Below, piece after piece: positions 1 to 64,000 of a stretch of 64,000 nucleotides of DNA. The number at the start of each line of letters is the position of its first letter. Positions within the stretch are counted from its first letter, which is position 1. The stretch spans positions 62,001 through 126,000 of the forward strand of contig JBFLZD010000002.1 in the NCBI GenBank assembly GCA_040756435.1. Direction: 5' to 3'. The position numbers and the translations under genes are program-made. The notes beneath the pieces were generated by a model. The model had not been told where the DNA came from and did no database searches. It saw nothing but the letters and a program-made list of their open reading frames with translations. The DNA comes from Spirochaetota bacterium (GTDB taxonomy: Bacteria; Spirochaetota; UBA4802; UB4802).

Positions 1-2
1 AC

Positions 3-824
3 GATTATGCACAAGCAACAACACTGTACTGTCAGCTTGTACTGTTACAAGAACCACGTATTAATTACTCTAACCGATATCAGCATATTGTACATGTTGC
101 CACACATATTCAGAAACTTGCACAATCATTAGGCAATACCACAAAAGAAATAATCCCTGAAGTAAAGCAACTATTTGATGTATTGAAAGCATTTCTCTAT
201 ACTGATGCACCAAAAGAAAACAATGATAAACTTGCAACAACATTGCAGACACTGCACACAATTAAAGAAGACATCTACACCATGGCCAGCACCAGAAAGG
301 ATGACACACTCAACCCTGCGCTCTGTAACCTTGAAATTGCAATGAACATAGAAACACTTGAAAAAGGCATCAAACTGTTTACTACACAAACATACGCAAA
401 GCAGGCACTTATGCGCTATGCATCAACAATGCAGAAAGCCTTTGAATCTGCACAAACTGGTTTTAGCGATGATACAATACAGCAGATTATTGCCATGCAG
501 TCAGTAATTCCTGTAGTTGAAAATTTTGATGTGCAGCAGATAATCACCGAATATACAAGCCAGCAATATATGCTGCGCAAACTACGATCCGACAGCGCAT
601 CACTTATGCAGCGCATAGAAGCATACAAAAAGAAAGGCATTACTATAAACGACTATGAAAAAGCAAAAGAGATTGTTGAAACTATAAAAAGCCTGCAGTC
701 ACTGTATACGGTAGATGTTGGAAAATACAAAATGAACCAGAATAACATTCTTATTATAGATCGACAGTGTGTAGCATTACTCAAACGGATGATGCAAAAC
801 AATAAAATTGTATCCAATATATAA
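3..824 (+). CDS. Unknown protein, C-terminal part (5' end outside window)
   Basis: The reading frame is open from base 3 to the TAA at 822-824. The TTG at 183 is therefore probably internal, and the real start lies before the window. The visible 273 residues are polar and look almost wholly alpha-helical, with many Gln, Lys, Glu and Ile/Leu heptad-like stretches. There is no transmembrane segment and no catalytic motif I recognise. It may be a coiled-coil or structural cytoplasmic protein. It resembles the unknown 569-aa protein at 30671-32380 in general character only. Function is not assigned. Confidence 0.7.
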   Translation, partial: DYAQATTLYCQLVLLQEPRINYSNRYQHIVHVATHIQKLAQSLGNTTKEIIPEVKQLFDVLKAFLYTDAPKENNDKLATTLQTLHTIKEDIYTMASTRKDDTLNPALCNLEIAMNIETLEKGIKLFTTQTYAKQALMRYASTMQKAFESAQTGFSDDTIQQIIAMQSVIPVVENFDVQQIITEYTSQQYMLRKLRSDSASLMQRIEAYKKKGITINDYEKAKEIVETIKSLQSLYTVDVGKYKMNQNNILIIDRQCVALLKRMMQNNKIVSNI

Positions 825-1409
825 TATTATATAATATTATTCACTTTTTTGTCCAGGCAGCAACAAAAACAAAATAAAGTGCCAAAGGAAATACATTATG
901 CTTTCTATGCTCACTAATCCTTCACCAGCTTATGTTCCAAGCAGCCTATATTGATTGCTCCATAGCAAAATACGTTTCAACCTGCGACAGAAGGTTGCTG
1001 AACTTGTCGAAACACGCACGCATCACATGACGCCATACCTCTCCAGTACGGCTATCGTTGCCACACCGTTTATCATATTCATTATTTCTTAATTATTCCA
1101 ATTTCCTTCAAAATCCTATACAGTGAGTCCCGTATACCTTTGCTCCGACAGCATTTTGCTACCCCATCAGGATACTGTAACCCTTCAAGTATTACTCTTA
1201 CCTTGTCTTATGGATTGTAGCTGCTGTTTACTATTTACTATACGATTTTCCTCTATATTTTTCTCTTAAAAAATTATCTATTTAGGACTTCCTGACTTTT
1301 TTAGAAAGCCTCATTTAAATGGTATTTTTTTCTGATAAAAGTAACAGAGTATTATATATTACTGTTTATAATCGTACTACGTTGATATAGTATACAAAAC
1401 AGGATACCT
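825..1409. other. Non-coding stretch with repeat debris upstream of mnmA
   Basis: No convincing gene is present. The first bases hold a tandem AT repeat (two copies of ATAATATTAT around 823-843). At about 985-1015 there is a degenerate piece of repeat family A, recognisable by GGTTGCTGA followed by CTTGTCGAA. Positions 1085-1172 hold copy C1 of repeat family C. A TATAAT hexamer at 1367-1372 could be the -10 box of mnmA, but no good -35 box lies at the usual distance. Confidence 0.55.
1085..1172 (+). repeat. Repeat family C, copy C1
   Basis: About 85 bp align with 34429-34515 with short gaps, at roughly 75% identity by eye. The best-conserved blocks are TACAGTGA and CCTTTGCTCCG. Both copies lie in long intergenic gaps. 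The sequence has no open frame and no obvious hairpin. It may be the remnant of a mobile element end. Confidence 0.5.
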
Positions 1410-2480
1410 ATGAAAATAGCAGTTGCAATGAGTGGTGGTGTTGATTCGTCAGTTACTGCTGCACTACTTGTTGAAGAGGGGCATCAGGTAATTGGCCTTA
1501 CCGCTAAAATTTTACTGTGTGCCGAAATGGATGGTTGCCAGCCACGCTATGATGTATGCTGTAGCCCCGAAAGCATCAATGATGCAAGAAAAGTAGCAAG
1601 GCAGCTTGGCATACCCCATTACATTGTCAACGTAGAAGATGAATTTTCACAAAATGTTATCGATCCATTCTGCGCTGAATACATTACGGGCCGCACACCC
1701 AGCCCCTGCATCAACTGTAATACCAGCATAAAATTTCCAAAGCTTTTAGATTTTGCTCATGAGTTAGGCTCTGATATGCTTGCTACTGGCCATTATGCAA
1801 CTTTATGTAAGAATACCCGCTATTATATCAAACAAGGCGTTGATAGTGATAAGGATCAATCTTATTTTTTATTTAACCTTTCGCAGGATGTGTTGCAACA
1901 CCTGATACTTCCCCTTGGTCAATTTACCAAACGTGAGATACGCGCAAAAGCACGTGAGCTGGGACTTGCCACCGCACACCGGCCTGAAAGCCAGGAAGTA
2001 TGTTTTGTGCAGGATAATGATTACCCACGATTTATTGAACAACGCTTGGGGTTTTGTCCTCCACAGGGTGATATAATTACAACAGGTGGCACAGTTGTTG
2101 GCAGGCATAAAGGGATTCATCGCTACACCATAGGGCAACGCCGTGGTCTTGGCATTGCCTGGGAACATCCGTTATACGTTGTAGCCATAGATGCCACCCA
2201 CAATCGCATTGTTGTGGGAAGCAAGGATGAACTTTTAGCAAAAGGGCTTATTGCCACACAGATAAATTTTATGAAGGCAACTTTTGCCCATAACACTCCC
2301 GTATGGGTTAAAACACGCTCAACGCAAAAACCATTTAAAGCCCAAGCTACATTTGAAAATAATACCCTTACGGTAACGTTTGAAACACCTCAGGCAAGTA
2401 TCACACCAGGTCAGGCTGTCGTATGCTACGATGATGATGGTGCAATACTTTTTGGCGGTTGGATTGAAAAAAGTTTTTAA
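1410..2480 (+). CDS. mnmA: tRNA-uridine 2-sulfurtransferase MnmA
   Basis: Catalyses ATP-dependent 2-thiolation of the wobble uridine U34 in tRNAs for Lys, Glu and Gln, taking sulfur from a persulfide relay. The 356-aa length is normal. The PP-loop SGGVDSSV is at residues 8-15. The catalytic cysteine pair is visible as Cys100 or Cys103 (motif PCINCN) and Cys198 (SQEVCF). ATGHYA and the C-terminal barrel with RRGLGIA are also present. The insert carrying Cys50-Cys51 (VCCSPES) recalls the MnmA2-like subgroup. The ATG at 1410 follows AGGATACCT. The stop codon overlaps that of the convergent gene by a few bases. An MnmD-like methyltransferase of the same wobble-modification pathway lies at 32352-33176. 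Confidence 0.95.
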   Translation: MKIAVAMSGGVDSSVTAALLVEEGHQVIGLTAKILLCAEMDGCQPRYDVCCSPESINDARKVARQLGIPHYIVNVEDEFSQNVIDPFCAEYITGRTPSPCINCNTSIKFPKLLDFAHELGSDMLATGHYATLCKNTRYYIKQGVDSDKDQSYFLFNLSQDVLQHLILPLGQFTKREIRAKARELGLATAHRPESQEVCFVQDNDYPRFIEQRLGFCPPQGDIITTGGTVVGRHKGIHRYTIGQRRGLGIAWEHPLYVVAIDATHNRIVVGSKDELLAKGLIATQINFMKATFAHNTPVWVKTRSTQKPFKAQATFENNTLTVTFETPQASITPGQAVVCYDDDGAILFGGWIEKSF

Positions 2481-4294
2481 TTATAGGGCTTATAATCAGT
2501 AACTATCGCTTTCATTATATTTTTACATTCTTCTTCATGTAAGCTCTGCACGTATTCAGATGTTAGTTCTTTTATTTTCGTAACCGATAGCGCATCGAAT
2601 CCATTGTGGGCAATTTTATAAATCTTTTTATGAAGCGTTGGCACTAGCTCCTCACCATAATTCCATAAATCTTCTTGCAACTTTTCGCCAGGCCGTATGC
2701 CGGTGTATACAATGGGGATATCAACATCAGGCTTGTATCCCAAAAGCGTTATTAAATTGCGTGCCACCTCTTCAACCCTGTACTGTTTTCCCATATCAAG
2801 CACAAAGATTTCACCACCCTTTGAAAGCATGGCAGCATGAATAACGAGCATCACTGCTTCAGGTATGCTCATAAAGTAGCGCGTCATATCAGGATGGGTA
2901 ATAGTCACAGGCCCACCTTTTGCAATCTGCTGGTAAAATAGAGGAATAACCGAACCACGGCTGCCAATGACATTTCCAAACCGCACACAGCAGGTGTGCA
3001 TAGTATCACTATTATATGCAAGCGTTATGATCTCGGCCATACGCTTGGTTGCACCCATCACGCTTACCGGGCGCACTGCTTTATCCGTTGATATGCACAC
3101 AAACTGCCTCACACCTGCAATATGCGCTGCCTCAAGCACCGTGCGTGTACCAAGGCAATTGTTACGCAGTGCTTCCTGCGGATTTTGCTCCATGATATCA
3201 ACATACTTGTGAGCAGCAGCATGGAATACAATATGAGGCTTTTCCTTTTCCATAATTTTTTGCATTCTCACTGCATCATTTACATCCGCTATATAATACA
3301 CTATATCCACACCTTCAAAATACTTTGCATACTCCTGTAATGATTGTTGCAATGTATATAAGGAATATTCGCCCCTTCCCACTGCAATGATGCGCCCTGC
3401 TTTAAATTGTAACAGCTGCCTGCAAATTTCAGAACCTATGCTACCACCAGCTCCCGTTACCAGCACGGTTTTACCCTGGCAATACGCTTCAATTGATGAA
3501 CTATCTATCTCAATTTCTTCACGCCCTATGAGTTCCTCAACACCAATCCCCCGTAGTTCAGGGGTCAGAGCTTTTTCAAAAAGCTTTGTTACTGCAGGCA
3601 AAATAGAAATAGCAACATTACCACTTGAGCGAATAATCTTTATAATACGGTCAATTTCTTTTTGTGGTGCAGAAGGCATTGCAACAATACACTCTTTTAC
3701 AGCATACTGTTCCACTATAGCAGGTATATCCTGAGTGCTTCCCAGCACAGGCTTTCCACATAACAATGTACCAATCTTGCGCCTGTCATCATCCACAAAC
3801 CCTATAATACTATCAGCCCTGCCATCACGCTTAAATTCAGCAAGCAAGGTTCTTCCCGCTTCCCCTGCACCAGCTATTAAAATAATTTTTAATTTCTTTT
3901 TTGGGAATGCTATCTTCTGCGATTTTGTTTCCCGTATAATGACACGATATGCTATGAGCAATGCAAGGCTACCTGCACTTGCAATAAAAAGAACTCTATT
4001 ATCTAATGACACAACACTGTTATATAGCAACACTATTACTGTAGCACCAGCAAAGCCTTCAATGATACGATAATAATCCTGCAACGTGGCATACCGCCAC
4101 AATATCCGATAGCTTTGCGTACCATACAATCCTGCTATAGCAAGAAACGTATGCAATAAAATCAATGGTATAAAAGCATTAAACGAATATGAAAACAATA
4201 GCAAGGCAATACCATATCCAGCAATGATACATAGCATATCAGCCACAATAGTGATAACAGCTGATAATTTAATTGTATATAGTATTTTTTTCAT
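2477..4294 (-). CDS. Membrane nucleotide-sugar 4,6-dehydratase, CapD/WbpM/FlaA1 type
   Basis: Expected to convert a UDP-N-acetylhexosamine to its 4-keto-6-deoxy form at the inner membrane for glycan synthesis. Residues 1-118 form about four membrane spans. Residues 125-265 form a Rossmann CoA-binding-like domain (AGAGEAGR, 141-148). Residues 275-560 form the SDR catalytic domain with NAD-binding GAGGSIGSE at 281-289 and TDKAVRPVSVMGATKR at 403-418, the family's replacement for the usual YxxxK active site. The 605-aa length is typical of the long WbpM-like form. It starts 2 bp after the DegT aminotransferase stop, so the two form an operon and likely act in sequence (4-keto sugar, then amino sugar). 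Exact substrate is not readable from sequence. Confidence 0.9.
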   Translation of the reverse strand: MKKILYTIKLSAVITIVADMLCIIAGYGIALLLFSYSFNAFIPLILLHTFLAIAGLYGTQSYRILWRYATLQDYYRIIEGFAGATVIVLLYNSVVSLDNRVLFIASAGSLALLIAYRVIIRETKSQKIAFPKKKLKIILIAGAGEAGRTLLAEFKRDGRADSIIGFVDDDRRKIGTLLCGKPVLGSTQDIPAIVEQYAVKECIVAMPSAPQKEIDRIIKIIRSSGNVAISILPAVTKLFEKALTPELRGIGVEELIGREEIEIDSSSIEAYCQGKTVLVTGAGGSIGSEICRQLLQFKAGRIIAVGRGEYSLYTLQQSLQEYAKYFEGVDIVYYIADVNDAVRMQKIMEKEKPHIVFHAAAHKYVDIMEQNPQEALRNNCLGTRTVLEAAHIAGVRQFVCISTDKAVRPVSVMGATKRMAEIITLAYNSDTMHTCCVRFGNVIGSRGSVIPLFYQQIAKGGPVTITHPDMTRYFMSIPEAVMLVIHAAMLSKGGEIFVLDMGKQYRVEEVARNLITLLGYKPDVDIPIVYTGIRPGEKLQEDLWNYGEELVPTLHKKIYKIAHNGFDALSVTKIKELTSEYVQSLHEEECKNIMKAIVTDYKPYN

Positions 4295-4296
4295 AA

Positions 4297-5445
4297 TTAC
4301 CTTTTGAATTGTTGTGCAATTGACAGCACACTTTCAATCACATAATCAACCTGTTCATCGGTCATTGAAGGAAAGATTGGAAGGCTAATCTCCCGTGCAA
4401 ACACCCATTCGCTATTTGGAAACATCGCTTCCTGATTGCCAAAGCGTTTTACAAAATACGAAAATCGATACAGTGGAATAAAATGCACGCTTGTCTTTAT
4501 ACCACGTTCTTCCAATTTCACAATATATTCATTGCGCGAAATAGAAAGCGCCTCTAAATTTATCTTAAGCGGATAAAGATGCCATGATGATACTCCTTCT
4601 TTCACAACATATGGAATTAACGCATCATTTGTAGCAAACGCAGCATTATACCTTTGCGCTATAGCCTCCCTTTTTTTTTGTAACATTTCCACTTTTTTAA
4701 GCTGCGAAAGTCCCATTGCTGCAGCAATATCAGTCATGTTATACTTATAGCCCATCTCTTCTATATCATACTGCCAGCTTCCACCCCTGTCATAGCGTTT
4801 CCATGCATCACGATTCATACCGTGTAGTCGCAATCTCCCAGCCCGCTGCGCCCATTCTTCATTGCGCGTCACCAGCATCCCACCTTCACCCGTTGCAAGC
4901 GTCTTTGTTGCATAAAAGCTATAACAGCCAATATGTCCAAACGTGCCAGCAAGCTTGCCCTCATACCATGATGGCAATGCATGTGCTGCATCTTCAATAA
5001 CATACAGGTTATGCTGTCTGGCTATATCAAGTATTGCATCCATTGCACAGGGAGTTCCAGCAAAATGCACCGGTATAATGGCTTTGGTTTTGGGCGATAG
5101 TAACCGGTATAGTGAATCAACACTGATACAATGAGTATCCCGGTCAATATCAGCCAATACCACAGTAGCCCCACAATAGGAAACAACCTCTGCTGTGGCA
5201 ACAAATGTATTTACAGGAACTATAACCTCATCACCCAATCCAATACCACACACCTTTAACGCAATATGCAGCGCAGCCGTACATGAGCTTACCGCAATTG
5301 CAAATGGCATGCCGATATATGCAGCAAATTTTTCCTCAAACTCAACGGTTTTTGGCCCCATGGTGGTCCAGCCGCTTTTAATGGCGCTGACTGCAGCCTC
5401 AAGGTCACTATCATCGATATAGGGAACATGAAACGGAATATTCAT
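4297..5445 (-). CDS. DegT/DnrJ/EryC1 family PLP-dependent sugar aminotransferase
   Basis: Transfers an amino group to a nucleotide-linked keto sugar, as in perosamine, bacillosamine or Pse pathways. The PLP lysine is in SFYATKTLATGEGG (Lys181 from the chosen start). The preceding EDAAHA segment supplies the Asp that contacts the PLP ring nitrogen, and the C-terminal part has the usual SVHFIPLY. The ATG at 5445 is chosen over an in-frame TTG at 5454 because AAGGA sits 9 nt upstream of it. The gene abuts the CapD-like dehydratase, whose 4-keto product is a plausible substrate. The two are separated from the NusG-like regulator at 10.1-10.6 kb by four other features. Confidence 0.9.
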   Translation of the reverse strand: MNIPFHVPYIDDSDLEAAVSAIKSGWTTMGPKTVEFEEKFAAYIGMPFAIAVSSCTAALHIALKVCGIGLGDEVIVPVNTFVATAEVVSYCGATVVLADIDRDTHCISVDSLYRLLSPKTKAIIPVHFAGTPCAMDAILDIARQHNLYVIEDAAHALPSWYEGKLAGTFGHIGCYSFYATKTLATGEGGMLVTRNEEWAQRAGRLRLHGMNRDAWKRYDRGGSWQYDIEEMGYKYNMTDIAAAMGLSQLKKVEMLQKKREAIAQRYNAAFATNDALIPYVVKEGVSSWHLYPLKINLEALSISRNEYIVKLEERGIKTSVHFIPLYRFSYFVKRFGNQEAMFPNSEWVFAREISLPIFPSMTDEQVDYVIESVLSIAQQFKR

Positions 5446-5579
5446 TGCAAGCAATCCTTATACAACAGACTATGTATATTTTCGGAAGAAAATAGCGGGT
5501 TGAATATGAAAAAAAGAATTGAAAATATTCATAACATATTCATACACTTAACTTATTGAGAAGAATATGAATTTTATAC

Positions 5580-5831
5580 GGGGGTGTCTCAAAAGACACC
5601 TCTTTGCAATGGCTTTTGTCTTCCTGTCATTGCGAGGAACGAAGTGACGAAGCAATCCCCTTGTTGCGAGTGCCGTAGTCACGTGGCAATCCCGCTTTCT
5701 GCGGCATTGAGATTGCTTCCCTTCGAAAAGCGGTTACTGAGCTTGTCGAAGCACTCAGGACAAGCGCTACGCTTGCAATGACTTTGCACCCGCATCATTG
5801 AGAGCACCACGGTTTGTTTTGAGACGGCCCC
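5580..5831 (+). repeat. Repeat family A, copy A1 (MITE-like, 252 bp)
   Basis: The left end GGGGGTGTCTCAAAA and the reverse complement of the right end, GGGGCCGTCTCAAAA, form 15-bp terminal inverted repeats with two mismatches. The interior has the modules GAGGAACGAAGTGACGAAG and TTGTCGAAGCACTC, both shared with copy A2 (62242-62594). No transposase is encoded. The short frames across it are chance. I see no clear target duplication at the ends. Confidence 0.75.
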
Positions 5832-5877
5832 TGTATATATCAGTCATAATGAAATTATTTTAAAATGTAAAATACTT

Positions 5878-5993
5878 ATGGGCACCTCTCAAACTACTTT
5901 CATCATTATAAATGTAATAAAGAGAAAGCGGTTTTATCCTATATATTGTGCCCCAAGGGAACATCCAAAAAAATAATTTTTAGAAGTTCCCTT
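5878..5993 (-). repeat. Repeat family B, copy B1
   Basis: A roughly 116-bp element in inverted orientation relative to copy B3. It begins GGGCACCTCT on the plus strand and ends AAGTTCCCT. Shared blocks with the other copies are the GGGAAC/GTTCCC hairpin (AAGGGAACATCC with AGAAGTTCCC), GTGCCC, and AAAGCGGTTTTATCCTATAT. It lies between repeat A1 and the barrel gene at 6037. Confidence 0.75.
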
Positions 5994-6036
5994 ATGATTC
6001 AACATCAAAACATTACACAGAATAGTGAGGATAGTC

Positions 6037-6606
6037 ATGAAAAAAAACATTCTGGCATTGATTTTTATGATGTACATCACTGCTATGCCTTCATTGACCT
6101 TTGCAATAGCTGATATCGCAGTTATTGGAGGGTATACCCCCTACGGAAAAATAGATTTTTATGAAGAGGAATATGATTCACTCAAAGGGTATAATTACGG
6201 AGTGATGGGACATCTTAATGTTGATACTGAAGTTATCATGTTTGGATTTGGATTTTATTTCCATGGTGAACGGTTGCACTATACATTCAACGGGGACACA
6301 AGAGATTTTACTGTTAAACAATCATGGGGGCCTGATATTATTATCATGATAACAGCAAGTGAGATTATTGCCCCGTATGTACGGGCTGGCATTGCACTTT
6401 TGAGTGAACTCAAATACGATTACGGCTACGACAAAAAGGAAAAAACCAGATTCTTAAACAGTGGCTGGTGGGCCATAGGTTCAGGTATTCACATAACTGA
6501 AGAGATTCTTATTTTTGGCGAATTACAACGACTATCCATGTCCCATGACAATGAACATTCAGCCAAACGGTATACAGTAAATGCTGGAGCAATGTTTAAT
6601 TTTTAA
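6037..6606 (+). CDS. Exported small outer-membrane beta-barrel-like protein
   Basis: The 189-aa product has a clear Sec signal peptide (MKKN, hydrophobic core, cleavage near LTFA-IAD at about residue 23). The mature part has alternating hydrophobic/aromatic strands separated by short polar turns and ends in a terminal Phe (GAMFNF), as many barrel proteins do. The ATG at 6037 is preferred to the GTG at 6025 because GTGAGGA then lies at proper spacing. No family is recognised with certainty. A porin-like or OmpA-barrel-like fold is inferred from pattern only. Repeat B1 ends 43 bp upstream and may carry or affect its promoter. Confidence 0.7.
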   Translation: MKKNILALIFMMYITAMPSLTFAIADIAVIGGYTPYGKIDFYEEEYDSLKGYNYGVMGHLNVDTEVIMFGFGFYFHGERLHYTFNGDTRDFTVKQSWGPDIIIMITASEIIAPYVRAGIALLSELKYDYGYDKKEKTRFLNSGWWAIGSGIHITEEILIFGELQRLSMSHDNEHSAKRYTVNAGAMFNF

Positions 6607-6611
6607 ATTCG

Positions 6612-9596
6612 TTATAAAAACCAGAAAAAAGTGTGTTTAGTTTCACCGTCTTTTTTTACATATTTATAAAGACCTTTTAATATTGAAAATTTTATAAAAC
6701 CTGTTTCCTGCTCTTTTTCATAGTTCCATAATATACCCCACAGGCTCCCTACTGAATGATACAGACGTTGTGGCTCTTTCTTCTCATCAAAAAGTATTCC
6801 TAAAAGAACCAGTCGTCTTCCATCCTGATATCTAACATTTTCATTATGATAGTACAATAAACCCAAAAAACCCAAATCAAAAATATCATCATATTCCCGG
6901 TAAAAACCACTGAGCAAAACGGGCATAATCAATAACCTTGAATGGTTATCGTTATAGTAGTAATAAAGAGGCAGTACTTTATGGCTGAAGCCATATGCAT
7001 CTTTTTCAGCACCAACCAGCCATAATAATGCATCAACGTCATAATTATTATATTTTTTGTCATAATCATACTCAAATAAGGTGCCCCAAAGCAACCGTAA
7101 TTTTGTTAATTCAGGCGTAAATTGTGTATCTATTGTGGTAAATAGATATGAATATTCTTTCTTAATTATATCCATTGAATTAGAAAAATAAATCTGGCGG
7201 TCATATAGCAACAAAACATCATCGTGAATATAATCATTTGCTCTGTGCCGGTAATATCCGGCAATGAATAGCGTGTTTTCACTTTTGTTTTCTTCTTTAT
7301 CTTCATATTTGTTGTAATATGTTAAAAGAAGAGGAATAAACAGCGTATATGAGTTAATACCCTGCAACGTGCTTTTATAATACAATGGGTTGATATTGAC
7401 ACTTTGAATAACGCTATCATTGTGAACATATTCTTTGCTGTAATGCAACAGCGAAAAAGACCGCTTTACACTGACTTCATTTTCTTTCCACATTCTGTAC
7501 CAGTACAGGGGAAATATCCTGAAACCTTTTGTATCAGGTGAATAGTACCAGTTTATAAAAGGCCACAGCAGCGTCTTTTCATGATAATCATCTTCTTTAT
7601 ATTCATCCCAGTATATGTTTAAGGCATACACTTTAAAATAGGAATCACCTTTTTTCTGATAACCATATAATGGAAACAGCACAAAATATTCCTGGTCATC
7701 CAAAATATATGAACAGTAAAATGGGAGCAATACAAAAAGCTTGTCTGCAGAAGTCTCATCCCATGTAAGCCATGAAAGAGGCAATAATCTGAAATGCCGC
7801 CTGCTGTCTGCTTTCTCAAATGCCATAATCCCAAAACCAATTTTCCACCCCCAGAAAACCAGAGAATCTTCACGGTTCACTGTTTTCTTTTTTACAATCT
7901 GCGGTTTGTCAGTTTCATTTTTATTATTTATTTTGGCGATAGTTATCGGTAATGGGTCTTTGCCATGATAGTCGTTTACTGGATTATTAACTACTTCTTC
8001 ATCCATCTGCGATTGCAGGTTACTATCGCTTTCATTATTTTGAATTTTTTTCAAAGGTATACGGGATGAAAAACTCCACATCTCATACACCCATGATATA
8101 TCTGTATCAAGGTACATGGTTTTACCGGTACCTATATTCATTGCAACATCCGGCGTAAACATTCCTGTATATGATTTTCGTGCATAGCCTGTTATATTAA
8201 TATGAATTATGGTGTTTTTATCCTTATAATTATAAATAAGGGGAAGTATAAGGGTCCCCTGGCTTTTTGCATTACGCCATGAAAAATACACAGGAAGAAT
8301 ATGCGTATAGCAGGCAACGGTGCTGCCAGCATACTCATCATTGCTACCTGTATACTGTTTGTTGTGATAGTACGGCCATATCCAGAGTATATCGGTGTTA
8401 CGAGCCCAGTAATGGTAATGAAAGATACCAAATGATTTCCCTTCATCTTTTGTTATATCCGGCCTGCAATAAAAAGGAATATAGTACCTATAGCTATATT
8501 GGCCATATTTATGAAATATGAATGGCGCTATCCACAGGGATTGCAATGACCCTTTATGTGTCTTCCAGTCAATAAACCACATAAGATTAGTATGAGAGCT
8601 ATCGCCACCAGTACTATAGTAAAACACAGGAATCACAGGAAACATTAGGTTTTTATAAACAGTTTTATGTGAAGTTTCGTCAGTAACAGTACGTCTACCA
8701 AAAAGGGGTGTTATGTACTGCTTTGTTGTATATGAATTGTTACTACTTTTCCATATTGCTAAAAACGGCAAAAGGTGATAGTAATAATCCCCGTTAGCAT
8801 GCTTATTATTGATATACAGTGGCGCCAGCAATGACAGATACCCATCACTTCCTTTTTTCCACATCACAAAAGGAACAACCCAAAAACGGTTAATTCCATC
8901 AGGATCCCAGGAATAATCCAGAACCCACAGTATATTTCTGTGACCCCCAGCCATGTTGCTATTATGATAGGTAATGGGTATAATTGGTGCCCAGAATGTA
9001 TATTCATTACTGTCGCTTTTTGTTTCATAATAAAAAAGGGGTGTAACACATTCTTTATATTTCGATGCTTCAGATGTATAGGAATTGTAATACGACAACA
9101 ATGGGATCATTAAAAAGTAGGTATCCATATACTGTTTTTCATCAGGGTAATTATGCTGCAAACCCCACCAGAAAAGCAGTAACGCTGATTTATTATATCC
9201 AGCATCACTAATTGAAGAATAATATGCAGGAAATAGAATATATTTTGTAGCTTCTGCACCATTAGTTTTTACATATGTTAAAAGTGGGAAGATTACTGTT
9301 TTTTTACGATTGTCTATTTTACTTGCAAGATGGTAATATAATGGCAAAACTCTGTATGATGTGTATTTTGGGTAATCAGTATATTTATACAACCACAGAA
9401 CCATCAATGAATAATGATTATCCCATTTCTCCTGTTCAACAAAAAGCGACTTTACAGGATACTTTTCCTCCTTTTCACTGCCATATACATCATGTTCCCC
9501 CATTTCAAGATCTTCCCATTCAGCATATAATGAAGTAGTAATAAAAGAAAACAAAATAACAATATACAATACAAAAGCAAAACGATTGGATTTCAT
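6612..9596 (-). CDS. Giant exported aromatic-rich repeat protein, unknown function
   Basis: 994 aa with an N-terminal signal peptide (MKSNRF, hydrophobic core, cleavage near SLYA-EWED). The mature protein consists of many copies of a short degenerate unit. Each has a hydrophobic/aromatic strand ending in PLYY, PLLTY, PLFYY, PFINWY or a similar motif, then a polar turn of about 10-20 residues rich in Asp, Asn, Lys and Ser. Trp and Tyr are very frequent. A more charged, probably disordered linker interrupts the array near residues 520-575. The pattern suggests a long beta-structured surface or outer-membrane protein. It ends close to the convergent barrel gene (5 bp gap). I know of similar aromatic PLY-repeat proteins in diderm genomes but no established function. 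Confidence 0.75.
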   Translation of the reverse strand: MKSNRFAFVLYIVILFSFITTSLYAEWEDLEMGEHDVYGSEKEEKYPVKSLFVEQEKWDNHYSLMVLWLYKYTDYPKYTSYRVLPLYYHLASKIDNRKKTVIFPLLTYVKTNGAEATKYILFPAYYSSISDAGYNKSALLLFWWGLQHNYPDEKQYMDTYFLMIPLLSYYNSYTSEASKYKECVTPLFYYETKSDSNEYTFWAPIIPITYHNSNMAGGHRNILWVLDYSWDPDGINRFWVVPFVMWKKGSDGYLSLLAPLYINNKHANGDYYYHLLPFLAIWKSSNNSYTTKQYITPLFGRRTVTDETSHKTVYKNLMFPVIPVFYYSTGGDSSHTNLMWFIDWKTHKGSLQSLWIAPFIFHKYGQYSYRYYIPFYCRPDITKDEGKSFGIFHYHYWARNTDILWIWPYYHNKQYTGSNDEYAGSTVACYTHILPVYFSWRNAKSQGTLILPLIYNYKDKNTIIHINITGYARKSYTGMFTPDVAMNIGTGKTMYLDTDISWVYEMWSFSSRIPLKKIQNNESDSNLQSQMDEEVVNNPVNDYHGKDPLPITIAKINNKNETDKPQIVKKKTVNREDSLVFWGWKIGFGIMAFEKADSRRHFRLLPLSWLTWDETSADKLFVLLPFYCSYILDDQEYFVLFPLYGYQKKGDSYFKVYALNIYWDEYKEDDYHEKTLLWPFINWYYSPDTKGFRIFPLYWYRMWKENEVSVKRSFSLLHYSKEYVHNDSVIQSVNINPLYYKSTLQGINSYTLFIPLLLTYYNKYEDKEENKSENTLFIAGYYRHRANDYIHDDVLLLYDRQIYFSNSMDIIKKEYSYLFTTIDTQFTPELTKLRLLWGTLFEYDYDKKYNNYDVDALLWLVGAEKDAYGFSHKVLPLYYYYNDNHSRLLIMPVLLSGFYREYDDIFDLGFLGLLYYHNENVRYQDGRRLVLLGILFDEKKEPQRLYHSVGSLWGILWNYEKEQETGFIKFSILKGLYKYVKKDGETKHTFFWFL

Positions 9597-9609
9597 CAGC
9601 TATCTCTGT

Positions 9610-10011
9610 TTAGTGCCACTTTAAAAGGAATGCAATTTTTACTGTAAGCGCACAGACTGAAGCTCCAATAATTGCTCCCCACAGCAAATCAATACCAGTA
9701 ATAAGCACCGGCCATCCTTTAATAGTTGCCTGGTTTGTCAGGTCATACGTTGCATAGCTTACAAGCCCAAATAGTGCTCCTGCAAATAAAGCCTGTATTG
9801 CTGATTGTGCTTTAATTGCAGGTATAATACAAAAATACTGTAACCCAAAAATAAACAGTACATAAAATAAAATAACAGCCCACCACACCACATCACCCAT
9901 AAGATAACCTAAATATTGTTTGTACATGTTTTTAGCTATCACCGTTAACCACAGAGCGTCAATGAGCAGAAAAAGAATTAATGCGGTACTATACATTTTT
10001 ACGTAATTCAT
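9610..10011 (-). CDS. DUF2177 family integral membrane protein
   Basis: 133 aa with four predicted membrane helices. It matches the DUF2177 pattern as I remember it: an N-terminal helix with LIDALWLTVIAKNMY, then YATYDLTNQATIKGWP near residues 98-113. The ATG at 10011 is chosen over the TTG at 10029 because GAGGAGG sits 7 nt before it. The function of the family is not established. It is codirectional with the regulator pair upstream and with the giant repeat protein 13 bp downstream, so the latter two may be cotranscribed. Confidence 0.85.
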   Translation of the reverse strand: MNYVKMYSTALILFLLIDALWLTVIAKNMYKQYLGYLMGDVVWWAVILFYVLFIFGLQYFCIIPAIKAQSAIQALFAGALFGLVSYATYDLTNQATIKGWPVLITGIDLLWGAIIGASVCALTVKIAFLLKWH

Positions 10012-10143
10012 TATAGAACCTCCTCTCAAAATAAAATTTTGAACACTATGTTATCCTTACACTTTTTTGATATATATACAAATGGGTTATAGTACAGGTA
10101 TCAAAATAAAACAATTGTTTTTTTATTAATAATATCAAGAAAG

Positions 10144-10644
10144 TCATATTACAGGCTCAATTGACTGTATATCCACTTTTACTGATACGCCTTTCTGCAA
10201 AATATCAACTGACACAACGACGTGATGTTCTGTTCCCCTGCTTACCAGTATCCCCTGTACACCTGATAAAGGACCACTGATTATTTTTACCTTTTGTCCT
10301 TCTTTTAAATAAGGGTGTTCATCTATTGTAAGCTTGCTGTTGACCATTTTATAAATGCTTATTATCTGATCATCAGCTACAGGCTGATATCCGGAACTAT
10401 CGCCCAATATTTTTACCACACCTCTAATTTTTAAAACTTGCAAAAAATAAGCTTTATCATTGGGAAGCTTAACAAACAAATAGCCGGGAAACAGCGGAAA
10501 AGGAATGAGCTTGTTTCTATCTTTCCATTGTCGCAATCTTTCAACCACTGGCAAAAATGACTCAATACCTTTTGCTAACAGTGCACTGTGCACTTTAAAC
10601 TCATGGCGAGAGCGAACATACACCGCATACCAGTTACTTTCCAT
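10144..10644 (-). CDS. NusG-paralogue antiterminator (UpxY/RfaH-like)
   Basis: 166 aa. The N-terminal NGN domain shows NWYAVYVRSRHEFKV and FPGYLFVKL (residues 51-60). The C-terminal KOW domain is at about 114-140 (LKEGQKVKIISGPLSG). The phrase RHEFKV...KGIESFLPVVERLRQWKDR is characteristic of specialised NusG paralogues that lead surface-polysaccharide operons, rather than of the housekeeping NusG encoded beside ribosomal protein genes. It overlaps the stop of the upstream winged-helix regulator by 11 bp, so the two are translationally linked. The likely role is allowing RNA polymerase to read through a long downstream polysaccharide transcript. The enzymes at 2.5-5.4 kb are candidate targets. 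Confidence 0.85.
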   Translation of the reverse strand: MESNWYAVYVRSRHEFKVHSALLAKGIESFLPVVERLRQWKDRNKLIPFPLFPGYLFVKLPNDKAYFLQVLKIRGVVKILGDSSGYQPVADDQIISIYKMVNSKLTIDEHPYLKEGQKVKIISGPLSGVQGILVSRGTEHHVVVSVDILQKGVSVKVDIQSIEPVI

Positions 10645-11170
10645 TGTGCCATACCAGCAGCGCTTTGTCTAAATTGAGTTTTTCTTTATATTTTGTTTTT
10701 TCCTTTGGCGATAGCACCAGTGGCCGTATCTTGCGTTTTATAATTCCTTCAGCTTTTTCAATGAGTTGAGCCAGATATGAATAATCAACAGCACCTACAA
10801 TGACAACATCAATAATGCCACTATCTATCCCTTTTGCATAATCGCCAACCACATACGCTTCATGTACTTTTCCTAATTTGGCAAGCACACTGTCAATCAA
10901 CACATCGATACCCAAATATTTTTTCACAACACTGTGAATATCTTTATAAAGTGGGTGACTGGTATTTGCATTGTAGTACACCTTATTGCCATTGGCGTTG
11001 CGCTCTAAATAGCCTGCATCCACAAGACGGTCAAGTTCCACACGCACTGCATTGGTGGATTCATTCATCTGAGCAGCTAATTCACGTAAATACCCTTTAG
11101 TGGAAGGATTAATAAAAAATTTAAGTAAAATTTTAAGCCGCGTTTTTGATGTAATAAGTGCATCCAGCAT
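10634..11170 (-). CDS. Winged-helix regulator with degenerate nucleotidyltransferase-like domain
   Basis: Residues 1-80 form a winged helix (ITSKTRLKILLKFFINP, then LRELAAQMNESTNAVRVELDRL and a wing near YLERN). Residues 95-178 resemble the minimal nucleotidyltransferase fold: VVGDYAKGIDSGIIDVVIVG follows the pattern GSxAxGxxxxxSDIDL, but the catalytic Ser and first Asp are changed. It is therefore probably a sensor or inactive fold. The ATG at 11170 (MLDALITSK) fits the family start better than the GTG at 11176. A 23-bp palindrome abuts the start region and is the likely autoregulatory operator. Such proteins commonly precede UpxY-type antiterminators in polysaccharide loci. That pairing is family knowledge; the regulation is inference. 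Confidence 0.8.
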   Translation of the reverse strand: MLDALITSKTRLKILLKFFINPSTKGYLRELAAQMNESTNAVRVELDRLVDAGYLERNANGNKVYYNANTSHPLYKDIHSVVKKYLGIDVLIDSVLAKLGKVHEAYVVGDYAKGIDSGIIDVVIVGAVDYSYLAQLIEKAEGIIKRKIRPLVLSPKEKTKYKEKLNLDKALLVWHNGK

Positions 11171-11176
11171 ATGCAC

Positions 11177-11207
11177 AACGAGTAATATTATTGCTCGTTT
11201 TTGTCAA
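11177..11207 (-). promoter_or_regulatory. Palindromic operator overlapping a promoter
   Basis: Positions 11177-11199 form an odd-centred 23-bp palindrome: AACGAGTAATA on the left and TATTGCTCGTT on the right, pairing at 10 of 11 positions. On the minus strand a perfect -35 hexamer TTGACA lies at 11207-11202, directly before it, so the palindrome occupies the spacer and start-site region. No Shine-Dalgarno sequence fits between the palindrome and the start codons at 11176/11170, so the transcript may be almost leaderless. Repression by the adjacent winged-helix protein is the simplest reading. Confidence 0.6.
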
Positions 11208-11241
11208 GTATTATTGAAGAATATTACCTATTGTTTATTTT

Positions 11242-11484
11242 CTAATTCGTTAAAAAATCTTTATCATCCAGGCCTATAAACCCTATATCAATATCCGAAT
11301 ATTCATAAAATGAATATGGCCTGGTAATGGAACCAAAAATATATGCTTCCTGAAATGATATTACTGCATAAAGCTCTTCCAGAACACTATGTATTTTATG
11401 TAACAATTCACAACGTATACGTTCACGTTCTTCTTTTTTTTTAATGAGTATTGTATCTAATATATATGTAGAAGATTGTGCCAT
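11242..11484 (-). CDS. Truncated minimal nucleotidyltransferase (MNT-like) protein
   Basis: 80 aa from the ATG at 11484; a TTG at 11520 would add 12 residues. The strand-helix-strand core is present: YIFGSITRPYSFYEYSDIDIGFIG, that is GSxxR followed by SDIDI with two metal-binding acidic residues. The protein stops only about nine residues later, before the third catalytic acidic strand normally seen in the family. It is either a decayed gene or a half-domain. MNT proteins usually pair with HEPN proteins as toxin-antitoxin modules, but no HEPN gene is visible beside it. It lies directly upstream of the nucleotidyltransferase-like regulator, on the same strand. Confidence 0.55.
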   Translation of the reverse strand: MAQSSTYILDTILIKKKEERERIRCELLHKIHSVLEELYAVISFQEAYIFGSITRPYSFYEYSDIDIGFIGLDDKDFLTN

Positions 11485-11641
11485 GGTATCTTCGAATGTT
11501 ATATATTTATAAATACCCAATGTATACTATTTCAAAAATGAAAAGTCAAGCACTTTCACATCATATTCTTAATAATTACTTATAACAGAGATGTATGTAT
11601 TATTTCATCAATACAGAAGCAAACATGTAAACAACGGAATA

Positions 11642-12904
11642 TTATATATCAAGATGAAATTCATTGATGGGATTCTGTGGTAATTTGCCTATTGTTACCA
11701 GGGAAAACTTTGCATTGTCTAAAATCCTGTGGGCAACTCGCATAAAATCTTCCATAGTAACTGCCTGAATATTCCGTACTATTTCCTTGAATGTAAATTG
11801 CTGACCAAAAACAATCTCATTTTTAGCAATATGGCTCATACGCACCTCAGTACTTTCAAGGCTTAACGCCATATTCCCAATAAGGTAACTTTTTGCATCA
11901 GACAACTCCTCTTCGGAAATCCCCTGAGATGTAATTAGCCGGCACTCATTTGCTATTAGCTGTAATAGTTTATTATACTGTGAAGGAGCTGTCCCGCAAT
12001 AAATACCAAAAACACCCGTATCCATGAACGATGAATGAAAACAATATATACTATAGCATAATCCTTCTTTTTCCCGGATATTCTGGAAAAGACGTGATGA
12101 CATACTCCCGCCTAAAATAGTATTAAATAAATAAAATGCCCATCTGTCCTCATCAACTTTACTCAAGCCATCAGTACCAATACACAGGTGTATCTGCTCT
12201 AAGTCTTTATCCAGGTGTACCCGTAATTTGCGTTCATACTGTGGTAGTGCAGGAAAACCTTTCAAATTTTGTGATGTACAATCCTTACCAAAATACTTTT
12301 CAATAATCTGCCGGGCATCTTCTATAGTGAAGTTTCCGGAAATGACAAAAAGGCTTTCATCATCAGTATAATGCTGTTTATAAAATGCTACAATACTGTC
12401 TCGATTAATGGAGGCTATTGTATCCAAACTGCCCAGTATTGAATGCCCCAATGGGCTGTTATAAAACATGGTATCCATGAAAAGGTCATGGATATGTTCA
12501 TCCGGTGTATCTTCATACATTCGGATTTCTTCAATCACCACATTTTTTTCTTTTTCTATCTCTTCGGCATCAAACGTGGAATGAAGATAGGTATCAGATA
12601 GTATTTCAACAGCTAATTCTAAATAATCCGATACCACATTAATATAATAACAGGTATATTCCCTGTTGGTTGCTGCATTGTGCTGTCCGCCTACCCTGTC
12701 AACCAAACGTGCAATATCCTTTGCACTATATTTGTCTGTGCCCTTGAAAAGCATATGCTCAATGAAATGGGCATACCCCATCTCATTGGCTTTTTCGTGG
12801 CGTGAACCAACCTTTATCCACAGACCACATGACACTGATACAACATTATCAATTGGCTCAAGCAAAACTGTAAGCCCATTAGGGAGTGTAAATTTATGTA
12901 CCAT
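11642..12904 (-). CDS. M16 family zinc peptidase (processing-peptidase-like)
   Basis: 420 aa, a single-unit two-domain inverzincin similar to PqqL/YmxG-type enzymes. The inverted zinc motif HFIEH is at residues 46-50. The third ligand is expected at Glu125 or Glu126 in NVVIEEIRMYED, followed by the usual TPDEHIHD. The second half carries the family's inactive domain (GGSMSSRLFQNIREKEGLCYS). No signal peptide is visible, so it is probably cytoplasmic. It follows pnp by 9 bp on the same strand, an arrangement common to many bacteria, and closes the nusA-pnp operon. Substrates of the bacterial members are mostly unknown. Confidence 0.9.
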   Translation of the reverse strand: MVHKFTLPNGLTVLLEPIDNVVSVSCGLWIKVGSRHEKANEMGYAHFIEHMLFKGTDKYSAKDIARLVDRVGGQHNAATNREYTCYYINVVSDYLELAVEILSDTYLHSTFDAEEIEKEKNVVIEEIRMYEDTPDEHIHDLFMDTMFYNSPLGHSILGSLDTIASINRDSIVAFYKQHYTDDESLFVISGNFTIEDARQIIEKYFGKDCTSQNLKGFPALPQYERKLRVHLDKDLEQIHLCIGTDGLSKVDEDRWAFYLFNTILGGSMSSRLFQNIREKEGLCYSIYCFHSSFMDTGVFGIYCGTAPSQYNKLLQLIANECRLITSQGISEEELSDAKSYLIGNMALSLESTEVRMSHIAKNEIVFGQQFTFKEIVRNIQAVTMEDFMRVAHRILDNAKFSLVTIGKLPQNPINEFHLDI

Positions 12905-12913
12905 TTTTTTTGG

Positions 12914-15001
12914 CTAATGCTTCTTCATAGCGTCTTTACGGCTTAAGTTGATGCGCCCCTGCTCATCAATGCCAATAACCTTGACCAGCACTTCATCACC
13001 TTCGTTCAAAATATCCTTCACCTTTTCAACCCGTGAATGATCAAGCTTGGAAATATGTACCAGCCCCTGTTTCCCGGGCAATATTTCTACAAACGCACCA
13101 AAATCAGTAATCCGCTTAACAATACCTTTGTAGATAGCACCAACTTCCACCTCTTCAACCAATCCTTTAATAGAAAGCTGTGCTTTCTCAATTGCATCCT
13201 GTTCATTGGCAGAAATAAATACGGTACCATCAGGCTCAATATTAATCTCAGCACCTGATTCCTCTATGATCTTTTTAATGACTCTGCCACCGGGCCCAAT
13301 CACTTCGCCAATCTTTTCAATTTCAATTTTCATAACGGCAATTTTTGGTGCATGGGGCGATAGTTCCTTTGCAGGCTCTGATATTACTTCATTCATCTTT
13401 TCCAGTATATGGAGCCTTCCTTCCTTTGCCTGCTCTAACGCTTTGCGCATAATCTCTGTGGTGATACCCTCAATCTTTATGTCCATCTGAAATGCGGTGA
13501 TCCCGGTTGCAGTACCGGCAACCTTGAAATCCATATCACCCAGATGGTCTTCAATACCCTGGATATCACTTAAAATAGCATAGCGGTCGCCCTCCAGTAC
13601 CAGGCCCATTGCAATACCAGCAACTGGCGCTTTCATGGGCACACCAGCATTGAACAATGCCAGCGAACCTGAACACACAGTAGCCATTGATGAAGAACCA
13701 TTAGACTCAAGTATTTCTGAAACAACACGGATGGTATAGGGGAATACATCTTCATCGGGAATAGCATATTCCAGTGCTCGTTCAGCCAGCATACCATGGC
13801 CAATCTCACGACGGCCCACACCGCCAACTCTTCCAACTTCACCAACGCTGAAAGGAGGGAAGTAGTAGTGAAGCATGAACCGCTTATATGATTCTTCAAT
13901 TAAATCAATACTATCAATACGCTGGGAATCAGCAACTGTTCCCAAGGTCACTATCCCCAAACTTTGTGTCTGGCCACGAGTAAAAAGTGCCGACCCATGC
14001 GCACGTGGCAAAATGCCAATCATGATATCGATAGGCCTTATATCTTTAAGGCCCCTTCCATCTGCTCGCTTGCCTTCATTTAAAATACGTGAGCGCACCA
14101 CTTCGGCATCTAAGTTATCTACAATTTCAGGCACCAACCTAATGGTTTCAGGAAATTGTTCCTGCAACTGGCTGGTTATTGTTGTAATCAGTGTGTCTTT
14201 TGCTTGCTCACGTGCCTTCTTTTCATGAACATCTTTTAATTGTTCTATGTTGGTAAAATATTGTTCTCGTATAACTTTCTCAAGTTCCTTATCGCTTAAT
14301 TTTGGTTCATAGGTCATCAGGGGCTTGCCACAGGATTCTTTTAATGCTTCCTGTACTTCACATAGTTTTATAATATTAGCATGGGCAAATTCAACAGCTT
14401 CTATCATTTCATCTTCGGTTAAATTCTTTGCCTGCCCTTCAATCATGGTCACAGCTTTTTTTGTTCCGGCCACAACAAGGTCAATATCACTGTGTTCCAT
14501 TTCCTGAAAGTATGGATTTATCTTCCACTGCCCATTGATTCTCCCAACCCGTACTGCCCCAACAGGCCCCTTAAAGGGAATGCCTGATATAATGAGTGCA
14601 GCTGAAGCTGCATTTATTGCCATCACATCCGGCTGATGCTCTCTGTCAGCAGAAAGCACATAAATAATAACCTGTACCTCATTGACAAAATCATCCGGGA
14701 ATAAAGGCCGTAGGGGTCTGTCAGCCAGCCTGCTGGTTAAAATTTCCTTATCGCTGGGTCTTCCTTCACGTTTAATAAACCCACCAGGTATCTTGCCCGC
14801 TGAGTAATGTTTTTCCCGGTAATCAACCGTCAACGGGAAAAAATCCTGTCCTTCCACAACCTTCTTTGACGCAACAGCCGAAGCAAATACTATCGTTTCA
14901 CCACACGAAACCGCCACAGCACCATCTGCCTGCTTTGCAAGTATTCCAGTATTAAACAGGATTACATCATCTCCAATATGTACTACAAATTCTTTATTCA
15001 T
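12914..15001 (-). CDS. pnp: Polynucleotide phosphorylase
   Basis: 695 aa, normal length. A 3'-to-5' phosphorolytic exoribonuclease that forms a trimer and works in mRNA turnover. Order of domains: RNase PH domain 1 (about 1-210), helical linker, RNase PH domain 2 (about 310-540, with RREIGHGMLAERALE and the active-site region DMDFKVAGT), KH domain (about 550-615, with IGPGGRVIKKIIEESGAEI) and S1 domain (about 620-692, GAIYKGIVKRITDFGAFVE). It lies 42 bp downstream of rpsO. The gap holds no obvious RNase III-type hairpin leader. Confidence 0.97.
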   Translation of the reverse strand: MNKEFVVHIGDDVILFNTGILAKQADGAVAVSCGETIVFASAVASKKVVEGQDFFPLTVDYREKHYSAGKIPGGFIKREGRPSDKEILTSRLADRPLRPLFPDDFVNEVQVIIYVLSADREHQPDVMAINAASAALIISGIPFKGPVGAVRVGRINGQWKINPYFQEMEHSDIDLVVAGTKKAVTMIEGQAKNLTEDEMIEAVEFAHANIIKLCEVQEALKESCGKPLMTYEPKLSDKELEKVIREQYFTNIEQLKDVHEKKAREQAKDTLITTITSQLQEQFPETIRLVPEIVDNLDAEVVRSRILNEGKRADGRGLKDIRPIDIMIGILPRAHGSALFTRGQTQSLGIVTLGTVADSQRIDSIDLIEESYKRFMLHYYFPPFSVGEVGRVGGVGRREIGHGMLAERALEYAIPDEDVFPYTIRVVSEILESNGSSSMATVCSGSLALFNAGVPMKAPVAGIAMGLVLEGDRYAILSDIQGIEDHLGDMDFKVAGTATGITAFQMDIKIEGITTEIMRKALEQAKEGRLHILEKMNEVISEPAKELSPHAPKIAVMKIEIEKIGEVIGPGGRVIKKIIEESGAEINIEPDGTVFISANEQDAIEKAQLSIKGLVEEVEVGAIYKGIVKRITDFGAFVEILPGKQGLVHISKLDHSRVEKVKDILNEGDEVLVKVIGIDEQGRINLSRKDAMKKH

Positions 15002-15043
15002 TGTATAATCCTTAACTACTTATTTTAAATTCTTTTGAACCCT

Positions 15044-15301
15044 TTACCTTCGTATGCCAAGTGATTTAATCAGTTCTCTGTACTTTGTCAAATCCTTCTT
15101 TTTAAGATAATCAAGAAGCCGTCTGCGTTTACCTACAAGCTTGAGCAAACCACGCCGTGAGTGATGGTCTTTAACATGTACTTTGAAATGTTCGGTCAGA
15201 TGGTTAATCCTCTCAGTTAAAAGGGCAATTTGAACCTCTGCTGATCCGGTATCCTTGTCATGCAACTGGTATTTGTTGATAATCTCGTTTTTTTCTGCCA
15301 T
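15044..15301 (-). CDS. rpsO: 30S ribosomal protein S15
   Basis: 85 aa, slightly shorter at the N-terminus than the usual 88-89 aa. It binds the central domain of 16S rRNA and bridge B4. Family signatures are [34 protein letters not shown] and [14 protein letters not shown]. It is followed by pnp. The 246-bp spacer upstream (to truB) contains repeat B2 and probably an internal promoter, since rpsO-pnp is often separately expressed. Confidence 0.97.
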
Positions 15302-15414
15302 ACGACTTTTTAGTCCTCCTTACAATCACTATATTCTAATTTATTGAATTTACTGTAAGCCTTATAATTCACAGTGCTATTTGCAGTCAAAATCAGTCAA
15401 GAAATAAATTATAC

Positions 15415-15530
15415 AGGAACTTCTTAAAAACTGTTTTACGGATGTTCCCTTGTGAGCACACTATATAGGATAAAACCGCTTTCTATTATATGAATAATTT
15501 CGGAAAAAAGCAGTTTTTCAAGGTACCCAT
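15415..15530 (+). repeat. Repeat family B, copy B2
   Basis: 116 bp in the same orientation as B3. It has AGGAACTTCTT at one end with its partner ATGTTCCCT, then GTGAGCACA, TATAGGATAAAACCGCTTTCT and a final GTACCCAT. It is the most diverged copy (GTACCC instead of GTGCCC). It lies between codirectional truB and rpsO, where some bacteria carry ribF, so it is transcribed as an internal hairpin region of the operon. Confidence 0.75.
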
Positions 15531-15547
15531 AAAAGTGGAGAACACTT

Positions 15548-16489
15548 TTATTTCATTGTATCAATTTTATCAAGCTCTTCAATAAAAACTTTTTTACACC
15601 TGTACCCTTTTTCATCTTTTACAGCCAGAGCCACTAAATCTTCAGTTCCCTCAGGAACCACCCTGAATACAGGCTCACCGGTAACATATGTAATATCATC
15701 ATAGCCAAGCAGCTTTCCATGTTTAATCTTTATCAAAGAATCTCGCTTTACTGCTATAATACCAAAGTGACCAAGCGCACTGAAAGGAGTAAAAATTCCA
15801 CGCATATCTTTAATACTTTTGTGCGATAGTTCAACGCATTGTTCCATGGTCATGGCATCAGTAACGGTGAAGTCACCAATGGCAATTCTTCGCAATGCTA
15901 TAACATGGGCCCCTGTGTGCAATCGCAAACCCAGGTCTCGAGCCAGTGCTCTGATATAGGTGCCTTTACTGCACGTAATGTCAAGCGTAAGCTTTGAACA
16001 AGCTGTATCAAAATCAAGTACTCTAATGTCATGTATGTGGACCGGTCGTGGAGCTATCGCCACCGATTCCCCTTTGCGTACCCTGTCCGATGAACGCTTC
16101 CCGTTAATTTTAATGGCCGAATATTCAGGAGGAGCCTGCATAATTTGGCCTATAAAATAGGTTTTCAGGCAGGAGTGTATATCCTCAACTGTGCACTGAA
16201 TATTGCTTTCTGAAATAACCTGCCCCTCACTGTCATGTGTGTCAGTTGCCACCCCTAATTGCATAGTGGCAATATACCGCTTGTCCATACCCATAAAAAA
16301 CGGCACCAGTCGCGTTGCCCACCCTACGCACACAATTAAAAGGCCTGATGCAAATTTGTCCAGCGTACCTGCATGGCCACACTTTTTCGCTTTCAGTGTT
16401 TTTCTGATATGATGTATACAATCAAAAGAAGTATAGCCAGAAGGCTTGTCTATAAGCAACACGCAATCCTTTATATGGGGAACACTCAT
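15548..16489 (-). CDS. truB: tRNA pseudouridine-55 synthase
   Basis: 313 aa. Isomerises U55 in the T-loop of tRNAs. The catalytic Asp lies in the GHAGTLDKFASGLLIV motif (residues about 38-53). The N-terminal LLIDKPSGYTSFD and the later RSSDRVRKGE and GTYIRALARDLG segments are all standard. It starts 3 bp after the rbfA stop, in the usual rbfA-truB order. The C-terminal part after residue 250 is a PUA-like tail. Confidence 0.96.
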   Translation of the reverse strand: MSVPHIKDCVLLIDKPSGYTSFDCIHHIRKTLKAKKCGHAGTLDKFASGLLIVCVGWATRLVPFFMGMDKRYIATMQLGVATDTHDSEGQVISESNIQCTVEDIHSCLKTYFIGQIMQAPPEYSAIKINGKRSSDRVRKGESVAIAPRPVHIHDIRVLDFDTACSKLTLDITCSKGTYIRALARDLGLRLHTGAHVIALRRIAIGDFTVTDAMTMEQCVELSHKSIKDMRGIFTPFSALGHFGIIAVKRDSLIKIKHGKLLGYDDITYVTGEPVFRVVPEGTEDLVALAVKDEKGYRCKKVFIEELDKIDTMK

Positions 16490-16492
16490 ATT

Positions 16493-16867
16493 TTACGTAT
16501 CACTGCTTCCGCTATTATTCTTTGAAGATTCTTTTTCTAATTTTTCCAAGAGATTAACCATATCCACGCCTTCTTCAATAGATGTGTCTAAATGAAAGCG
16601 AATTTCAGGAATAGTGCGAATACTCAGGGCTTTCCCAACTCTAAACTGGATAAACCCTCGTGCAGATTGCAGGCCAGCCAGTGACTTCTTTTTGGTGTTT
16701 TCATCACCCAGCACTGAAACATACACATCTGCATATGCATAATCTTTACTCAATTCAACATTTGTTACCGTTACAAACCCAATACGGGGATCTTTAATCT
16801 CCGTTACTATTAACGTGCCAACAAGTTTTTTAATCTGTGTCTCTAATTTCTGTTTTCTGAATCCCAT
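16493..16867 (-). CDS. rbfA: Ribosome-binding factor A
   Basis: 124 aa with a KH-like fold. Assists late maturation of the 30S subunit, acting on the 5' helix of 16S rRNA. Diagnostic parts are KDPRIGFVTVTNVELSKDYA and the C-terminal IPEIRFHLDTSIEEG. It lies between infB (9 bp gap) and truB (3 bp gap) in the conserved operon. The last 15 residues are a low-complexity polar tail (SSKNNSGSSD). Confidence 0.95.
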   Translation of the reverse strand: MGFRKQKLETQIKKLVGTLIVTEIKDPRIGFVTVTNVELSKDYAYADVYVSVLGDENTKKKSLAGLQSARGFIQFRVGKALSIRTIPEIRFHLDTSIEEGVDMVNLLEKLEKESSKNNSGSSDT

Positions 16868-16876
16868 GTTACTGGT

Positions 16877-19360
16877 TTATCCCCGTGAGGAATCCTCTAA
16901 TTTCTTTTTTATTTCTATTATCTGATATGATTCAAAATTGTCGCCTTCTTTGATATCATTGAAATTCTCTAACGTAAAACCACATTCCTGACCTGCTTCA
17001 ACCTCACCTGCATCGTTTTTAAAACGTTTCAATGAATTAAGCTTGCCATCATAAACCACAACACCATCACGAATTAGCCTGATGTTATCGCTTCGCTTCA
17101 ATCGTCCTGTTAACACAATAGCTCCTGCCACAGTTCCAACCTTGCTGATTTTGAAAACCTGTTTAACTTCACCTGTTGATGTAATCTCCTCCTTCATTTC
17201 AGGAGATAGCATCCCTTCCATGGCTGCCCTGACGTCATTAATGGCATCATAGATGATATTATAATACTTAATTGACACACTTTCTTTTTCGGCAATCTCG
17301 GCAACCTTTGCCGATGGCCTTACCTGATATCCTATAATGATAGCATTGGAAGCCGAAGCCAGCATAACGTCCGATTCATTAATCCCACCTGTTGCAGCAT
17401 GAATTACTTTAACACGAATATCGTTTGTAGAAAGCTTCTGCAACGAATCGCGTAATGCTTGAACCGAACCATCAACATCTGCTTTAATTACAATCTTAAG
17501 TTCTTTGATTTCGCCTTCCTTAATCATGGTATTCAGGTCTTCCAGCGTTACCTTCTTTATCTTCTGTGCACTTTCAAGCCGCACCAGTTCCTGGCGCTTC
17601 TGGGCAATTTGGCGTGCATATTTTTCTGATTCAACTACCTGGAACGGATCACCTGCTGACGGCACTCCACTTATACCAAGAACTTCAACCGGCATTGAAG
17701 GAGTGGCTTCCTGTACCTGTTCACCGGTATCAGTAAACATTGCACGTACCCTACCTGAATATAAGCCCACCACAAACGGATCACCAACATGCAATGTGCC
17801 ATTCTGAATCAGCACTGTTGCAATGGGCCCCCGGCCAGGGTCCAATTTTGATTCAATAACAACACCCTTTGCACGCAGCTTAGGATTGGCTTTAAGCTCA
17901 AGCATTTCTGCCTGAATTAATATTAATTCCAAAAGTTCGCGAATGTTTATTTTTTGTTTTGCACTTATTTCAGCAAAAAGTGTTGTCCCTCCCCACTCTT
18001 CTGGTATAAGTTCATATGCGGTTAACTCCTGTTTTACCCTGTTTGGGTTAGCTTCAGGAAGGTCTATTTTATTTATTGCTACAATAATAGGAACATTTGC
18101 AGCTTTAGCATGATTTATTGCTTCTATGGTCTGCGGCATAACACCATCATCTGCTGCTACCACCAGCACAACAATGTCGGTTACACTTGCGCCACGTGCA
18201 CGCATTGTGGTAAATGCTTCATGACCAGGAGTATCAAGAAATGTTACATATTTATCTTCAACCTTTACCCTATATGCACCAATATGCTGTGTAATACCTC
18301 CATGTTCCGTTGCTACAACATTGGTTTCACGTATTGCATCAAGCAATTTTGTTTTACCATGATCTACATGTCCCATAACAGTTACTATTGGTGGTCGTGG
18401 CACATAATCCTGTGGCCTGTCCTCTTCATCAACTTTGATAACTGTTTCTTCATATAATGAGACCACTTTTACTTCAGTACCATATTCACTTGCCAGTATT
18501 GAAGCAGTATCAGCATCAATGACCTGATTGATTGTGGCCATAACACCCATTGACATAAGCTTGGCAATTACTTCACTGGCTTTTATATTCATCTTTTTGG
18601 CAAGATCTCCAACGGTAATTGTCTCGGTAATCTCTATTTCTTTTGGAGCAACAGCTTCCCGGGGCTGTGATTCCTTTTTTCGCTTCAAGAGTAATAATTT
18701 TTCTTCCAGTTCTTCCTTTTCTTTTTTTAAGAAGCGTTTATCTTTTTCCTTATCTTTTTCCTTGGCTTTTCCCTTGTCTTTCTGCCGTTTCTGCAAATCC
18801 ACAACTTCTTTATCAATAACCGGAACATCTCTTTTTTCAACTACTGTTGGAGCATGCTGCCTTTCAGATCTCTGTTCCTTTTCTTCAGTCTTTGGCCTTT
18901 GCCTTTCATCTTTCCTGAAATCCTTTCTGGGGAACCTGTCCTTAGGCTTCCCATGTCTTTCTTTTTTATCAAATCGTTCTTTTTTTTCCTGCTTTTCTTT
19001 TTCCCCTGCTCCCGTTTCTGCGCGCTGTTTTGGAGCAGTCTCTTTTAAATCCTCTTTATGTTCAACAACTTCTTCAATTGCTTCGTCTTCTTTTGCTTCA
19101 GCTTCTTTTTTTAACTCTTTAGCTACGTGAACTTTTCTTTTCAGTTTTATTTTCTTCTTTAATTCTGCCTGCTGAATAAGTTTCTTTGCTTCCTGGGCTC
19201 TCTGTTCTTTTATTATCTGAATCTTCTTTTCTATAAGAAACACATCGTCATTTGCCAGTTCAGATTGTTCATCTGTACAGGGGATGCCAAGATCCTTACA
19301 GATTTTTATAACATCATCTGTTGAAACATGATTTTTTGTTGCTACATCGATAGCTTTCAT
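16877..19360 (-). CDS. infB: Translation initiation factor IF-2
   Basis: 827 aa. A GTPase that delivers initiator tRNA to the 30S subunit. Residues 1-50 form an IF2-N-like domain. Residues 60-235 are a very charged Lys/Glu/Arg linker. A second IF2-N domain is near 245-300. The G domain starts near 325 with GHVDHGKT at 330-337, then [16 protein letters not shown] and NKIDLP. Domains II-IV follow. The ATG at 19360 is chosen over the TTG at 19366 because AGGGA sits 7 nt before it. The 124-bp gap to nusA lacks the ylxR and ylxQ genes that many bacteria have there. Confidence 0.96.
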
Positions 19361-19484
19361 TAACAAATCCCTATTTGATTAAATTATTAGCCTGTACGTA
19401 TGCCATAAACAGAACAGAGCTACCCACAAACCCTGCCCATATGAATAATAGACTGTCCCTCCCGTTTAAATGACACCATGTATA

Positions 19485-20810
19485 CTATTCTTGCTTATCT
19501 TCCTGTTCATCTTCGTAATCTTCTTCTTCAAAGTCAACATATTCTTGTATTATATTTATTATCTTTTGAGCTGTCTTTTCACCAATGCCATCAATGTTCA
19601 TCAGATCTTCTACAGATTTTTCAACCAGATCCTCAACAGAGAAAATTCCACCTGCCTCAAGCAAAGCAATGGTTCGGGCATCAAGACCTGGCAATTCTTC
19701 CAGCGGTGTTTCACCTTCTGATGTTGTTGCAAATAGCTGCTCAACCAATGCACGTGATTCACTAGAACTTAAGAATTCACGATACTGATCCTCGGTTTTA
19801 ATATCAATATTGAACCCACATAATTTGGCTGCCAGCCGTGCATTATGACCGTTTTTACCAATAGCAAGCCTGTACTGATCATTGTCCACAACAGCTATCA
19901 CCCCGCCATCCCTGGTTTCAATAATTTCTTTAACTTTTGCGGGAGTCAATGCATTTGAAGCCATTACCTTTTTATTTGGTGAATATTCTATAACATCGAT
20001 CTTTTCCCCTTCAAGCTCACGGACGATTGATTGAATCCGCACACCTTTCATTCCAACACATGCACCCACGCTATCAATGTCATCCCTGTCACTGGTTACA
20101 GCAACCTTGGTACGCATTCCCGGCTCCCGTACAATATTTACAATTTTTACTATTCCATCATATATTTCGGGGATTTCCATTTCAAAAAGTTTTTCAACAA
20201 ATTTTGGGTGTGCACGCGATAGTACCACACTGGGACCCTTGCTATTTTTTTGTACACTCAGTACTATGGCTTTAACTCTATCGCCAATTTTATAATGTTC
20301 AAGCGGCGACTGCTCACGTGCAGGTATGATACCTTCAGTTTTTCCAAGATCAATATACAGTGCTTCTTTTGTTTTACGCTGGACATAACCATTTATTAAT
20401 TCATTTACTTTATCTTTATACTCATCATAAACAATGTTTTTCTCTGCCTCTTTAATCTTTTGCAAAATAACCTGTTTTGCTGTTTGTGCAGCTATGCGTC
20501 CAAATGTTTCAAGCGGATTTTCTTCTACTATGACCTCATCGCCAAACTTTACATCTGGTTTAATCTTTTGGGCTTCTTCCAGCGATATTTCTTCAGCATG
20601 ATTTTTAGGCACCCGTACCACCATTTTTCGTGAAATAATCTTTACGGTATTTTTTTCCCTGTCAAAGGTAATATCTACAGGTTTGGTGATGCCATATTGT
20701 TTTTTATATGCAGACAGCATCGCTGACTGAACTATCTCCTCAATCATTTCACGGGTTATTCCTTTTTCAGTAGCAATCTGATGCAGTGCTTCAAAAAAGT
20801 TTCCACTCAT
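19485..20810 (-). CDS. nusA: Transcription termination/antitermination factor NusA
   Basis: 441 aa. Binds RNA polymerase and nascent RNA to modulate pausing and termination. N-terminal domain 1-125, S1 domain about 130-200 (VNELINGYVQRKTKEALYID), KH1/KH2 about 225-345 (VGACVGMKGVRIQSIVRELEGEKIDV, then AIGKNGHNARLAAKLCG). A short C-terminal helix-hairpin-helix unit follows (AGGIFSVEDLVEKSVEDL, IDGIGEKTAQKII) with an acidic tail. The ATG at 20810 is favoured over the GTG at 20819 because AAGGTG lies 6 nt before it. rimP is immediately upstream. Confidence 0.95.
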   Translation of the reverse strand: MSGNFFEALHQIATEKGITREMIEEIVQSAMLSAYKKQYGITKPVDITFDREKNTVKIISRKMVVRVPKNHAEEISLEEAQKIKPDVKFGDEVIVEENPLETFGRIAAQTAKQVILQKIKEAEKNIVYDEYKDKVNELINGYVQRKTKEALYIDLGKTEGIIPAREQSPLEHYKIGDRVKAIVLSVQKNSKGPSVVLSRAHPKFVEKLFEMEIPEIYDGIVKIVNIVREPGMRTKVAVTSDRDDIDSVGACVGMKGVRIQSIVRELEGEKIDVIEYSPNKKVMASNALTPAKVKEIIETRDGGVIAVVDNDQYRLAIGKNGHNARLAAKLCGFNIDIKTEDQYREFLSSSESRALVEQLFATTSEGETPLEELPGLDARTIALLEAGGIFSVEDLVEKSVEDLMNIDGIGEKTAQKIINIIQEYVDFEEEDYEDEQEDKQE

Positions 20811-20822
20811 ACTGTTCACCTT

Positions 20823-21275
20823 TTAATAATCTAAATTTGCTTTTATAATTTGGGCATAAGAAAAGGTCAATACCTTATTGGTTTCACCAATAGTTACTAT
20901 CTCCCCATCTATCCTTGTGAGCGTGCCTTTGAATGTTTTCCTGGTATCCCCCTCCTGGTAAATACCCTTAACAGGTGCTCCTGTAAATCGTTGAAAATCT
21001 TCAATAGTTCTGAGTTCTCGCTTTATTCCCGGTGAAGATATTTCAATAATATAGTCATCAAGCACCTGCCTTTCATCTATACGATGGGATAACTCCTTGC
21101 TAAATTTTTCACAATCAAGATGCGATATGCCATTAATGTGGTCAATCTTAACAGTAATGCGCGGTGTTTTCCCGTGCAAAACAAGAACACTGTCATATAT
21201 AGTGTAGCCAAGGTCGTGAGCCACACTGTTAATTATTAATTCAAGGTTTTCATTGAGTTTCATTATACTGCTCAT
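20823..21275 (-). CDS. rimP: Ribosome maturation factor RimP
   Basis: 150 aa. Required for 30S assembly. The family signature YIIEISSPGIKRELRTIEDFQRFTGAPVKG is clear (broken across residues about 78-107), preceded by LDCEKFSKELSHRID. It is the first gene of the rimP-nusA-infB-rbfA-truB-rpsO-pnp series on the minus strand. The start is uncertain: the ATG at 21275 or the one at 21263 (MKLNENLEL) are both possible, and neither has a strong Shine-Dalgarno sequence. Repeat B3 begins 16 bp upstream and so lies in the promoter or leader region. Confidence 0.93.
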   Translation of the reverse strand: MSSIMKLNENLELIINSVAHDLGYTIYDSVLVLHGKTPRITVKIDHINGISHLDCEKFSKELSHRIDERQVLDDYIIEISSPGIKRELRTIEDFQRFTGAPVKGIYQEGDTRKTFKGTLTRIDGEIVTIGETNKVLTFSYAQIIKANLDY

Positions 21276-21290
21276 GTTTATAGATATATA

Positions 21291-21420
21291 AGGGAACTTC
21301 TAAAAACAGTTTTTTGGGATGTTCCCTTGAGGGCACAATATAAAACAATATAAATAGGATAAAACCGCTTTCTTTTTATTACATCTGTAATGATGAAAGC
21401 AGTTTTTAGATGTGCCCATA
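21291..21420 (+). repeat. Repeat family B, copy B3 (best-preserved hairpins)
   Basis: 130 bp. First hairpin at 21292-21326: GGGAAC pairs with GTTCCC, continued inward by A-run/T-run pairing. Second, larger hairpin at 21331-21417: GGGCAC pairs with GTGCCC. Inside it AAAACCGCTTTC pairs with GAAAGCAGTTTT (11 of 12), and at the tip ATTAC pairs with GTAAT. The element lies between rimP (minus) and the HEAT-repeat gene (plus). Confidence 0.8.
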
Positions 21421-21430
21421 AAATTGACTA

Positions 21431-21455
21431 AAAAAAAGAGTGGCTTTTGCCACCC
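21431..21455 (-). terminator. Intrinsic terminator pointing leftward, no gene in front of it
   Basis: Read on the minus strand, GGGTGGC, loop AAAA, GCCACTC and then seven T residues form a compact hairpin with a U-tract. No minus-strand gene precedes it closely; the next one upstream starts beyond 24.8 kb. It may insulate the rimP operon, or end a short RNA made from about 21.46-21.64 kb. Confidence 0.55.
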
Positions 21456-21644
21456 GCTTTACACACAATCTTTAACAATAAAGCAGAAAACCAACTACCT
21501 CAATTAATCAATATAGTATCATGTGCTTACAATTTCAAGCTTTTTTTTAACTTTACATTCTCTGCAGGAAAAATTCTGATTTACATACTACGCCATACTT
21601 GTATATATTTTACCTACAATAAATCACTGTATATAAGGTACTTT

Positions 21645-24600
21645 ATGGAACGTGATATTTTGCAATCAATTAAACTGGAAATTACTAAAAATCTTAAATT
21701 TACACCGTACCTACGTATATGCCTTCACCCATTTATTGCACAATCAAAAAGTGATATTGCACATACTATACTTTGCGCAGAATTATCTGCAGAGCCAGCG
21801 ATTCGCTTCAGTGCAATACGTACAATAACAAGCTATCTACTGCCAGGATTCACTGACCTTTTCCATGCTTTATTCCAGCACTCAATAACCGATGATGAAA
21901 AGATCCAGATTTGCATTTATCTGGCAACATATGGAAATAGCCAGACGGTAGAGCTTTTTAATAATTATATTTTGGATAATTTCAATAAAGAATCAAACTA
22001 TACCATAGTAATTCAGTGCCTGGAAACATTAAGAATATTACGGCATCCTGACAACTCTCTCCTTACCACATTAAAAAGCATTATTAATGATACTGGAACC
22101 CATGAGGTGATCCGGTATTATGCAATACGAACATTATCAATTTTCAATGATATTCATGTTCTGAGTTCATTGATCAATCAGAATGAATATACACTTTTAG
22201 GAATTTTTGATGCAATTGCATTTATGAGTGACTATTGTATTACCCAAAAAAAAGAAGCACCAGATTCATCAAATGAAGAAAATCTTATTATTGAACTCAG
22301 GGTCTTTTTATCCAAGATGCTGCCACAATTTGATGAATTTTCAACAAAGGTAAAGATTTCATGTTTGAACGCTCTTATTACATCTAAACATAGAGAAACC
22401 AATGATTATGTTCTAAAAATACTGAGTGGCCAAAATGAAAATGAAAAAGAAGAACTCCTTCTTTTACTCCAGCATAATATCATGTTCTTACGGGATCCTG
22501 AACCGTTAATCAGGGCACTTATTTCATATGGCACTGTATCGTCTCATCATAATACAATAATTGTTGATACCATAATAAACTATTTTGAATCATTTCAAAA
22601 CGACAGAAGCAGTACTTTATTAAAAGATAAACTTTTCAATTATTTTACTGTCACCCTGGATTCTTTCTTTGAACTTTATAGGAAAAATTACATGATATCA
22701 GATGTAGAAGAAAAAAACTACCCCGAAATCTTCAGGGAGGTAAGGAATTTTATACTATTAAAATTTTCTCCACAAATTTTAAACAGAATTATTCATTATC
22801 TCAGACATGAAAAAAATGATGATATACAAAAAATCATCACTCTTTTAAGCACGTATCTTCCTTTCATCGACAGCTCTATCCGTAATCCATTTACATCATT
22901 AGTTGAAATGCTCTATGATAGAGATCCCAAAAGCAGAGAAATTACTGCCTCGCGATTAGAAACGATTGACTTTGAAAAACGATTTTTACAGGAGCGAATT
23001 GTTAGATTATGTACTATAATAGCCAGATTAAATATTCAATCGGCTGCAACCCTCCTTGTAAAAATCTACAATTATCTAAAAAAGTATCGTGATGAAAAAC
23101 TATTTGATGCATGCATACAAACATTATCCACCATGAAGTACCCCTATATGCTTGGGGAATTGGAATTAATGTTATTATCAGGCGACCGTAATGACCAGCT
23201 TTTTTCACTCAAATACCTTGGACGCTATACAGACCAGCAGGCAGCTTCTATTCTTTTTGAACTTTTGAAGAATACAACAAATCTAGACCCTGAAGTAATG
23301 GTTACAGCCTTACATCTCCTGTTACAGGATGAAACTACACAATACAAAAATTCATCTGAAATCCTTAAAAATATTGTACTGACATACAATGATATAGCCA
23401 TTAAGCAATCCGCAATACTTACTATTGGTCACTGCGGCGATGAAAAAGAGATGGAATGGCTTATAACACTTTTTAGTGAAACAAATGAAATTTCTTTAAA
23501 GGAAACAATACTACAATCAATTAGCAGCATAATACCCCGCTTAAGGGATTTCAATAAAAGGGCATTGTCACAGTTTCTCCTGGATTGTTTGAAAGAATCA
23601 GGGATTCGCATTCGCATATATGCAATCGCAATATTATTACAACTCAACAATAAGGATGTTGCAAAATATATTAAAGAAATGCTCATTATAAAAAACAGGG
23701 ACATCCAGACAGAAATGCTGTATATATTTCATAATTACAATACACCTGAATTTTCATATTTTCTACTATCATTATTAAAAGAAGAATATGCAATTGCTCA
23801 TGAAACAATATCAATATTACAGAATCTACCCGCTGAAATTTCTGAAGACATCGTCAATTTTATTGGTAATATGTACAGAAAGAATGGGATTGATATTTCT
23901 CAGGCACAAACTTCATTAACAATCAAACCAGGCAAAATTGATACTTTAAGTGATTTCTTTATTATTACAATAAAAACATATGAAGATACAAATCAAGTTT
24001 TGCTTGAAAAGCTTGTGACCAAACTCAATACTATACAATCCCTTATCCTGGATCACTGCAAAAGAAACAACCTTACTATCCATGCACTATTACCGGGATT
24101 AATTACAGTATATTCTAATAATCCTTTGAATGTTGCTGATGCTCTTATAGCCATTGTACAAAGTATACAGAAGTATAATGACACTTCAAACACACCATTT
24201 AAAGCAATTATTCAATCCTACAATGCCAGGGTAATGCAATCAGGGCAGGATATTATTATAGTATCTGATGCACGATACACCCATGACATTCTGTATAACT
24301 ACGCCATCATAGATGAAAATCTTTATTCTGCAATACGTGAAGAATTTACCTGTAATCCCCTGCCGCATATATTTGCCACTCATTCACATATTCCACTGTT
24401 TTATTTATCCAATAAAAAGAATTCGCTTGTTGAAGCCCATAAGGCTCTTGACCAGATTATCCTGAACGAAAAGACAAAAAAAGAAAAGGAACATGAGTTG
24501 CTTGAAGAAATAAAAAAAAGAAAACTTCACATACAATCTCAGGGCTCTGCAGATTATCTTGCTACCCTTGAAAGAGTAAACGGCATTTTGCGGAGCGAAA

Positions 24601-24728
24601 TCAATGAAATTAATAAATATATACAAAAAAGAAGCACTGATAGAGAGCTCAACACACAGGTTTCCAAAATGCTTGAAAATTTACAAAGAAAAATATTTCT
24701 GGAAATATCTAATTTCACTATGAAGTAA
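21645..24728 (+). CDS. Large HEAT-repeat protein with possible cyclase-like C-terminal domain
   Basis: 1027 aa from the ATG at 21645, which has AAGGT 6 nt upstream. The frame is open back to 21447 but that part does not look coding. Residues about 10-760 are tandem helical pairs of HEAT type (for example AVRYYAIRTLS-like units, SILFELLKNTTNLDPEVMVTALHLLL, IRIYAIAILLQLNNKDVAKYI). There is no signal peptide. Residues about 780-920 are different: LPGLITVYSNNPLNVADALIAIV and later DARYTHDILYNYAIIDENLYSAI loosely echo class III nucleotide cyclase or GGDEF-like folds without their catalytic residues. Residues about 930-1027 are a coiled coil. Probably a cytoplasmic scaffold. The partner is unknown. 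Confidence 0.7.
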   Translation: MERDILQSIKLEITKNLKFTPYLRICLHPFIAQSKSDIAHTILCAELSAEPAIRFSAIRTITSYLLPGFTDLFHALFQHSITDDEKIQICIYLATYGNSQTVELFNNYILDNFNKESNYTIVIQCLETLRILRHPDNSLLTTLKSIINDTGTHEVIRYYAIRTLSIFNDIHVLSSLINQNEYTLLGIFDAIAFMSDYCITQKKEAPDSSNEENLIIELRVFLSKMLPQFDEFSTKVKISCLNALITSKHRETNDYVLKILSGQNENEKEELLLLLQHNIMFLRDPEPLIRALISYGTVSSHHNTIIVDTIINYFESFQNDRSSTLLKDKLFNYFTVTLDSFFELYRKNYMISDVEEKNYPEIFREVRNFILLKFSPQILNRIIHYLRHEKNDDIQKIITLLSTYLPFIDSSIRNPFTSLVEMLYDRDPKSREITASRLETIDFEKRFLQERIVRLCTIIARLNIQSAATLLVKIYNYLKKYRDEKLFDACIQTLSTMKYPYMLGELELMLLSGDRNDQLFSLKYLGRYTDQQAASILFELLKNTTNLDPEVMVTALHLLLQDETTQYKNSSEILKNIVLTYNDIAIKQSAILTIGHCGDEKEMEWLITLFSETNEISLKETILQSISSIIPRLRDFNKRALSQFLLDCLKESGIRIRIYAIAILLQLNNKDVAKYIKEMLIIKNRDIQTEMLYIFHNYNTPEFSYFLLSLLKEEYAIAHETISILQNLPAEISEDIVNFIGNMYRKNGIDISQAQTSLTIKPGKIDTLSDFFIITIKTYEDTNQVLLEKLVTKLNTIQSLILDHCKRNNLTIHALLPGLITVYSNNPLNVADALIAIVQSIQKYNDTSNTPFKAIIQSYNARVMQSGQDIIIVSDARYTHDILYNYAIIDENLYSAIREEFTCNPLPHIFATHSHIPLFYLSNKKNSLVEAHKALDQIILNEKTKKEKEHELLEEIKKRKLHIQSQGSADYLATLERVNGILRSEINEINKYIQKRSTDRELNTQVSKMLENLQRKIFLEISNFTMK

Positions 24729-24748
24729 TATCAATCCAAACCCTTTAA

Positions 24749-24781
24749 GTCATTGCAAGCAAAGCTACGCAATCCCAATCC
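24749..24781 (+). repeat. Short fragment of repeat family A (A4)
   Basis: GTCATTGCAAGCAAAGCTACG followed by CAATCCC matches the internal CATTGCAAG...GAAGCAATC module of family A. It lies in the 127-bp gap between the convergent HEAT and TPR genes. No terminal inverted repeats remain. Confidence 0.4.
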
Positions 24782-24855
24782 AATTTTACTATGAATAAAA
24801 TCAATCCCAACAGTATAATAATAACTACAAGCTAAAAATAGCAACAGATACTATA

Positions 24856-25707
24856 CTATTCTACATGTTCCAATTCGGCAAACTGACGCGAAAGATTCAT
24901 TTTATGTTCTATCAGCGTATATGAATGGGTAAGAAAAAAAACATCATTTTTAAACTTCAATAATTTTTCATACTGCTCATATGCAGTTTTATAATCTTTC
25001 AATTTAAAGGAGCTTTCGGCAAAATAGTAATGATACGCCTTGTCATAATCCGCTTTTGTCACATCTATTGATTTTAGCCATATAAGTGCTTTATAATATT
25101 CACCTTTTTTAAAATGAATCTTTGCATACCCTATTACTGCATCAGGATACTGTGGATTAATTTTTAAAGCGGCATCAAAAAATGTTACAGCCAATTCTAA
25201 CTGATTTCGTTCAACATAAATATTCCCTATTTTAATTATTGCTTGAAGCTCTTTGCGGTTAATCTGCAGAGCTTTTCTGAACAAGATAAGCGCATCACCT
25301 TCTCTACCAGTTAATGCATACAGCTCACCCATTACAATATATATCTTTGGATTTTCAGGCACAATATGCATTGCCTTTTCCAGGTATATACGGGCAGCAT
25401 CATATTCTCTTTTCCGCATACACGCAACACCACAATTATATAAAAAAGGATAAAAAAGGGGAGCATGTTTCAAACCCTCCTTAAATATATCTATGGCCCC
25501 TTCCAGATCATTTGCTACAAGCTTATCAGCACCTTTATTATTATGCAGGGCTGCTTCAGTATTGCCTGTGCAAAAAAGTACTCCATCCTTTTCATAAATA
25601 GTATATATTGGATTTTGTGCGATAGTTCCCGTCAATTCATCTGAAGCAAAACAAAAGCTACAGGATAGTAATACCAACATTGCAGTCTTCAATGGTAAAG
25701 AAAACAT
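24856..25707 (-). CDS. Exported TPR protein
   Basis: 283 aa from the ATG at 25707, where a signal peptide begins (MFSLPLKTAMLVLLSCSFCFA-SDE). GGAG and AAAGG lie just upstream. The longer frame to 25797 runs deep into the upstream ABC gene and is not used. From about residue 65 there are at least five tetratricopeptide units, such as GADKLVANDLEGAIDIFKEG, KREYDAARIYLEKAM, YALTGREGDALILFRKAL and VERNQLELAVTFFDAAL. These should form a periplasmic protein-binding superhelix. It overlaps the OppF-like gene by 19 bp. Whether the two share a job is not clear. Confidence 0.85.
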   Translation of the reverse strand: MFSLPLKTAMLVLLSCSFCFASDELTGTIAQNPIYTIYEKDGVLFCTGNTEAALHNNKGADKLVANDLEGAIDIFKEGLKHAPLFYPFLYNCGVACMRKREYDAARIYLEKAMHIVPENPKIYIVMGELYALTGREGDALILFRKALQINRKELQAIIKIGNIYVERNQLELAVTFFDAALKINPQYPDAVIGYAKIHFKKGEYYKALIWLKSIDVTKADYDKAYHYYFAESSFKLKDYKTAYEQYEKLLKFKNDVFFLTHSYTLIEHKMNLSRQFAELEHVE

Positions 25708-26654
25708 GCTACCTTTGCTCCATTCACAGTCACTGTTGCAGGATATGCTTCCCTGCATACAGGCATTGCGTATTGGCACCGAGGATGGAAATGGCACCCT
25801 TTTGGGGGATTTTCAGGTGAAGGGATCTCTCCCTTAACAACAGAAAATGAATGTTTAGAAGGTTGTATATCGGGGATTGAAGCAATTAAACTACGGGTAT
25901 ATGGATGCATTGGTTTTTTATACAGGTTGTCTGAAATATTTTCTTCAACAATTTTACCTAAATACATAACCCCAACCCTGGTACTTATATGTTTTACCAC
26001 TGCTAAATTATGAGCAACAAAGAGATATGCCACTCCTAATGTTTGCTGCAAATCATTAAGCAAATTTAATATCTGCCCCTGTATTGATACATCAAGAGCT
26101 GATATAGGTTCATCTAGAACCACAAATGAAGGACTCAATGCCAGAGCCCGAGCAATACAAATACGCTGTCGTTGTCCTCCACTGAATTCATGAGGGTAGC
26201 GTGAAGCATGCCCTGCATCAAGGCCAACCATTTGCAAAAGATTATACGTTTTTTCTTTTACTTCCTCTTTTGATAAGTTTTCATGAATGCGCAGAGATTC
26301 AGATACAATCTTTTCTACAGTCATACGTGGATTAAGCGAACCATACGGATCCTGGAATACTATCTGCATATTTTTTCTAAATCTACGTAAATCATCTTTT
26401 GACAATGTATGCAATGGTGTATTTAAAATATCTATCTCCCCACTGTCAGGTTCAATGAGGCGAAGCAATGTACGTGCCAGCGTTGTTTTCCCACATCCAC
26501 TTTCACCCACAAGCCCATAGGTGGTTCCCTCAATGATAGATAAACTAACTCTATCAACTGCTTTAACAATAGATTTCTTCCCAAAAGCACCTTTCTTCAT
26601 GGTAAATGTCTTAACAATATCCCGTACCTGAACAACACAATTGCCGTTTTCCAT
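25689..26654 (-). CDS. Oligopeptide/dipeptide ABC transporter ATP-binding protein, OppF/DppF type
   Basis: 321 aa from the ATG at 26654 (MENGNCVVQVRDIVKTF), which matches usual family starts. A GTG at 26702 would add 16 residues. Walker A GESGCGKTTLA, ABC signature SGGQRQRICIARAL, Walker B FVVLDEPISALD and the H-loop VAHNLAVV are all intact. The C-terminal extension CHFHPRCQYAMPVC is the oligopeptide-transporter type. The partner ATPase, permeases and binding protein are not in the window, so it is an orphan here or works with a distant operon. Confidence 0.9.
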   Translation of the reverse strand: MENGNCVVQVRDIVKTFTMKKGAFGKKSIVKAVDRVSLSIIEGTTYGLVGESGCGKTTLARTLLRLIEPDSGEIDILNTPLHTLSKDDLRRFRKNMQIVFQDPYGSLNPRMTVEKIVSESLRIHENLSKEEVKEKTYNLLQMVGLDAGHASRYPHEFSGGQRQRICIARALALSPSFVVLDEPISALDVSIQGQILNLLNDLQQTLGVAYLFVAHNLAVVKHISTRVGVMYLGKIVEENISDNLYKKPMHPYTRSLIASIPDIQPSKHSFSVVKGEIPSPENPPKGCHFHPRCQYAMPVCREAYPATVTVNGAKVACFLYH

Positions 26655-26880
26655 TAGTAAATAATTATCTCCATCAAAAAATAAAAAATTCTGACCTTTC
26701 ACCTAACTTCATGTGATTTGATAAAACATTCAAAACATTCATTGTCAATATAAAAATATTTGAATTATTATCTATTTTGATTAATATTTATAGAGTATAC
26801 ATCTCATGAATCAAACTTAATAAGCAGGTATACAATATATAATTTTTTTTCTTATACCATAACAAAGGAGCAATAATGAT

Positions 26881-27915
26881 ATGGGGAATTTAATAACAAA
26901 AAGAATTTTTTCACTTTTATTACTCGTTCTAGTACTCGCGAGTTCAGGATGTGCTACGATATATCAACAACAAAAGAAAAAGATGAATGAGAATTACTAT
27001 GAAGGCATACAACTGTATAAAAAAGGGAATTATGCACAGGCTAAGGAACGTTTTGAAACAGTGCTTTCCATTGACCCCGAACATACAGGAGCACGCCAGT
27101 ATTTAATTATTACCACAGAAGCCTTGCAGAAACGTGCCCAAAAATATTATGATGCTGGTATTAATTATAAGCGTAAAGGTGATCTGGAAAATGCACTGTT
27201 GCAGTTTCTTGAAGCCCAAAAACGAGACCCTGATTATAAAGATGTAAAAAACCAAATTGAAAGCATCCGCAGCTCTAAATTTGCTCAGAAAAAATATGAC
27301 CAATATTATACTACTGCTAAAAAACAATTTGATAAAAAGCAATATATTGCAGCATACACCAGCGCCAGCAGAGCAGAATTGTACAATCCTGACAGCCTTG
27401 AGCTTGCAACGTTAAAAACACGAATTAAAAACCAGCTGGATAATGCTTCTTATCCATACACTTCAAAAGCTGAAGAGGCTCGTAAAAAGAATACGTTTGA
27501 TACAGCAAAAACATATTGTAACAAGGCACTCAAACTAAATCCATGGGATGAAAAAGCAAGGAATATCCTTAAAGATATTAATAGAATGGAGAATCTCAAT
27601 GAAATGTATGCCAATGGTGAAAAGGCATATCGTAAGGGTGATCTTATAACAGCCTATCGGTTATTTAAAAGGGTTGACAATGAAGAACCAGGTTATCGCA
27701 ATACCACAAATTATCTATCAACCATCAAATCAAAACTGGAAGGTAATATTAACACCTACTATAATAATGGGGTAACATACTACGAACAGGATAATTTTGA
27801 AGCAGCAATTGCTGAATGGGATAAAGTGCTTTTAATTGACCCTGACCATCAGAAAGCCCGGGAATACCGTGAAAGAGCTGTAGCAAAATTAGAACTTCAG
27901 AAAACATTACGGTAA
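26881..27915 (+). CDS. TPR-repeat lipoprotein
   Basis: 344 aa. The signal sequence ends in a lipobox-like SSGC with Cys24 as the lipidation site, so it is envelope-anchored. The mature part is a run of TPR-type helices, such as YYEGIQLYKKGNYAQAKERF, YYDAGINYKRKGDLENALLQF and YYNNGVTYYEQDNFEAAIAEW. The ATG at 26881 lies 10 nt after the AAAGGAG at 26864-26870. An out-of-frame ATG at 26876 has better spacing but opens only a five-codon frame (MIWGI, stop). It is transcribed alone, with divergent and convergent neighbours. Confidence 0.88.
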   Translation: MGNLITKRIFSLLLLVLVLASSGCATIYQQQKKKMNENYYEGIQLYKKGNYAQAKERFETVLSIDPEHTGARQYLIITTEALQKRAQKYYDAGINYKRKGDLENALLQFLEAQKRDPDYKDVKNQIESIRSSKFAQKKYDQYYTTAKKQFDKKQYIAAYTSASRAELYNPDSLELATLKTRIKNQLDNASYPYTSKAEEARKKNTFDTAKTYCNKALKLNPWDEKARNILKDINRMENLNEMYANGEKAYRKGDLITAYRLFKRVDNEEPGYRNTTNYLSTIKSKLEGNINTYYNNGVTYYEQDNFEAAIAEWDKVLLIDPDHQKAREYRERAVAKLELQKTLR

Positions 27916-27971
27916 TACCAGTACTTTATATACCCACTTTTAAAATTTGGGGGCATAGAGAGCACTATATC

Positions 27972-29162
27972 TCATACAACTTTTTGCAAAGCTTTTCCTG
28001 ATACCAGTTGTTTGATTCCCTCATCAAGCCCTTCTAAGGTAAGCTCAAACATGGGGAATATATTCTTAATCATGCGGGTTGTCTGTATATAATCCCATGA
28101 GCGTTTAGGGATTGGATTAAGCCATATTGAATGCTTGAATGTTTCCCGCAATCGTTGCAGCCACACAATTCCTGGTATATCATTGTGATACCAATAATCA
28201 ATAGCTCCGTTTACCCAGGTAAGCTCTGAAGGAGCCATTTCAGCATCACCAACAATGATGAGTTTATAATCCTTATCAGCATTCTTTAAAAAATCGGCTG
28301 TACTGATTGATTCGGAACGTTCAATATCTTTCCACAGGTCCTGATACACACAGTTATGGAAATAATAATATTTTAACTTGCTTATCTGTGATGATGCAGC
28401 GGAAAAAAGGCGCTCAACTAAACGCGCATACGGCGTCATTGAACCACCAACGTCCATGAGTAAAATAAGCTTTGAAGCTTTTTTTTCCTTTTTTTTCCAA
28501 ACAAGCTCTAACTCGCCTGCATTGCGGCTGGTAGCATCAACGGTCTGTTCAACGTCCAACTTCTCTTCAGGGCCTATAGGCAGGAGCGAACGCAGATGTG
28601 ATAATGCCACCCGCATCTGCCGTGTATCAAGAACCACCTGATTAGAGTAATTCTTAAACTCCCGCTTTTCAGCTATCTGCACTGCACTTTTGTTACGGGA
28701 AACTCCCTGCCCAATCCTGATGCCCGCAGGGTTATACCCCCAGGCACCTTGCGTGGAACGGCCACCGGTACCAATAGCTTTATTACCGCCAACATGATTT
28801 TTGTAATGCCCCTGGCGCAACTGCTCTTCAAAATTTCTCAGAATCTCATCTAAATTCAGCTTTTCAATCTGAAGCTTTTCCTCTTCAGTGAGGTGCAATT
28901 CCTTAACTTTTTTTAATCCTTCCAAAATCTTTTCTAGTAATTCATCAGTTGTTTCAACATCCTTGAATGTATCAAGGAATGCAATATCATATCTATCGTA
29001 AAACACTTCATTTTTTACAAGGATAGCCCGTGCCATATAATAGAATTTAGTTAAGCTTGTATCATTCAGATTTAAAGCCAGCGCTTCATGCAGTGCAATC
29101 CACTCATGAATTGATACGGGCACACCCTGTGCTTTTAGATTGAAGAAAAAATTAATAAACAT
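27972..29162 (-). CDS. VWA-domain protein, CoxE/YehP-like partner of MoxR ATPase
   Basis: 396 aa. The C-terminal half is a von Willebrand A domain with the metal site LMDVGGSM (D237, S241), then HNCVYQDLWKD and VGDAEMAPSELTW. The N-terminal half is helical (FFFNLKAQGVPVSIHEWIALHEAL), as in the CoxE-like family. It overlaps the upstream MoxR-type ATPase by 11 bp. Such pairs act as chaperones that load metals or cofactors or remodel complexes. The client is not identified by the neighbours. It is cytoplasmic, as no signal peptide is present. Confidence 0.88.
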   Translation of the reverse strand: MFINFFFNLKAQGVPVSIHEWIALHEALALNLNDTSLTKFYYMARAILVKNEVFYDRYDIAFLDTFKDVETTDELLEKILEGLKKVKELHLTEEEKLQIEKLNLDEILRNFEEQLRQGHYKNHVGGNKAIGTGGRSTQGAWGYNPAGIRIGQGVSRNKSAVQIAEKREFKNYSNQVVLDTRQMRVALSHLRSLLPIGPEEKLDVEQTVDATSRNAGELELVWKKKEKKASKLILLMDVGGSMTPYARLVERLFSAASSQISKLKYYYFHNCVYQDLWKDIERSESISTADFLKNADKDYKLIIVGDAEMAPSELTWVNGAIDYWYHNDIPGIVWLQRLRETFKHSIWLNPIPKRSWDYIQTTRMIKNIFPMFELTLEGLDEGIKQLVSGKALQKVV

Positions 29163-30006
29163 CGCGTGTCCTTATACTGCTGTTATATGCATAGTGTGTT
29201 TTTCCTGAATTAACAACCACATCAATGTCTTCCTTCTTCTTCAAAAGAGTACCAATAAAGGGCAATTCATCTTCTATCTTTTTAATGGGCACGCCACCAA
29301 CCATAAGCGCCTGAATCCAGTCAACAAGTTCGCTGGTAGATGGTTTTTTTCGCAACATATCAAACTGCCGTATCCAGTAAAATTTTTTTAAACATTCGCG
29401 CAAAAGCTTCTTTTCAATAGTGGGGAAATGCACCCTCACAATCTTTTCCATAAGCTCTTCATCAGGAAAAGCAATGTAATGGAATACACATCTTCGTAAA
29501 AATGGATCAGGCAACTCTTTTTCACTGTTAGATGTAATAATAACAATGGGGCGATGTTTTGCTGTTATTGTTTCCCCTGTTTCAGGTATGTAAAAATTCA
29601 TAATGTCAAGCTCATGTAACAGGTCATTGGGAAATTCAATATCAGCTTTGTCAATTTCATCAATTAAAAGGACTACCTGGTCTTCTGATGCAAATGCTTC
29701 GCCTAACTTACCTAATTTAATATACTGCTTAATATTACTAACATCCTTATCACCAAATCGGGCATCATTCAAACGCTGCACCGTATCATAGACATAAAGT
29801 CCTTCCTGAGCTTTTGTTGTTGATTTAATATTCCATACCAAAAGCCTTTTACCCAGTCCTTTTGCAATAGAATGCGCCAGCAATGTTTTGCCTGTGCCCG
29901 GTTCACCTTTTACCAGCAACGGGCGTCCCAGAGCTATTGACACATTTACATTATCTTTGAGTTCCGGAGAAATAACATAATCTTCAGTTCCTGTAAAATA
30001 ATTCAT
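29152..30006 (-). CDS. MoxR-type AAA+ ATPase
   Basis: 284 aa. Walker A GEPGTGKTLLA (residues about 33-43 from this start), Walker B LLIDEIDKAD, sensor 1 ITSNSEKELPD and the arginine-bearing FLRRCVFHYI are all present. The ATG at 30006 is preferred to those at 30009 and 30018 (TTG) since GAGG is then 6 nt away. It forms an operon with the VWA protein that overlaps its end. This MoxR/VWA pairing is a known chaperone arrangement. Confidence 0.9.
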   Translation of the reverse strand: MNYFTGTEDYVISPELKDNVNVSIALGRPLLVKGEPGTGKTLLAHSIAKGLGKRLLVWNIKSTTKAQEGLYVYDTVQRLNDARFGDKDVSNIKQYIKLGKLGEAFASEDQVVLLIDEIDKADIEFPNDLLHELDIMNFYIPETGETITAKHRPIVIITSNSEKELPDPFLRRCVFHYIAFPDEELMEKIVRVHFPTIEKKLLRECLKKFYWIRQFDMLRKKPSTSELVDWIQALMVGGVPIKKIEDELPFIGTLLKKKEDIDVVVNSGKTHYAYNSSIRTRDVY

Positions 30007-30151
30007 CATGCACCTCAACGTACTGTTTTTTTACGATAGTTCATGAGAAATCTGCAGCATGCATAGCATATAGCTACAAAAAGCAGAATGCCATTTACTA
30101 TCCATAGATATAGTGTAGTGCAAAATTAGTTAAAAACAAAAAATTACACTG

Positions 30152-30547
30152 TTATGTTCCAACACACTGGACCATGACCTTTCGTGTACGGGGACCATCA
30201 AATTCGCAGAAAAATATTCCCTGCCAGGTACCCAGTTGTAAACGATTGTTTTCAATAAGTATAACGATGGAGCATCCTATAACAGATGACTTTATATGGG
30301 CTGGTGAATTGCCTTCTAAATGGGCAAAATGCAATGATTCAAATTTAAGGTGCGATAGTCCCATAAGAATGTCTTTCGGGACCGTAGGGTCTGCATTTTC
30401 ATTTATGGTTACTGCTGCAGTGGTATGAGGAATATACACACAGCATAACCCGCTTTTTACATTCTCTTTTACTACCGCATCTGCTACCTTTGCAGTGATA
30501 TCAATAAATTCTTCTTTCCGTGTTGTCTGTACCTGAAATGTAACCAT
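30152..30547 (-). CDS. YjbQ family (UPF0047) protein
   Basis: 131 aa. Matches the YjbQ family through IPHTTAAVTINENADPTV (residues about 46-63), HFAHLEGNSPAHIKSSVIG, and LGTWQGIFFCEFDGPRTRKV near the C-terminus. Members are small trimeric proteins, with weak thiamine-phosphate-synthase-like activity reported for some. The in-cell role is uncertain. It appears monocistronic, with AAGGATT before the ATG. Confidence 0.92.
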   Translation of the reverse strand: MVTFQVQTTRKEEFIDITAKVADAVVKENVKSGLCCVYIPHTTAAVTINENADPTVPKDILMGLSHLKFESLHFAHLEGNSPAHIKSSVIGCSIVILIENNRLQLGTWQGIFFCEFDGPRTRKVMVQCVGT

Positions 30548-30670
30548 AATCCTTCACCACCCTTGTTCACAATTGAAATATGTATACAAAATTTTTCAAG
30601 TTATTTTCACCATATAATATTGTTGACATACATCACATAGTATCCGTATATTTAATTTAAGAGTATTGCA

Positions 30671-32380
30671 ATGAAAAAGATAGATAAAACAAAAGAAAAC
30701 ATCAAAGTTGATGAACTGGATGATAAAACCCGCAAGCAAATGTTTGAAAAATTTGTGCAGGCGGGAGGTAAGGTTATTCAGGAGCGTGAAAAGCCAACCA
30801 CCAGGAGCAGTAAATCAATAAAACCTGCTTCCAGAATAGTACGGCAATCACAACCAAAAACACCACCCAAAGAATCAAAGCAGCAAAAAATTCAAACAGA
30901 TGAAATTTTTGAAACCTGGCTGCAAAAAAAGCTTTCCAGGTTACTTATTCGCCTTCGCTTATTCTTTCTTGGAGTTACTTCACTTTCTGCTGAGTACTGT
31001 AAACCTCGTTTTATGGATAACCTTATCCATACATATAAAACAGCCCTTCTACAATTTCAGGTACAGTATTATCACATCTTCAATCCACAGTACAACAAGC
31101 AGGTTATAGCCAAATTAGATCAGATAAACCCCCTTTATTACGAACTTATTGTGATGATTTCAAATATTTTTGACAGAACACGATTTAATGAGATTGAAGC
31201 TCTGCAACAATCAAGTGATATGGTACAGGTGCAAAAATTAAAAAACTATCTCATGCCCATGTATAAAAGCCTCTACATCCTTTATCCGTACATCGAATTA
31301 ATTGAATTAGCGTACCGCAATGCATTAGAAATACAGGCATCAGTAGAAAATCAAAAATCAGCATTGTATGAAAAGAGGAAATATATTCGCAATAGTCTGT
31401 ATATTACATTTTACAAATTTTTACCACGGCTTCATATCCTCTTCTGCCATTACTATAATGTCTATATTGATATAACAAGCCCTTATATCCAAACTATCTT
31501 ACAAATAAATGATAGCGATTTGCCTGGTAAACGTAAAGGAGTAAAGCCTGCTGAAAAAGAAGAAGAACAACAAACACAGGAAGAACAGCAAGAACGTTCA
31601 GAAATTCCCCAACACATTGCAAAAGGGCTTTCACTCATGAATATAAGTACCAGTGATATAGCAGCACTATTTTCTAAGGATTCGTATGTACAGGCAAATC
31701 CTGCCGACAAAGCTATTATTACCTATGCCCTTTTTAAAAAATTTGATGATGAATTTTCCATTATACTTACTACAAATAAAATAAAATATAATATACAGTT
31801 CACCGATGCAGGTAAAGTAGATTACAAAAACAGGTTAACCGATTGCTATAATGAACTGCGCAAGGTAACTGAAAGCTTTGAAGAATACAAGCATGTTCTT
31901 GAAACCTACGAGCGCATACGCGCCGAAAAGCCAATAAACAATGCACAGTATATTGAATATACAAAACGCTTAACACAGCTTGAAAAAAAGAAAAAAGTTG
32001 AATCAAGAAATATGCGCATGATAACAAAAGCCATCATGGACAAGATTGCTACCGAACTTGATGTTTTGATTCATGATATGGACGAAGATAATAAAATTAT
32101 TGAAAATCCACAGGACTTTCTTGAGTTTGATGTCAATGTTGAAGCAGTTCAGCTGTTACAAAACAAAAAGGTGTATGAAGCAATACATTTAGCTTACTTT
32201 TATGCCTGTGCACTTTCATACCGGCTTTCTGAAGGGGATTTGGCAGGCGATATTGAATTTAAAGAGGGCGAGGCACCAATGGGTATTGGCCAACAAAAAT
32301 ATGATACTGGTACAGTATCACAGGAAGAAAAAAAACAAAATCAAACCTCAGTTATAAAGGAGCTTGAAGACCTTTTTTAA
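30671..32380 (+). CDS. Unknown 569-aa cytoplasmic protein
   Basis: No signal peptide or membrane span. The first 85 residues are Lys/Gln/Ser-rich and probably disordered. Residues about 90-275 and 320-540 look alpha-helical, linked by a Glu/Gln-rich stretch (EKEEEQQTQEEQQE) near residues 295-310. The C-terminal part has coiled-coil character (LTQLEKKKKVESRNMRMIT). No enzymatic motif is recognised. It ends inside the convergent mnmD-like gene (29-bp overlap). AAGAG lies 7 nt before the ATG. Codon use resembles its neighbours. Confidence 0.75.
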   Translation: MKKIDKTKENIKVDELDDKTRKQMFEKFVQAGGKVIQEREKPTTRSSKSIKPASRIVRQSQPKTPPKESKQQKIQTDEIFETWLQKKLSRLLIRLRLFFLGVTSLSAEYCKPRFMDNLIHTYKTALLQFQVQYYHIFNPQYNKQVIAKLDQINPLYYELIVMISNIFDRTRFNEIEALQQSSDMVQVQKLKNYLMPMYKSLYILYPYIELIELAYRNALEIQASVENQKSALYEKRKYIRNSLYITFYKFLPRLHILFCHYYNVYIDITSPYIQTILQINDSDLPGKRKGVKPAEKEEEQQTQEEQQERSEIPQHIAKGLSLMNISTSDIAALFSKDSYVQANPADKAIITYALFKKFDDEFSIILTTNKIKYNIQFTDAGKVDYKNRLTDCYNELRKVTESFEEYKHVLETYERIRAEKPINNAQYIEYTKRLTQLEKKKKVESRNMRMITKAIMDKIATELDVLIHDMDEDNKIIENPQDFLEFDVNVEAVQLLQNKKVYEAIHLAYFYACALSYRLSEGDLAGDIEFKEGEAPMGIGQQKYDTGTVSQEEKKQNQTSVIKELEDLF

Positions 32381-33176
32381 ACGCAGCGATGTGAAGCTTT
32401 CGGCGCATTCGTATTTCTTCTGGTGTTTCGCATAACGTTGTATCGGTAAATGGTATGGCTTTAGGATTTGTTTCTAAATATACCCAGTAGGTGTCATCAA
32501 ACGGCACAATGTGCGCATTTTTTTTAGTGGCGATAGTTCCTTCTTTTTTTCTGCCTACCTCCGGTCCTTTGCCTACAATAAAACCTGCTTTTTTCATTGC
32601 AGTTCGTATATGCACTGCAGCAGAATATGTTGTAACAATACATTCATCCCTGCAAAGGGGGAAAAGCTTCTGAAAAAAATCCACTGTCCACAACTCAGGA
32701 TTCTTTGCTGGAGAAAATGGATCATGAAACACAGCGTCAAAGTAATTCACAGGCAAAATCCCCAGTAACTGTCGGGCATCCCCATACAGCACACTATGGC
32801 TGAAATAATCCGTGATTACTTTTTCACCCCGTGCTGACTTTTTCAATAGATCATAGATTGCATCTCTTTCATCATTAAAGCGAACAAATTCCATTGCAGA
32901 CAGTATATCAGTATTTTTTTCAAGTGAAATGATGGTATAAAACACCGTATGGTTTTGTTTCAGTGCTTCAGCACAAAGAGCAAGCACATTATAGCCCAGA
33001 CCAAATCCAATATCAAGTACATATATCTGCCCCTTTTTTGAAAGCACCCTTGAAGGAATAACATGCATATACAGCGCTTCATGATATGCACCGGAAAGTG
33101 AATGCATTGCTTCATTATAGGTTTCATCAACTATGGTTATGGTATTGTCTTGTGTGGTCAAAGTTTTAAACTGCAT
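32352..33176 (-). CDS. mnmD: MnmD-like SAM-dependent tRNA methyltransferase (MnmC N-domain family)
   Basis: 274 aa. The SAM-binding motif YVLDIGFGLGYNVLALC is near residues 52-68. The family's own signature is DAVFHDPFSPAKNPELW (about 147-163), as in the methyltransferase half of MnmC. The FAD oxidase half is absent, so this is the stand-alone form (MnmD), which methylates the 5-aminomethyl group of wobble uridine to give mnm5(s2)U. It acts in the same modification as MnmA at 1410-2480. The final part extends into the convergent 569-aa gene. Confidence 0.85.
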   Translation of the reverse strand: MQFKTLTTQDNTITIVDETYNEAMHSLSGAYHEALYMHVIPSRVLSKKGQIYVLDIGFGLGYNVLALCAEALKQNHTVFYTIISLEKNTDILSAMEFVRFNDERDAIYDLLKKSARGEKVITDYFSHSVLYGDARQLLGILPVNYFDAVFHDPFSPAKNPELWTVDFFQKLFPLCRDECIVTTYSAAVHIRTAMKKAGFIVGKGPEVGRKKEGTIATKKNAHIVPFDDTYWVYLETNPKAIPFTDTTLCETPEEIRMRRKLHIAAFKKGLQAPL

Positions 33177-33185
33177 AAACCAACA

Positions 33186-33569
33186 TTACCTGCATTGCAA
33201 CAAAGATGCTACCTCATCATCCAGAGTATAATCCACTATAACCATATAGCCATCATTTCTTTTTTCAACAAGCACAAGCTTCCATGACACTACATGATTG
33301 TCAGATTGAACAAACTGCTTTTTATTAATGGCCACTGCATTGCTAATAATTGTTTTGCAACGTTCGTCTGCAACTTTCACTGCTTCTTTTGATATAGTAT
33401 CATTATTCAATTTACCTGCAGGCAAGGAGTTTTTGGTTAATAACACCACAATACGCAAAGTATTTTTATTGATGCAACCTTCCTTTTTTATATTTTCACT
33501 ATCAGATGAACATGCATGCAACAGGATTAAAGCAAGCATACAAAAAAAGTATACTATATTTTTTTTCAT
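33186..33569 (-). CDS. Small putative lipoprotein
   Basis: 127 aa from the ATG at 33569, which has AGGAT 6 nt upstream. The frame extends to 33590 but without better support. The signal sequence MKKNIVYFFCMLALILLHAC ends in a lipobox with Cys20 as the likely acylated residue. The mature part is basic and polar (VVLLTKNSLPAG, TIISNAVAINKKQF) and shows no known domain. It follows the DUF167 gene and precedes the mnmD-like gene, both on the same strand. Confidence 0.75.
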   Translation of the reverse strand: MKKNIVYFFCMLALILLHACSSDSENIKKEGCINKNTLRIVVLLTKNSLPAGKLNNDTISKEAVKVADERCKTIISNAVAINKKQFVQSDNHVVSWKLVLVEKRNDGYMVIVDYTLDDEVASLLQCR

Positions 33570-33586
33570 GATATTATCCTTCAAAA

Positions 33587-33868
33587 TCATTTGTCATTTT
33601 TAGTATATTCTTCAAGTCGTTTTTTAAAAATACTTTCATTTAAACCTTTAATTTTTATCTGCTTATTACGTCCTTTTTCACCGCGGACAATTTCAATAGA
33701 TGATTTGGGTACATGTACCATTTCCGCTAATAGTTCAACCAATGCTTTATTGGCTTTGCCATCCACTGGTGGAGCATTCAGGTGTACGCGTAAAACACCG
33801 TTTTCAAGCTGTACACTGTTCTTAGATGATTTAGGTATGACTTTTACTGTAACAATACATTCTTCCAT
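33587..33868 (-). CDS. DUF167 (YggU-like) protein
   Basis: 93 aa. Matches the DUF167 pattern: KVIPKSSKNSVQ, then LRVHLNAPPVDGKANKALVELLA (residues about 26-48) and IEIVRGEKGRNKQIKI. A widespread small protein of unknown role. It is the first gene of a short minus-strand run with the lipoprotein. Upstream lie repeat B4 and then the candidate structured RNA ending at 34020. Confidence 0.9.
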   Translation of the reverse strand: MEECIVTVKVIPKSSKNSVQLENGVLRVHLNAPPVDGKANKALVELLAEMVHVPKSSIEIVRGEKGRNKQIKIKGLNESIFKKRLEEYTKNDK

Positions 33869-33895
33869 AAAATTATACAGTCTTTTTATAGTTTA

Positions 33896-34011
33896 TGGGC
33901 ATCTCTAAAAACTCTTTTCTTCCGGAATTATTCAAATAATAGAAAGCAGTTTTAATCTATTATATTGTGCCCACAAGGGAACATCTAAAAAAACAGATTT
34001 CATAAATTCTC
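33896..34011 (-). repeat. Repeat family B, copy B4
   Basis: About 116 bp in inverted orientation, from ATGGGCATCTCTAAAAA to AATTCTCCT. Conserved parts are GAAAGCAGTTTTAATCTAT, ATTGTGCCC and AAGGGAACATCTAAAAAA. The distal arm that would pair with GGGAAC is decayed (AATTCTCC). It lies between the DUF167 gene and the terminator of the RNA candidate. Confidence 0.7.
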
Positions 34012-34019
34012 CTATGTAC

Positions 34020-34065
34020 AAAAAAGAAAGAGGATGAAATTTCGGGAATTTCACCCTCTTTCTTT
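34020..34065 (-). terminator. Strong intrinsic terminator
   Basis: AAAGAAAGAGG pairs with CCTCTTTCTTT, continued by TGAAATT with AATTTCA around a five-base loop. That gives 18 of 19 pairs. On the minus strand it is followed by six T residues (34025-34020). On the plus strand the T-run is interrupted, so leftward termination is favoured. Confidence 0.85.
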
Positions 34066-34183
34066 TCTGGATAAACATTACCCTTTTTTGTGGTACATCT
34101 TGTACCAAACTGACTTTCCGCAAGATTACTTGCGGCTAGAACAGTAAGAATTTAGAGTTGTAAATAACCTAAAACTTACTCTT
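34020..34183 (-). ncRNA. Candidate structured small RNA or leader, four hairpins
   Basis: Read on the minus strand there are four stems in about 165 nt. Stem 1 pairs AGTAAG with CTTACT and TTTAG with CTAAA (34180-34143). Stem 2 is CCGCAAG/CTTGCGG with loop TAAT (34135-34118). Stem 3 is GGTACA/TGTACC with loop AGA (34106-34092). Stem 4 is the terminator at 34065-34023 with a T-run. A TTGACT box and AT-rich TATATA-like sequence lie just upstream (about 34188-34235), although their spacing is long. No protein reading is convincing. I cannot match it to 6S, 4.5S, tmRNA or a known riboswitch. Confidence 0.55.
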
Positions 34184-34428
34184 CACTATATAATGAAATA
34201 TTCTTTAAATAAAAAGTCAAGCATTAAGAAAAATTTTTTATTAGTGACATAAAAATTTTTATCATTTTTAAACCTGGTGATATCAACACAACTGGATTTA
34301 TACTATGCAGAATTCACTATACAACTAAATTATAGTTTGTGTACTGTACTTTATCTATCACAAAAATGTATAAGGTATAGTACATCATACAAAATGAAAA
34401 TTTTCGGCAACCAAAATAAAGAGTTCTT

Positions 34429-34515
34429 TTTCTTAATCTTAACCTTTTTCTTTAAAATCCCGTACAGTGAACCCCATATCCCTTTGCTCCGGCATTGTTT
34501 TACTACTCAATCCGG
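34429..34515 (+). repeat. Repeat family C, copy C2
   Basis: Aligns with C1 (1085-1172) with short gaps: TTTCTTAATC, AAAATCC, TACAGTGA, CCTTTGCTCCG and GCATT are shared. It sits about 130 bp before the hydrolase lipoprotein gene. The remainder of the gap from 34190 to 34648 shows nothing else I can name. Confidence 0.5.
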
Positions 34516-34648
34516 TTAAAAGTGAATCTTACTTGACAAATAAACCGACTTGTCAGTATTTATCATACCTGTACTTGTTTTCAACTTCAAAACTAATTTT
34601 GCATGTATCATTCAATAATAAAACCACTGTATTTTTTGGAGGTATTAT

Positions 34649-35617
34649 ATGTTTTCTGTTATACGTGGCATTCTATTGGTTATGATGATTGCTATAATGA
34701 CAGGCTGTTCATCCCTTGGCATGCGAAATATTCCCCTTGACCAACTCAAGCCAAAATATGCAAATGATGCTTCCCGCTTTATCCTTATTGATGATACACT
34801 CATACACATCAGAGATGAAGGCAAAAAAGATGGTCCTGTTTTATTGCTCATCCATGGTGTCTGCGCATCATTACATACATGGGATGGATGGGTAGAAATA
34901 TTGAATGACCATTTCAGAATTATCCGATTTGATATACCCGGCTTTGGATTATCAGGGCAAATACCATCTAAAAACTATACGCCCGAATATAGTGTTGAGT
35001 TGCTAAACAAAGCAATTGAACACATGGGCATTAAGAAACTTTCTATTGCGGGGAATTCACTGGGGGGCTTTATTGCCTGGAAGTTTGCAGTTGCGCATCC
35101 TGATAAAGTTGAAAAACTTATCTTGATTGACTCTGTTGGGTATCCCCAGGAAATGCCCTGGCTCTTAAAATTTTCCACAAATATATTTGTCCGACCATTT
35201 GCACGAATTGGCATGCCACGTTATTTTATCAATAAAGCTGTACATGAAGTATATGGAGATCAGAGCAAAGTTACTGATGCCATAGTGGACCGATATTTTG
35301 AACTATCGCAAAAAGAAGGAAATAGAAGTGCATGGATAGATGTCTTTATGGTCATGAAAGACTATTCCAAAAGAAAAGATCTTTCAAAAGGCCTTACTGA
35401 TATACAGTGCCCTATCATGGTAATGTGGGGAACCAAAGATATATGGATACCATATACAACCGAATTCCCAAAATGGCAAAAAGATCTTCCTCATGCTGTC
35501 TTTAAGGTGTACCAGGGAGCAGGACATATACCAATGGAAGAGATCCCCGAACAAACTGCAAAAGATGCTTTTGAATTCTTAACGGGAAAAAAGCTTTTGA
35601 CAGCCAAGCAATACTAA
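34649..35617 (+). CDS. Alpha/beta-hydrolase lipoprotein
   Basis: 322 aa. The signal sequence ends in the lipobox IMTGC (Cys20). The alpha/beta-hydrolase domain has the oxyanion motif LLIHGVCAS, nucleophile Ser137 in AGNSLGG, acid Asp264 (WGTKDIWIP) and His293 (GAGHIPME), so the triad is complete. Substrate unknown; esters or lipids at the cell envelope are plausible. GGAGGT lies 4 nt before the ATG. A hairpin with the recurrent GCGATAGT word follows the stop. Confidence 0.88.
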   Translation: MFSVIRGILLVMMIAIMTGCSSLGMRNIPLDQLKPKYANDASRFILIDDTLIHIRDEGKKDGPVLLLIHGVCASLHTWDGWVEILNDHFRIIRFDIPGFGLSGQIPSKNYTPEYSVELLNKAIEHMGIKKLSIAGNSLGGFIAWKFAVAHPDKVEKLILIDSVGYPQEMPWLLKFSTNIFVRPFARIGMPRYFINKAVHEVYGDQSKVTDAIVDRYFELSQKEGNRSAWIDVFMVMKDYSKRKDLSKGLTDIQCPIMVMWGTKDIWIPYTTEFPKWQKDLPHAVFKVYQGAGHIPMEEIPEQTAKDAFEFLTGKKLLTAKQY

Positions 35618-35620
35618 TAG

Positions 35621-35657
35621 GGGGCGATAGTTTTTGTCACTATCCCGGGGGAAATTT
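35621..35657 (+). terminator. Putative terminator containing the GCGATAGT word
   Basis: GATAGT and ACTATC pair around TTTTGTC, with flanking G- and C-rich ends (GGGGC and CCGGGG, imperfect), followed by a T-run at 35654-35659. It lies 3 bp after the hydrolase stop, in the gap between convergent genes. One arm is an exact GCGATAGT; the other is a one-mismatch inverted copy. Confidence 0.5.
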
Positions 35658-35658
35658 T

Positions 35659-36654
35659 TTATACTGTATTAATGTCGTTATCTCCCAGCTTTATTTTTTT
35701 GCCCTCAAATTTCAGGATATTGTTATTCACCAGGTACTCAAGAGTAACAATAATCCACCCTTTTGCCAACCATCTTCGTTCCAAAGAGCGGGGATATATA
35801 CTATTTAAAAGCCTGTAAAATGTTATTCCCTGTGTTTCATTTGCAACAATGGAGTACACCTGCCTGGTACGCAGTTTGCGATATTCTATAATTTCTTTTA
35901 TTCTTTCTTTAGGATTCAGAATAGGGCTGCCGTGAGCGCTTAATACCAGTTTTAAATTGGACAATCGCAGGCACGCTTCAAGAGTATTATAATATTCCTG
36001 CAGGTTGGAACGAGGCGGACCAAGCCAGGTATAAATGCTTCGTAGAATATTGTCACCAGCAAACAGTACACCTTCCTTTTTATCATATAACATGATATGG
36101 TCATTGCAATGACCAGGCCCATGTATGATAGTAAAGGTATAACCATTTATTGAAATAATTTCTCCTGGCCTTACCGTAGTGTCATGTGATTGCAGGAACG
36201 CAATACCATACACTTTTTTATACATGGTTCTGAAAACAATCTGAAGTGGCAGTTCAGATATGCGCTCCATTATTGTTGAGTATCGGTACTTTTGCAATGT
36301 GCTCAATCTATAAGAATTTCTGTATGTATATTTATTTGATAAAATACTGGCCATCTGACCGGTAAGCATGACTTCAAGCCCGTAACGATTCTTCAATTGG
36401 TGCAATCCTGAAAAATGATCAGGATGCGTGTGGCTTGGCAATACTCGCGATATTCGCCAATTGTTATTACGGTTCTGTATATAGGTAATGGCTTCACCCA
36501 TCAGGCGTATTGATGTATCATCCCCATAACCAGCATCAAAGATTAAACCATCCTCACCGGGAATGATATATACATTGACAGGGGGAGCAATTCTGCGTGT
36601 CCTTGACTGAACTACTTTAAAAATTCCAGGGTATATTTCTTCACAAGTATTCAT
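35659..36654 (-). CDS. Metallo-beta-lactamase-fold hydrolase
   Basis: 331 aa with no signal peptide. The metal motif HTHPDH is at residues 75-80. A further His lies in IHGPGHCNDHIMLYD, and an Asp in LFAGDNI. The C-terminal helical region (LSAHGSPILNPKERIKEII, YRKLRTRQVYSIV) resembles the glyoxalase-II/LACTB2-like branch, which often acts on thioesters or RNA. The exact substrate is unknown. It is followed upstream by prmA on the same strand (18 bp). Confidence 0.88.
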   Translation of the reverse strand: MNTCEEIYPGIFKVVQSRTRRIAPPVNVYIIPGEDGLIFDAGYGDDTSIRLMGEAITYIQNRNNNWRISRVLPSHTHPDHFSGLHQLKNRYGLEVMLTGQMASILSNKYTYRNSYRLSTLQKYRYSTIMERISELPLQIVFRTMYKKVYGIAFLQSHDTTVRPGEIISINGYTFTIIHGPGHCNDHIMLYDKKEGVLFAGDNILRSIYTWLGPPRSNLQEYYNTLEACLRLSNLKLVLSAHGSPILNPKERIKEIIEYRKLRTRQVYSIVANETQGITFYRLLNSIYPRSLERRWLAKGWIIVTLEYLVNNNILKFEGKKIKLGDNDINTV

Positions 36655-36672
36655 TAGTATGCACTATCACGT

Positions 36673-37482
36673 TTACTTTTTAAAGACCAGGCAATGCCAT
36701 TGGTCCATGATGTTAGTATCAACAAGGGTACAATATTTTTGTAGCAATGCAATAATCCCTTTTGCCCATTTATCATGTATGCCACTGGCTATTAACGTTC
36801 CACCTTCTTCAACTAAAGACACAATTGCAGAAGCGTTTTTTTCAATAATATCCGACAGTAGATTTGCAGCAACAATTTTGTATTGAGTGCCACTTTTCAC
36901 TTTTGCAATATCAGAAACAAAAAAATTAATTTTGTTACACCCATTATAACCCGCATTTTCCTGTGCACGCTGTATTGCCAGCGGTTCAATATCAAATGCA
37001 TCAATAGTACCAAACCCAAAAAGCTCTGCCAGTATGGCAATAATGCCGGTACCAGTCCCAATATCACATAGTGAAAACAACGAACGTTTTTCTGCGGCGA
37101 TAGTTTCTGTAATTGACTCAAGTGCCTGAATGCACATGCGTGTGGTGGGATGGGTTCCATCGCCAAATGCATCCTTGGGATTGATGGCAATAGTATATTT
37201 ATAGGAACTATCGCATACCCCTTTTGTAGCTGGATAAATAAACACCGAAGGCGTGACTGCTATGCCATTGAAAGAATCAAGATAGCGGTATTTCCAGACT
37301 TCTTCATCAAGTGTTTGTATGGAAAGAATATAATCGCGCGCAAATGCAGGGATTTCTTCCTCAGAATTGAAAAGTGCAATTACAGCTTTCCTGTCATATA
37401 ATATAGAAATACTCTGTGCATGCTCTTCAAGCTTATTGCTCAATTCACTATCAAGGTCAGTAGTAAAATACACCTGAAACAT
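36673..37482 (-). CDS. prmA: Ribosomal protein L11 methyltransferase-like protein PrmA
   Basis: 269 aa. The family's FGDGTHPTTRMCIQALE (PrmA motif F-G-x-G-x-H-x-T-T) comes before the SAM motif CDIGTGTGIIAI. The acceptor-site segment VAANLLSDII replaces the NPPY of other methyltransferases, as usual in PrmA. It methylates ribosomal protein L11. The N-terminal substrate-binding part is short but present. It lies 6 bp after the nrdJ stop, so is probably cotranscribed. Confidence 0.88.
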   Translation of the reverse strand: MFQVYFTTDLDSELSNKLEEHAQSISILYDRKAVIALFNSEEEIPAFARDYILSIQTLDEEVWKYRYLDSFNGIAVTPSVFIYPATKGVCDSSYKYTIAINPKDAFGDGTHPTTRMCIQALESITETIAAEKRSLFSLCDIGTGTGIIAILAELFGFGTIDAFDIEPLAIQRAQENAGYNGCNKINFFVSDIAKVKSGTQYKIVAANLLSDIIEKNASAIVSLVEEGGTLIASGIHDKWAKGIIALLQKYCTLVDTNIMDQWHCLVFKK

Positions 37483-37488
37483 GCACCA

Positions 37489-39786
37489 TTACCCGCAACG
37501 TGAAAAACCACACATGCGACATACCGAACAGCCCCCTTCAAATTCCAGTGGGCCATGGCATTCAGGGCACACACCCACCATAACCGTATCGCTTCCCTTA
37601 CCGTTTGTTTCCGCTATGTTTTTATGCATGTCGTCAACACTTTCACTTTGTTCCGCATCAGGATTAATATAGCGCTCCATGGCTTTTGCTATAGCATCAG
37701 CACAGGAATAAATCCTGCCCCCCTTAACCCACGCCTGGTTTGGACACCGCACACCTTTAAGCTGCTTAATAATTTGCTGTGGCTCAATCCCCGAACGAAG
37801 CGATAGCGAGATTAACCTGCTTACTGCCTCAGCCTGACTTGCAGCGCAACCACCGGCTTTCCCCATGGTGGCAAAGACCTCAAATAAGCCATGTTCATCT
37901 TCGTTAATGGTGACATACAATGATCCACAGCCGGTATTCATCTTTAATGTTTTACCCCAGGTAACTTCTTTGCGTGGACGCGGCTGTATTTTCAATACCG
38001 GTCGTTCTACTGGCTTTTCTTTTTCAACCTGCAACACCTGTGATTCACGTGAGCCATCACGGTATACTGTTATACCCTTGCATCCCAGTTCAAACGCTAA
38101 TGTATACACGGTTTCAATATCCTGTACGGTAGCAGAATTGGCGAAATTGACAGTTTTAGAAACAGCATTGTCAACAAACTCCTGAAAAGCAGCCTGGATG
38201 CGTACATGCCACTGTGGTGTGATATCATGTGCGGTAACAAAGATTGCTTTTATATCATCGGGGATTTCATCGATATGTGCTACTGAACCTGTTTTTGCAA
38301 CTTTCTGCATAAGCATGTCACTGTAGATACCCTTTTGTTTGCAATATTCCACAAACAGCGGATTTGACTCAACAAGCTTATTGTTATCCAGTACATTGCG
38401 TACATAGGCAAGGGCAAATATTGGCTCAACACCACTGGATGTACCAGCTATAATACTTATGGTACCCGTGGGGGCTATTGTGGTGGTAGTAGCATTACGA
38501 AGTGGCTCCTGACCTTTTTCAGCATAGTCTGAAAGCGGAAAGTTTGGAAATGCGCCACGCTCCTTTGCCAGTGCACGTGATGCCTCTTTGGAAGCTTCCT
38601 GAATGGTTGCCATGACATTTTTGGCAATGCTCAATGCTGCTTCGGAATTATATGGTACGCCAAGTGCTATAAGCATGTCAGCAAAACCCATAACACCAAG
38701 ACCAATTTTGCGGTTTGCTTTGGTATTTTCTTCAATCATGGGAAGAGGATATTTATTCACATCAATAACATTATCAAGAAAATGCACCGCTTTATAGGTG
38801 ATATCTTTTAATAACTCATAATCAATAGCTGCAGCGCCACCATTATAGGCCACACATCGGGACAGGTTAATAGAACCTAAATTACATGATTCATACGGCA
38901 ACAGGGGCTGTTCACCACAAGGGTTGGTGCTTTCAATAAGGCCAATTTTTTTCAATACATTCTTTTCATTTATCCTGTCAATAAACACTACACCCGGCTC
39001 ACCATTTTTCCACGCCATTTGCACAATGAGCTCAAACACCTGTCGTGCTTTAAGCTTTCCTGCTGGCTTGCCACTTCGTGGATTAATAAGATCATATTCT
39101 TCATCATTTTCAACTGCTTTCATGAAAGCATCGCTTACTGCCACTGAACAGTTAAAATTGGTAAGTGCATCATTATTTTCCTTGGCACGGATAAATTCAA
39201 TGATATCAGGATGCGTAACATGCAATATTGCCATGTTTGCACCACGACGGGTGCCACCCTGCTTGATGGTTTCTGTAGCAGCATTGAAGATATTCATAAA
39301 TGATACAGGACCGCTGGATACCCCTTTTGTAGTCTGCACCACATCATTTTTAGGTCTTAACCGGGAAAAAGAAAAACCTGTGCCCCCACCACTTTTATGT
39401 ATTAATGCCATGTATTTAATTGCATCAAATATGCCATCCATAGAATCTTCAACAGGCAGAACAAAACACGCCGAAAGCTGGCCCAGTGGCCTGCCTGCAT
39501 TCATTAATGTTGGACTGTTTGGTATAAACAAAAGGTCAACCATCATTTCATAAAATGTGGTTGCTACCTGATTAACATGCCTGACATCTTTTCCATATAA
39601 CAAATCAGCCGAGGCTATATATTTTGCAATACGCTCAAACATCTGGCGCGGTGTTTCAATAACATTGCCTTCCTCGTCTTTTGCCAGATACCTCTTCTCA
39701 AGCACAATACGGGCATTTTCTGTCAGTTGAGGCTCTTTATCAGAATGTATTGTTATTTCATTCCAGTTTTGCACTTTTGCACTCAC
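37489..39786 (-). CDS. nrdJ: Adenosylcobalamin-dependent (class II) ribonucleotide reductase
   Basis: 765 aa from the GTG at 39786, with GGAGG 7 nt upstream; the frame to 39816 is not needed. It reduces ribonucleotides to deoxyribonucleotides using a B12-derived thiyl radical. Recognised parts are SPTLMNAGRPLGQLSACFVLPVED (around residues 88-111), FSFSRLRP, the active-site NPCGEQPLLPYESCNLGSINL and APTGTISIIAGTSSG. The C-terminus carries a Cys-rich zinc-ribbon-like tail, CPECHGPLEFEGGCSVCRMC, typical of the TM0092-like class II enzymes. No oxygen-requiring partner is needed, which fits an anaerobic or facultative host. Confidence 0.95.
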   Translation of the reverse strand: MSAKVQNWNEITIHSDKEPQLTENARIVLEKRYLAKDEEGNVIETPRQMFERIAKYIASADLLYGKDVRHVNQVATTFYEMMVDLLFIPNSPTLMNAGRPLGQLSACFVLPVEDSMDGIFDAIKYMALIHKSGGGTGFSFSRLRPKNDVVQTTKGVSSGPVSFMNIFNAATETIKQGGTRRGANMAILHVTHPDIIEFIRAKENNDALTNFNCSVAVSDAFMKAVENDEEYDLINPRSGKPAGKLKARQVFELIVQMAWKNGEPGVVFIDRINEKNVLKKIGLIESTNPCGEQPLLPYESCNLGSINLSRCVAYNGGAAAIDYELLKDITYKAVHFLDNVIDVNKYPLPMIEENTKANRKIGLGVMGFADMLIALGVPYNSEAALSIAKNVMATIQEASKEASRALAKERGAFPNFPLSDYAEKGQEPLRNATTTTIAPTGTISIIAGTSSGVEPIFALAYVRNVLDNNKLVESNPLFVEYCKQKGIYSDMLMQKVAKTGSVAHIDEIPDDIKAIFVTAHDITPQWHVRIQAAFQEFVDNAVSKTVNFANSATVQDIETVYTLAFELGCKGITVYRDGSRESQVLQVEKEKPVERPVLKIQPRPRKEVTWGKTLKMNTGCGSLYVTINEDEHGLFEVFATMGKAGGCAASQAEAVSRLISLSLRSGIEPQQIIKQLKGVRCPNQAWVKGGRIYSCADAIAKAMERYINPDAEQSESVDDMHKNIAETNGKGSDTVMVGVCPECHGPLEFEGGCSVCRMCGFSRCG

Positions 39787-40005
39787 ACAAATTCCTCCGT
39801 ATAAAATTATGCACAACTATATACATATACATAATGTATATAATTATAAAAAAACAATCAATACTACTATGAAATACTATGATTATGCGGGAATCAAAAA
39901 TACTATGTACGCATTAATATTTGTCAACAACCATTTATTAAAAAAGTTATACTTAAACTATACGCTATATTTAGCTACAGAAATTAAACCGGTAACAGGT
40001 TATAC

Positions 40006-41094
40006 TTAACTTTGTGTCACTAACGAATAAAATTCTTTAAAAAGGTATCGTGAATCGTGAGGACCTGGATTTGCTTCTGGATGATACTGTACACAAAATA
40101 ATGGTAGTTTTTTATGGCGCAACCCTTCAACCGTGGTATCGTTACAGTTGACATGTGTTATCTCAATATCTGGTATCTTTTTCATGGATTCATAGTCCAC
40201 TGCAAACCCATGGTTCTGCGAGGTTATTTCAACTTTTTGTGTTAATACGTTTTTTACCGGCTGATTTCCACCCCTGTGACCAAATTTTAGCTTATATGTC
40301 TTTGCTCCCAAACCAAGCGCCAGTAACTGATGCCCCAAACATATACCAAAACAGGGCACCCGGGTTTTTATAATGTCTTCTACCAAAAGCTTTGCATATT
40401 CAACTGCATCGGGATCCCCGGGACCATTTGACAGGAATACACCTTTGATGCTGGTATTTTTTAATACCTCAGACAATGGTGTGATGCCTGGATATACAAT
40501 AACATTAAACCCTTCAGCATTAAGCAGCCGTAAAATGTTGTTTTTAACACCAAAGTCAAATACTGCAATAGTTGGTGCTGTTTCACTGTGCGTTCCAAAT
40601 GTATATGGTTTCTGGCACATGACATTGCGGGTTAAATCAAGTCCTGCCATGGGCGGATGTGCCAGCACCTTTTCCAGTGCTCCAGCTTTGTCTGGGAAAA
40701 TTCCCGCACGCATTGCTCCCTTGTCGCGTATATGGCGGGTAAGCTTGCGGGTATCAACACCTTCAATCCCCGGAACCTTATATTTTTTCAGATAGTCATC
40801 AAGTGAACATGTGGCTCTGAAATTGGAGTATGTTTTGCTATATTCTTTAACCACAAACCCTGCAACCTGAACACGCGAGGATTCAACATCCTCATCATTA
40901 ACACCATAATTGCCAATCATGGGATAAGTCATGGCAACTATCTGCCCGTTATATGATGGGTCGGTCAAAACTTCCTGATATCCGCTCATTGAGGTGTTAA
41001 ACACCACCTCGCCCAAAGCCTCCCCATCCCAACCAAATTGAGTCCCCTCAAATGTTGTTCCATCCTCTAATATAAGAAATGCTTTTTTAGGCAT
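40006..41094 (-). CDS. carA: Carbamoyl-phosphate synthase small subunit
   Basis: 362 aa. The glutaminase subunit that feeds ammonia to CarB for arginine and pyrimidine synthesis. The N-terminal CPSase_sm domain (LEDGTTFEG, SGYQEVLTDPSYNGQIV) and the class I glutamine amidotransferase domain are both complete. The nucleophile is in CFGICLGHQLLALG and the His/Glu pair in VQYHPEANPGPHDS. The carB gene is not in the adjacent sequence. A 219-bp AT-rich gap separates it from nrdJ, with nothing recognised in it. Confidence 0.95.
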   Translation of the reverse strand: MPKKAFLILEDGTTFEGTQFGWDGEALGEVVFNTSMSGYQEVLTDPSYNGQIVAMTYPMIGNYGVNDEDVESSRVQVAGFVVKEYSKTYSNFRATCSLDDYLKKYKVPGIEGVDTRKLTRHIRDKGAMRAGIFPDKAGALEKVLAHPPMAGLDLTRNVMCQKPYTFGTHSETAPTIAVFDFGVKNNILRLLNAEGFNVIVYPGITPLSEVLKNTSIKGVFLSNGPGDPDAVEYAKLLVEDIIKTRVPCFGICLGHQLLALGLGAKTYKLKFGHRGGNQPVKNVLTQKVEITSQNHGFAVDYESMKKIPDIEITHVNCNDTTVEGLRHKKLPLFCVQYHPEANPGPHDSRYLFKEFYSLVTQS

Positions 41095-41150
41095 AATCTA
41101 CCTTTCTATTGTCAGTTTGTATATCCATTATATTGCAAACATACATCACT

Positions 41151-42590
41151 TCAATAATTTTTAGAAAAATATGTGTAAAAACATAGTTCTCTGCCAAAGC
41201 TACTCATGCCAACATTAATGGGGGTAGTGTTGTGCGATAGTTCATAAGAATAAACCGTATATGCAGGAGTAGCAAGCCACGCATGGAAAAGCTCTACCAG
41301 TTTTATCCCCGCCAGCATACCAAGCAATATATGTTGGTTACCACCCTGCCAGTCATAAGCAAGTAATCCTCCCAGGGTACATTCAGAAAGCCAGTAGCCG
41401 TATCCCCACAATCGGTTACCTTTATAGAAAAGACCTCCTCCCGGAACTATCGCCGAAACAAGTACTGCTGTTATATCTTTATCAGCAAAAAACGGTGGCA
41501 GATACCGTTGCTTTTCGTATGCATACGCCAGTTGATCAAAAAACGCCACCGTATAGGTAATGGGAAGCGTTGCCCACAGATACATATGCAGCCGATACTG
41601 CGCATCAGTTTTGTCACGGTCCTGAATCCATGGAAAAAAATTGACTTTGCCTTTTCCAAGCGCAGGAACAAGCCCTAACTGCACTATCACCGCAGCAGCA
41701 CTTGTATACACACCCTGCCACTGGGGCTCAGTATGCGTAAAACCCAGATAATGTGTTGCTAAAAATGCGCCATAGCCAGGAAGCAGGATGTTGCCAAATG
41801 GATTAACAACACAGCAAGCCTCAATTGCGCGCTTGCTGTCACTATCCCCTTTTAGCAAATCTTTACCACTACGCTGGGATGCAATATTTTCATGAATCTT
41901 TGCTGTGACAGATTCCAGCAATTCCTCTTTACAAACAGTTGAGTTTATTGCAAGCATATCACCTGCTGTATAGTCACCATCAAGCAGCACCAGCGCTGTA
42001 TAGCGACGCACAACGTTTACCGTGCATTGTTTTCCAGTGAGCAGTGTATACGTTTTTTCAGTAAGTCCATGCCATTGCCCCACATTGATGACATAGGTGT
42101 GTGCATCAACTTTTGTTTTTATGCTGCAGTGTAATACATTTTGATGCCGCTTTATAATCTCCCGTTTAGCTTTAAGGGGGATATTTTTAGCGATAGTTCC
42201 CTGCACTATAACCGTTTCGTCTTTAAATGGTACTGTGTCATCAAGCGGTTTAAACGACAGTTCACAGTAATACACCGGACCCACCAAAAACACACGCATA
42301 TATACCAGTAACGATACCCCATACAGATGCGCCTTGCCAACAATATCACCTGGTGATTGTACACCTGTCATATTAATAAAACTTTCGGCATCTGCCGGTA
42401 CAAGCTGTCTGCATTCCACAAAGGCTTCTTTTACAGCATCCTGGGTTATGCTGCTTAAGGCTTTCATCATTGGTGTCTGTATGCTTGTATTAATGATAAT
42501 GACATCAACAGGCATATCATCTGCATGCACTGCTTTTATGCAAAGCATACTATACAGCAGCATACATACTATCAAAAATGCATTGCGCAT
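41151..42590 (-). CDS. Exported protein of a paralogous pair with a GGxxFYKGNRLWGY motif (1)
   Basis: 479 aa. Signal peptide (MRNAFLIVCMLLYSMLCIKAVHA-DD). The N-terminal half (about 25-240) is a mixed domain with VDVIIINTS near the start, comparable to the other copy. The C-terminal third holds hydrophobic segments and GGGLFYKGNRLWGYGYW followed by GMLAGIKLVELFHAW. The protein at 42572-44047 has the same C-terminal plan (FYKGNRLWGYVYF, LLSLLKIVEIVH), so they arose by duplication. They overlap by 19 bp and are read together, upstream of carA and downstream of sppA. Function is unknown. The terminal part may insert in a membrane. Confidence 0.8.
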   Translation of the reverse strand: MRNAFLIVCMLLYSMLCIKAVHADDMPVDVIIINTSIQTPMMKALSSITQDAVKEAFVECRQLVPADAESFINMTGVQSPGDIVGKAHLYGVSLLVYMRVFLVGPVYYCELSFKPLDDTVPFKDETVIVQGTIAKNIPLKAKREIIKRHQNVLHCSIKTKVDAHTYVINVGQWHGLTEKTYTLLTGKQCTVNVVRRYTALVLLDGDYTAGDMLAINSTVCKEELLESVTAKIHENIASQRSGKDLLKGDSDSKRAIEACCVVNPFGNILLPGYGAFLATHYLGFTHTEPQWQGVYTSAAAVIVQLGLVPALGKGKVNFFPWIQDRDKTDAQYRLHMYLWATLPITYTVAFFDQLAYAYEKQRYLPPFFADKDITAVLVSAIVPGGGLFYKGNRLWGYGYWLSECTLGGLLAYDWQGGNQHILLGMLAGIKLVELFHAWLATPAYTVYSYELSHNTTPINVGMSSFGRELCFYTYFSKNY

Positions 42591-44047
42591 GATATTCCAA
42601 TCACCTTCTCATAAGGGTCTATTTTAAAATCAGGGGAAACATCTACAGAGCCAATTTCACTGGTTGCTGATAGTGCATAGGGGACTGATACCGTATGAAC
42701 TATCTCCACTATTTTTAAAAGCGATAGTAACCCGGCAAAAGCATACATGGATTTTGAATGTGATGAACCAGTAGTGTAACGGTTATTCTGTTCATCCCAG
42801 CTTTGTGGCTTTGCATAAGTATACAGCAATCCATACACACATATATTGGTCAGATGAAAATAAACATATCCCCACAGGCGATTGCCTTTATAGAACATGC
42901 CACTACCACCACCCAATAGTGCAAGATACACTTCGGTAGTTGAAGAACCCATGGTTGGGACCTGCCCCTGATAATACCGTGCCTGCTGCAGGTATTGATG
43001 TGAAAATGCATCAACAAATGAAGGCATGCCACCAGCAAGTAGCATATACCAGGCAAAGTAATATGATGCCATCTGGTTTCGTGAAATATCATGGTGATTT
43101 TTTTTTAGCTCAGCAGGTCTGTTTGCAAAACCCCATATTTCAAGCCCAATATAGGGCACCACATTGCCTGCCCACCATAGAAGCCCGCCATAGTCTTCAC
43201 TGGTATAATAGCCAAAAAAAGGGACAACGAAAGGCATTGACGCACTTGCTGGAACAGTAAATGCCATTAATAGACAGCTTTCCTCAAGCTGTGACTTTTT
43301 AAATACAATCTCTTTTTTTCTACCGTAGTAAAAATTTTTTATGCTGAGAGCTTCTTTTTTAAAATCAATAAGAATTATTGAATCATCAGGAACTGCTTTA
43401 GCTACTTTATTTTTATCAACCTCAACGGTGCCCCAAGGAACCAGCACTGTATAATCGTCATACACAGTCCGCAGTGTATATACAGTATAGGTACCACTAA
43501 TAATATAATCACCGGTAACAGTATTATTTTTTACTATGAGAGGTACTGTATACTGCTCACAGAGCTTAGCAATGAACTGTGACGCTATTTCTTCTGCAAT
43601 GTAGCTTGCTTCACGGTCAGCTTTGTCCAGGATATTAACTGCAACTGTTGTTTTGTAACTGCAGAATTGTTTCCCATAGTATGGCATACCAAGCCCATAC
43701 GCATGAATGGCTATTGCATAGCCCTGTGCAGAGCGCTCCACCGTGCCCATAACAATAATCTGTAAATCAGCGTGACTGGCAAATTGCAGTATGCATTGCT
43801 CTTCATTACACGGCAGGCGCTGTAGTTGCTGAAGCAGGTTATCAGGATTTAAAACATCAAATATACCCAGTGACGTTGCAATATTGACACAATGACCACG
43901 GATAAGTGTTGCTAAATAGTTTTCATCAGAGGAATACCCGCGTATAATGCCAAATCCTGCTTTGGGTTTGGCATACACTAAAAAAGAAAATAAAACAACA
44001 TATATTACTATGATGCTCGCTATTGTATGTTTTATATGGATATTCAC
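42572..44047 (-). CDS. Exported protein of a paralogous pair with a GGxxFYKGNRLWGY motif (2)
   Basis: 491 aa with signal peptide (MNIHIKHTIASIIVIYVVLFSFLVYA-KP). The first domain includes EEQCILQFASHADLQIIVMGTVERSAQGYAI, which resembles the start of LpoB/CsgG-like periplasmic lipoprotein domains that sense or assemble envelope structures (weak, from pattern only). Residues about 165-225 look like a short beta domain. The final part has several hydrophobic helices with LLGGGSGMFYKGNRLWGYVY. It is 40 bp downstream of sppA on the same strand. Confidence 0.8.
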   Translation of the reverse strand: MNIHIKHTIASIIVIYVVLFSFLVYAKPKAGFGIIRGYSSDENYLATLIRGHCVNIATSLGIFDVLNPDNLLQQLQRLPCNEEQCILQFASHADLQIIVMGTVERSAQGYAIAIHAYGLGMPYYGKQFCSYKTTVAVNILDKADREASYIAEEIASQFIAKLCEQYTVPLIVKNNTVTGDYIISGTYTVYTLRTVYDDYTVLVPWGTVEVDKNKVAKAVPDDSIILIDFKKEALSIKNFYYGRKKEIVFKKSQLEESCLLMAFTVPASASMPFVVPFFGYYTSEDYGGLLWWAGNVVPYIGLEIWGFANRPAELKKNHHDISRNQMASYYFAWYMLLAGGMPSFVDAFSHQYLQQARYYQGQVPTMGSSTTEVYLALLGGGSGMFYKGNRLWGYVYFHLTNICVYGLLYTYAKPQSWDEQNNRYTTGSSHSKSMYAFAGLLSLLKIVEIVHTVSVPYALSATSEIGSVDVSPDFKIDPYEKVIGISCAMHF

Positions 44048-44087
44048 ACAAACCTACTCATGCCAATGATACAAAATTCTCTGTATA

Positions 44088-46586
44088 CTATTTGATTACA
44101 ATATCATAGGGATACAACAACAAAACTTCTTCATGGGAAAGTGTTTCCAACGCCAGTGCGTTGATTACATACTGTATTACACCCGATAGTGATGCTTGAA
44201 AGCTTGTGCCTTTCAGTAACTTCCGTAAGTCTATATCCTTCTGAGGTAACTGTACAACCTGAAATTCCCCTTTGATATGAGCAAGGGTTGCTGCATAGGA
44301 AATTGCTGCTATTAGCCCGCCTTCTTTATCAGCAAGACCATTCTGCAGAGCCTGGGCACCGGTAAATACTTTCCCCTCAGCTACTGATGGTATGTTTTCC
44401 AGTGGAATATTCCTCCCTTTTTCAACCTTCTGAACAAACTCATTATAGGTAAAATCCACACTCTTCTGAATAAGCTGTTTTTCTTTTTCCGTGAAAGCTC
44501 TTGATTCAGAAAAAATATCTGCAAATTCGCTCATCTTGATTGTTTCTTTATTGATGCCTAACTTATTGTACAATTCTTCCACATTAAATTTTCCAAAAAT
44601 AACACCAATTGAACCGGTAATGGTTGCTTTGCTGGCAAAGATAGTATCATTGGTACAGGCTATATAATAACCACCTGACGCAGCAATATTGCCAAATGAT
44701 ATGACTACCGGCTTTTTATAGCGCTTTTTCATTGCCACAAGTGTATGCCACATCAAATCAGAAGCAATAGCTGAACCACCTCCTGAATTAATGCGGATAA
44801 CAACTGCCCTGACATCTTTGTCTGCAAATACCCTTTCAAGATATTTTTGATAGTTACTATCGCCTATCATTGCTGGCGACAGAAAACTGTCATCTTTAGC
44901 TTCCCCACGGATAATATTTCCCTCAACATAAATGACAGCAATCTTTGGTTTTTGGCCCCAGTCATATACAAACATTTTTTCTTCAATATAACTATCGCAT
45001 GTAACCAGGTACGATAGGCCATACCGTTCAACACCTAGCCGTTGTAGCACTTCATACGGCCTTGCAATCTCATCAATAAAGCCCGCAGATTGCGCCTGTT
45101 GTGGTGTTAGCATGCCACCTGCTATGCATTGCTCCACCTGCTCTACCGATATATTTCTGGCCTGAGCAATATCCTGTATGTACTGCTGATTTAAATCTTT
45201 CAGCAAAGCAATAATATTTTCTCTGGCAGCATCTGACATCTGCTGCCGTGTGAATGATTCGCCAAATGATTTATACAGACCTTTTTTTACCTCTTCAAAC
45301 CTGATACCAACTTTATCAAACAACCCTTTGAAAAAGTACACCTCAGCCTTAAGCCCGGTAATGCCAAAAGGCTGGTTGGGAACATAATATATTTTAGATG
45401 CTGACGAAGCAATATAGTATTCTACATTGCCCATTGATGCAAGGATGCAATATACCGGCTTGCCTCTTTGTTTACATCGCTTGATTTCTTCTCGCAATTC
45501 CTGTGCCTGTGCAAAATTTAAAGCAGGTGCATCTATCTGTATCAGTATGCCTGCAATACTTTCATCATACATTGCCTCACGCAGTGAGCGCACAATCTCA
45601 AAAAAAGATGCTTTTGATGGCTCAAATAAGCCCTTATCCTTAACCTCTTTAACCTGATCCCGCAATACTATCGACAAATACCGCATCTTGGAACTCAACG
45701 CATTCCTGAATCGCTCTTCAGTTAATGTGATACCAAAAGTATAGGCTGTGGCCTTCTGCTTATCAAAATTCATATACCCAAAATCATACAGTGATGTACC
45801 ACCAGTCCGTGATGATATATCAAATGGGATAGCCAGGGCAAACGATATATTGCTATCTATGTCATACTGCAAAGAGTACATGATATCGCGCCACACCATT
45901 CCTGAAAGGGTAAACACATGCAATACATCTTTCCACGGTTCACCCTCATACCGTTTGATGTCCCATGCAAATGAAAGAGTATTCCCAAACGGGCGAATGC
46001 CAATAGAATACCATTCACGCTGTTTTATTGTAACATTACCTGACGATGGTTCATTGGCATGGTCAATGACCATACCAAACGAAAGAAATCGTGATGGCAA
46101 TAAAAGCAAACTATATCCCCATGATTTTACAGGGTCATTGTTCACAGTATACCTATTATAACTAACTCCAATACCCAACCATTCATCAAGCATAATACCT
46201 TTGGCAAAATACCACGAATGTCCTTGTGTTTTCATTACTTCTTTTTCAGCAAATAAGGCTTCAACAGTACTATATGCAATAGTAAATCCAAAAAACGTCG
46301 TAGCGGCGTAATGTGTCCCTATATCCCCGGAATTAATGTGTGCATAACGGTACTGCAACGAAAAGGCTTCATTAATATCAGCAAAAACTGGATTGATAAA
46401 ACTATATGATGGAATTCCTGGCATTGATACCGTAGCGCCTGGCATCAATACATCTGACGGTTGTTGCTTTATATCAGGGAAGGCATTACCGGTAACTATC
46501 GCATTAATTAAAATGCATGCCAATAATAGTAATGTCATCTTTGATATATTCCTGGCCAAATGTAACAATCCCCTGTGTAATTGCAT
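44088..46586 (-). CDS. sppA: Signal peptide peptidase SppA with an extra beta-rich N-terminal domain
   Basis: 832 aa from the ATG at 46586, chosen because GAGGAG lies 7 nt upstream, although this makes an 83-bp overlap with the phosphatase gene. A signal sequence covers about residues 1-35. Residues about 40-285 have alternating strands with aromatic residues, such as FSLQYRYAHINSGDIG and WGYSLLLLPSRFLSFGMVID, like an outer-membrane barrel domain. The tandem SppA domains follow (about 300-515 and 545-790): catalytic Lys439 in GLYKSFGESF and catalytic Ser637 in NIAASGGYYIA, plus TITGSIGVIFGKFN. It degrades cleaved signal peptides or other membrane peptides. The barrel-like addition is unusual against E. 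coli SppA (about 618 aa). Confidence 0.88.
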   Translation of the reverse strand: MQLHRGLLHLARNISKMTLLLLACILINAIVTGNAFPDIKQQPSDVLMPGATVSMPGIPSYSFINPVFADINEAFSLQYRYAHINSGDIGTHYAATTFFGFTIAYSTVEALFAEKEVMKTQGHSWYFAKGIMLDEWLGIGVSYNRYTVNNDPVKSWGYSLLLLPSRFLSFGMVIDHANEPSSGNVTIKQREWYSIGIRPFGNTLSFAWDIKRYEGEPWKDVLHVFTLSGMVWRDIMYSLQYDIDSNISFALAIPFDISSRTGGTSLYDFGYMNFDKQKATAYTFGITLTEERFRNALSSKMRYLSIVLRDQVKEVKDKGLFEPSKASFFEIVRSLREAMYDESIAGILIQIDAPALNFAQAQELREEIKRCKQRGKPVYCILASMGNVEYYIASSASKIYYVPNQPFGITGLKAEVYFFKGLFDKVGIRFEEVKKGLYKSFGESFTRQQMSDAARENIIALLKDLNQQYIQDIAQARNISVEQVEQCIAGGMLTPQQAQSAGFIDEIARPYEVLQRLGVERYGLSYLVTCDSYIEEKMFVYDWGQKPKIAVIYVEGNIIRGEAKDDSFLSPAMIGDSNYQKYLERVFADKDVRAVVIRINSGGGSAIASDLMWHTLVAMKKRYKKPVVISFGNIAASGGYYIACTNDTIFASKATITGSIGVIFGKFNVEELYNKLGINKETIKMSEFADIFSESRAFTEKEKQLIQKSVDFTYNEFVQKVEKGRNIPLENIPSVAEGKVFTGAQALQNGLADKEGGLIAAISYAATLAHIKGEFQVVQLPQKDIDLRKLLKGTSFQASLSGVIQYVINALALETLSHEEVLLLYPYDIVIK

Positions 46587-48819
46587 GGATTTTCTCCTCA
46601 ATTGATTTTGTTAATGACTGGGTAAGTATTATATTCAATGATTCCTCGCCAAATGTTATATCACTATTGCTGTTGTACAGATCTGTCAATCCATCGGTAT
46701 ACAGTATCATCTGATCACCTGAACTGAATGCAAAGCGAGAAGGATAATACTGTGCCACGGGGTCAACACCCAGTATTTTGGATCTTCCTTCCAGATGATA
46801 TATTTTTTTATCCTTAGAAACTACCAGTGGTGCTATGTGCCCTGCATTGATGTATTCCATAGATCGTGTCCGCTTATTATACAGACCAATAAATAACGTT
46901 ATGAGTTCAAATCCCGTATAGCGGATTGTTAAAAAATGATTTAATTCGGCAACTACTTTATCAATGCCTTTCTTTTCTTTTAACATTCCGTTGATAATAG
47001 CACTGGTGGCTGATAATATCATTGCAGCAGACAACCCATGACCGGATATGTCAGCAATAACAACTGCCACTCTGTTTTTATCCACAGGGATGATATCATA
47101 GTAGTCGCCAGTTACCTTTAAATACGGCCGTGAATAAATAGAAAACTGAATACCACAATCCTGTGGTGGCTTCTTTGGAAAAAGCCGTACCTGGATATAT
47201 GATGCTAAATCAAGTTCCTTTTCATAATTTCGTGAATTGATATATTCCGTTAACGCTTTGCTGTTTATGACCAGTTGATGAACCTGCAAAGCTAACATCG
47301 AAAGAAAGTTGAGTTCTACATTTGTAAAATAATCACCTTTGTTATGCACAAAAAGAATCCCTTGTAAGGATTCATTGATACATACAGGAATGCAGGCTTC
47401 AATCCCGTGAGTTACAATGTATTCTTCAACAGCTTTTTCATCATTTCTGCTGGAAAAAAAACTTGCTGAGGTAATGGTTTCATTCCTTTTTTTAAAAAAC
47501 GTGGCCAGATTAGAATCTTCATTCAAAACAATAATTCGTTCATCATCATACTGGTAGTTATCAATAATTGCATAACTTATTTTTTTAACTTTAATGAGCG
47601 TCTTCAGTTCACTTTCAATAGCATCCAGCTTTTCCTTTAAAATTTTTGGCCATGTTATGATTTCGGCAATTCTCTGTAATGACACAGAATATTCATCATT
47701 TTTTAAAAATATAATATCATCAAGCGCCCGTATAATGAGCATCCTGATATAAAGAATAATCAGCATGATTGCAAGAAAAAGTCCAATAATAATGAGGGGC
47801 GATAGCAATATGGAATAAAAATTATAAATGTAAAATAACCCTGTTGAGATTACCACAGCAATAATAATATCCACAACCATTGAGATACTGTTTTTTTGAA
47901 GATTGGCCACTGACCCTAAGCTGTAATTTGCCAGAAGCCCATTCCCTATACTAACCGGTATAGCTATAGTAAACAACAGTGAAAATAAAGTGGAAGGCTG
48001 AATATCATGATACATGCCTGCAAGCAATACAGAAAAAGGCAGCACGCCACCTGCAATTATTGCACCTGCCACTACAATATTTCTTTTGATTAAAAACCTT
48101 GCGTGGTGGTTGCGTTCAGAAAGTAACATGGTGGCAGCTATAATAAACAATACAATGGTAATAATTCCATTGAGTTGATATACTTTTTCAAAGGGCAATA
48201 CATTACAATAAACAGTTCCACTTAAAATAAGTCCGGTTAAAATTACAATCATATAGCACATTGTTTTAACCAGCTTACTGCTTTCCTTCATCATAAATAC
48301 AATATAGAATAAACAGAGGGGAACAAGGCAACTGAAAGCAGGGTAGATAGCATGTAACCGGTGCACAAAGAAAAGGTCTATGTATACAAGACAATTAAGA
48401 GCCACAGCATTGGCTATGAATATAAATAAATCAGCAAACATGTCCTTCCGTGCATAATAGATGCCAAAAGCCCATACAATCAAAAGAATTGAAGAAAATG
48501 AAAGTATTAAGACCAGCCACAATGCTATTTTATTATTACTTTTAAAATGTTGTTTAACCGTTACATCATTAATGATAGATATACATTCCCATTCAGTGAA
48601 CGTTTGGGAATCATTTTTCAGTGTTTTACTATCACATGTTGTAAGCTTAGCTTGAAAAAAAGCATGTGGTGTATCATGCAAACGATACACAAAACTACTG
48701 CCCACAAGCAGACGGTCAAATGGGTATATAACTGCTTGTTTATATCCTTCAGGAACTGTCATCAAAAAGACAACAGCATATATACTACTGAAAATGTAAA
48801 AAAGTATCCTTTTTTTCAT
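46504..48819 (-). CDS. Membrane-bound RsbU-type serine phosphatase (7TM-like, GAF, SpoIIE/PP2C)
   Basis: 771 aa. About eight membrane helices lie between residues 1 and 370. A GAF-like domain is at about 390-540 (FFTNVELNFLSMLALQVHQLV), and a SpoIIE/PP2C domain at about 555-770. Metal residues are visible in LKVTGDYYDIIP, ADISGHGLSAAMI, ILYTDGLTDLYN and DDITIIG. Such phosphatases dephosphorylate anti-sigma-factor antagonists in partner-switching stress circuits. The target is not in the window. It overlaps the upstream GAF protein by 4 bp (ATGA) and the sppA start by 83 bp. Confidence 0.9.
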   Translation of the reverse strand: MKKRILFYIFSSIYAVVFLMTVPEGYKQAVIYPFDRLLVGSSFVYRLHDTPHAFFQAKLTTCDSKTLKNDSQTFTEWECISIINDVTVKQHFKSNNKIALWLVLILSFSSILLIVWAFGIYYARKDMFADLFIFIANAVALNCLVYIDLFFVHRLHAIYPAFSCLVPLCLFYIVFMMKESSKLVKTMCYMIVILTGLILSGTVYCNVLPFEKVYQLNGIITIVLFIIAATMLLSERNHHARFLIKRNIVVAGAIIAGGVLPFSVLLAGMYHDIQPSTLFSLLFTIAIPVSIGNGLLANYSLGSVANLQKNSISMVVDIIIAVVISTGLFYIYNFYSILLSPLIIIGLFLAIMLIILYIRMLIIRALDDIIFLKNDEYSVSLQRIAEIITWPKILKEKLDAIESELKTLIKVKKISYAIIDNYQYDDERIIVLNEDSNLATFFKKRNETITSASFFSSRNDEKAVEEYIVTHGIEACIPVCINESLQGILFVHNKGDYFTNVELNFLSMLALQVHQLVINSKALTEYINSRNYEKELDLASYIQVRLFPKKPPQDCGIQFSIYSRPYLKVTGDYYDIIPVDKNRVAVVIADISGHGLSAAMILSATSAIINGMLKEKKGIDKVVAELNHFLTIRYTGFELITLFIGLYNKRTRSMEYINAGHIAPLVVSKDKKIYHLEGRSKILGVDPVAQYYPSRFAFSSGDQMILYTDGLTDLYNSNSDITFGEESLNIILTQSLTKSIEEKIHAITQGIVTFGQEYIKDDITIIGMHFN

Positions 48820-50123
48820 AGTACTTCTGAAAGTATTACCATAAAATTGTTCTTGGGTATACTGTGGCTGGCCACATCAATATTTTCATCAAATTCATGC
48901 ATTCTTCCAATACTATTACTATTGGGAATTCCTCCTGATGTTATGATTAGCTTTTTAACATTATTAACCTGGTTTATAGCTTGTTGCAGGTTAAGGGTAG
49001 TAACTTTAGTTTTTTTCTGAATATATACTTTCATATTGCAGTTTCCAGACCTGCTAATGCAATATTGTTTCTTTTTTTTCTTCACAATCATTATTGGCAA
49101 ATTTTCCTCAATGAGTTCCTTCTCTTTTAGGACTCCATTTATTTTCTTTATTATACGGTCAGGTAAAAATCCAAGCCGGGAATAACTCTGCATTAACACA
49201 CTGATTGCTGGAATCAGTAATGATAATAGTGAAATATTGGCCTGCAATGGACAAAGGGCAATATAGGATGTCATTGGATCGGGGTTGTAAATATTAAAAT
49301 AACAGGTTATGGTACTATCTGGATTTTTTATCATCATATACTGAGTCTTCTGGATGAAACCTTTATCCGGAGGTAAAAATTGCTTTAATACCTTATGACC
49401 CAATTCATATTCTTTCTCAATCTCTTTGCTTTTTATCAGTTCATGCATGAAGAAGCTGTTAACAGTAACAGTTGCAATTTTAGAAGCTAATGCTTTTAAC
49501 ATTAAAATATCCCTACGGGATATTCTTCGTTTCATTTCGCCAATGATCATCAGGCCTAAAAATATGTCATGATAGTAAATGGGTATGATAATTTCCCCAC
49601 CCAACTTTTCCATCTCAAATATGATGCTTCTTTGAAAATGCAAGGAAGGATCCATCTTGCTTTTTATCAAAATATCTTCCCCTGATTGAATGACCTTGAA
49701 TATAATATTATTTTTATCAATGTGGGCTTTGCGTATTACTTTCTGTTTTTGTTGTTTCTGATAATAAATTGTGTAATCATCACTACCATGGGAATAAAAT
49801 ATTAACAGCCCCGACTTAACGCCAATATACTGCAATACCTTATCAAAGATAACCTTGATGATATCATCAAATGACTGCAACGACAAAAACATGTCAACTG
49901 TCTGAATATAGAGATCTTCATACTTTAATGGAATTATCTTTTTATAAAACCGTTCAATATAATAGGTATATAATGGAAAGATGGTTACAATGGAAAAAAC
50001 TATAAATATAATAAGAAGATTACCTTCAATCTGCACAGTATGAAGCATCCAACCTAAAAGCAGCAATAGGGAAAGAAAAACAATATTAATCCCCTGAATT
50101 ATTAACTGGCGAAATACCTTCAT
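48816..50123 (-). CDS. Membrane GAF protein with a degenerate RsbU/PP2C-like C-terminal domain
   Basis: 435 aa. Two membrane helices (about 10-30 and 37-55), then a GAF domain (about 70-215, FDDIIKVIFDKVLQYIGVKSGLLIF). The short helix ELGHKVLKQFLPPDKGF matches the segment that leads into SpoIIE domains (LFPKKPP in the neighbour). The remainder, about 240-435, has the outline of a PP2C fold (SYIALCPLQANISLLSLLIPAISVLM, LIITSGGIPNSNSI) but lacks the GDYYD and DxSGHG metal residues. It is therefore probably a pseudo-phosphatase that senses a signal or regulates the active enzyme encoded next to it, with which it shares a 4-bp overlap. Confidence 0.75.
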   Translation of the reverse strand: MKVFRQLIIQGINIVFLSLLLLLGWMLHTVQIEGNLLIIFIVFSIVTIFPLYTYYIERFYKKIIPLKYEDLYIQTVDMFLSLQSFDDIIKVIFDKVLQYIGVKSGLLIFYSHGSDDYTIYYQKQQKQKVIRKAHIDKNNIIFKVIQSGEDILIKSKMDPSLHFQRSIIFEMEKLGGEIIIPIYYHDIFLGLMIIGEMKRRISRRDILMLKALASKIATVTVNSFFMHELIKSKEIEKEYELGHKVLKQFLPPDKGFIQKTQYMMIKNPDSTITCYFNIYNPDPMTSYIALCPLQANISLLSLLIPAISVLMQSYSRLGFLPDRIIKKINGVLKEKELIEENLPIMIVKKKKKQYCISRSGNCNMKVYIQKKTKVTTLNLQQAINQVNNVKKLIITSGGIPNSNSIGRMHEFDENIDVASHSIPKNNFMVILSEVL

Positions 50124-50134
50124 ATATTATCTAT

Positions 50135-50746
50135 CTATCCTGTTACAAAATGTTTTTCAAAATCCTTCAATACTTCCTTAAACATATCTTCCACTCCCAG
50201 ACTACCCTGTATGATTGCAAAAGTAGTATCTGCTATGGACAAATAATTCTTTCTGATTGTTTCAAGAGTATGTAATGTTTCAAATATTTCTTTATTATCA
50301 CCTGACCGCCTGTGTATTCGCTCTAATGCAGTAGCAGGTTCAATATCAATGAAATACACCCTTTCAGGTACAGGAAATCCTTTTTCAATATTCATCCTGA
50401 GAATGTCTGAAGGTTTGATGCCATCACCTGCCTGATAGGCAGCTGTTGAATAAAAATATCTATCAACTATCACCACATACCCTTTATTAAGCAACGGCAG
50501 TATGTTTTGCTCCACATCATAAGCTCTATCCTTTATAAAAAGTTCAAGAAGCTCATCCCGTGTGCCGGGGATTTCTCCTTTTAGCATTTTACGAAGAAGC
50601 TTTCCATACTGGCCATCCGTTGGTTCCTGCAAAAGAACCGCTGGCGCTATCGCTTTGCAAAAAGAAAACAAAAGATTTGCCTGCGTGGATTTGCCTGCAC
50701 CATCTATTCCTTCAAAGACAATAAAAAGCGGAGTTTTAACCTTCAT
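50135..50746 (-). CDS. tmk: Thymidylate kinase
   Basis: 203 aa. Phosphorylates dTMP to dTDP. The P-loop FEGIDGAGKSTQA is at residues 10-22. The DR motif is VDRYFYSTAAYQ, and the lid region is RIHRRSGDNKEIFE. Full length. It is 11 bp upstream of the GAF gene and follows pgi by 12 bp, so it is in one minus-strand transcription unit. Confidence 0.95.
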   Translation of the reverse strand: MKVKTPLFIVFEGIDGAGKSTQANLLFSFCKAIAPAVLLQEPTDGQYGKLLRKMLKGEIPGTRDELLELFIKDRAYDVEQNILPLLNKGYVVIVDRYFYSTAAYQAGDGIKPSDILRMNIEKGFPVPERVYFIDIEPATALERIHRRSGDNKEIFETLHTLETIRKNYLSIADTTFAIIQGSLGVEDMFKEVLKDFEKHFVTG

Positions 50747-50758
50747 GATTGTGTTTTT

Positions 50759-52150
50759 TTATAGTATATATGATTCTTTCTTTACATACCCTTTCACAAA
50801 CTTTTCTTTATAGTCCTCATACCCCGGTCTTTCTAAAAGCCCAAATGTAAAACGTTTCCCCTGTTCCACCGCAGGCTGATCGTATGGATTGATGTTATAC
50901 AGGTAACCGGCGTATGCTGTTTGCATTTCAAGAAACATGATAAGCTCACCAACAGCCTCTTCATCAAGTTTGGGAAGAATAATTGATGCATTAGGCCGGT
51001 TAGCTTCTTTCAAAACAAGCTCAGTTGCCTGTTCTTCAAATTCATTCAGCTTTCGTAAGCTTTTTCCACTAAGATATTCTAATTCCTGTTTACCTTTGTA
51101 AAACTGTGGCATCACTATATCAGTTCCAAAGTCCTTCAGTTTAAGAAATGTTATAACTTTGTCATTTGGCCCTTCTAAATAAAGCTGTAGCTGCGAGTGC
51201 TGATCAATAGTACCAAGTGCTGCAACAGGCGTAAGCCCTGCCATCACCTCTTTTCCCTGCATATCAAAGCGCTTACCCAATGACTCTGCCCATAATTGTC
51301 GGTACCAGTCAGCAAACAGGTACAGCTTGCGTGTATAGGGCATGAGCACATTAATACGTTTATTCTTTTTTTTATCAAACAAATAATGAAATGCTGCATT
51401 TAACAGTGGGGCGTTTTCCCATACAGTGTTGCCATAATAACGCTCTACAACACGTGCGGCACCTTTGAGTAACCCATGCGCATCAATTCCCAGAAATTCA
51501 GCAATCACTAGGCCAACCGCTGACAGCACCGAAAATCTTCCGCCAACATTTGCTGGCACAGGAAATGACACAAACCCTTCTTCCTGTGTTATCTGTCGCA
51601 ATATGCCTTTGTCGGGATCAGTTATGGTCACTATATGCTTTTTATAGTCTGTGGTTTGTTTCTTGATTGCATCCAGTAAAATTGCAAAGTTTGCATTGGT
51701 TTCAGTAGTTCCACCCGATTTTGATATCACTAAAAACAATGTTGATGGTATAGGGAGTATCTTTAGTAATGATTGCATTTCACCAGGATCAACATTATCA
51801 AAAAAATATGCCCTGCACCGTTTACCACGGTCTGTATCAGGCAATTCATTAAGATAAATATCCGCCAGAGCATTTTTCAATGCCTGCGGTCCCAGCGCTG
51901 ACCCACCAATGCCAATTAAGGCTACTGTATCACACCAGTGAACAGTTGCTTTAAATGCACGTATATCCTCAACAATAGTATCAGCAAATGGCAATTCCAG
52001 AAAACCCAGCAACCCTTTTGCTTTTTCATTATCCATTCGCTTAAGAGCAGCATCACATTGTGGCGCAAGCGCATCTATATCCTTATTTGCAATACCATGC
52101 TCAGAGCCAATAAACTCGTCCATAAAATAATTAAAATCAAACTGAATCAT
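50759..52150 (-). CDS. pgi: Glucose-6-phosphate isomerase
   Basis: 463 aa, the shorter bacterial form (about 450 aa) rather than the 550-aa E. coli type. Interconverts glucose-6-phosphate and fructose-6-phosphate. Visible motifs are GIGGSALGPQALK, ISKSGGTTETNANF (phosphate binding), NVGGRFSVLSAVGL and WAESLGKRFDMQGKEVM. The ATG at 52150 is chosen because AGGAG lies 7 nt upstream; the open frame to 52207 lacks such a site. The promoter region (52151-52271) holds one GCGATAGT word. Confidence 0.95.
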   Translation of the reverse strand: MIQFDFNYFMDEFIGSEHGIANKDIDALAPQCDAALKRMDNEKAKGLLGFLELPFADTIVEDIRAFKATVHWCDTVALIGIGGSALGPQALKNALADIYLNELPDTDRGKRCRAYFFDNVDPGEMQSLLKILPIPSTLFLVISKSGGTTETNANFAILLDAIKKQTTDYKKHIVTITDPDKGILRQITQEEGFVSFPVPANVGGRFSVLSAVGLVIAEFLGIDAHGLLKGAARVVERYYGNTVWENAPLLNAAFHYLFDKKKNKRINVLMPYTRKLYLFADWYRQLWAESLGKRFDMQGKEVMAGLTPVAALGTIDQHSQLQLYLEGPNDKVITFLKLKDFGTDIVMPQFYKGKQELEYLSGKSLRKLNEFEEQATELVLKEANRPNASIILPKLDEEAVGELIMFLEMQTAYAGYLYNINPYDQPAVEQGKRFTFGLLERPGYEDYKEKFVKGYVKKESYIL

Positions 52151-52271
52151 GCTATCACTCCTGTATATAGTATAATTTTTATATGCCACAAAAGCATCAC
52201 ATGTCAACCATATTATTGGCGATAGTTACTGATGAAAAAGAATTTTGCTTTTAAAAGGAATGGGTATGTAA

Positions 52272-53228
52272 TCACCTGTGACGTGCTTGCGCTTTTTTTA
52301 ATCTGTCCATGATGGCCTGCCCCAGGCCAACCTCAGGTATTTCCTCCGCATATATGACTGAAAGCCTCATTGCATCAAGAGCATGAAGGCATGTAAAAAG
52401 ATTTGCCGCAGCCTGCCGCAAATCACCATTATCAGAAAGATACATGACATGGATATTTTTAAATGGCACATCTCTTTTTTTATAAAGAATCACTCCACAG
52501 GTACTGTCGTCAGGGATTTTGCGTACATCTTTTATCATGACAATTTTTGTTTTGGGGGCATAATGATAGGGCAACTGACCAGGGGCTTCAACCTGTGTAT
52601 GTTGTACTACAGATACTTTACCTGCCACAGCTTCAATATCTTCAACGGGTATCCCGCCATGACGAAGCAAAGTAAGGCTATCGTTTTCTATTTTGATAAT
52701 GGTGGATTCAACCCCAACAGGGCACTGCCCACCATCCAGAATGATATCAACCTTATCGCCCAGCTGCGATGCAACATGACCTGCGGTGGTAGGACTCAAA
52801 TATCCAAATGGGTTTGCACTTGGCGCAGCTATGGGCACTCCACTTGCCTGTATCAGTTTATGTGCAACCTGGTGCTCTGGCATTCTTACAGCAACGGTAT
52901 CAAGTCCTGCAGTAACTATCTGTGGTATTATAGTATTTTTTGGCAGCACCAGTGTCAATGGACCCGGCCAGAATGCTTCCATACATCGCAGGGCAATATC
53001 CGGTAAAGTTGCCACCACTTCTTTAACCATATCGCGCGAATCAACATGGACAATAAGAGGATCAAAAAAGGGCCTTTGCTTAATTTCAAAAATCTTTGCC
53101 ACTGCTTCTGCATTCAAAGCATTTGCACCAAGACCATACACCGTTTCAGTTGGGAATGCTACAACTTCCCCCTTTAGTATAGCCTGCGCAGCTTTATGAA
53201 TGTTTGTATCAATTGCAGGATATATCAT
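52272..53228 (-). CDS. tsaC: L-threonylcarbamoyladenylate synthase (Sua5-type TsaC)
   Basis: 318 aa. First step of t6A37 tRNA modification. The N-terminal YrdC domain has KGEVVAFPTETVYGLGANAL (residues about 19-38), KQRPFFDPLIVH, TVAVRMPEH, SANPFGYLSPTTAGHV and RHGGIPVEDI. The C-terminal Sua5 domain (about 215-310) makes it the long Sua5 form. It starts immediately after the hotdog protein stop, and is probably cotranscribed with it. Confidence 0.93.
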   Translation of the reverse strand: MIYPAIDTNIHKAAQAILKGEVVAFPTETVYGLGANALNAEAVAKIFEIKQRPFFDPLIVHVDSRDMVKEVVATLPDIALRCMEAFWPGPLTLVLPKNTIIPQIVTAGLDTVAVRMPEHQVAHKLIQASGVPIAAPSANPFGYLSPTTAGHVASQLGDKVDIILDGGQCPVGVESTIIKIENDSLTLLRHGGIPVEDIEAVAGKVSVVQHTQVEAPGQLPYHYAPKTKIVMIKDVRKIPDDSTCGVILYKKRDVPFKNIHVMYLSDNGDLRQAAANLFTCLHALDAMRLSVIYAEEIPEVGLGQAIMDRLKKAQARHR

Positions 53229-53690
53229 TTATCTACCGGGATCCTTCTTCCTGACATAAATGTATTTATGCACACGGGCAACCACCTCATTCTTTTCATC
53301 TTTAACTTCGGCTATAAATTCCGGCACTGCTTTCCCTTTTTCGTCAACTTCCTTTTTTATTTGGTCTACCAATTCATCAGGGATATAAAATTCAGCATGA
53401 ACAGTTGAACGCCCGGGCTTCAAAAATTCAATTTTTGCAGACTTATCCCAAACAATATATTCTTTCCCTAACATGTCCATCAACAAAATCATATAAAATG
53501 GGTCGCACATGGTATACAGTGAACCGCCAAAGTGGGTACCCACGTAATTACGGTTATACCATGTAAGCTTCATCGATACAGTAACCTTATTTGCTGTATC
53601 ATCAAAGGTTATCCGTATCCCTGCACCTAAAAATGGCGGATAAAGGTTAACAAGTTTTCTCAGTATTCGTTGCCGTGTTGTCATACTCAT
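53229..53690 (-). CDS. Hotdog-fold DUF4442-type protein
   Basis: 153 aa. The pattern of TWYNRNYVGTHFGGSLYTMCDPFYMILL (residues about 43-70), followed by IVWDKSAKIEFLKPGRS, is that of DUF4442 thioesterase-like proteins with a single hotdog domain. Acyl-CoA or acyl-carrier thioesterase activity is possible but not shown. It is the first gene of the tsaC-pgi-tmk direction. Confidence 0.85.
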   Translation of the reverse strand: MSMTTRQRILRKLVNLYPPFLGAGIRITFDDTANKVTVSMKLTWYNRNYVGTHFGGSLYTMCDPFYMILLMDMLGKEYIVWDKSAKIEFLKPGRSTVHAEFYIPDELVDQIKKEVDEKGKAVPEFIAEVKDEKNEVVARVHKYIYVRKKDPGR

Positions 53691-53807
53691 CGTATATCGT
53701 ATACTGTAAATGTGTTGAACTCAACTTTACTATGATATAGTATTATATAACAAATAATGAATCATGCTAAAAATTTTCTTAACCTGCAGTATGATTTAAA
53801 ATTTGAA

Positions 53808-53838
53808 TTGACGTGCCTGTTGAATTATAATGTATAAT
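53808..53838 (+). promoter_or_regulatory. Candidate sigma70-type promoter
   Basis: TTGACG at 53808-53813 and TATAAT at 53833-53838 are separated by 19 bp (slightly long), 40 bp upstream of the barrel gene. A second TATAAT at 53826-53831 is too close to the -35 box. Confidence 0.4.
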
Positions 53839-53877
53839 AACCTTACATAATGTTATCAATGGCATTGAGGTGAACCC

Positions 53878-54336
53878 ATGAAAAATATTGTGTTGCCATT
53901 CATTATTGTATTGCTATTTGCAACTACAGTATTTGCTGCAAACAACATTGGTGCTGGCTTCATATTAGGTGATCCGTCAGGGTTAACAGCAAAAATGTTT
54001 ATGGGAAAAAGCGATGCCATAGACTTTGGCTTAGGAGAATCTGCAGATGATTTATATATTTATGCAGATTATTTGCGCCATTTCCACGGTGTTTTCCCAA
54101 TTAATGAACTGGTGTTTTACTTTGGTGTTGGTGCAGGATTCCATGATTGGGAAAAAGATAGGAAAAATGACCATGAAGAAGAAAACAGAATTGACGTTCG
54201 CATTCCGGTAGGGCTTGAATATACATTTACAAAAGTACCAGTTGGCATATTTCTTGAACTGGTACCTGCATTACGTATTATCCCCGATGTGGATTTTGAT
54301 ATTCGCGGAGGACTGGGCGCACGATACTATTTTTAA
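53878..54336 (+). CDS. Small outer-membrane beta-barrel protein, DUF3996/BAPKO_0422-like
   Basis: 152 aa. Signal peptide (MKNIVLPFIIVLLFATTVFA-AN). The mature part begins with GAGFILGDPSGLTAKMFMG and continues as alternating short strands (AIDFGLG, LYIYADYLRHF, VFYFGVGAGFH, IDVRIPVGLEYTF, FLELVPALRI, GLGARYYF), ending in Phe. As I recall, the same N-terminal phrase and topology define the Borrelia BAPKO_0422/DUF3996 barrel family, known from spirochaetes and some other diderms. GAGGTG lies 5 nt before the ATG. Likely a monomeric eight-strand barrel of unknown transport or adhesion role. Confidence 0.8.
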   Translation: MKNIVLPFIIVLLFATTVFAANNIGAGFILGDPSGLTAKMFMGKSDAIDFGLGESADDLYIYADYLRHFHGVFPINELVFYFGVGAGFHDWEKDRKNDHEEENRIDVRIPVGLEYTFTKVPVGIFLELVPALRIIPDVDFDIRGGLGARYYF

Positions 54337-54348
54337 TTGCTTGATGCC

Positions 54349-54417
54349 TCACGCAGAGTATATTCAGAATATAACTTAGAACAATAAAGCTATTATCTCC
54401 CTTTATACTCTGCGTGA
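54349..54417. repeat. Perfect 14-bp inverted repeat between convergent genes
   Basis: TCACGCAGAGTATA (54349-54362) and TATACTCTGCGTGA (54404-54417) can pair around a 41-nt loop. It lies exactly between the ends of the barrel gene and ugd. It may be a bidirectional terminator or processing site, though there is no long T-run. Confidence 0.7.
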
Positions 54418-54437
54418 TGGTATCTCAATATCAAATC

Positions 54438-55772
54438 CTATTGAACTTTGCCCACACCAATTTGATAAATTTCGAAGCCATCTTTTTGCAATTTTTTGAT
54501 ATTATACTGATTCCTTCCATCAAAGATAACCGGGTTTTTCAATCGCTTTTTGACCTCATCAAAATCCGGGCTTCTGAATTCTTTCCACTCAGTAACAAGC
54601 AGCAAAGCTTCCGCACCAGTGAGTGCATCATATTTACTATCGCAATACTCAATGTTCTGTAATCCTTTAAGATAATACCCTTTTGCCTGTTCTGTTGCCT
54701 TGGGGTCATAGGCTTTAACTTTTGCATTTCTTTTTAATAATTCTTTTATAATGGTGATACTTGCCGCTTCACGCATATCATCGGTTTCCGGCTTGAAGGC
54801 AAGCCCCCAGATTGCAAAAACCTTACCTGACAGATCCTGGCCAAAGCGTTTGACAACCTTATCCACCAGTGAAAGTTTTTGTCTGGCATTTACTTCCTCA
54901 ACTGCAGTGATTATCTTTGGCTCATATCCATAATCCCTTGAAGTCTTTATCAGCGCCTGTACATCCTTGGGGAAGCAGGAACCACCATAACCAACGCCGG
55001 GATAAATAAAGCTGTAGCCAATTCTATGGTCGCTTCCAATCCCAATACGCACCATATTAACGTCAGCTCCCACTTTTTCGCAAATATTGGCCATTTCATT
55101 CATAAAGCTTATCTTTGTTGCCAGCATAGCATTTGCAGCATACTTTGTCATTTCTGCACTTCGTATATCCATTGCTATAAAGCGCTCATGGCTGTGGGTA
55201 AATGGTGCATATAATTCTTTCATAACATTCAGTGCTTCATCATCATCAGTTCCAATGATAACCCTGTCTGGTCGCATAAAATCTTCAACTGCAGCACCTT
55301 CTTTCAAGAACTCCGGATTGCTTACTACCGTAACCTTGAAGGTAACACCACGCTTTTTCAGCTCTTCCTGAATGGTTGCTTTAACTTTTTCAGCAGTGCC
55401 AACCGGCACTGTTGACTTATCCACCACAATCATATCATGTGTCATAAATCTGCCTATTGATTGTGCCACATCAAGGACATGGCGCAAATCGGCGCTGCCA
55501 TCCTCACCCATGGGCGTGCCAACGGCAATGAACATCACATTTGTTTTTTCCAGCGCTTCTTTAATATCAGTGGTAAAAAGCAGATTTCCCTTTTTATAAT
55601 TTTCTACTACCAGCTCATCAAGCCCTGGCTCATAAATTGGGATAATTCCTTTTTTAAGTTTTTCAATCTTATCACTGTCAGTATCCACACAAATCACCGT
55701 ATTTCCCATTACTGCAAAACATGTTCCGGTAACCAGACCAACGTAACCTGTTCCCACAACGCTTATTTTCAT
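54438..55772 (-). CDS. ugd: UDP-glucose 6-dehydrogenase
   Basis: 444 aa. Oxidises UDP-glucose twice to UDP-glucuronate, a precursor of polysaccharides. NAD-binding [10 protein letters not shown] (7-16), [11 protein letters not shown], and catalytic Cys266 in [14 protein letters not shown] are present. The Lys in [16 protein letters not shown] is also conserved. It supplies sugar for the surface-glycan enzymes at 2.5-5.4 kb in principle, but is not linked to them here. It seems to be transcribed alone. Confidence 0.95.
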
Positions 55773-55858
55773 AATAATGCTCCTTTATGTTTATTGAATA
55801 TTTTATATACAATATAGTATTATATCATAACTATCTCCAATAAAAAGCATTAATGCAG

Positions 55859-57052
55859 CTACATACAATATCTATCAACAATTAATTTAGCAAAGTATAA
55901 TGAACTGGTAAATGCCGGTGAGATAGCATTGAGCACGTGTACTGTCTGCACATCATGATAGATGCAAAAATCCATTACCAGCTCTTTTTTTGTCCAGTCA
56001 ACCAGCTGTGGCCGTATGCCCGCCTTGGTTGTTTTTTCTATATCGCTGTACAATAGCTCCCAAACCAGCTCTTTTGCATCGCGGTAAAAATAATAGGGAA
56101 TATATTTTTTTGGTTCTTCAACAGCAACACTTCGGAAACTCCTATTAGTTAAAAACAGCAATGCATCTTTTAATACTATATTTAAGCTCTCAATACCAAG
56201 TCCTTGCAGCAACCCATAGTGTTCCCTGCCAAAGACAGGCATTGCGGTAGGCCCTATATAGACATCACCATAGGGATTGACAGTAAAATGAACCCCTAAG
56301 AAAGGATTGCGAATGTCGGGGACGGGATAAATATTACCATTAACTTTAAGAGCGCTTGATTTTTTTAATTTTGTATAAATTCCTTTAAACGGTATTAATG
56401 TTACATTATGCGCCAGCCCACGGTGGTGGGCAACGATATCACTGTAAGCACCAGCACAGTTGATAAGTTTGTCAAATTGTATTTTGTAGTCACCGGCAAT
56501 AACCGTGTTGTCATTTTCAAAACGTTTAAACGGCGTATTGAACAATACTGTAACACCTCTTTGTATACAATCATCATATAATGCCTGCATCACCACCTTT
56601 GGATCAACCACAGCCGTCTGTGGCGAAAACAATGCTTCCTGATATGTTTTTGCACAGGGCTCAATATCAGCAAGCTTCTTTTCAGTAATCAACGCCACTT
56701 CAACACCATTGTCTTTTGCACGCGCTTCAAGCATGTGCAGCGTTTGCAGTTCTTTACTATTTTTTGCAACAATTACCTTACCAGTATCCCGTACCATAAC
56801 ACCTTTTGACTTGCAGAATGACTTCATAAGCCTGTTGCCTTCAATACAGGTATTGGCTTTCATACTCCCCGCTGTATAGTAAATGCCCGCATGCAGCACT
56901 CCGCTATTACGCCCGGAAGCATGCAGCCCGGCATGTTCTTCTTTTTCACAAACAATTATTTTTTTCTTTTTTTTAAGCGATAGTTCCCGCGCCACTGCCA
57001 GACCAACAACACCTGCGCCAACAATACAGTATTCAGTTTCAATTTTCTTCAT
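55859..57052 (-). CDS. lhgO: L-2-hydroxyglutarate oxidase
   Basis: 397 aa. An FAD-dependent oxidase of the DAO family that converts L-2-hydroxyglutarate to 2-oxoglutarate. Dinucleotide-binding IVGAGVVGLAVAREL is at residues 10-24. The family-specific ASGRNSGVLHAGIYYTAGS is at about 45-63. RPQLVDWTKKELVMDFCIY and INAISPAFTSSLYFAK are close to the end. It is probably membrane-peripheral, passing electrons to quinones. It is a single gene. Confidence 0.92.
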   Translation of the reverse strand: MKKIETEYCIVGAGVVGLAVARELSLKKKKKIIVCEKEEHAGLHASGRNSGVLHAGIYYTAGSMKANTCIEGNRLMKSFCKSKGVMVRDTGKVIVAKNSKELQTLHMLEARAKDNGVEVALITEKKLADIEPCAKTYQEALFSPQTAVVDPKVVMQALYDDCIQRGVTVLFNTPFKRFENDNTVIAGDYKIQFDKLINCAGAYSDIVAHHRGLAHNVTLIPFKGIYTKLKKSSALKVNGNIYPVPDIRNPFLGVHFTVNPYGDVYIGPTAMPVFGREHYGLLQGLGIESLNIVLKDALLFLTNRSFRSVAVEEPKKYIPYYFYRDAKELVWELLYSDIEKTTKAGIRPQLVDWTKKELVMDFCIYHDVQTVHVLNAISPAFTSSLYFAKLIVDRYCM

Positions 57053-57161
57053 TACACGTAAGTTCCCTACTTATAATCTGAGTGCCATTAATACGTTTTA
57101 CATCCTTTTGCCACCACAAGTGTCAGAAGTATAGTACATTTTATTTACCAGAAATAAAAAA

Positions 57162-57947
57162 TTATGGAATTATAGTCAGTATATCGCCATCGGAAGGAAA
57201 TTCAATGGTTTTATCCAATGAAGCAACCAGTGATTTCATTTTTTGTAGCTGCTCCTGAAAATGTACATCTATTACGGGATACACATGAACCGCATACACC
57301 TCATGCGGCCATGCACCACTTTTAATTAATGTAATTATATCTTTTGATGAAAGATGCAATGGATATGTATCATCAGACGCTATCCCCCATTCTATCACCG
57401 CAATATCTACTGATGAAAGCAGCCCCTGTAATGCATCGCAGTAACCGGTATCACCGGTAATTGCCACTGAGCGTGTACCAAAATCAAAGCGGTACCCTGA
57501 CGAAAAGTCGCCATGTGCCAGTGTTAGAGCTTCTGCCCTGTATCCATTTCCCTCAAAGGTATTGCCATTGTTTAATTCAATAAGTTCCACTTTAAACGGC
57601 AATGGGTAGTCACCCATAAATGGTAAAAGCCTGTCATGGTAAAAATTATGCAATCCCTTTGGTCCCACAATTGTTAAGGGTTCAGTTCTATGGCCTGTAT
57701 GGTCCCACATCTCTCCCCATAAAAGGTCAGGTAACCCTGAAACATGGTCAACATGATAATGAGTAAGAATTACGGTAGAAATGTTGCTGTAGTTGAAATC
57801 AGGATCATTGAGTGCAGCAATAGCATGATACGCCCCACCACCAAAATCAACACATACTAATTCACCATCAATGGAAAAAGCAAGTGCCTGCGGCTTGCGT
57901 TGCGTTGCATTACAGGTCCCCGTTCCTAAGAAGGCTAACTTAACCAT
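57162..57947 (-). CDS. RNase Z-like metallo-beta-lactamase protein
   Basis: 261 aa. Metal motif HYHVDH (residues 63-68), GLPDLLWGEMW and a later GDTGYCD acidic site with GDFSSGYRF. The opening FLGTGTCNATQRKPQA and the general length fit RNase Z/arylsulfatase-type MBL enzymes. The typical tRNA-binding flexible arm of true RNase Z is not clear. Either tRNA 3'-end processing or a ribonuclease Z-fold hydrolase of another substrate is possible. Confidence 0.85.
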   Translation of the reverse strand: MVKLAFLGTGTCNATQRKPQALAFSIDGELVCVDFGGGAYHAIAALNDPDFNYSNISTVILTHYHVDHVSGLPDLLWGEMWDHTGHRTEPLTIVGPKGLHNFYHDRLLPFMGDYPLPFKVELIELNNGNTFEGNGYRAEALTLAHGDFSSGYRFDFGTRSVAITGDTGYCDALQGLLSSVDIAVIEWGIASDDTYPLHLSSKDIITLIKSGAWPHEVYAVHVYPVIDVHFQEQLQKMKSLVASLDKTIEFPSDGDILTIIP

Positions 57948-58094
57948 AGTTACGTTCCTTCCATATAGTTTTTCTGCTATTTACATATTATAAAGTTTAC
58001 AAAAGAATGTAATTTTGTAAACAAAAAATATTCACATACTATATTTTGTTTTCAAGCTTATTGGATGTATTCTTTAAATTTTTTAATTATCACA

Positions 58095-58149
58095 ATTACT
58101 TTGCACCCGCGTTATTACAAGCTACCGCGGTTTGTTTTAAGACGGCCCC
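58095..58149 (+). repeat. Repeat family A, right end only (A3)
   Basis: The last 55 bp of the family: TTGCACCCGCGTTATTACAA, then GCGGTTTGTTTTAAGACG and GCCCC. This matches the right ends of A1 and A2. The left part and left terminal repeat are gone, so it is an old, truncated insertion. Confidence 0.7.
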
Positions 58150-58580
58150 ATTGCCTATGAAACTTTTTACGATTTCCTTATGCCTTGTACTCAATATCCA
58201 TCTGTTGCATTCCGCTTTATCTTTCTACTTATTGTTGAGGGATGCTTTTGTAATATGCGTGCTATTTCCCATAACGATATTCCTTTATGATATACCATTT
58301 CTTGATGACAATTCATCCTCCCAATTGTATAGAGGTATGCTCCCTCATATATACCCACTTTAAGTTTTTGTTTTGCTTACATGTACTCTAACATGTGTTA
58401 TGTATAGGGGCTACATTTTTTTATTTTGTTTGCACTTTATTCTTGAATCTGCCTTTTTAATCCTAAAAAACAGTATTCAAAAATTACCTTGATATATCAT
58501 AAGAATATCAATACTTTATTTTTTAAGAGTAAGAGATATTTATAATGTATGGTTTACCAAACCGTATATAATCTGATTTA

Positions 58581-58745
58581 TCACCATAAATCATCAATCA
58601 TCCCTAATGATTTATTGAGATGGTGAACGTAATTACGGACTAAGCTCTCGTCATCCATAGCAATAAGGAGTTTTTTTGTATAATCATTTACACTTTTACC
58701 CTGGGATAGCAGTTGAGGATGTAAACAATAGTTGCTTTTATTCAT
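58581..58745 (-). CDS. Possible small protein or gene fragment (54 aa)
   Basis: The ATG at 58745 opens a 54-codon frame (MNKSNYCLHPQLLSQG, then KSVNDYTKKLLIAMDDE and a final GMIDDLW). The composition looks protein-like, but there is no Shine-Dalgarno sequence and no recognised family. A hairpin follows it at 58566-58548. It could be the remnant of a longer gene. Confidence 0.3.
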   Translation of the reverse strand: MNKSNYCLHPQLLSQGKSVNDYTKKLLIAMDDESLVRNYVHHLNKSLGMIDDLW

Positions 58746-58761
58746 GTACAGGTAAACAGGT

Positions 58762-58800
58762 GGGGCTATTACCACGTTTGATAATAGCCCCGGTTTCTTT
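58762..58800 (+). terminator. Strong hairpin followed by T-run
   Basis: GGGGCTATTA (58762-58771) and TAATAGCCCC (58782-58791) form a perfect 10-bp stem with a 10-nt loop, followed on the plus strand by GG, TTT, C and then six T residues. It lies 15 bp after the fecR-type gene stop. In the minus direction, which that gene would need, there is no T-run, so it suits plus-strand transcripts better. Confidence 0.6.
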
Positions 58801-58806
58801 TTTATG

Positions 58807-59796
58807 TTACTGCGTCTTAAACTGGTTCAAATCAACTTTAGGCTTTTCAATCTTTGGTTTCATTGCACTCATCTGGTCCTTGGCTTCAGTGCTTGCCTGA
58901 TCCTTATCAACGGCTTTTGCATCCTGCATCTGGCTCTTTGCCGCATCCAGTGACTGCTGGGCTGCTTTACCCGATTCATCCTTTATCTCACCCTTAATGC
59001 CTTCTATCATTGCTTTGTCACGAGCTTTCTGCTCTTCAACAAGTGCTTTATCCTTTTCGCGCTGCTCTTCAAGTATTGTTTTGTCAGCTTTCTTCTGGTC
59101 TTCAACATATTTCAGTATCTCTTCGCGCTGCTGCTCATACTTTTTGCGTATATCTTCACGCATTGCCTTTATTTCAAGCAATATATTGAGCATACGCAGC
59201 TTATCCTCAGATATCTGCTTTGCAACCATATCCTGTCCCGGAACAACATCAACTTCCTGCTTTTCTTCCAGTACTATAGGCTGGCCCGTTGCTAAGCTCT
59301 GGTTCAACACTTCAAGCATTCCGTCCAAACATGCAACATTGCTCTTGTCTTCTTCCTGTGTTACCAGAAAATCGGTACCACGAACAGCTGCTATTGCCGT
59401 TGGGGTTTTTACCTGGTAACTATCGCCCTTAGCCAATTTCTTTGTTACTTTTGAGAACATGCGTCCCTTCTCAACAATAAACGAAGACTCTTCAGTGTTA
59501 GAGTCAAGATTGGTGATGAGCTTATCAACTTTGATAACTGTATCACCTAAAATCTTTACCGCATTTTCCCCAAAATAAATTTCAGCCATTGATTTTGGCC
59601 CAACAGTTTTGATGGTCATACCTTCTTTTATTGCATCGCCAATCTGAGCCTTGCTTTCAGCACCTCCTGATACAAGAAGTACTGTACCGGTAACAAAGTT
59701 AACCAGTCCTTCACGAGCTACGGTAAATTTCTTTTCTTTTTTACAACCAACCACTGCTATGGAACACATCACCATAACTGCTAATAGTTTTTTCAT
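58807..59796 (-). CDS. FecR-domain lipoprotein with coiled-coil tail
   Basis: 329 aa from the ATG at 59796, with GGAGG 5 nt upstream (a TTG/ATG extension to 59808 is not needed). Lipobox AVVGC gives Cys18. A FecR domain covers about 25-190 (FVTGTVLLVSGGAESKAQIGD, IKTVGPKSMAEIYFGENAVKIL, VKTPTAIAAVRGTDFLV). The C-terminal 140 residues form a Lys/Glu/Asp-rich coiled coil with Ala-rich helices at the end. Exported FecR proteins of this spirochaete-type layout are probably envelope anchors or sensors. There is no associated sigma factor. Confidence 0.85.
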   Translation of the reverse strand: MKKLLAVMVMCSIAVVGCKKEKKFTVAREGLVNFVTGTVLLVSGGAESKAQIGDAIKEGMTIKTVGPKSMAEIYFGENAVKILGDTVIKVDKLITNLDSNTEESSFIVEKGRMFSKVTKKLAKGDSYQVKTPTAIAAVRGTDFLVTQEEDKSNVACLDGMLEVLNQSLATGQPIVLEEKQEVDVVPGQDMVAKQISEDKLRMLNILLEIKAMREDIRKKYEQQREEILKYVEDQKKADKTILEEQREKDKALVEEQKARDKAMIEGIKGEIKDESGKAAQQSLDAAKSQMQDAKAVDKDQASTEAKDQMSAMKPKIEKPKVDLNQFKTQ

Positions 59797-59996
59797 ATAC
59801 TCCTCCAATAATAGTATTACTTACATGCTTATCTGTGAATATAGTGAAGGTAAAACGTTCCCCACCTGATTGGGAATCTATTACCATATAGCAATCCTGA
59901 AAATAAATTCAGGAAGGCACCATTTTATTATTTTGAACCTTCCTTAGAATTATATACCATAGTGAACATACTACACATAACCTGCATAGTCAAGCA

Positions 59997-61265
59997 CTAT
60001 ATTCCCCTGGGCTCCAGGCGTAAAAAATTAGTTGGATAGGCCTTGCATAACTCCTGCACCTGTGAGCGCACCCGGTTTAACACCTTTTCATCATCCATGT
60101 TATCAATAATGTCACAGATTAAATTGCCTATAAGCCTGAAATCATCTTCACCAAGCCCTCGTGTTGTCAGAGCAGGGCTTCCTAAACGTATACCGCTGGT
60201 TACCATGGGCGATTTATCGTCAAAGGGAACACCGTTCTTGTTACAGGTTATACCAGCTTCATCCAGCCTGTTTGCAACATCCCTTCCCGTTAAATTTTTA
60301 TTTCGCAGGTCAACCAGCATCAGGTGATTATCGGTACCACCACTTACCAGATTAAGCCCCCGTGATAGCAATGTATCGGCCAGCACTTTTGCATTTGCAA
60401 TAACGTTAGCCGAGTACTCCTTGAATGATGGCTGCAATGCCTCCCCAAATGCCACTGCCTTGGCCGCAATGGTATTCATAAGCGGCCCTCCCTGAATGCC
60501 GGGGAAAATATACTTATTCATCATGCCTTCGTATTTTTGTTTTGCCAAAATAAGTCCTCCCCGTGGGCCACGCAGCGTTTTGTGTGTTGTCATGGTCACA
60601 AAATCGGCCACCGGAACCGGCGAAGGATGATGCCCGGTTGCAACAAGCCCTGCAATATGTGCAATATCTGTTAACAGCACTGCACCAATGCTATCAGCTA
60701 TCTCCCTGAACCTGTTCCAGTCAATAATGCGCGGATATGCCGATGCTCCAGCAATGATAATTTTGGGCTTATGTTCTTTTGCCAATCTATATGCTTCATC
60801 ATAGTCAATGCGATGCGTATCTTTAGTTACACCATACGAAACAACCTTAAAATAAATACCAGAAAAGTTAACCGGTGAACCATGCGAAAGGTGACCACCA
60901 TGTGACAGGTTCATTCCCATAATGGTATCGCCCGGTTCAAGTATAGACATGAGCACCGCCATGTTTGCCTGAGTCCCGCTGTGTGGCTGTACATTGGCAA
61001 CATCAGCACCAAAAAGCTTTTTTATGCGTTCGATAGCTACGATTTCCACCTGGTCAACAAACTGGCAGCCATTGTAATAGCGCTTGCCGGGGTACCCTTC
61101 TGCATATTTATTGGTCATGGTGCAGGACGATGCTTCCAGCACTGCCTGCGATGTATAGTTTTCAGATGCTATGAGAATAAGCGAATTTTCCTGTCGCTGG
61201 TTTTCTTTCTGAATGATTGAAAAGACTTCAGGATCTGAATCCTTTAAAAATTTTTGCAAACTCAT
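59997..61265 (-). CDS. glyA: Serine hydroxymethyltransferase
   Basis: 422 aa. Converts serine and tetrahydrofolate to glycine and methylene-tetrahydrofolate using PLP. The PLP lysine is in [32 protein letters not shown] and [17 protein letters not shown] are at the N-terminus, followed by the usual KAVAFGEAL. Full length. AGAGGT lies just before the ATG. A TTGACA hexamer is present at 61357-61352 on the minus strand, but the -10 match at proper spacing is poor. A 7-bp inverted repeat (TCCTGAA with TTCAGGA, 59895-59914) follows the gene on its 3' side. Confidence 0.95.
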
Positions 61266-61458
61266 GAACTACCTCTTGTTAAGGAAATATTGATATGTAT
61301 GTACATATACGGTATGCTATAGTGTAGCGTATGGCCACAATTAATCAATAGTGTCAACATAAAAAATATTTTATTTTCTGCACTTGCACAATAGTTTTTT
61401 ACTAAAGCAGAAGTCAGAAAAAGGTCATACAATACTTAATTGTTGATGGAGAAAGACA

Positions 61459-62235
61459 ATGTCACTATCACCACTGTACAGGTTAAAGGAAATTGCCAGC
61501 ATATTACGAAGTGAACATGGTTGCGCATGGGACAGAGCACAGACGTCAGATACACTTAAACCCTATCTTATAGAAGAAGCGTATGAAGTATACCAGGCCA
61601 TAGAAAACGGAAACACCGAAAATCTGAAAGAAGAGTTAGGTGACCTTCTATACCAGATCTATGCTCATGCACAACTTGCAAGTGAACAGAATATATTTGA
61701 TATCGATGATGTTGCCAGTGGTATCATTGAAAAATTAATCCGCCGTCATCCCCATGTATTTGGTAATGAAACAGCTAAAGATAAATATGAAGTAATTAAC
61801 CGCTGGGAAAAGATAAAGAAGAAAGAAAAGCAAGATGACCAGTCTATGTTGGATGGGGTACCGGTACACCTGCCGGCACTTTTGAAAGCTTACCGTGTAC
61901 AGCAAAAGGTATCACGGGTTGGTTTTGATTGGGAACATATTCAGGATGTAGTTGCCAAGTTACATGAAGAAGTAAATGAATTCAAAGAAGCATTGCAAAA
62001 TAACAAAGACAGCCATGAAGCACTCAGAGAAGAAATTGGCGATATACTATTTACCATTGTTAACATTGCCCGCCATGTAGAAGTAAATCCCGAAGAAGCC
62101 CTGCAACATACCGTTGCAAAGTTTATTACGCGCTTTCAGCACATAGAAAAACGTCTGCATGAAATGAACAAAGATATCACACAAACACCATTGCAGGAAC
62201 TGGACAGACTGTGGGAAGAATCAAAGGGTAAATAA
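61459..62235 (+). CDS. mazG: Nucleoside triphosphate pyrophosphohydrolase MazG
   Basis: 258 aa, the two-domain MazG form. Hydrolyses NTPs and dNTPs to NMP and PPi, limiting ppGpp or damaged nucleotides. Domain 1 has LRSEHGCAWDRAQTSDTLKPYLIEEAYEV (broken over residues about 16-44), with EEAYE and EELGDLLYQ. Domain 2 has EEVNEFKEAL and EEIGDILFTIVNIARH. Cys is in the usual HGCxWD position, with Ala in place of the common Pro. GGAG precedes the ATG. Repeat A2 follows the stop. Confidence 0.93.
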   Translation: MSLSPLYRLKEIASILRSEHGCAWDRAQTSDTLKPYLIEEAYEVYQAIENGNTENLKEELGDLLYQIYAHAQLASEQNIFDIDDVASGIIEKLIRRHPHVFGNETAKDKYEVINRWEKIKKKEKQDDQSMLDGVPVHLPALLKAYRVQQKVSRVGFDWEHIQDVVAKLHEEVNEFKEALQNNKDSHEALREEIGDILFTIVNIARHVEVNPEEALQHTVAKFITRFQHIEKRLHEMNKDITQTPLQELDRLWEESKGK

Positions 62236-62241
62236 CAACAC

Positions 62242-62594
62242 GGGGGTGTCCCAAAAGACAGCTCATTGCAATTACGTTGCACCCGCGTCATTGCAAGGAA
62301 CAAAGTAATGAAGCAATCTTATCTTCTGCGGCATTGAGCTTGCTTCACTTCGACAAGTGGTTGCTGAGCCTGTCGAAGCACTCAGTGCAAGCACTACGTT
62401 CGCAATGACACATCCGCCAATCCCGTCATTGCAAGGAACAAAGTGACGAAGCAATCTTGTTTTGTACAATTGAGTTTGCAATACTCCGACAAGTGGTTGC
62501 TGAGCCTGCCGAAGCACTCATCACAGGTGTTACGCTTGCAATGACATTGCACTCGCATCATTGCAAGCTTTGCGGTTTGTTTTAAGACGCCCCC
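62242..62594 (+). repeat. Repeat family A, copy A2 (with internal duplication, 353 bp)
   Basis: Left end GGGGGTGTCCCAAAA, right end reverse complement GGGGGCGTCTTAAAA: terminal inverted repeats. Inside, the unit CATTGCAAGGAACAAAGT...GAAGCAATCTT...AAGTGGTTGCTGAGCCTG...CGAAGCACTCA occurs twice (about 62290-62400 and 62435-62520). A2 is therefore longer than A1 by one such unit. It separates mazG from the convergent LysM gene. Confidence 0.75.
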
Positions 62595-62604
62595 TGTATG
62601 GACT

Positions 62605-63921
62605 TTATTCTGTCTTCATCTTAAGTTCTGTTGCTGGTGGCTCATCCTCTTTTATTGCTTCTTTGTTTTCTTCTTGTACCGGTTGAGTAAGCTTTGTTGC
62701 AGCTTTTGGTATCTTCAGCGTCCAACCTGGTTTTATTAAATTGGGATTTTTTACTTTATCACGGTTAGCCTCATAGATCACTTTCCACTTGAATCCATCA
62801 TTGTAAAACTTTTCAGCAATACGCCACAGACAATCTCGTTTTGCGGGGTTATACTTGACTTTATACAGTGTATATTCAGTCTCTTCTTCCACCTTTTTTT
62901 GTATAGCTTCTTTCTGTTCCTCTTTTACCCCAACACCCTCTTTCCCCTGTTCTTCTGTTACCGGGACCGGTGCAACAGCCACTGCTTTTTTAGAGGAAAC
63001 ACCCTGCGCAATGCTTATAGCCTGCCCTGAAGCAATCATTGATTCCTTGTATTTGGCATCATTAAATAATGATTTTGCCTGTGCCAGCGATTCTTCCGCA
63101 GCCTTTATATCATTGGGGGATAGTTTTGCTGCCTCACTGCCTTTTGCTGCATCTATGGCTGCCTGGGCTTCCTCAATCTTCCTGGCTGCAGTTGCTTTCA
63201 GGGATACAAAGTATGCATCATCAGCATTGAGCTTGGCAACCTCTATTGCTGAAAAGCCTTTTTTAAGTTCACCAGCATCATACGCAGAGCGGGCAACCTG
63301 TGAATGCTCTTTTGCAAGCGCAAGTTTTTCAGGAGCATATTGTGCTGCACCATAGCCTTCAGCCTGTGCTATAACAATATTCACTTCTTTTATTGAATCA
63401 GCCAGCGTCTCCTTCTGGTTCATTGCTACATTACGGGCATTTTTAGCATATACATCCGCATCTAATGCAGCTTTATATGCAGCCAAGTAGTTTTTATTTT
63501 CATACTGCTTGTTTGCTTCCTGCAGCATATCACTTGCTTTAGCATAATCTTCCTTTGCAAGTACTGATGCATATGCATCATCAGCAGCCTGCAGGCTCTG
63601 AGCTGCTATATCCAGAGTATCCTTTGCAAGCAATGGTAGAGCCTTATCATAGGCTTCTTTTGCCTTTTTCTGTGAATCTATGGCATTCTGTTTTGCCTTA
63701 TCATACTCTTCATTTTTTACATTATCATGGGCTTTTAAAAGCAAATCTTTAGCTGCGGTATATTCGTCTTTTGCATAGTGATCAGCTTTTACTGATTCAG
63801 CTTCAGTGATTGCATTTTTTGCAAGCGATAGTTCTTTTACAGGAACCTTTTCAAAACAGGCAGTTATCATTGACAAACATACAACCACTGCCAGTACAAC
63901 GACATTCTTGTTTACGTGCAT
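62605..63921 (-). CDS. LysM-domain lipoprotein with helical (TolA/DUF4398-like) repeats
   Basis: 438 aa. Lipobox MITAC gives Cys22. Residues about 30-300 are Ala/Lys/Glu-rich helical repeats (AITEAESVKADHYAKDEYTAAKDLL, AKDTLDIAAQSLQAADDAY), like the DUF4398/TolA-type envelope proteins. A linker follows. A LysM domain lies at about 350-405 (RDCLWRIAEKFYNDGFKWKVIYEANRDKVKNPNLIKPGWTLKIP, split in two stretches), with a Pro/Glu tail. It likely binds peptidoglycan while anchored to a membrane. GGAGG lies 5 nt before the ATG. A TATAAT is present at 63968-63963 on the minus strand. Confidence 0.88.
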   Translation of the reverse strand: MHVNKNVVVLAVVVCLSMITACFEKVPVKELSLAKNAITEAESVKADHYAKDEYTAAKDLLLKAHDNVKNEEYDKAKQNAIDSQKKAKEAYDKALPLLAKDTLDIAAQSLQAADDAYASVLAKEDYAKASDMLQEANKQYENKNYLAAYKAALDADVYAKNARNVAMNQKETLADSIKEVNIVIAQAEGYGAAQYAPEKLALAKEHSQVARSAYDAGELKKGFSAIEVAKLNADDAYFVSLKATAARKIEEAQAAIDAAKGSEAAKLSPNDIKAAEESLAQAKSLFNDAKYKESMIASGQAISIAQGVSSKKAVAVAPVPVTEEQGKEGVGVKEEQKEAIQKKVEEETEYTLYKVKYNPAKRDCLWRIAEKFYNDGFKWKVIYEANRDKVKNPNLIKPGWTLKIPKAATKLTQPVQEENKEAIKEDEPPATELKMKTE

Positions 63922-64000
63922 ATATGCCTCCGAAATTATTTTTGTGGTTTATAGATTAGATCATTATAGCTTTCATGTAGCCATTATGAGCTTATGCTCT

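What the first reader, a model, noticed from the sequence alone, without database searches (positions are those of the whole stretch)
6612..9596. 994-aa exported protein built of many short Trp/Tyr-rich PLY-type repeats
Dozens of units of the type hydrophobic strand-P-[LIVF]-[LFY]-[YW] plus a polar turn extend through the whole mature protein. Repeat length is about 20-50 residues with a charged linker in the middle. Such a long regular beta-pattern could form an extended outer-membrane or surface structure (barrel of unusual size, or beta-solenoid/groove). I do not know of a characterised homologue.
Basis: partly seen in the sequence, partly recalled or inferred. Interest (0 to 1): 0.62.

Follow-up and report, generated by a model that had tools for sequence, protein, structure and literature searches.

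The report
Spirochaete hairpin-ribbon repeat protein (LA_1737 family)
This is an exported spirochaete protein built from about 44 copies of a 19-residue unit, predicted to form one long thin beta ribbon with a greasy edge; it belongs to a family that has a database name but no known function, and it does not look like the giant membrane barrel first proposed.

Summary
The 994-aa ORF (6612-9596, minus strand) has a signal peptide, and its mature chain has a 19-residue hydrophobic period: about 44 patches, no shuffle of 1000 reaching the peak. Only a charged linker (residues 516-572) interrupts it.

It is not homologue-free. Residues 845-989 match NCBIfam NF047486 (LA_1737_Cterm, E 7e-27), an uncharacterised family; all 26 homologues scanned match it. 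In a phylum sample 49 of 296 genomes match, with frames of about 720-2330 aa. Pfam, PDB, plasmid and phage collections give no relative.

AlphaFold2 predicts a single antiparallel meander of roughly 6-residue strands (C-terminal half: pLDDT 89.5, pTM 0.55). Turns alternate between a hydrophobic edge (LPLY type) and a polar edge (DG type). The nearest shapes are OspA and MORN single-layer sheets, by analogy only. Membrane-barrel and lipid-groove readings are disfavoured: hydrophobic residues cluster instead of alternating, unlike E. coli controls.

The gene grows by tandem block duplication and was lost twice in its own genus, so it is dispensable. Best guess: an envelope ribbon that docks by its hydrophobic rim on a membrane or on another copy. 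Function is untested.

The parts
6612..9596 (-). ORF, 994 aa, LA_1737-family exported hairpin-repeat protein (includes stop)
9522..9596 (-). predicted signal peptide, residues 1-25 (read from the sequence)
   Evidence: N-terminal hydrophobic segment in homologues
9414..9518 (-). conserved mature N-terminus, residues 27-61 (W-DL-----VYGSEKE-KY----F-E-E-W--H)
   Evidence: nearly invariant columns
8052..9440 (-). N-terminal hairpin ribbon, residues 53-515 (about 23 units of 19 residues); residues 103-209 mostly modelled with low confidence
8811..9125 (-). long internal repeat, copy 1 (about residues 158-262)
   Evidence: lag 112, 28% identity, E 1.9e-12 for a one-protein search
8475..8789 (-). 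long internal repeat, copy 2 (about residues 270-374)
7881..8051 (-). charged low-complexity linker, residues 516-572, pLDDT below 50
   Evidence: sequence printed
7758..7874 (-). most conserved segment, residues 575-613 (REDS--FWGW---FG-MAFEKADSRRHFRLLPLSWLTWD)
   Evidence: invariant columns
6615..7874 (-). C-terminal hairpin ribbon, residues 575-994, 43 predicted strands, mean pLDDT 89.5
6630..7064 (-). NF047486 LA_1737_Cterm domain, residues 845-989
   Evidence: E 7e-27, 94.3 bits, cut-off 60
6612..6652 (-). 3' end of the ORF that survives as a remnant at the empty site in two congeners (G001; shorter in G003)

Best explanation
It is an exported, stand-alone structural protein of the spirochaete cell envelope. 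The mature chain is two stretches of tandem 19-residue beta hairpins joined by a flexible linker. Each unit is a strand, a tight hydrophobic turn (L-L-P-L-Y-Y type), a second strand and a polar turn (D-G type). The hairpins pair side by side into one long single-layer antiparallel ribbon, about 80 strands in this protein (the period is shown by sequence; the ribbon is predicted by AlphaFold2). Because all hydrophobic turns fall on one long edge, the ribbon has a continuous greasy rim and a charged rim. I infer that the hydrophobic rim docks the ribbon edge-on onto a membrane, most likely the outer membrane, or zips two ribbons together, so that it acts as a scaffold or coat whose length is set by the number of units. 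Docking, location and role are inferred, not shown.
For: Period of 19 residues, 0 of 1000 shuffles. AlphaFold2: almost all strand; C-terminal half pLDDT 89.5 with 43 strands of about 6 residues. Turns alternate hydrophobic/polar at 88% (C half) and 97% (N half) of steps, no permutation of 20000 as high. Foldseek nearest shapes are single-layer sheets: OspA variants and ciliary central-apparatus chains, probability about 1.0, and a viral MORN-repeat protein, TM 0.26. Hydrophobic residues are clustered: lag-1 autocorrelation positive in 26 of 26, negative in 7 of 7 barrel or groove controls. Length varies with unit number through block duplications at lags of 89-215 aa and up to 100% identity in long homologues. 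No operon partner is conserved across the family.
Against: pTM is only 0.38 (whole) and 0.55 (C half), so curvature and closure of the ribbon are unknown. The five C-half models range from pLDDT 57.5 to 89.5. Only 26-29 sequences were in the alignments. Foldseek TM-scores stay below 0.3 for these shapes. The turn alternation is partly the same evidence as the 19-residue period. Nothing tested membrane binding, dimerisation or location. The exposed rim could instead be buried by coiling of the ribbon.
Confidence: 0.42

Rival explanations
1. Hollow shell or superhelix of the YD/Rhs-teneurin type: the ribbon coils so that the hydrophobic turns are buried inside.
For: Teneurin chains head the Foldseek list for the whole model, and Rhs chains appear lower. 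A buried rim would explain so many otherwise exposed Trp, Tyr and Leu.
Against: TM-scores against teneurin are 0.16 or less. No RHS/YD Pfam model hits any of 26 homologues. Length varies about threefold without an obvious closing cap.
Confidence: 0.2
2. Giant outer-membrane beta-barrel, with about 44 strands crossing the membrane.
For: Signal peptide and beta-rich, aromatic-rich chain. Many homologues end in a hydrophobic or aromatic residue (LGIRF, LGITF, LWVF), reminiscent of a BAM signal.
Against: Predicted strands are about 6 residues. Hydrophobic residues come in runs with a central Pro: 18.6 runs of 6 or more per 1000 residues against 0-3.6 in E. coli barrel and groove proteins, and lag-1 autocorrelation has the opposite sign. 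Some homologues carry short or long tails after the last strand.
Confidence: 0.15
3. Periplasmic lipid-conducting groove like TamB/YhdP (repeating beta-groove proteins).
For: Very long all-beta chain of variable length with hydrophobic residues along one line; the ApoB100 beta belt appears among weak Foldseek matches.
Against: TamB and YhdP show alternation (lag-1 -0.29 and -0.14) where this family shows clustering. It has a cleavable-type signal peptide, not an obvious inner-membrane anchor. No AsmA-type Pfam hit. Dispensable within the genus.
Confidence: 0.1
4. Surface part of a polysaccharide locus: the gene sits with an UpxY/RfaH-type antiterminator upstream and DegT and CapD/PseB-like sugar genes downstream.
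For: Pfam and NCBIfam matches of the neighbours. DegT homologues lie within three genes in three other, mutually syntenic loci.
Against: Synteny is not conserved across the family. In congeners that lost the gene the sugar and antiterminator genes remain.
Confidence: 0.08

Closest known systems
NCBIfam NF047486, LA_1737_Cterm (LA_1737 family protein)
   Same: Homologous: residues 845-989 at E 7e-27, above the curated cut-off; all 26 aligned homologues match.
   Different: The model covers only the last 158 positions; most of the 19-residue repeat ribbon, the conserved N-terminus, the linker and the block duplications lie outside it. No function is attached.
OspA-type single-layer beta-sheet (Borrelia outer surface protein A and engineered extensions)
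   Same: Free-standing antiparallel sheet of short strands; best PDB shape match to the C-terminal half, E about 1e-5, probability 1.0.
   Different: No sequence relationship. OspA has a short sheet between globular caps and is a lipoprotein (general knowledge); here about 80 strands, no lipobox, and a hydrophobic rim. TM about 0.13-0.21.
MORN-repeat ribbons
   Same: Tandem short beta-hairpins forming an extended single layer; viral MORN-repeat proteins among the best Foldseek matches, and ciliary central-apparatus chains in the PDB.
   Different: No MORN Pfam model hits any homologue at E <= 0.1; the unit is 19 residues with LLPLYY and DG turns, and the protein is exported.
YD/Rhs-teneurin repeats
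   Same: Roughly 20-residue hairpin repeats (general knowledge) in very long chains; top of the Foldseek list for the whole model.
   Different: No RHS Pfam hit, TM 0.16 or less, no evidence for a closed shell.
E. coli TamB and YhdP (repeating beta-groove)
   Same: Long exported beta chains of the envelope.
   Different: Opposite hydrophobic pattern; no family match.

Membership tests
LA_1737 family (NF047486) | C-terminal domain above the curated cut-off of 60 bits | tested here: met
   94.3 bits, E 7e-27
LA_1737 family (NF047486) | Homology beyond the C-terminal domain | tested here: met
   Alignments A1 and A2: 24-71% identity, conserved N-terminus and residues 575-700
Outer-membrane beta-barrel | Alternating (dyad) hydrophobic pattern in strands long enough to span the membrane | tested here: not met
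   Family mean dyad -0.03, lag-1 positive in 26/26; controls lag-1 negative; predicted strands about 6 residues
Outer-membrane beta-barrel | C-terminal BAM recognition motif | tested here: inconclusive
   Many end in F/L/I (LGI-F), but several have tails after it
Outer-membrane beta-barrel | Location in the outer membrane | not testable with these tools
   needs fractionation
MORN repeats | Match to a MORN profile | tested here: not met
   26 members scanned against Pfam at E <= 0.1; one chance family only
MORN repeats | Single-layer hairpin ribbon | tested here: inconclusive
   Foldseek probability high, TM below 0.3
YD/Rhs-teneurin repeats | RHS/YD repeat profile | tested here: not met
   no Pfam match
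Repeating beta-groove (AsmA/TamB) | AsmA/TamB-type profile and alternating hydrophobics | tested here: not met

The most novel reading that the evidence does not exclude
A new repeat architecture: a free-standing single-layer beta ribbon of up to about 200 strands in the longest homologues (extrapolated from the 19-residue unit), with one continuous hydrophobic edge that inserts edge-on into one leaflet of the outer membrane, giving spirochaetes a length-tunable monotopic envelope belt.
Probability: 0.22. Interest if true: 0.75.

Novelty: new variant of a known kind. Interest (0 to 1): 0.42.

Why it matters
The family is widespread but patchy in Spirochaetota, reaches more than 2300 aa, has no Pfam model, no PDB relative and no hit in the open literature searched under its locus name. 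If the ribbon model is right it would be a new way to build a long envelope protein, neither barrel nor groove nor solenoid, with length changed by unit duplication. It also gives a concrete, cheap test of how a beta sheet with one greasy edge behaves at a membrane.

Tried and rejected
Giant barrel: rejected as the favoured reading by strand length and hydrophobic pattern. Repeating beta-groove: same test. Conserved operon: neighbours differ between families. Plasmid or phage origin: no tblastn match. Literature by name: LA_1737 gave three papers; the one opened used it as a tomato accession, and none of the three also mentions Leptospira; general searches gave nothing on this family. The beta-flower fold was checked in PMC10584680 and set aside: it is a 96-residue shallow symmetric barrel. 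A single-protein search of genome contigs found nothing; the alignment query found 20 loci. A whole-protein self-BLAST gave no off-diagonal hits and was replaced by windowed self-comparison.

Full report
Observation. The ORF 6612-9596 (minus strand) encodes 994 aa and is present once, intact, in the genome. Its first 25 residues read as a signal peptide without a lipobox. Hydrophobic and aromatic residues recur with a sharp period of 19.0 (0 of 1000 shuffles), giving about 44 patches with a median spacing of 19. Averaged over 26 homologues, peaks at four multiples of the period are visible. Aligning the patches of the family gives a unit with a polar approach (S, D, G, R), then L-L-P-L-Y-Y, then a polar stretch rich in S, R, D, E and G: 374 motif instances against 12 in shuffles. 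The pattern covers the mature chain except a 57-residue charged linker (residues 516-572).

Family. Pfam has nothing for it, and only one chance match among 26 homologues. NCBIfam NF047486, LA_1737_Cterm, matches residues 845-989 (E 7e-27) and matches all 26 homologues. PDB sequences give nothing by single sequence, and only a chance-level hit (E 0.15) by profile. Of 59 relatives, 21 have a homologue. Of 296 genomes of the phylum, 49 match NF047486, and none of 14 control genomes does. An alignment-based scan of 84,980 species returned 20 loci: 18 titled Spirochaetes, Spirochaetia, Spirochaetota, Leptospiraceae or Turneriella, and two unnamed bacteria; one of the named records was looked up and lies in Spirochaetota. 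The scan relies on three short patterns, so other phyla are not excluded. Intact frames run from about 720 aa to 2330 aa.

Anatomy. Conserved blocks are the mature N-terminus (W-DL-----VYGSEKE-KY...E-E-W--H), residues 575-700 (ADSRRHFRLLPLSWLTWD and following) and the C-terminus (GSLWGILW-YE-E-ETGF-KFSILK). Between them, units are gained and lost. In this protein, residues about 158-262 repeat at 270-374 (28% identity, E 1.9e-12 in a one-protein search). In long homologues, stretches repeat at lags of 89-215 aa with up to 100% identity. Length therefore changes by recent tandem duplication inside the gene.

Structure. The whole-protein model is almost entirely strand but only moderately confident (pLDDT 65.9, pTM 0.38). 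The C-terminal half with 29 sequences is confident locally (pLDDT 89.5, pTM 0.55): 43 strands of about 6 residues in one antiparallel meander, two strands per 19-residue unit. The turns alternate: LPLY-type hydrophobic turns on one edge, DG-type polar turns on the other. This alternation partly restates the sequence period, but the placement of the proline at a turn is the model's own statement. Foldseek's nearest shapes are single-layer sheets: OspA variants and ciliary central-apparatus chains in the PDB, MORN-repeat proteins among viral models, and teneurin for the whole model. TM-scores of these are below 0.3, so this is resemblance of local architecture, not homology. Curvature and closure remain unknown.

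Barrel and groove tests. In E. coli OmpF, FhuA, BtuB, LptD and TamA, and in TamB and YhdP, hydrophobic residues avoid being neighbours (lag-1 autocorrelation -0.07 to -0.29). In all 26 family members lag-1 is positive (+0.04 to +0.17). Runs of six or more hydrophobic residues occur at 18.6 per 1000 residues in this protein against 0-3.6 in the controls. Domain boundaries in the controls were set by me and are approximate. This argues against a classical membrane barrel or lipid groove, not against membrane association.

Context and dispensability. Upstream lie an HTH protein, an UpxY/RfaH-type antiterminator and a DUF2177 membrane protein; downstream, beyond a convergent 193-aa small beta protein, lie DegT and CapD/PseB-like genes. 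This neighbourhood is not conserved across the family. Within the genus the gene is present in G000 and G004 but absent in G001 and G003, where the flanks are joined and a short remnant of the ORF's 3' end survives. Neighbour-gene trees place G001 as sister to G000 with G003 and G004 outside, so two losses are the simplest account. The protein is therefore not essential. No plasmid or phage match was found.

Interpretation. The best-supported account is an exported, stand-alone envelope protein forming a long single-layer hairpin ribbon with one hydrophobic and one polar edge. Shown: export signal (by reading), repeat unit, family, duplication, loss. Predicted: the ribbon. Inferred: that the hydrophobic edge docks on a membrane or on another ribbon, and that the protein serves as a scaffold or coat. 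Rivals are a coiled shell with buried turns, a membrane barrel, a lipid groove, or a polysaccharide-linked role, in that order of likelihood.

Noticed in passing
window 6652-9609 compared with L159:2600-2790 and L160:3170-3360: The gene has been removed twice in congeners at almost the same borders, each leaving a short 3' remnant of the ORF while both flanks stay intact.
   Followed up: yes
window 10144-11176: An UpxY/RfaH-type antiterminator gene directly after a small HTH-like regulator, upstream of this gene; a long polysaccharide operon that it might serve is not obvious in the part of the window examined.
   Followed up: partly
window 6025-6606 (+): 193-aa protein with a signal-peptide-like start, resembling a small outer-membrane beta protein (weak Phage_OMP hit, E 0.026), convergent with the finding and kept where the finding is lost.
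   Followed up: no
L097:4245-14900, L085:3209-13797: Distant homologues carry nearly perfect internal tandem repeats (91-100% identity) and two LA_1737-type genes side by side.
   Followed up: partly
L037, L121: The family search reported an in-frame stop (TGA, TAA) inside two homologues: possible decay or assembly error.
   Followed up: no
window 21447-24728 (+): 1093-aa ORF with only a HEAT-repeat match in Pfam (E 1.3e-9).
   Followed up: no
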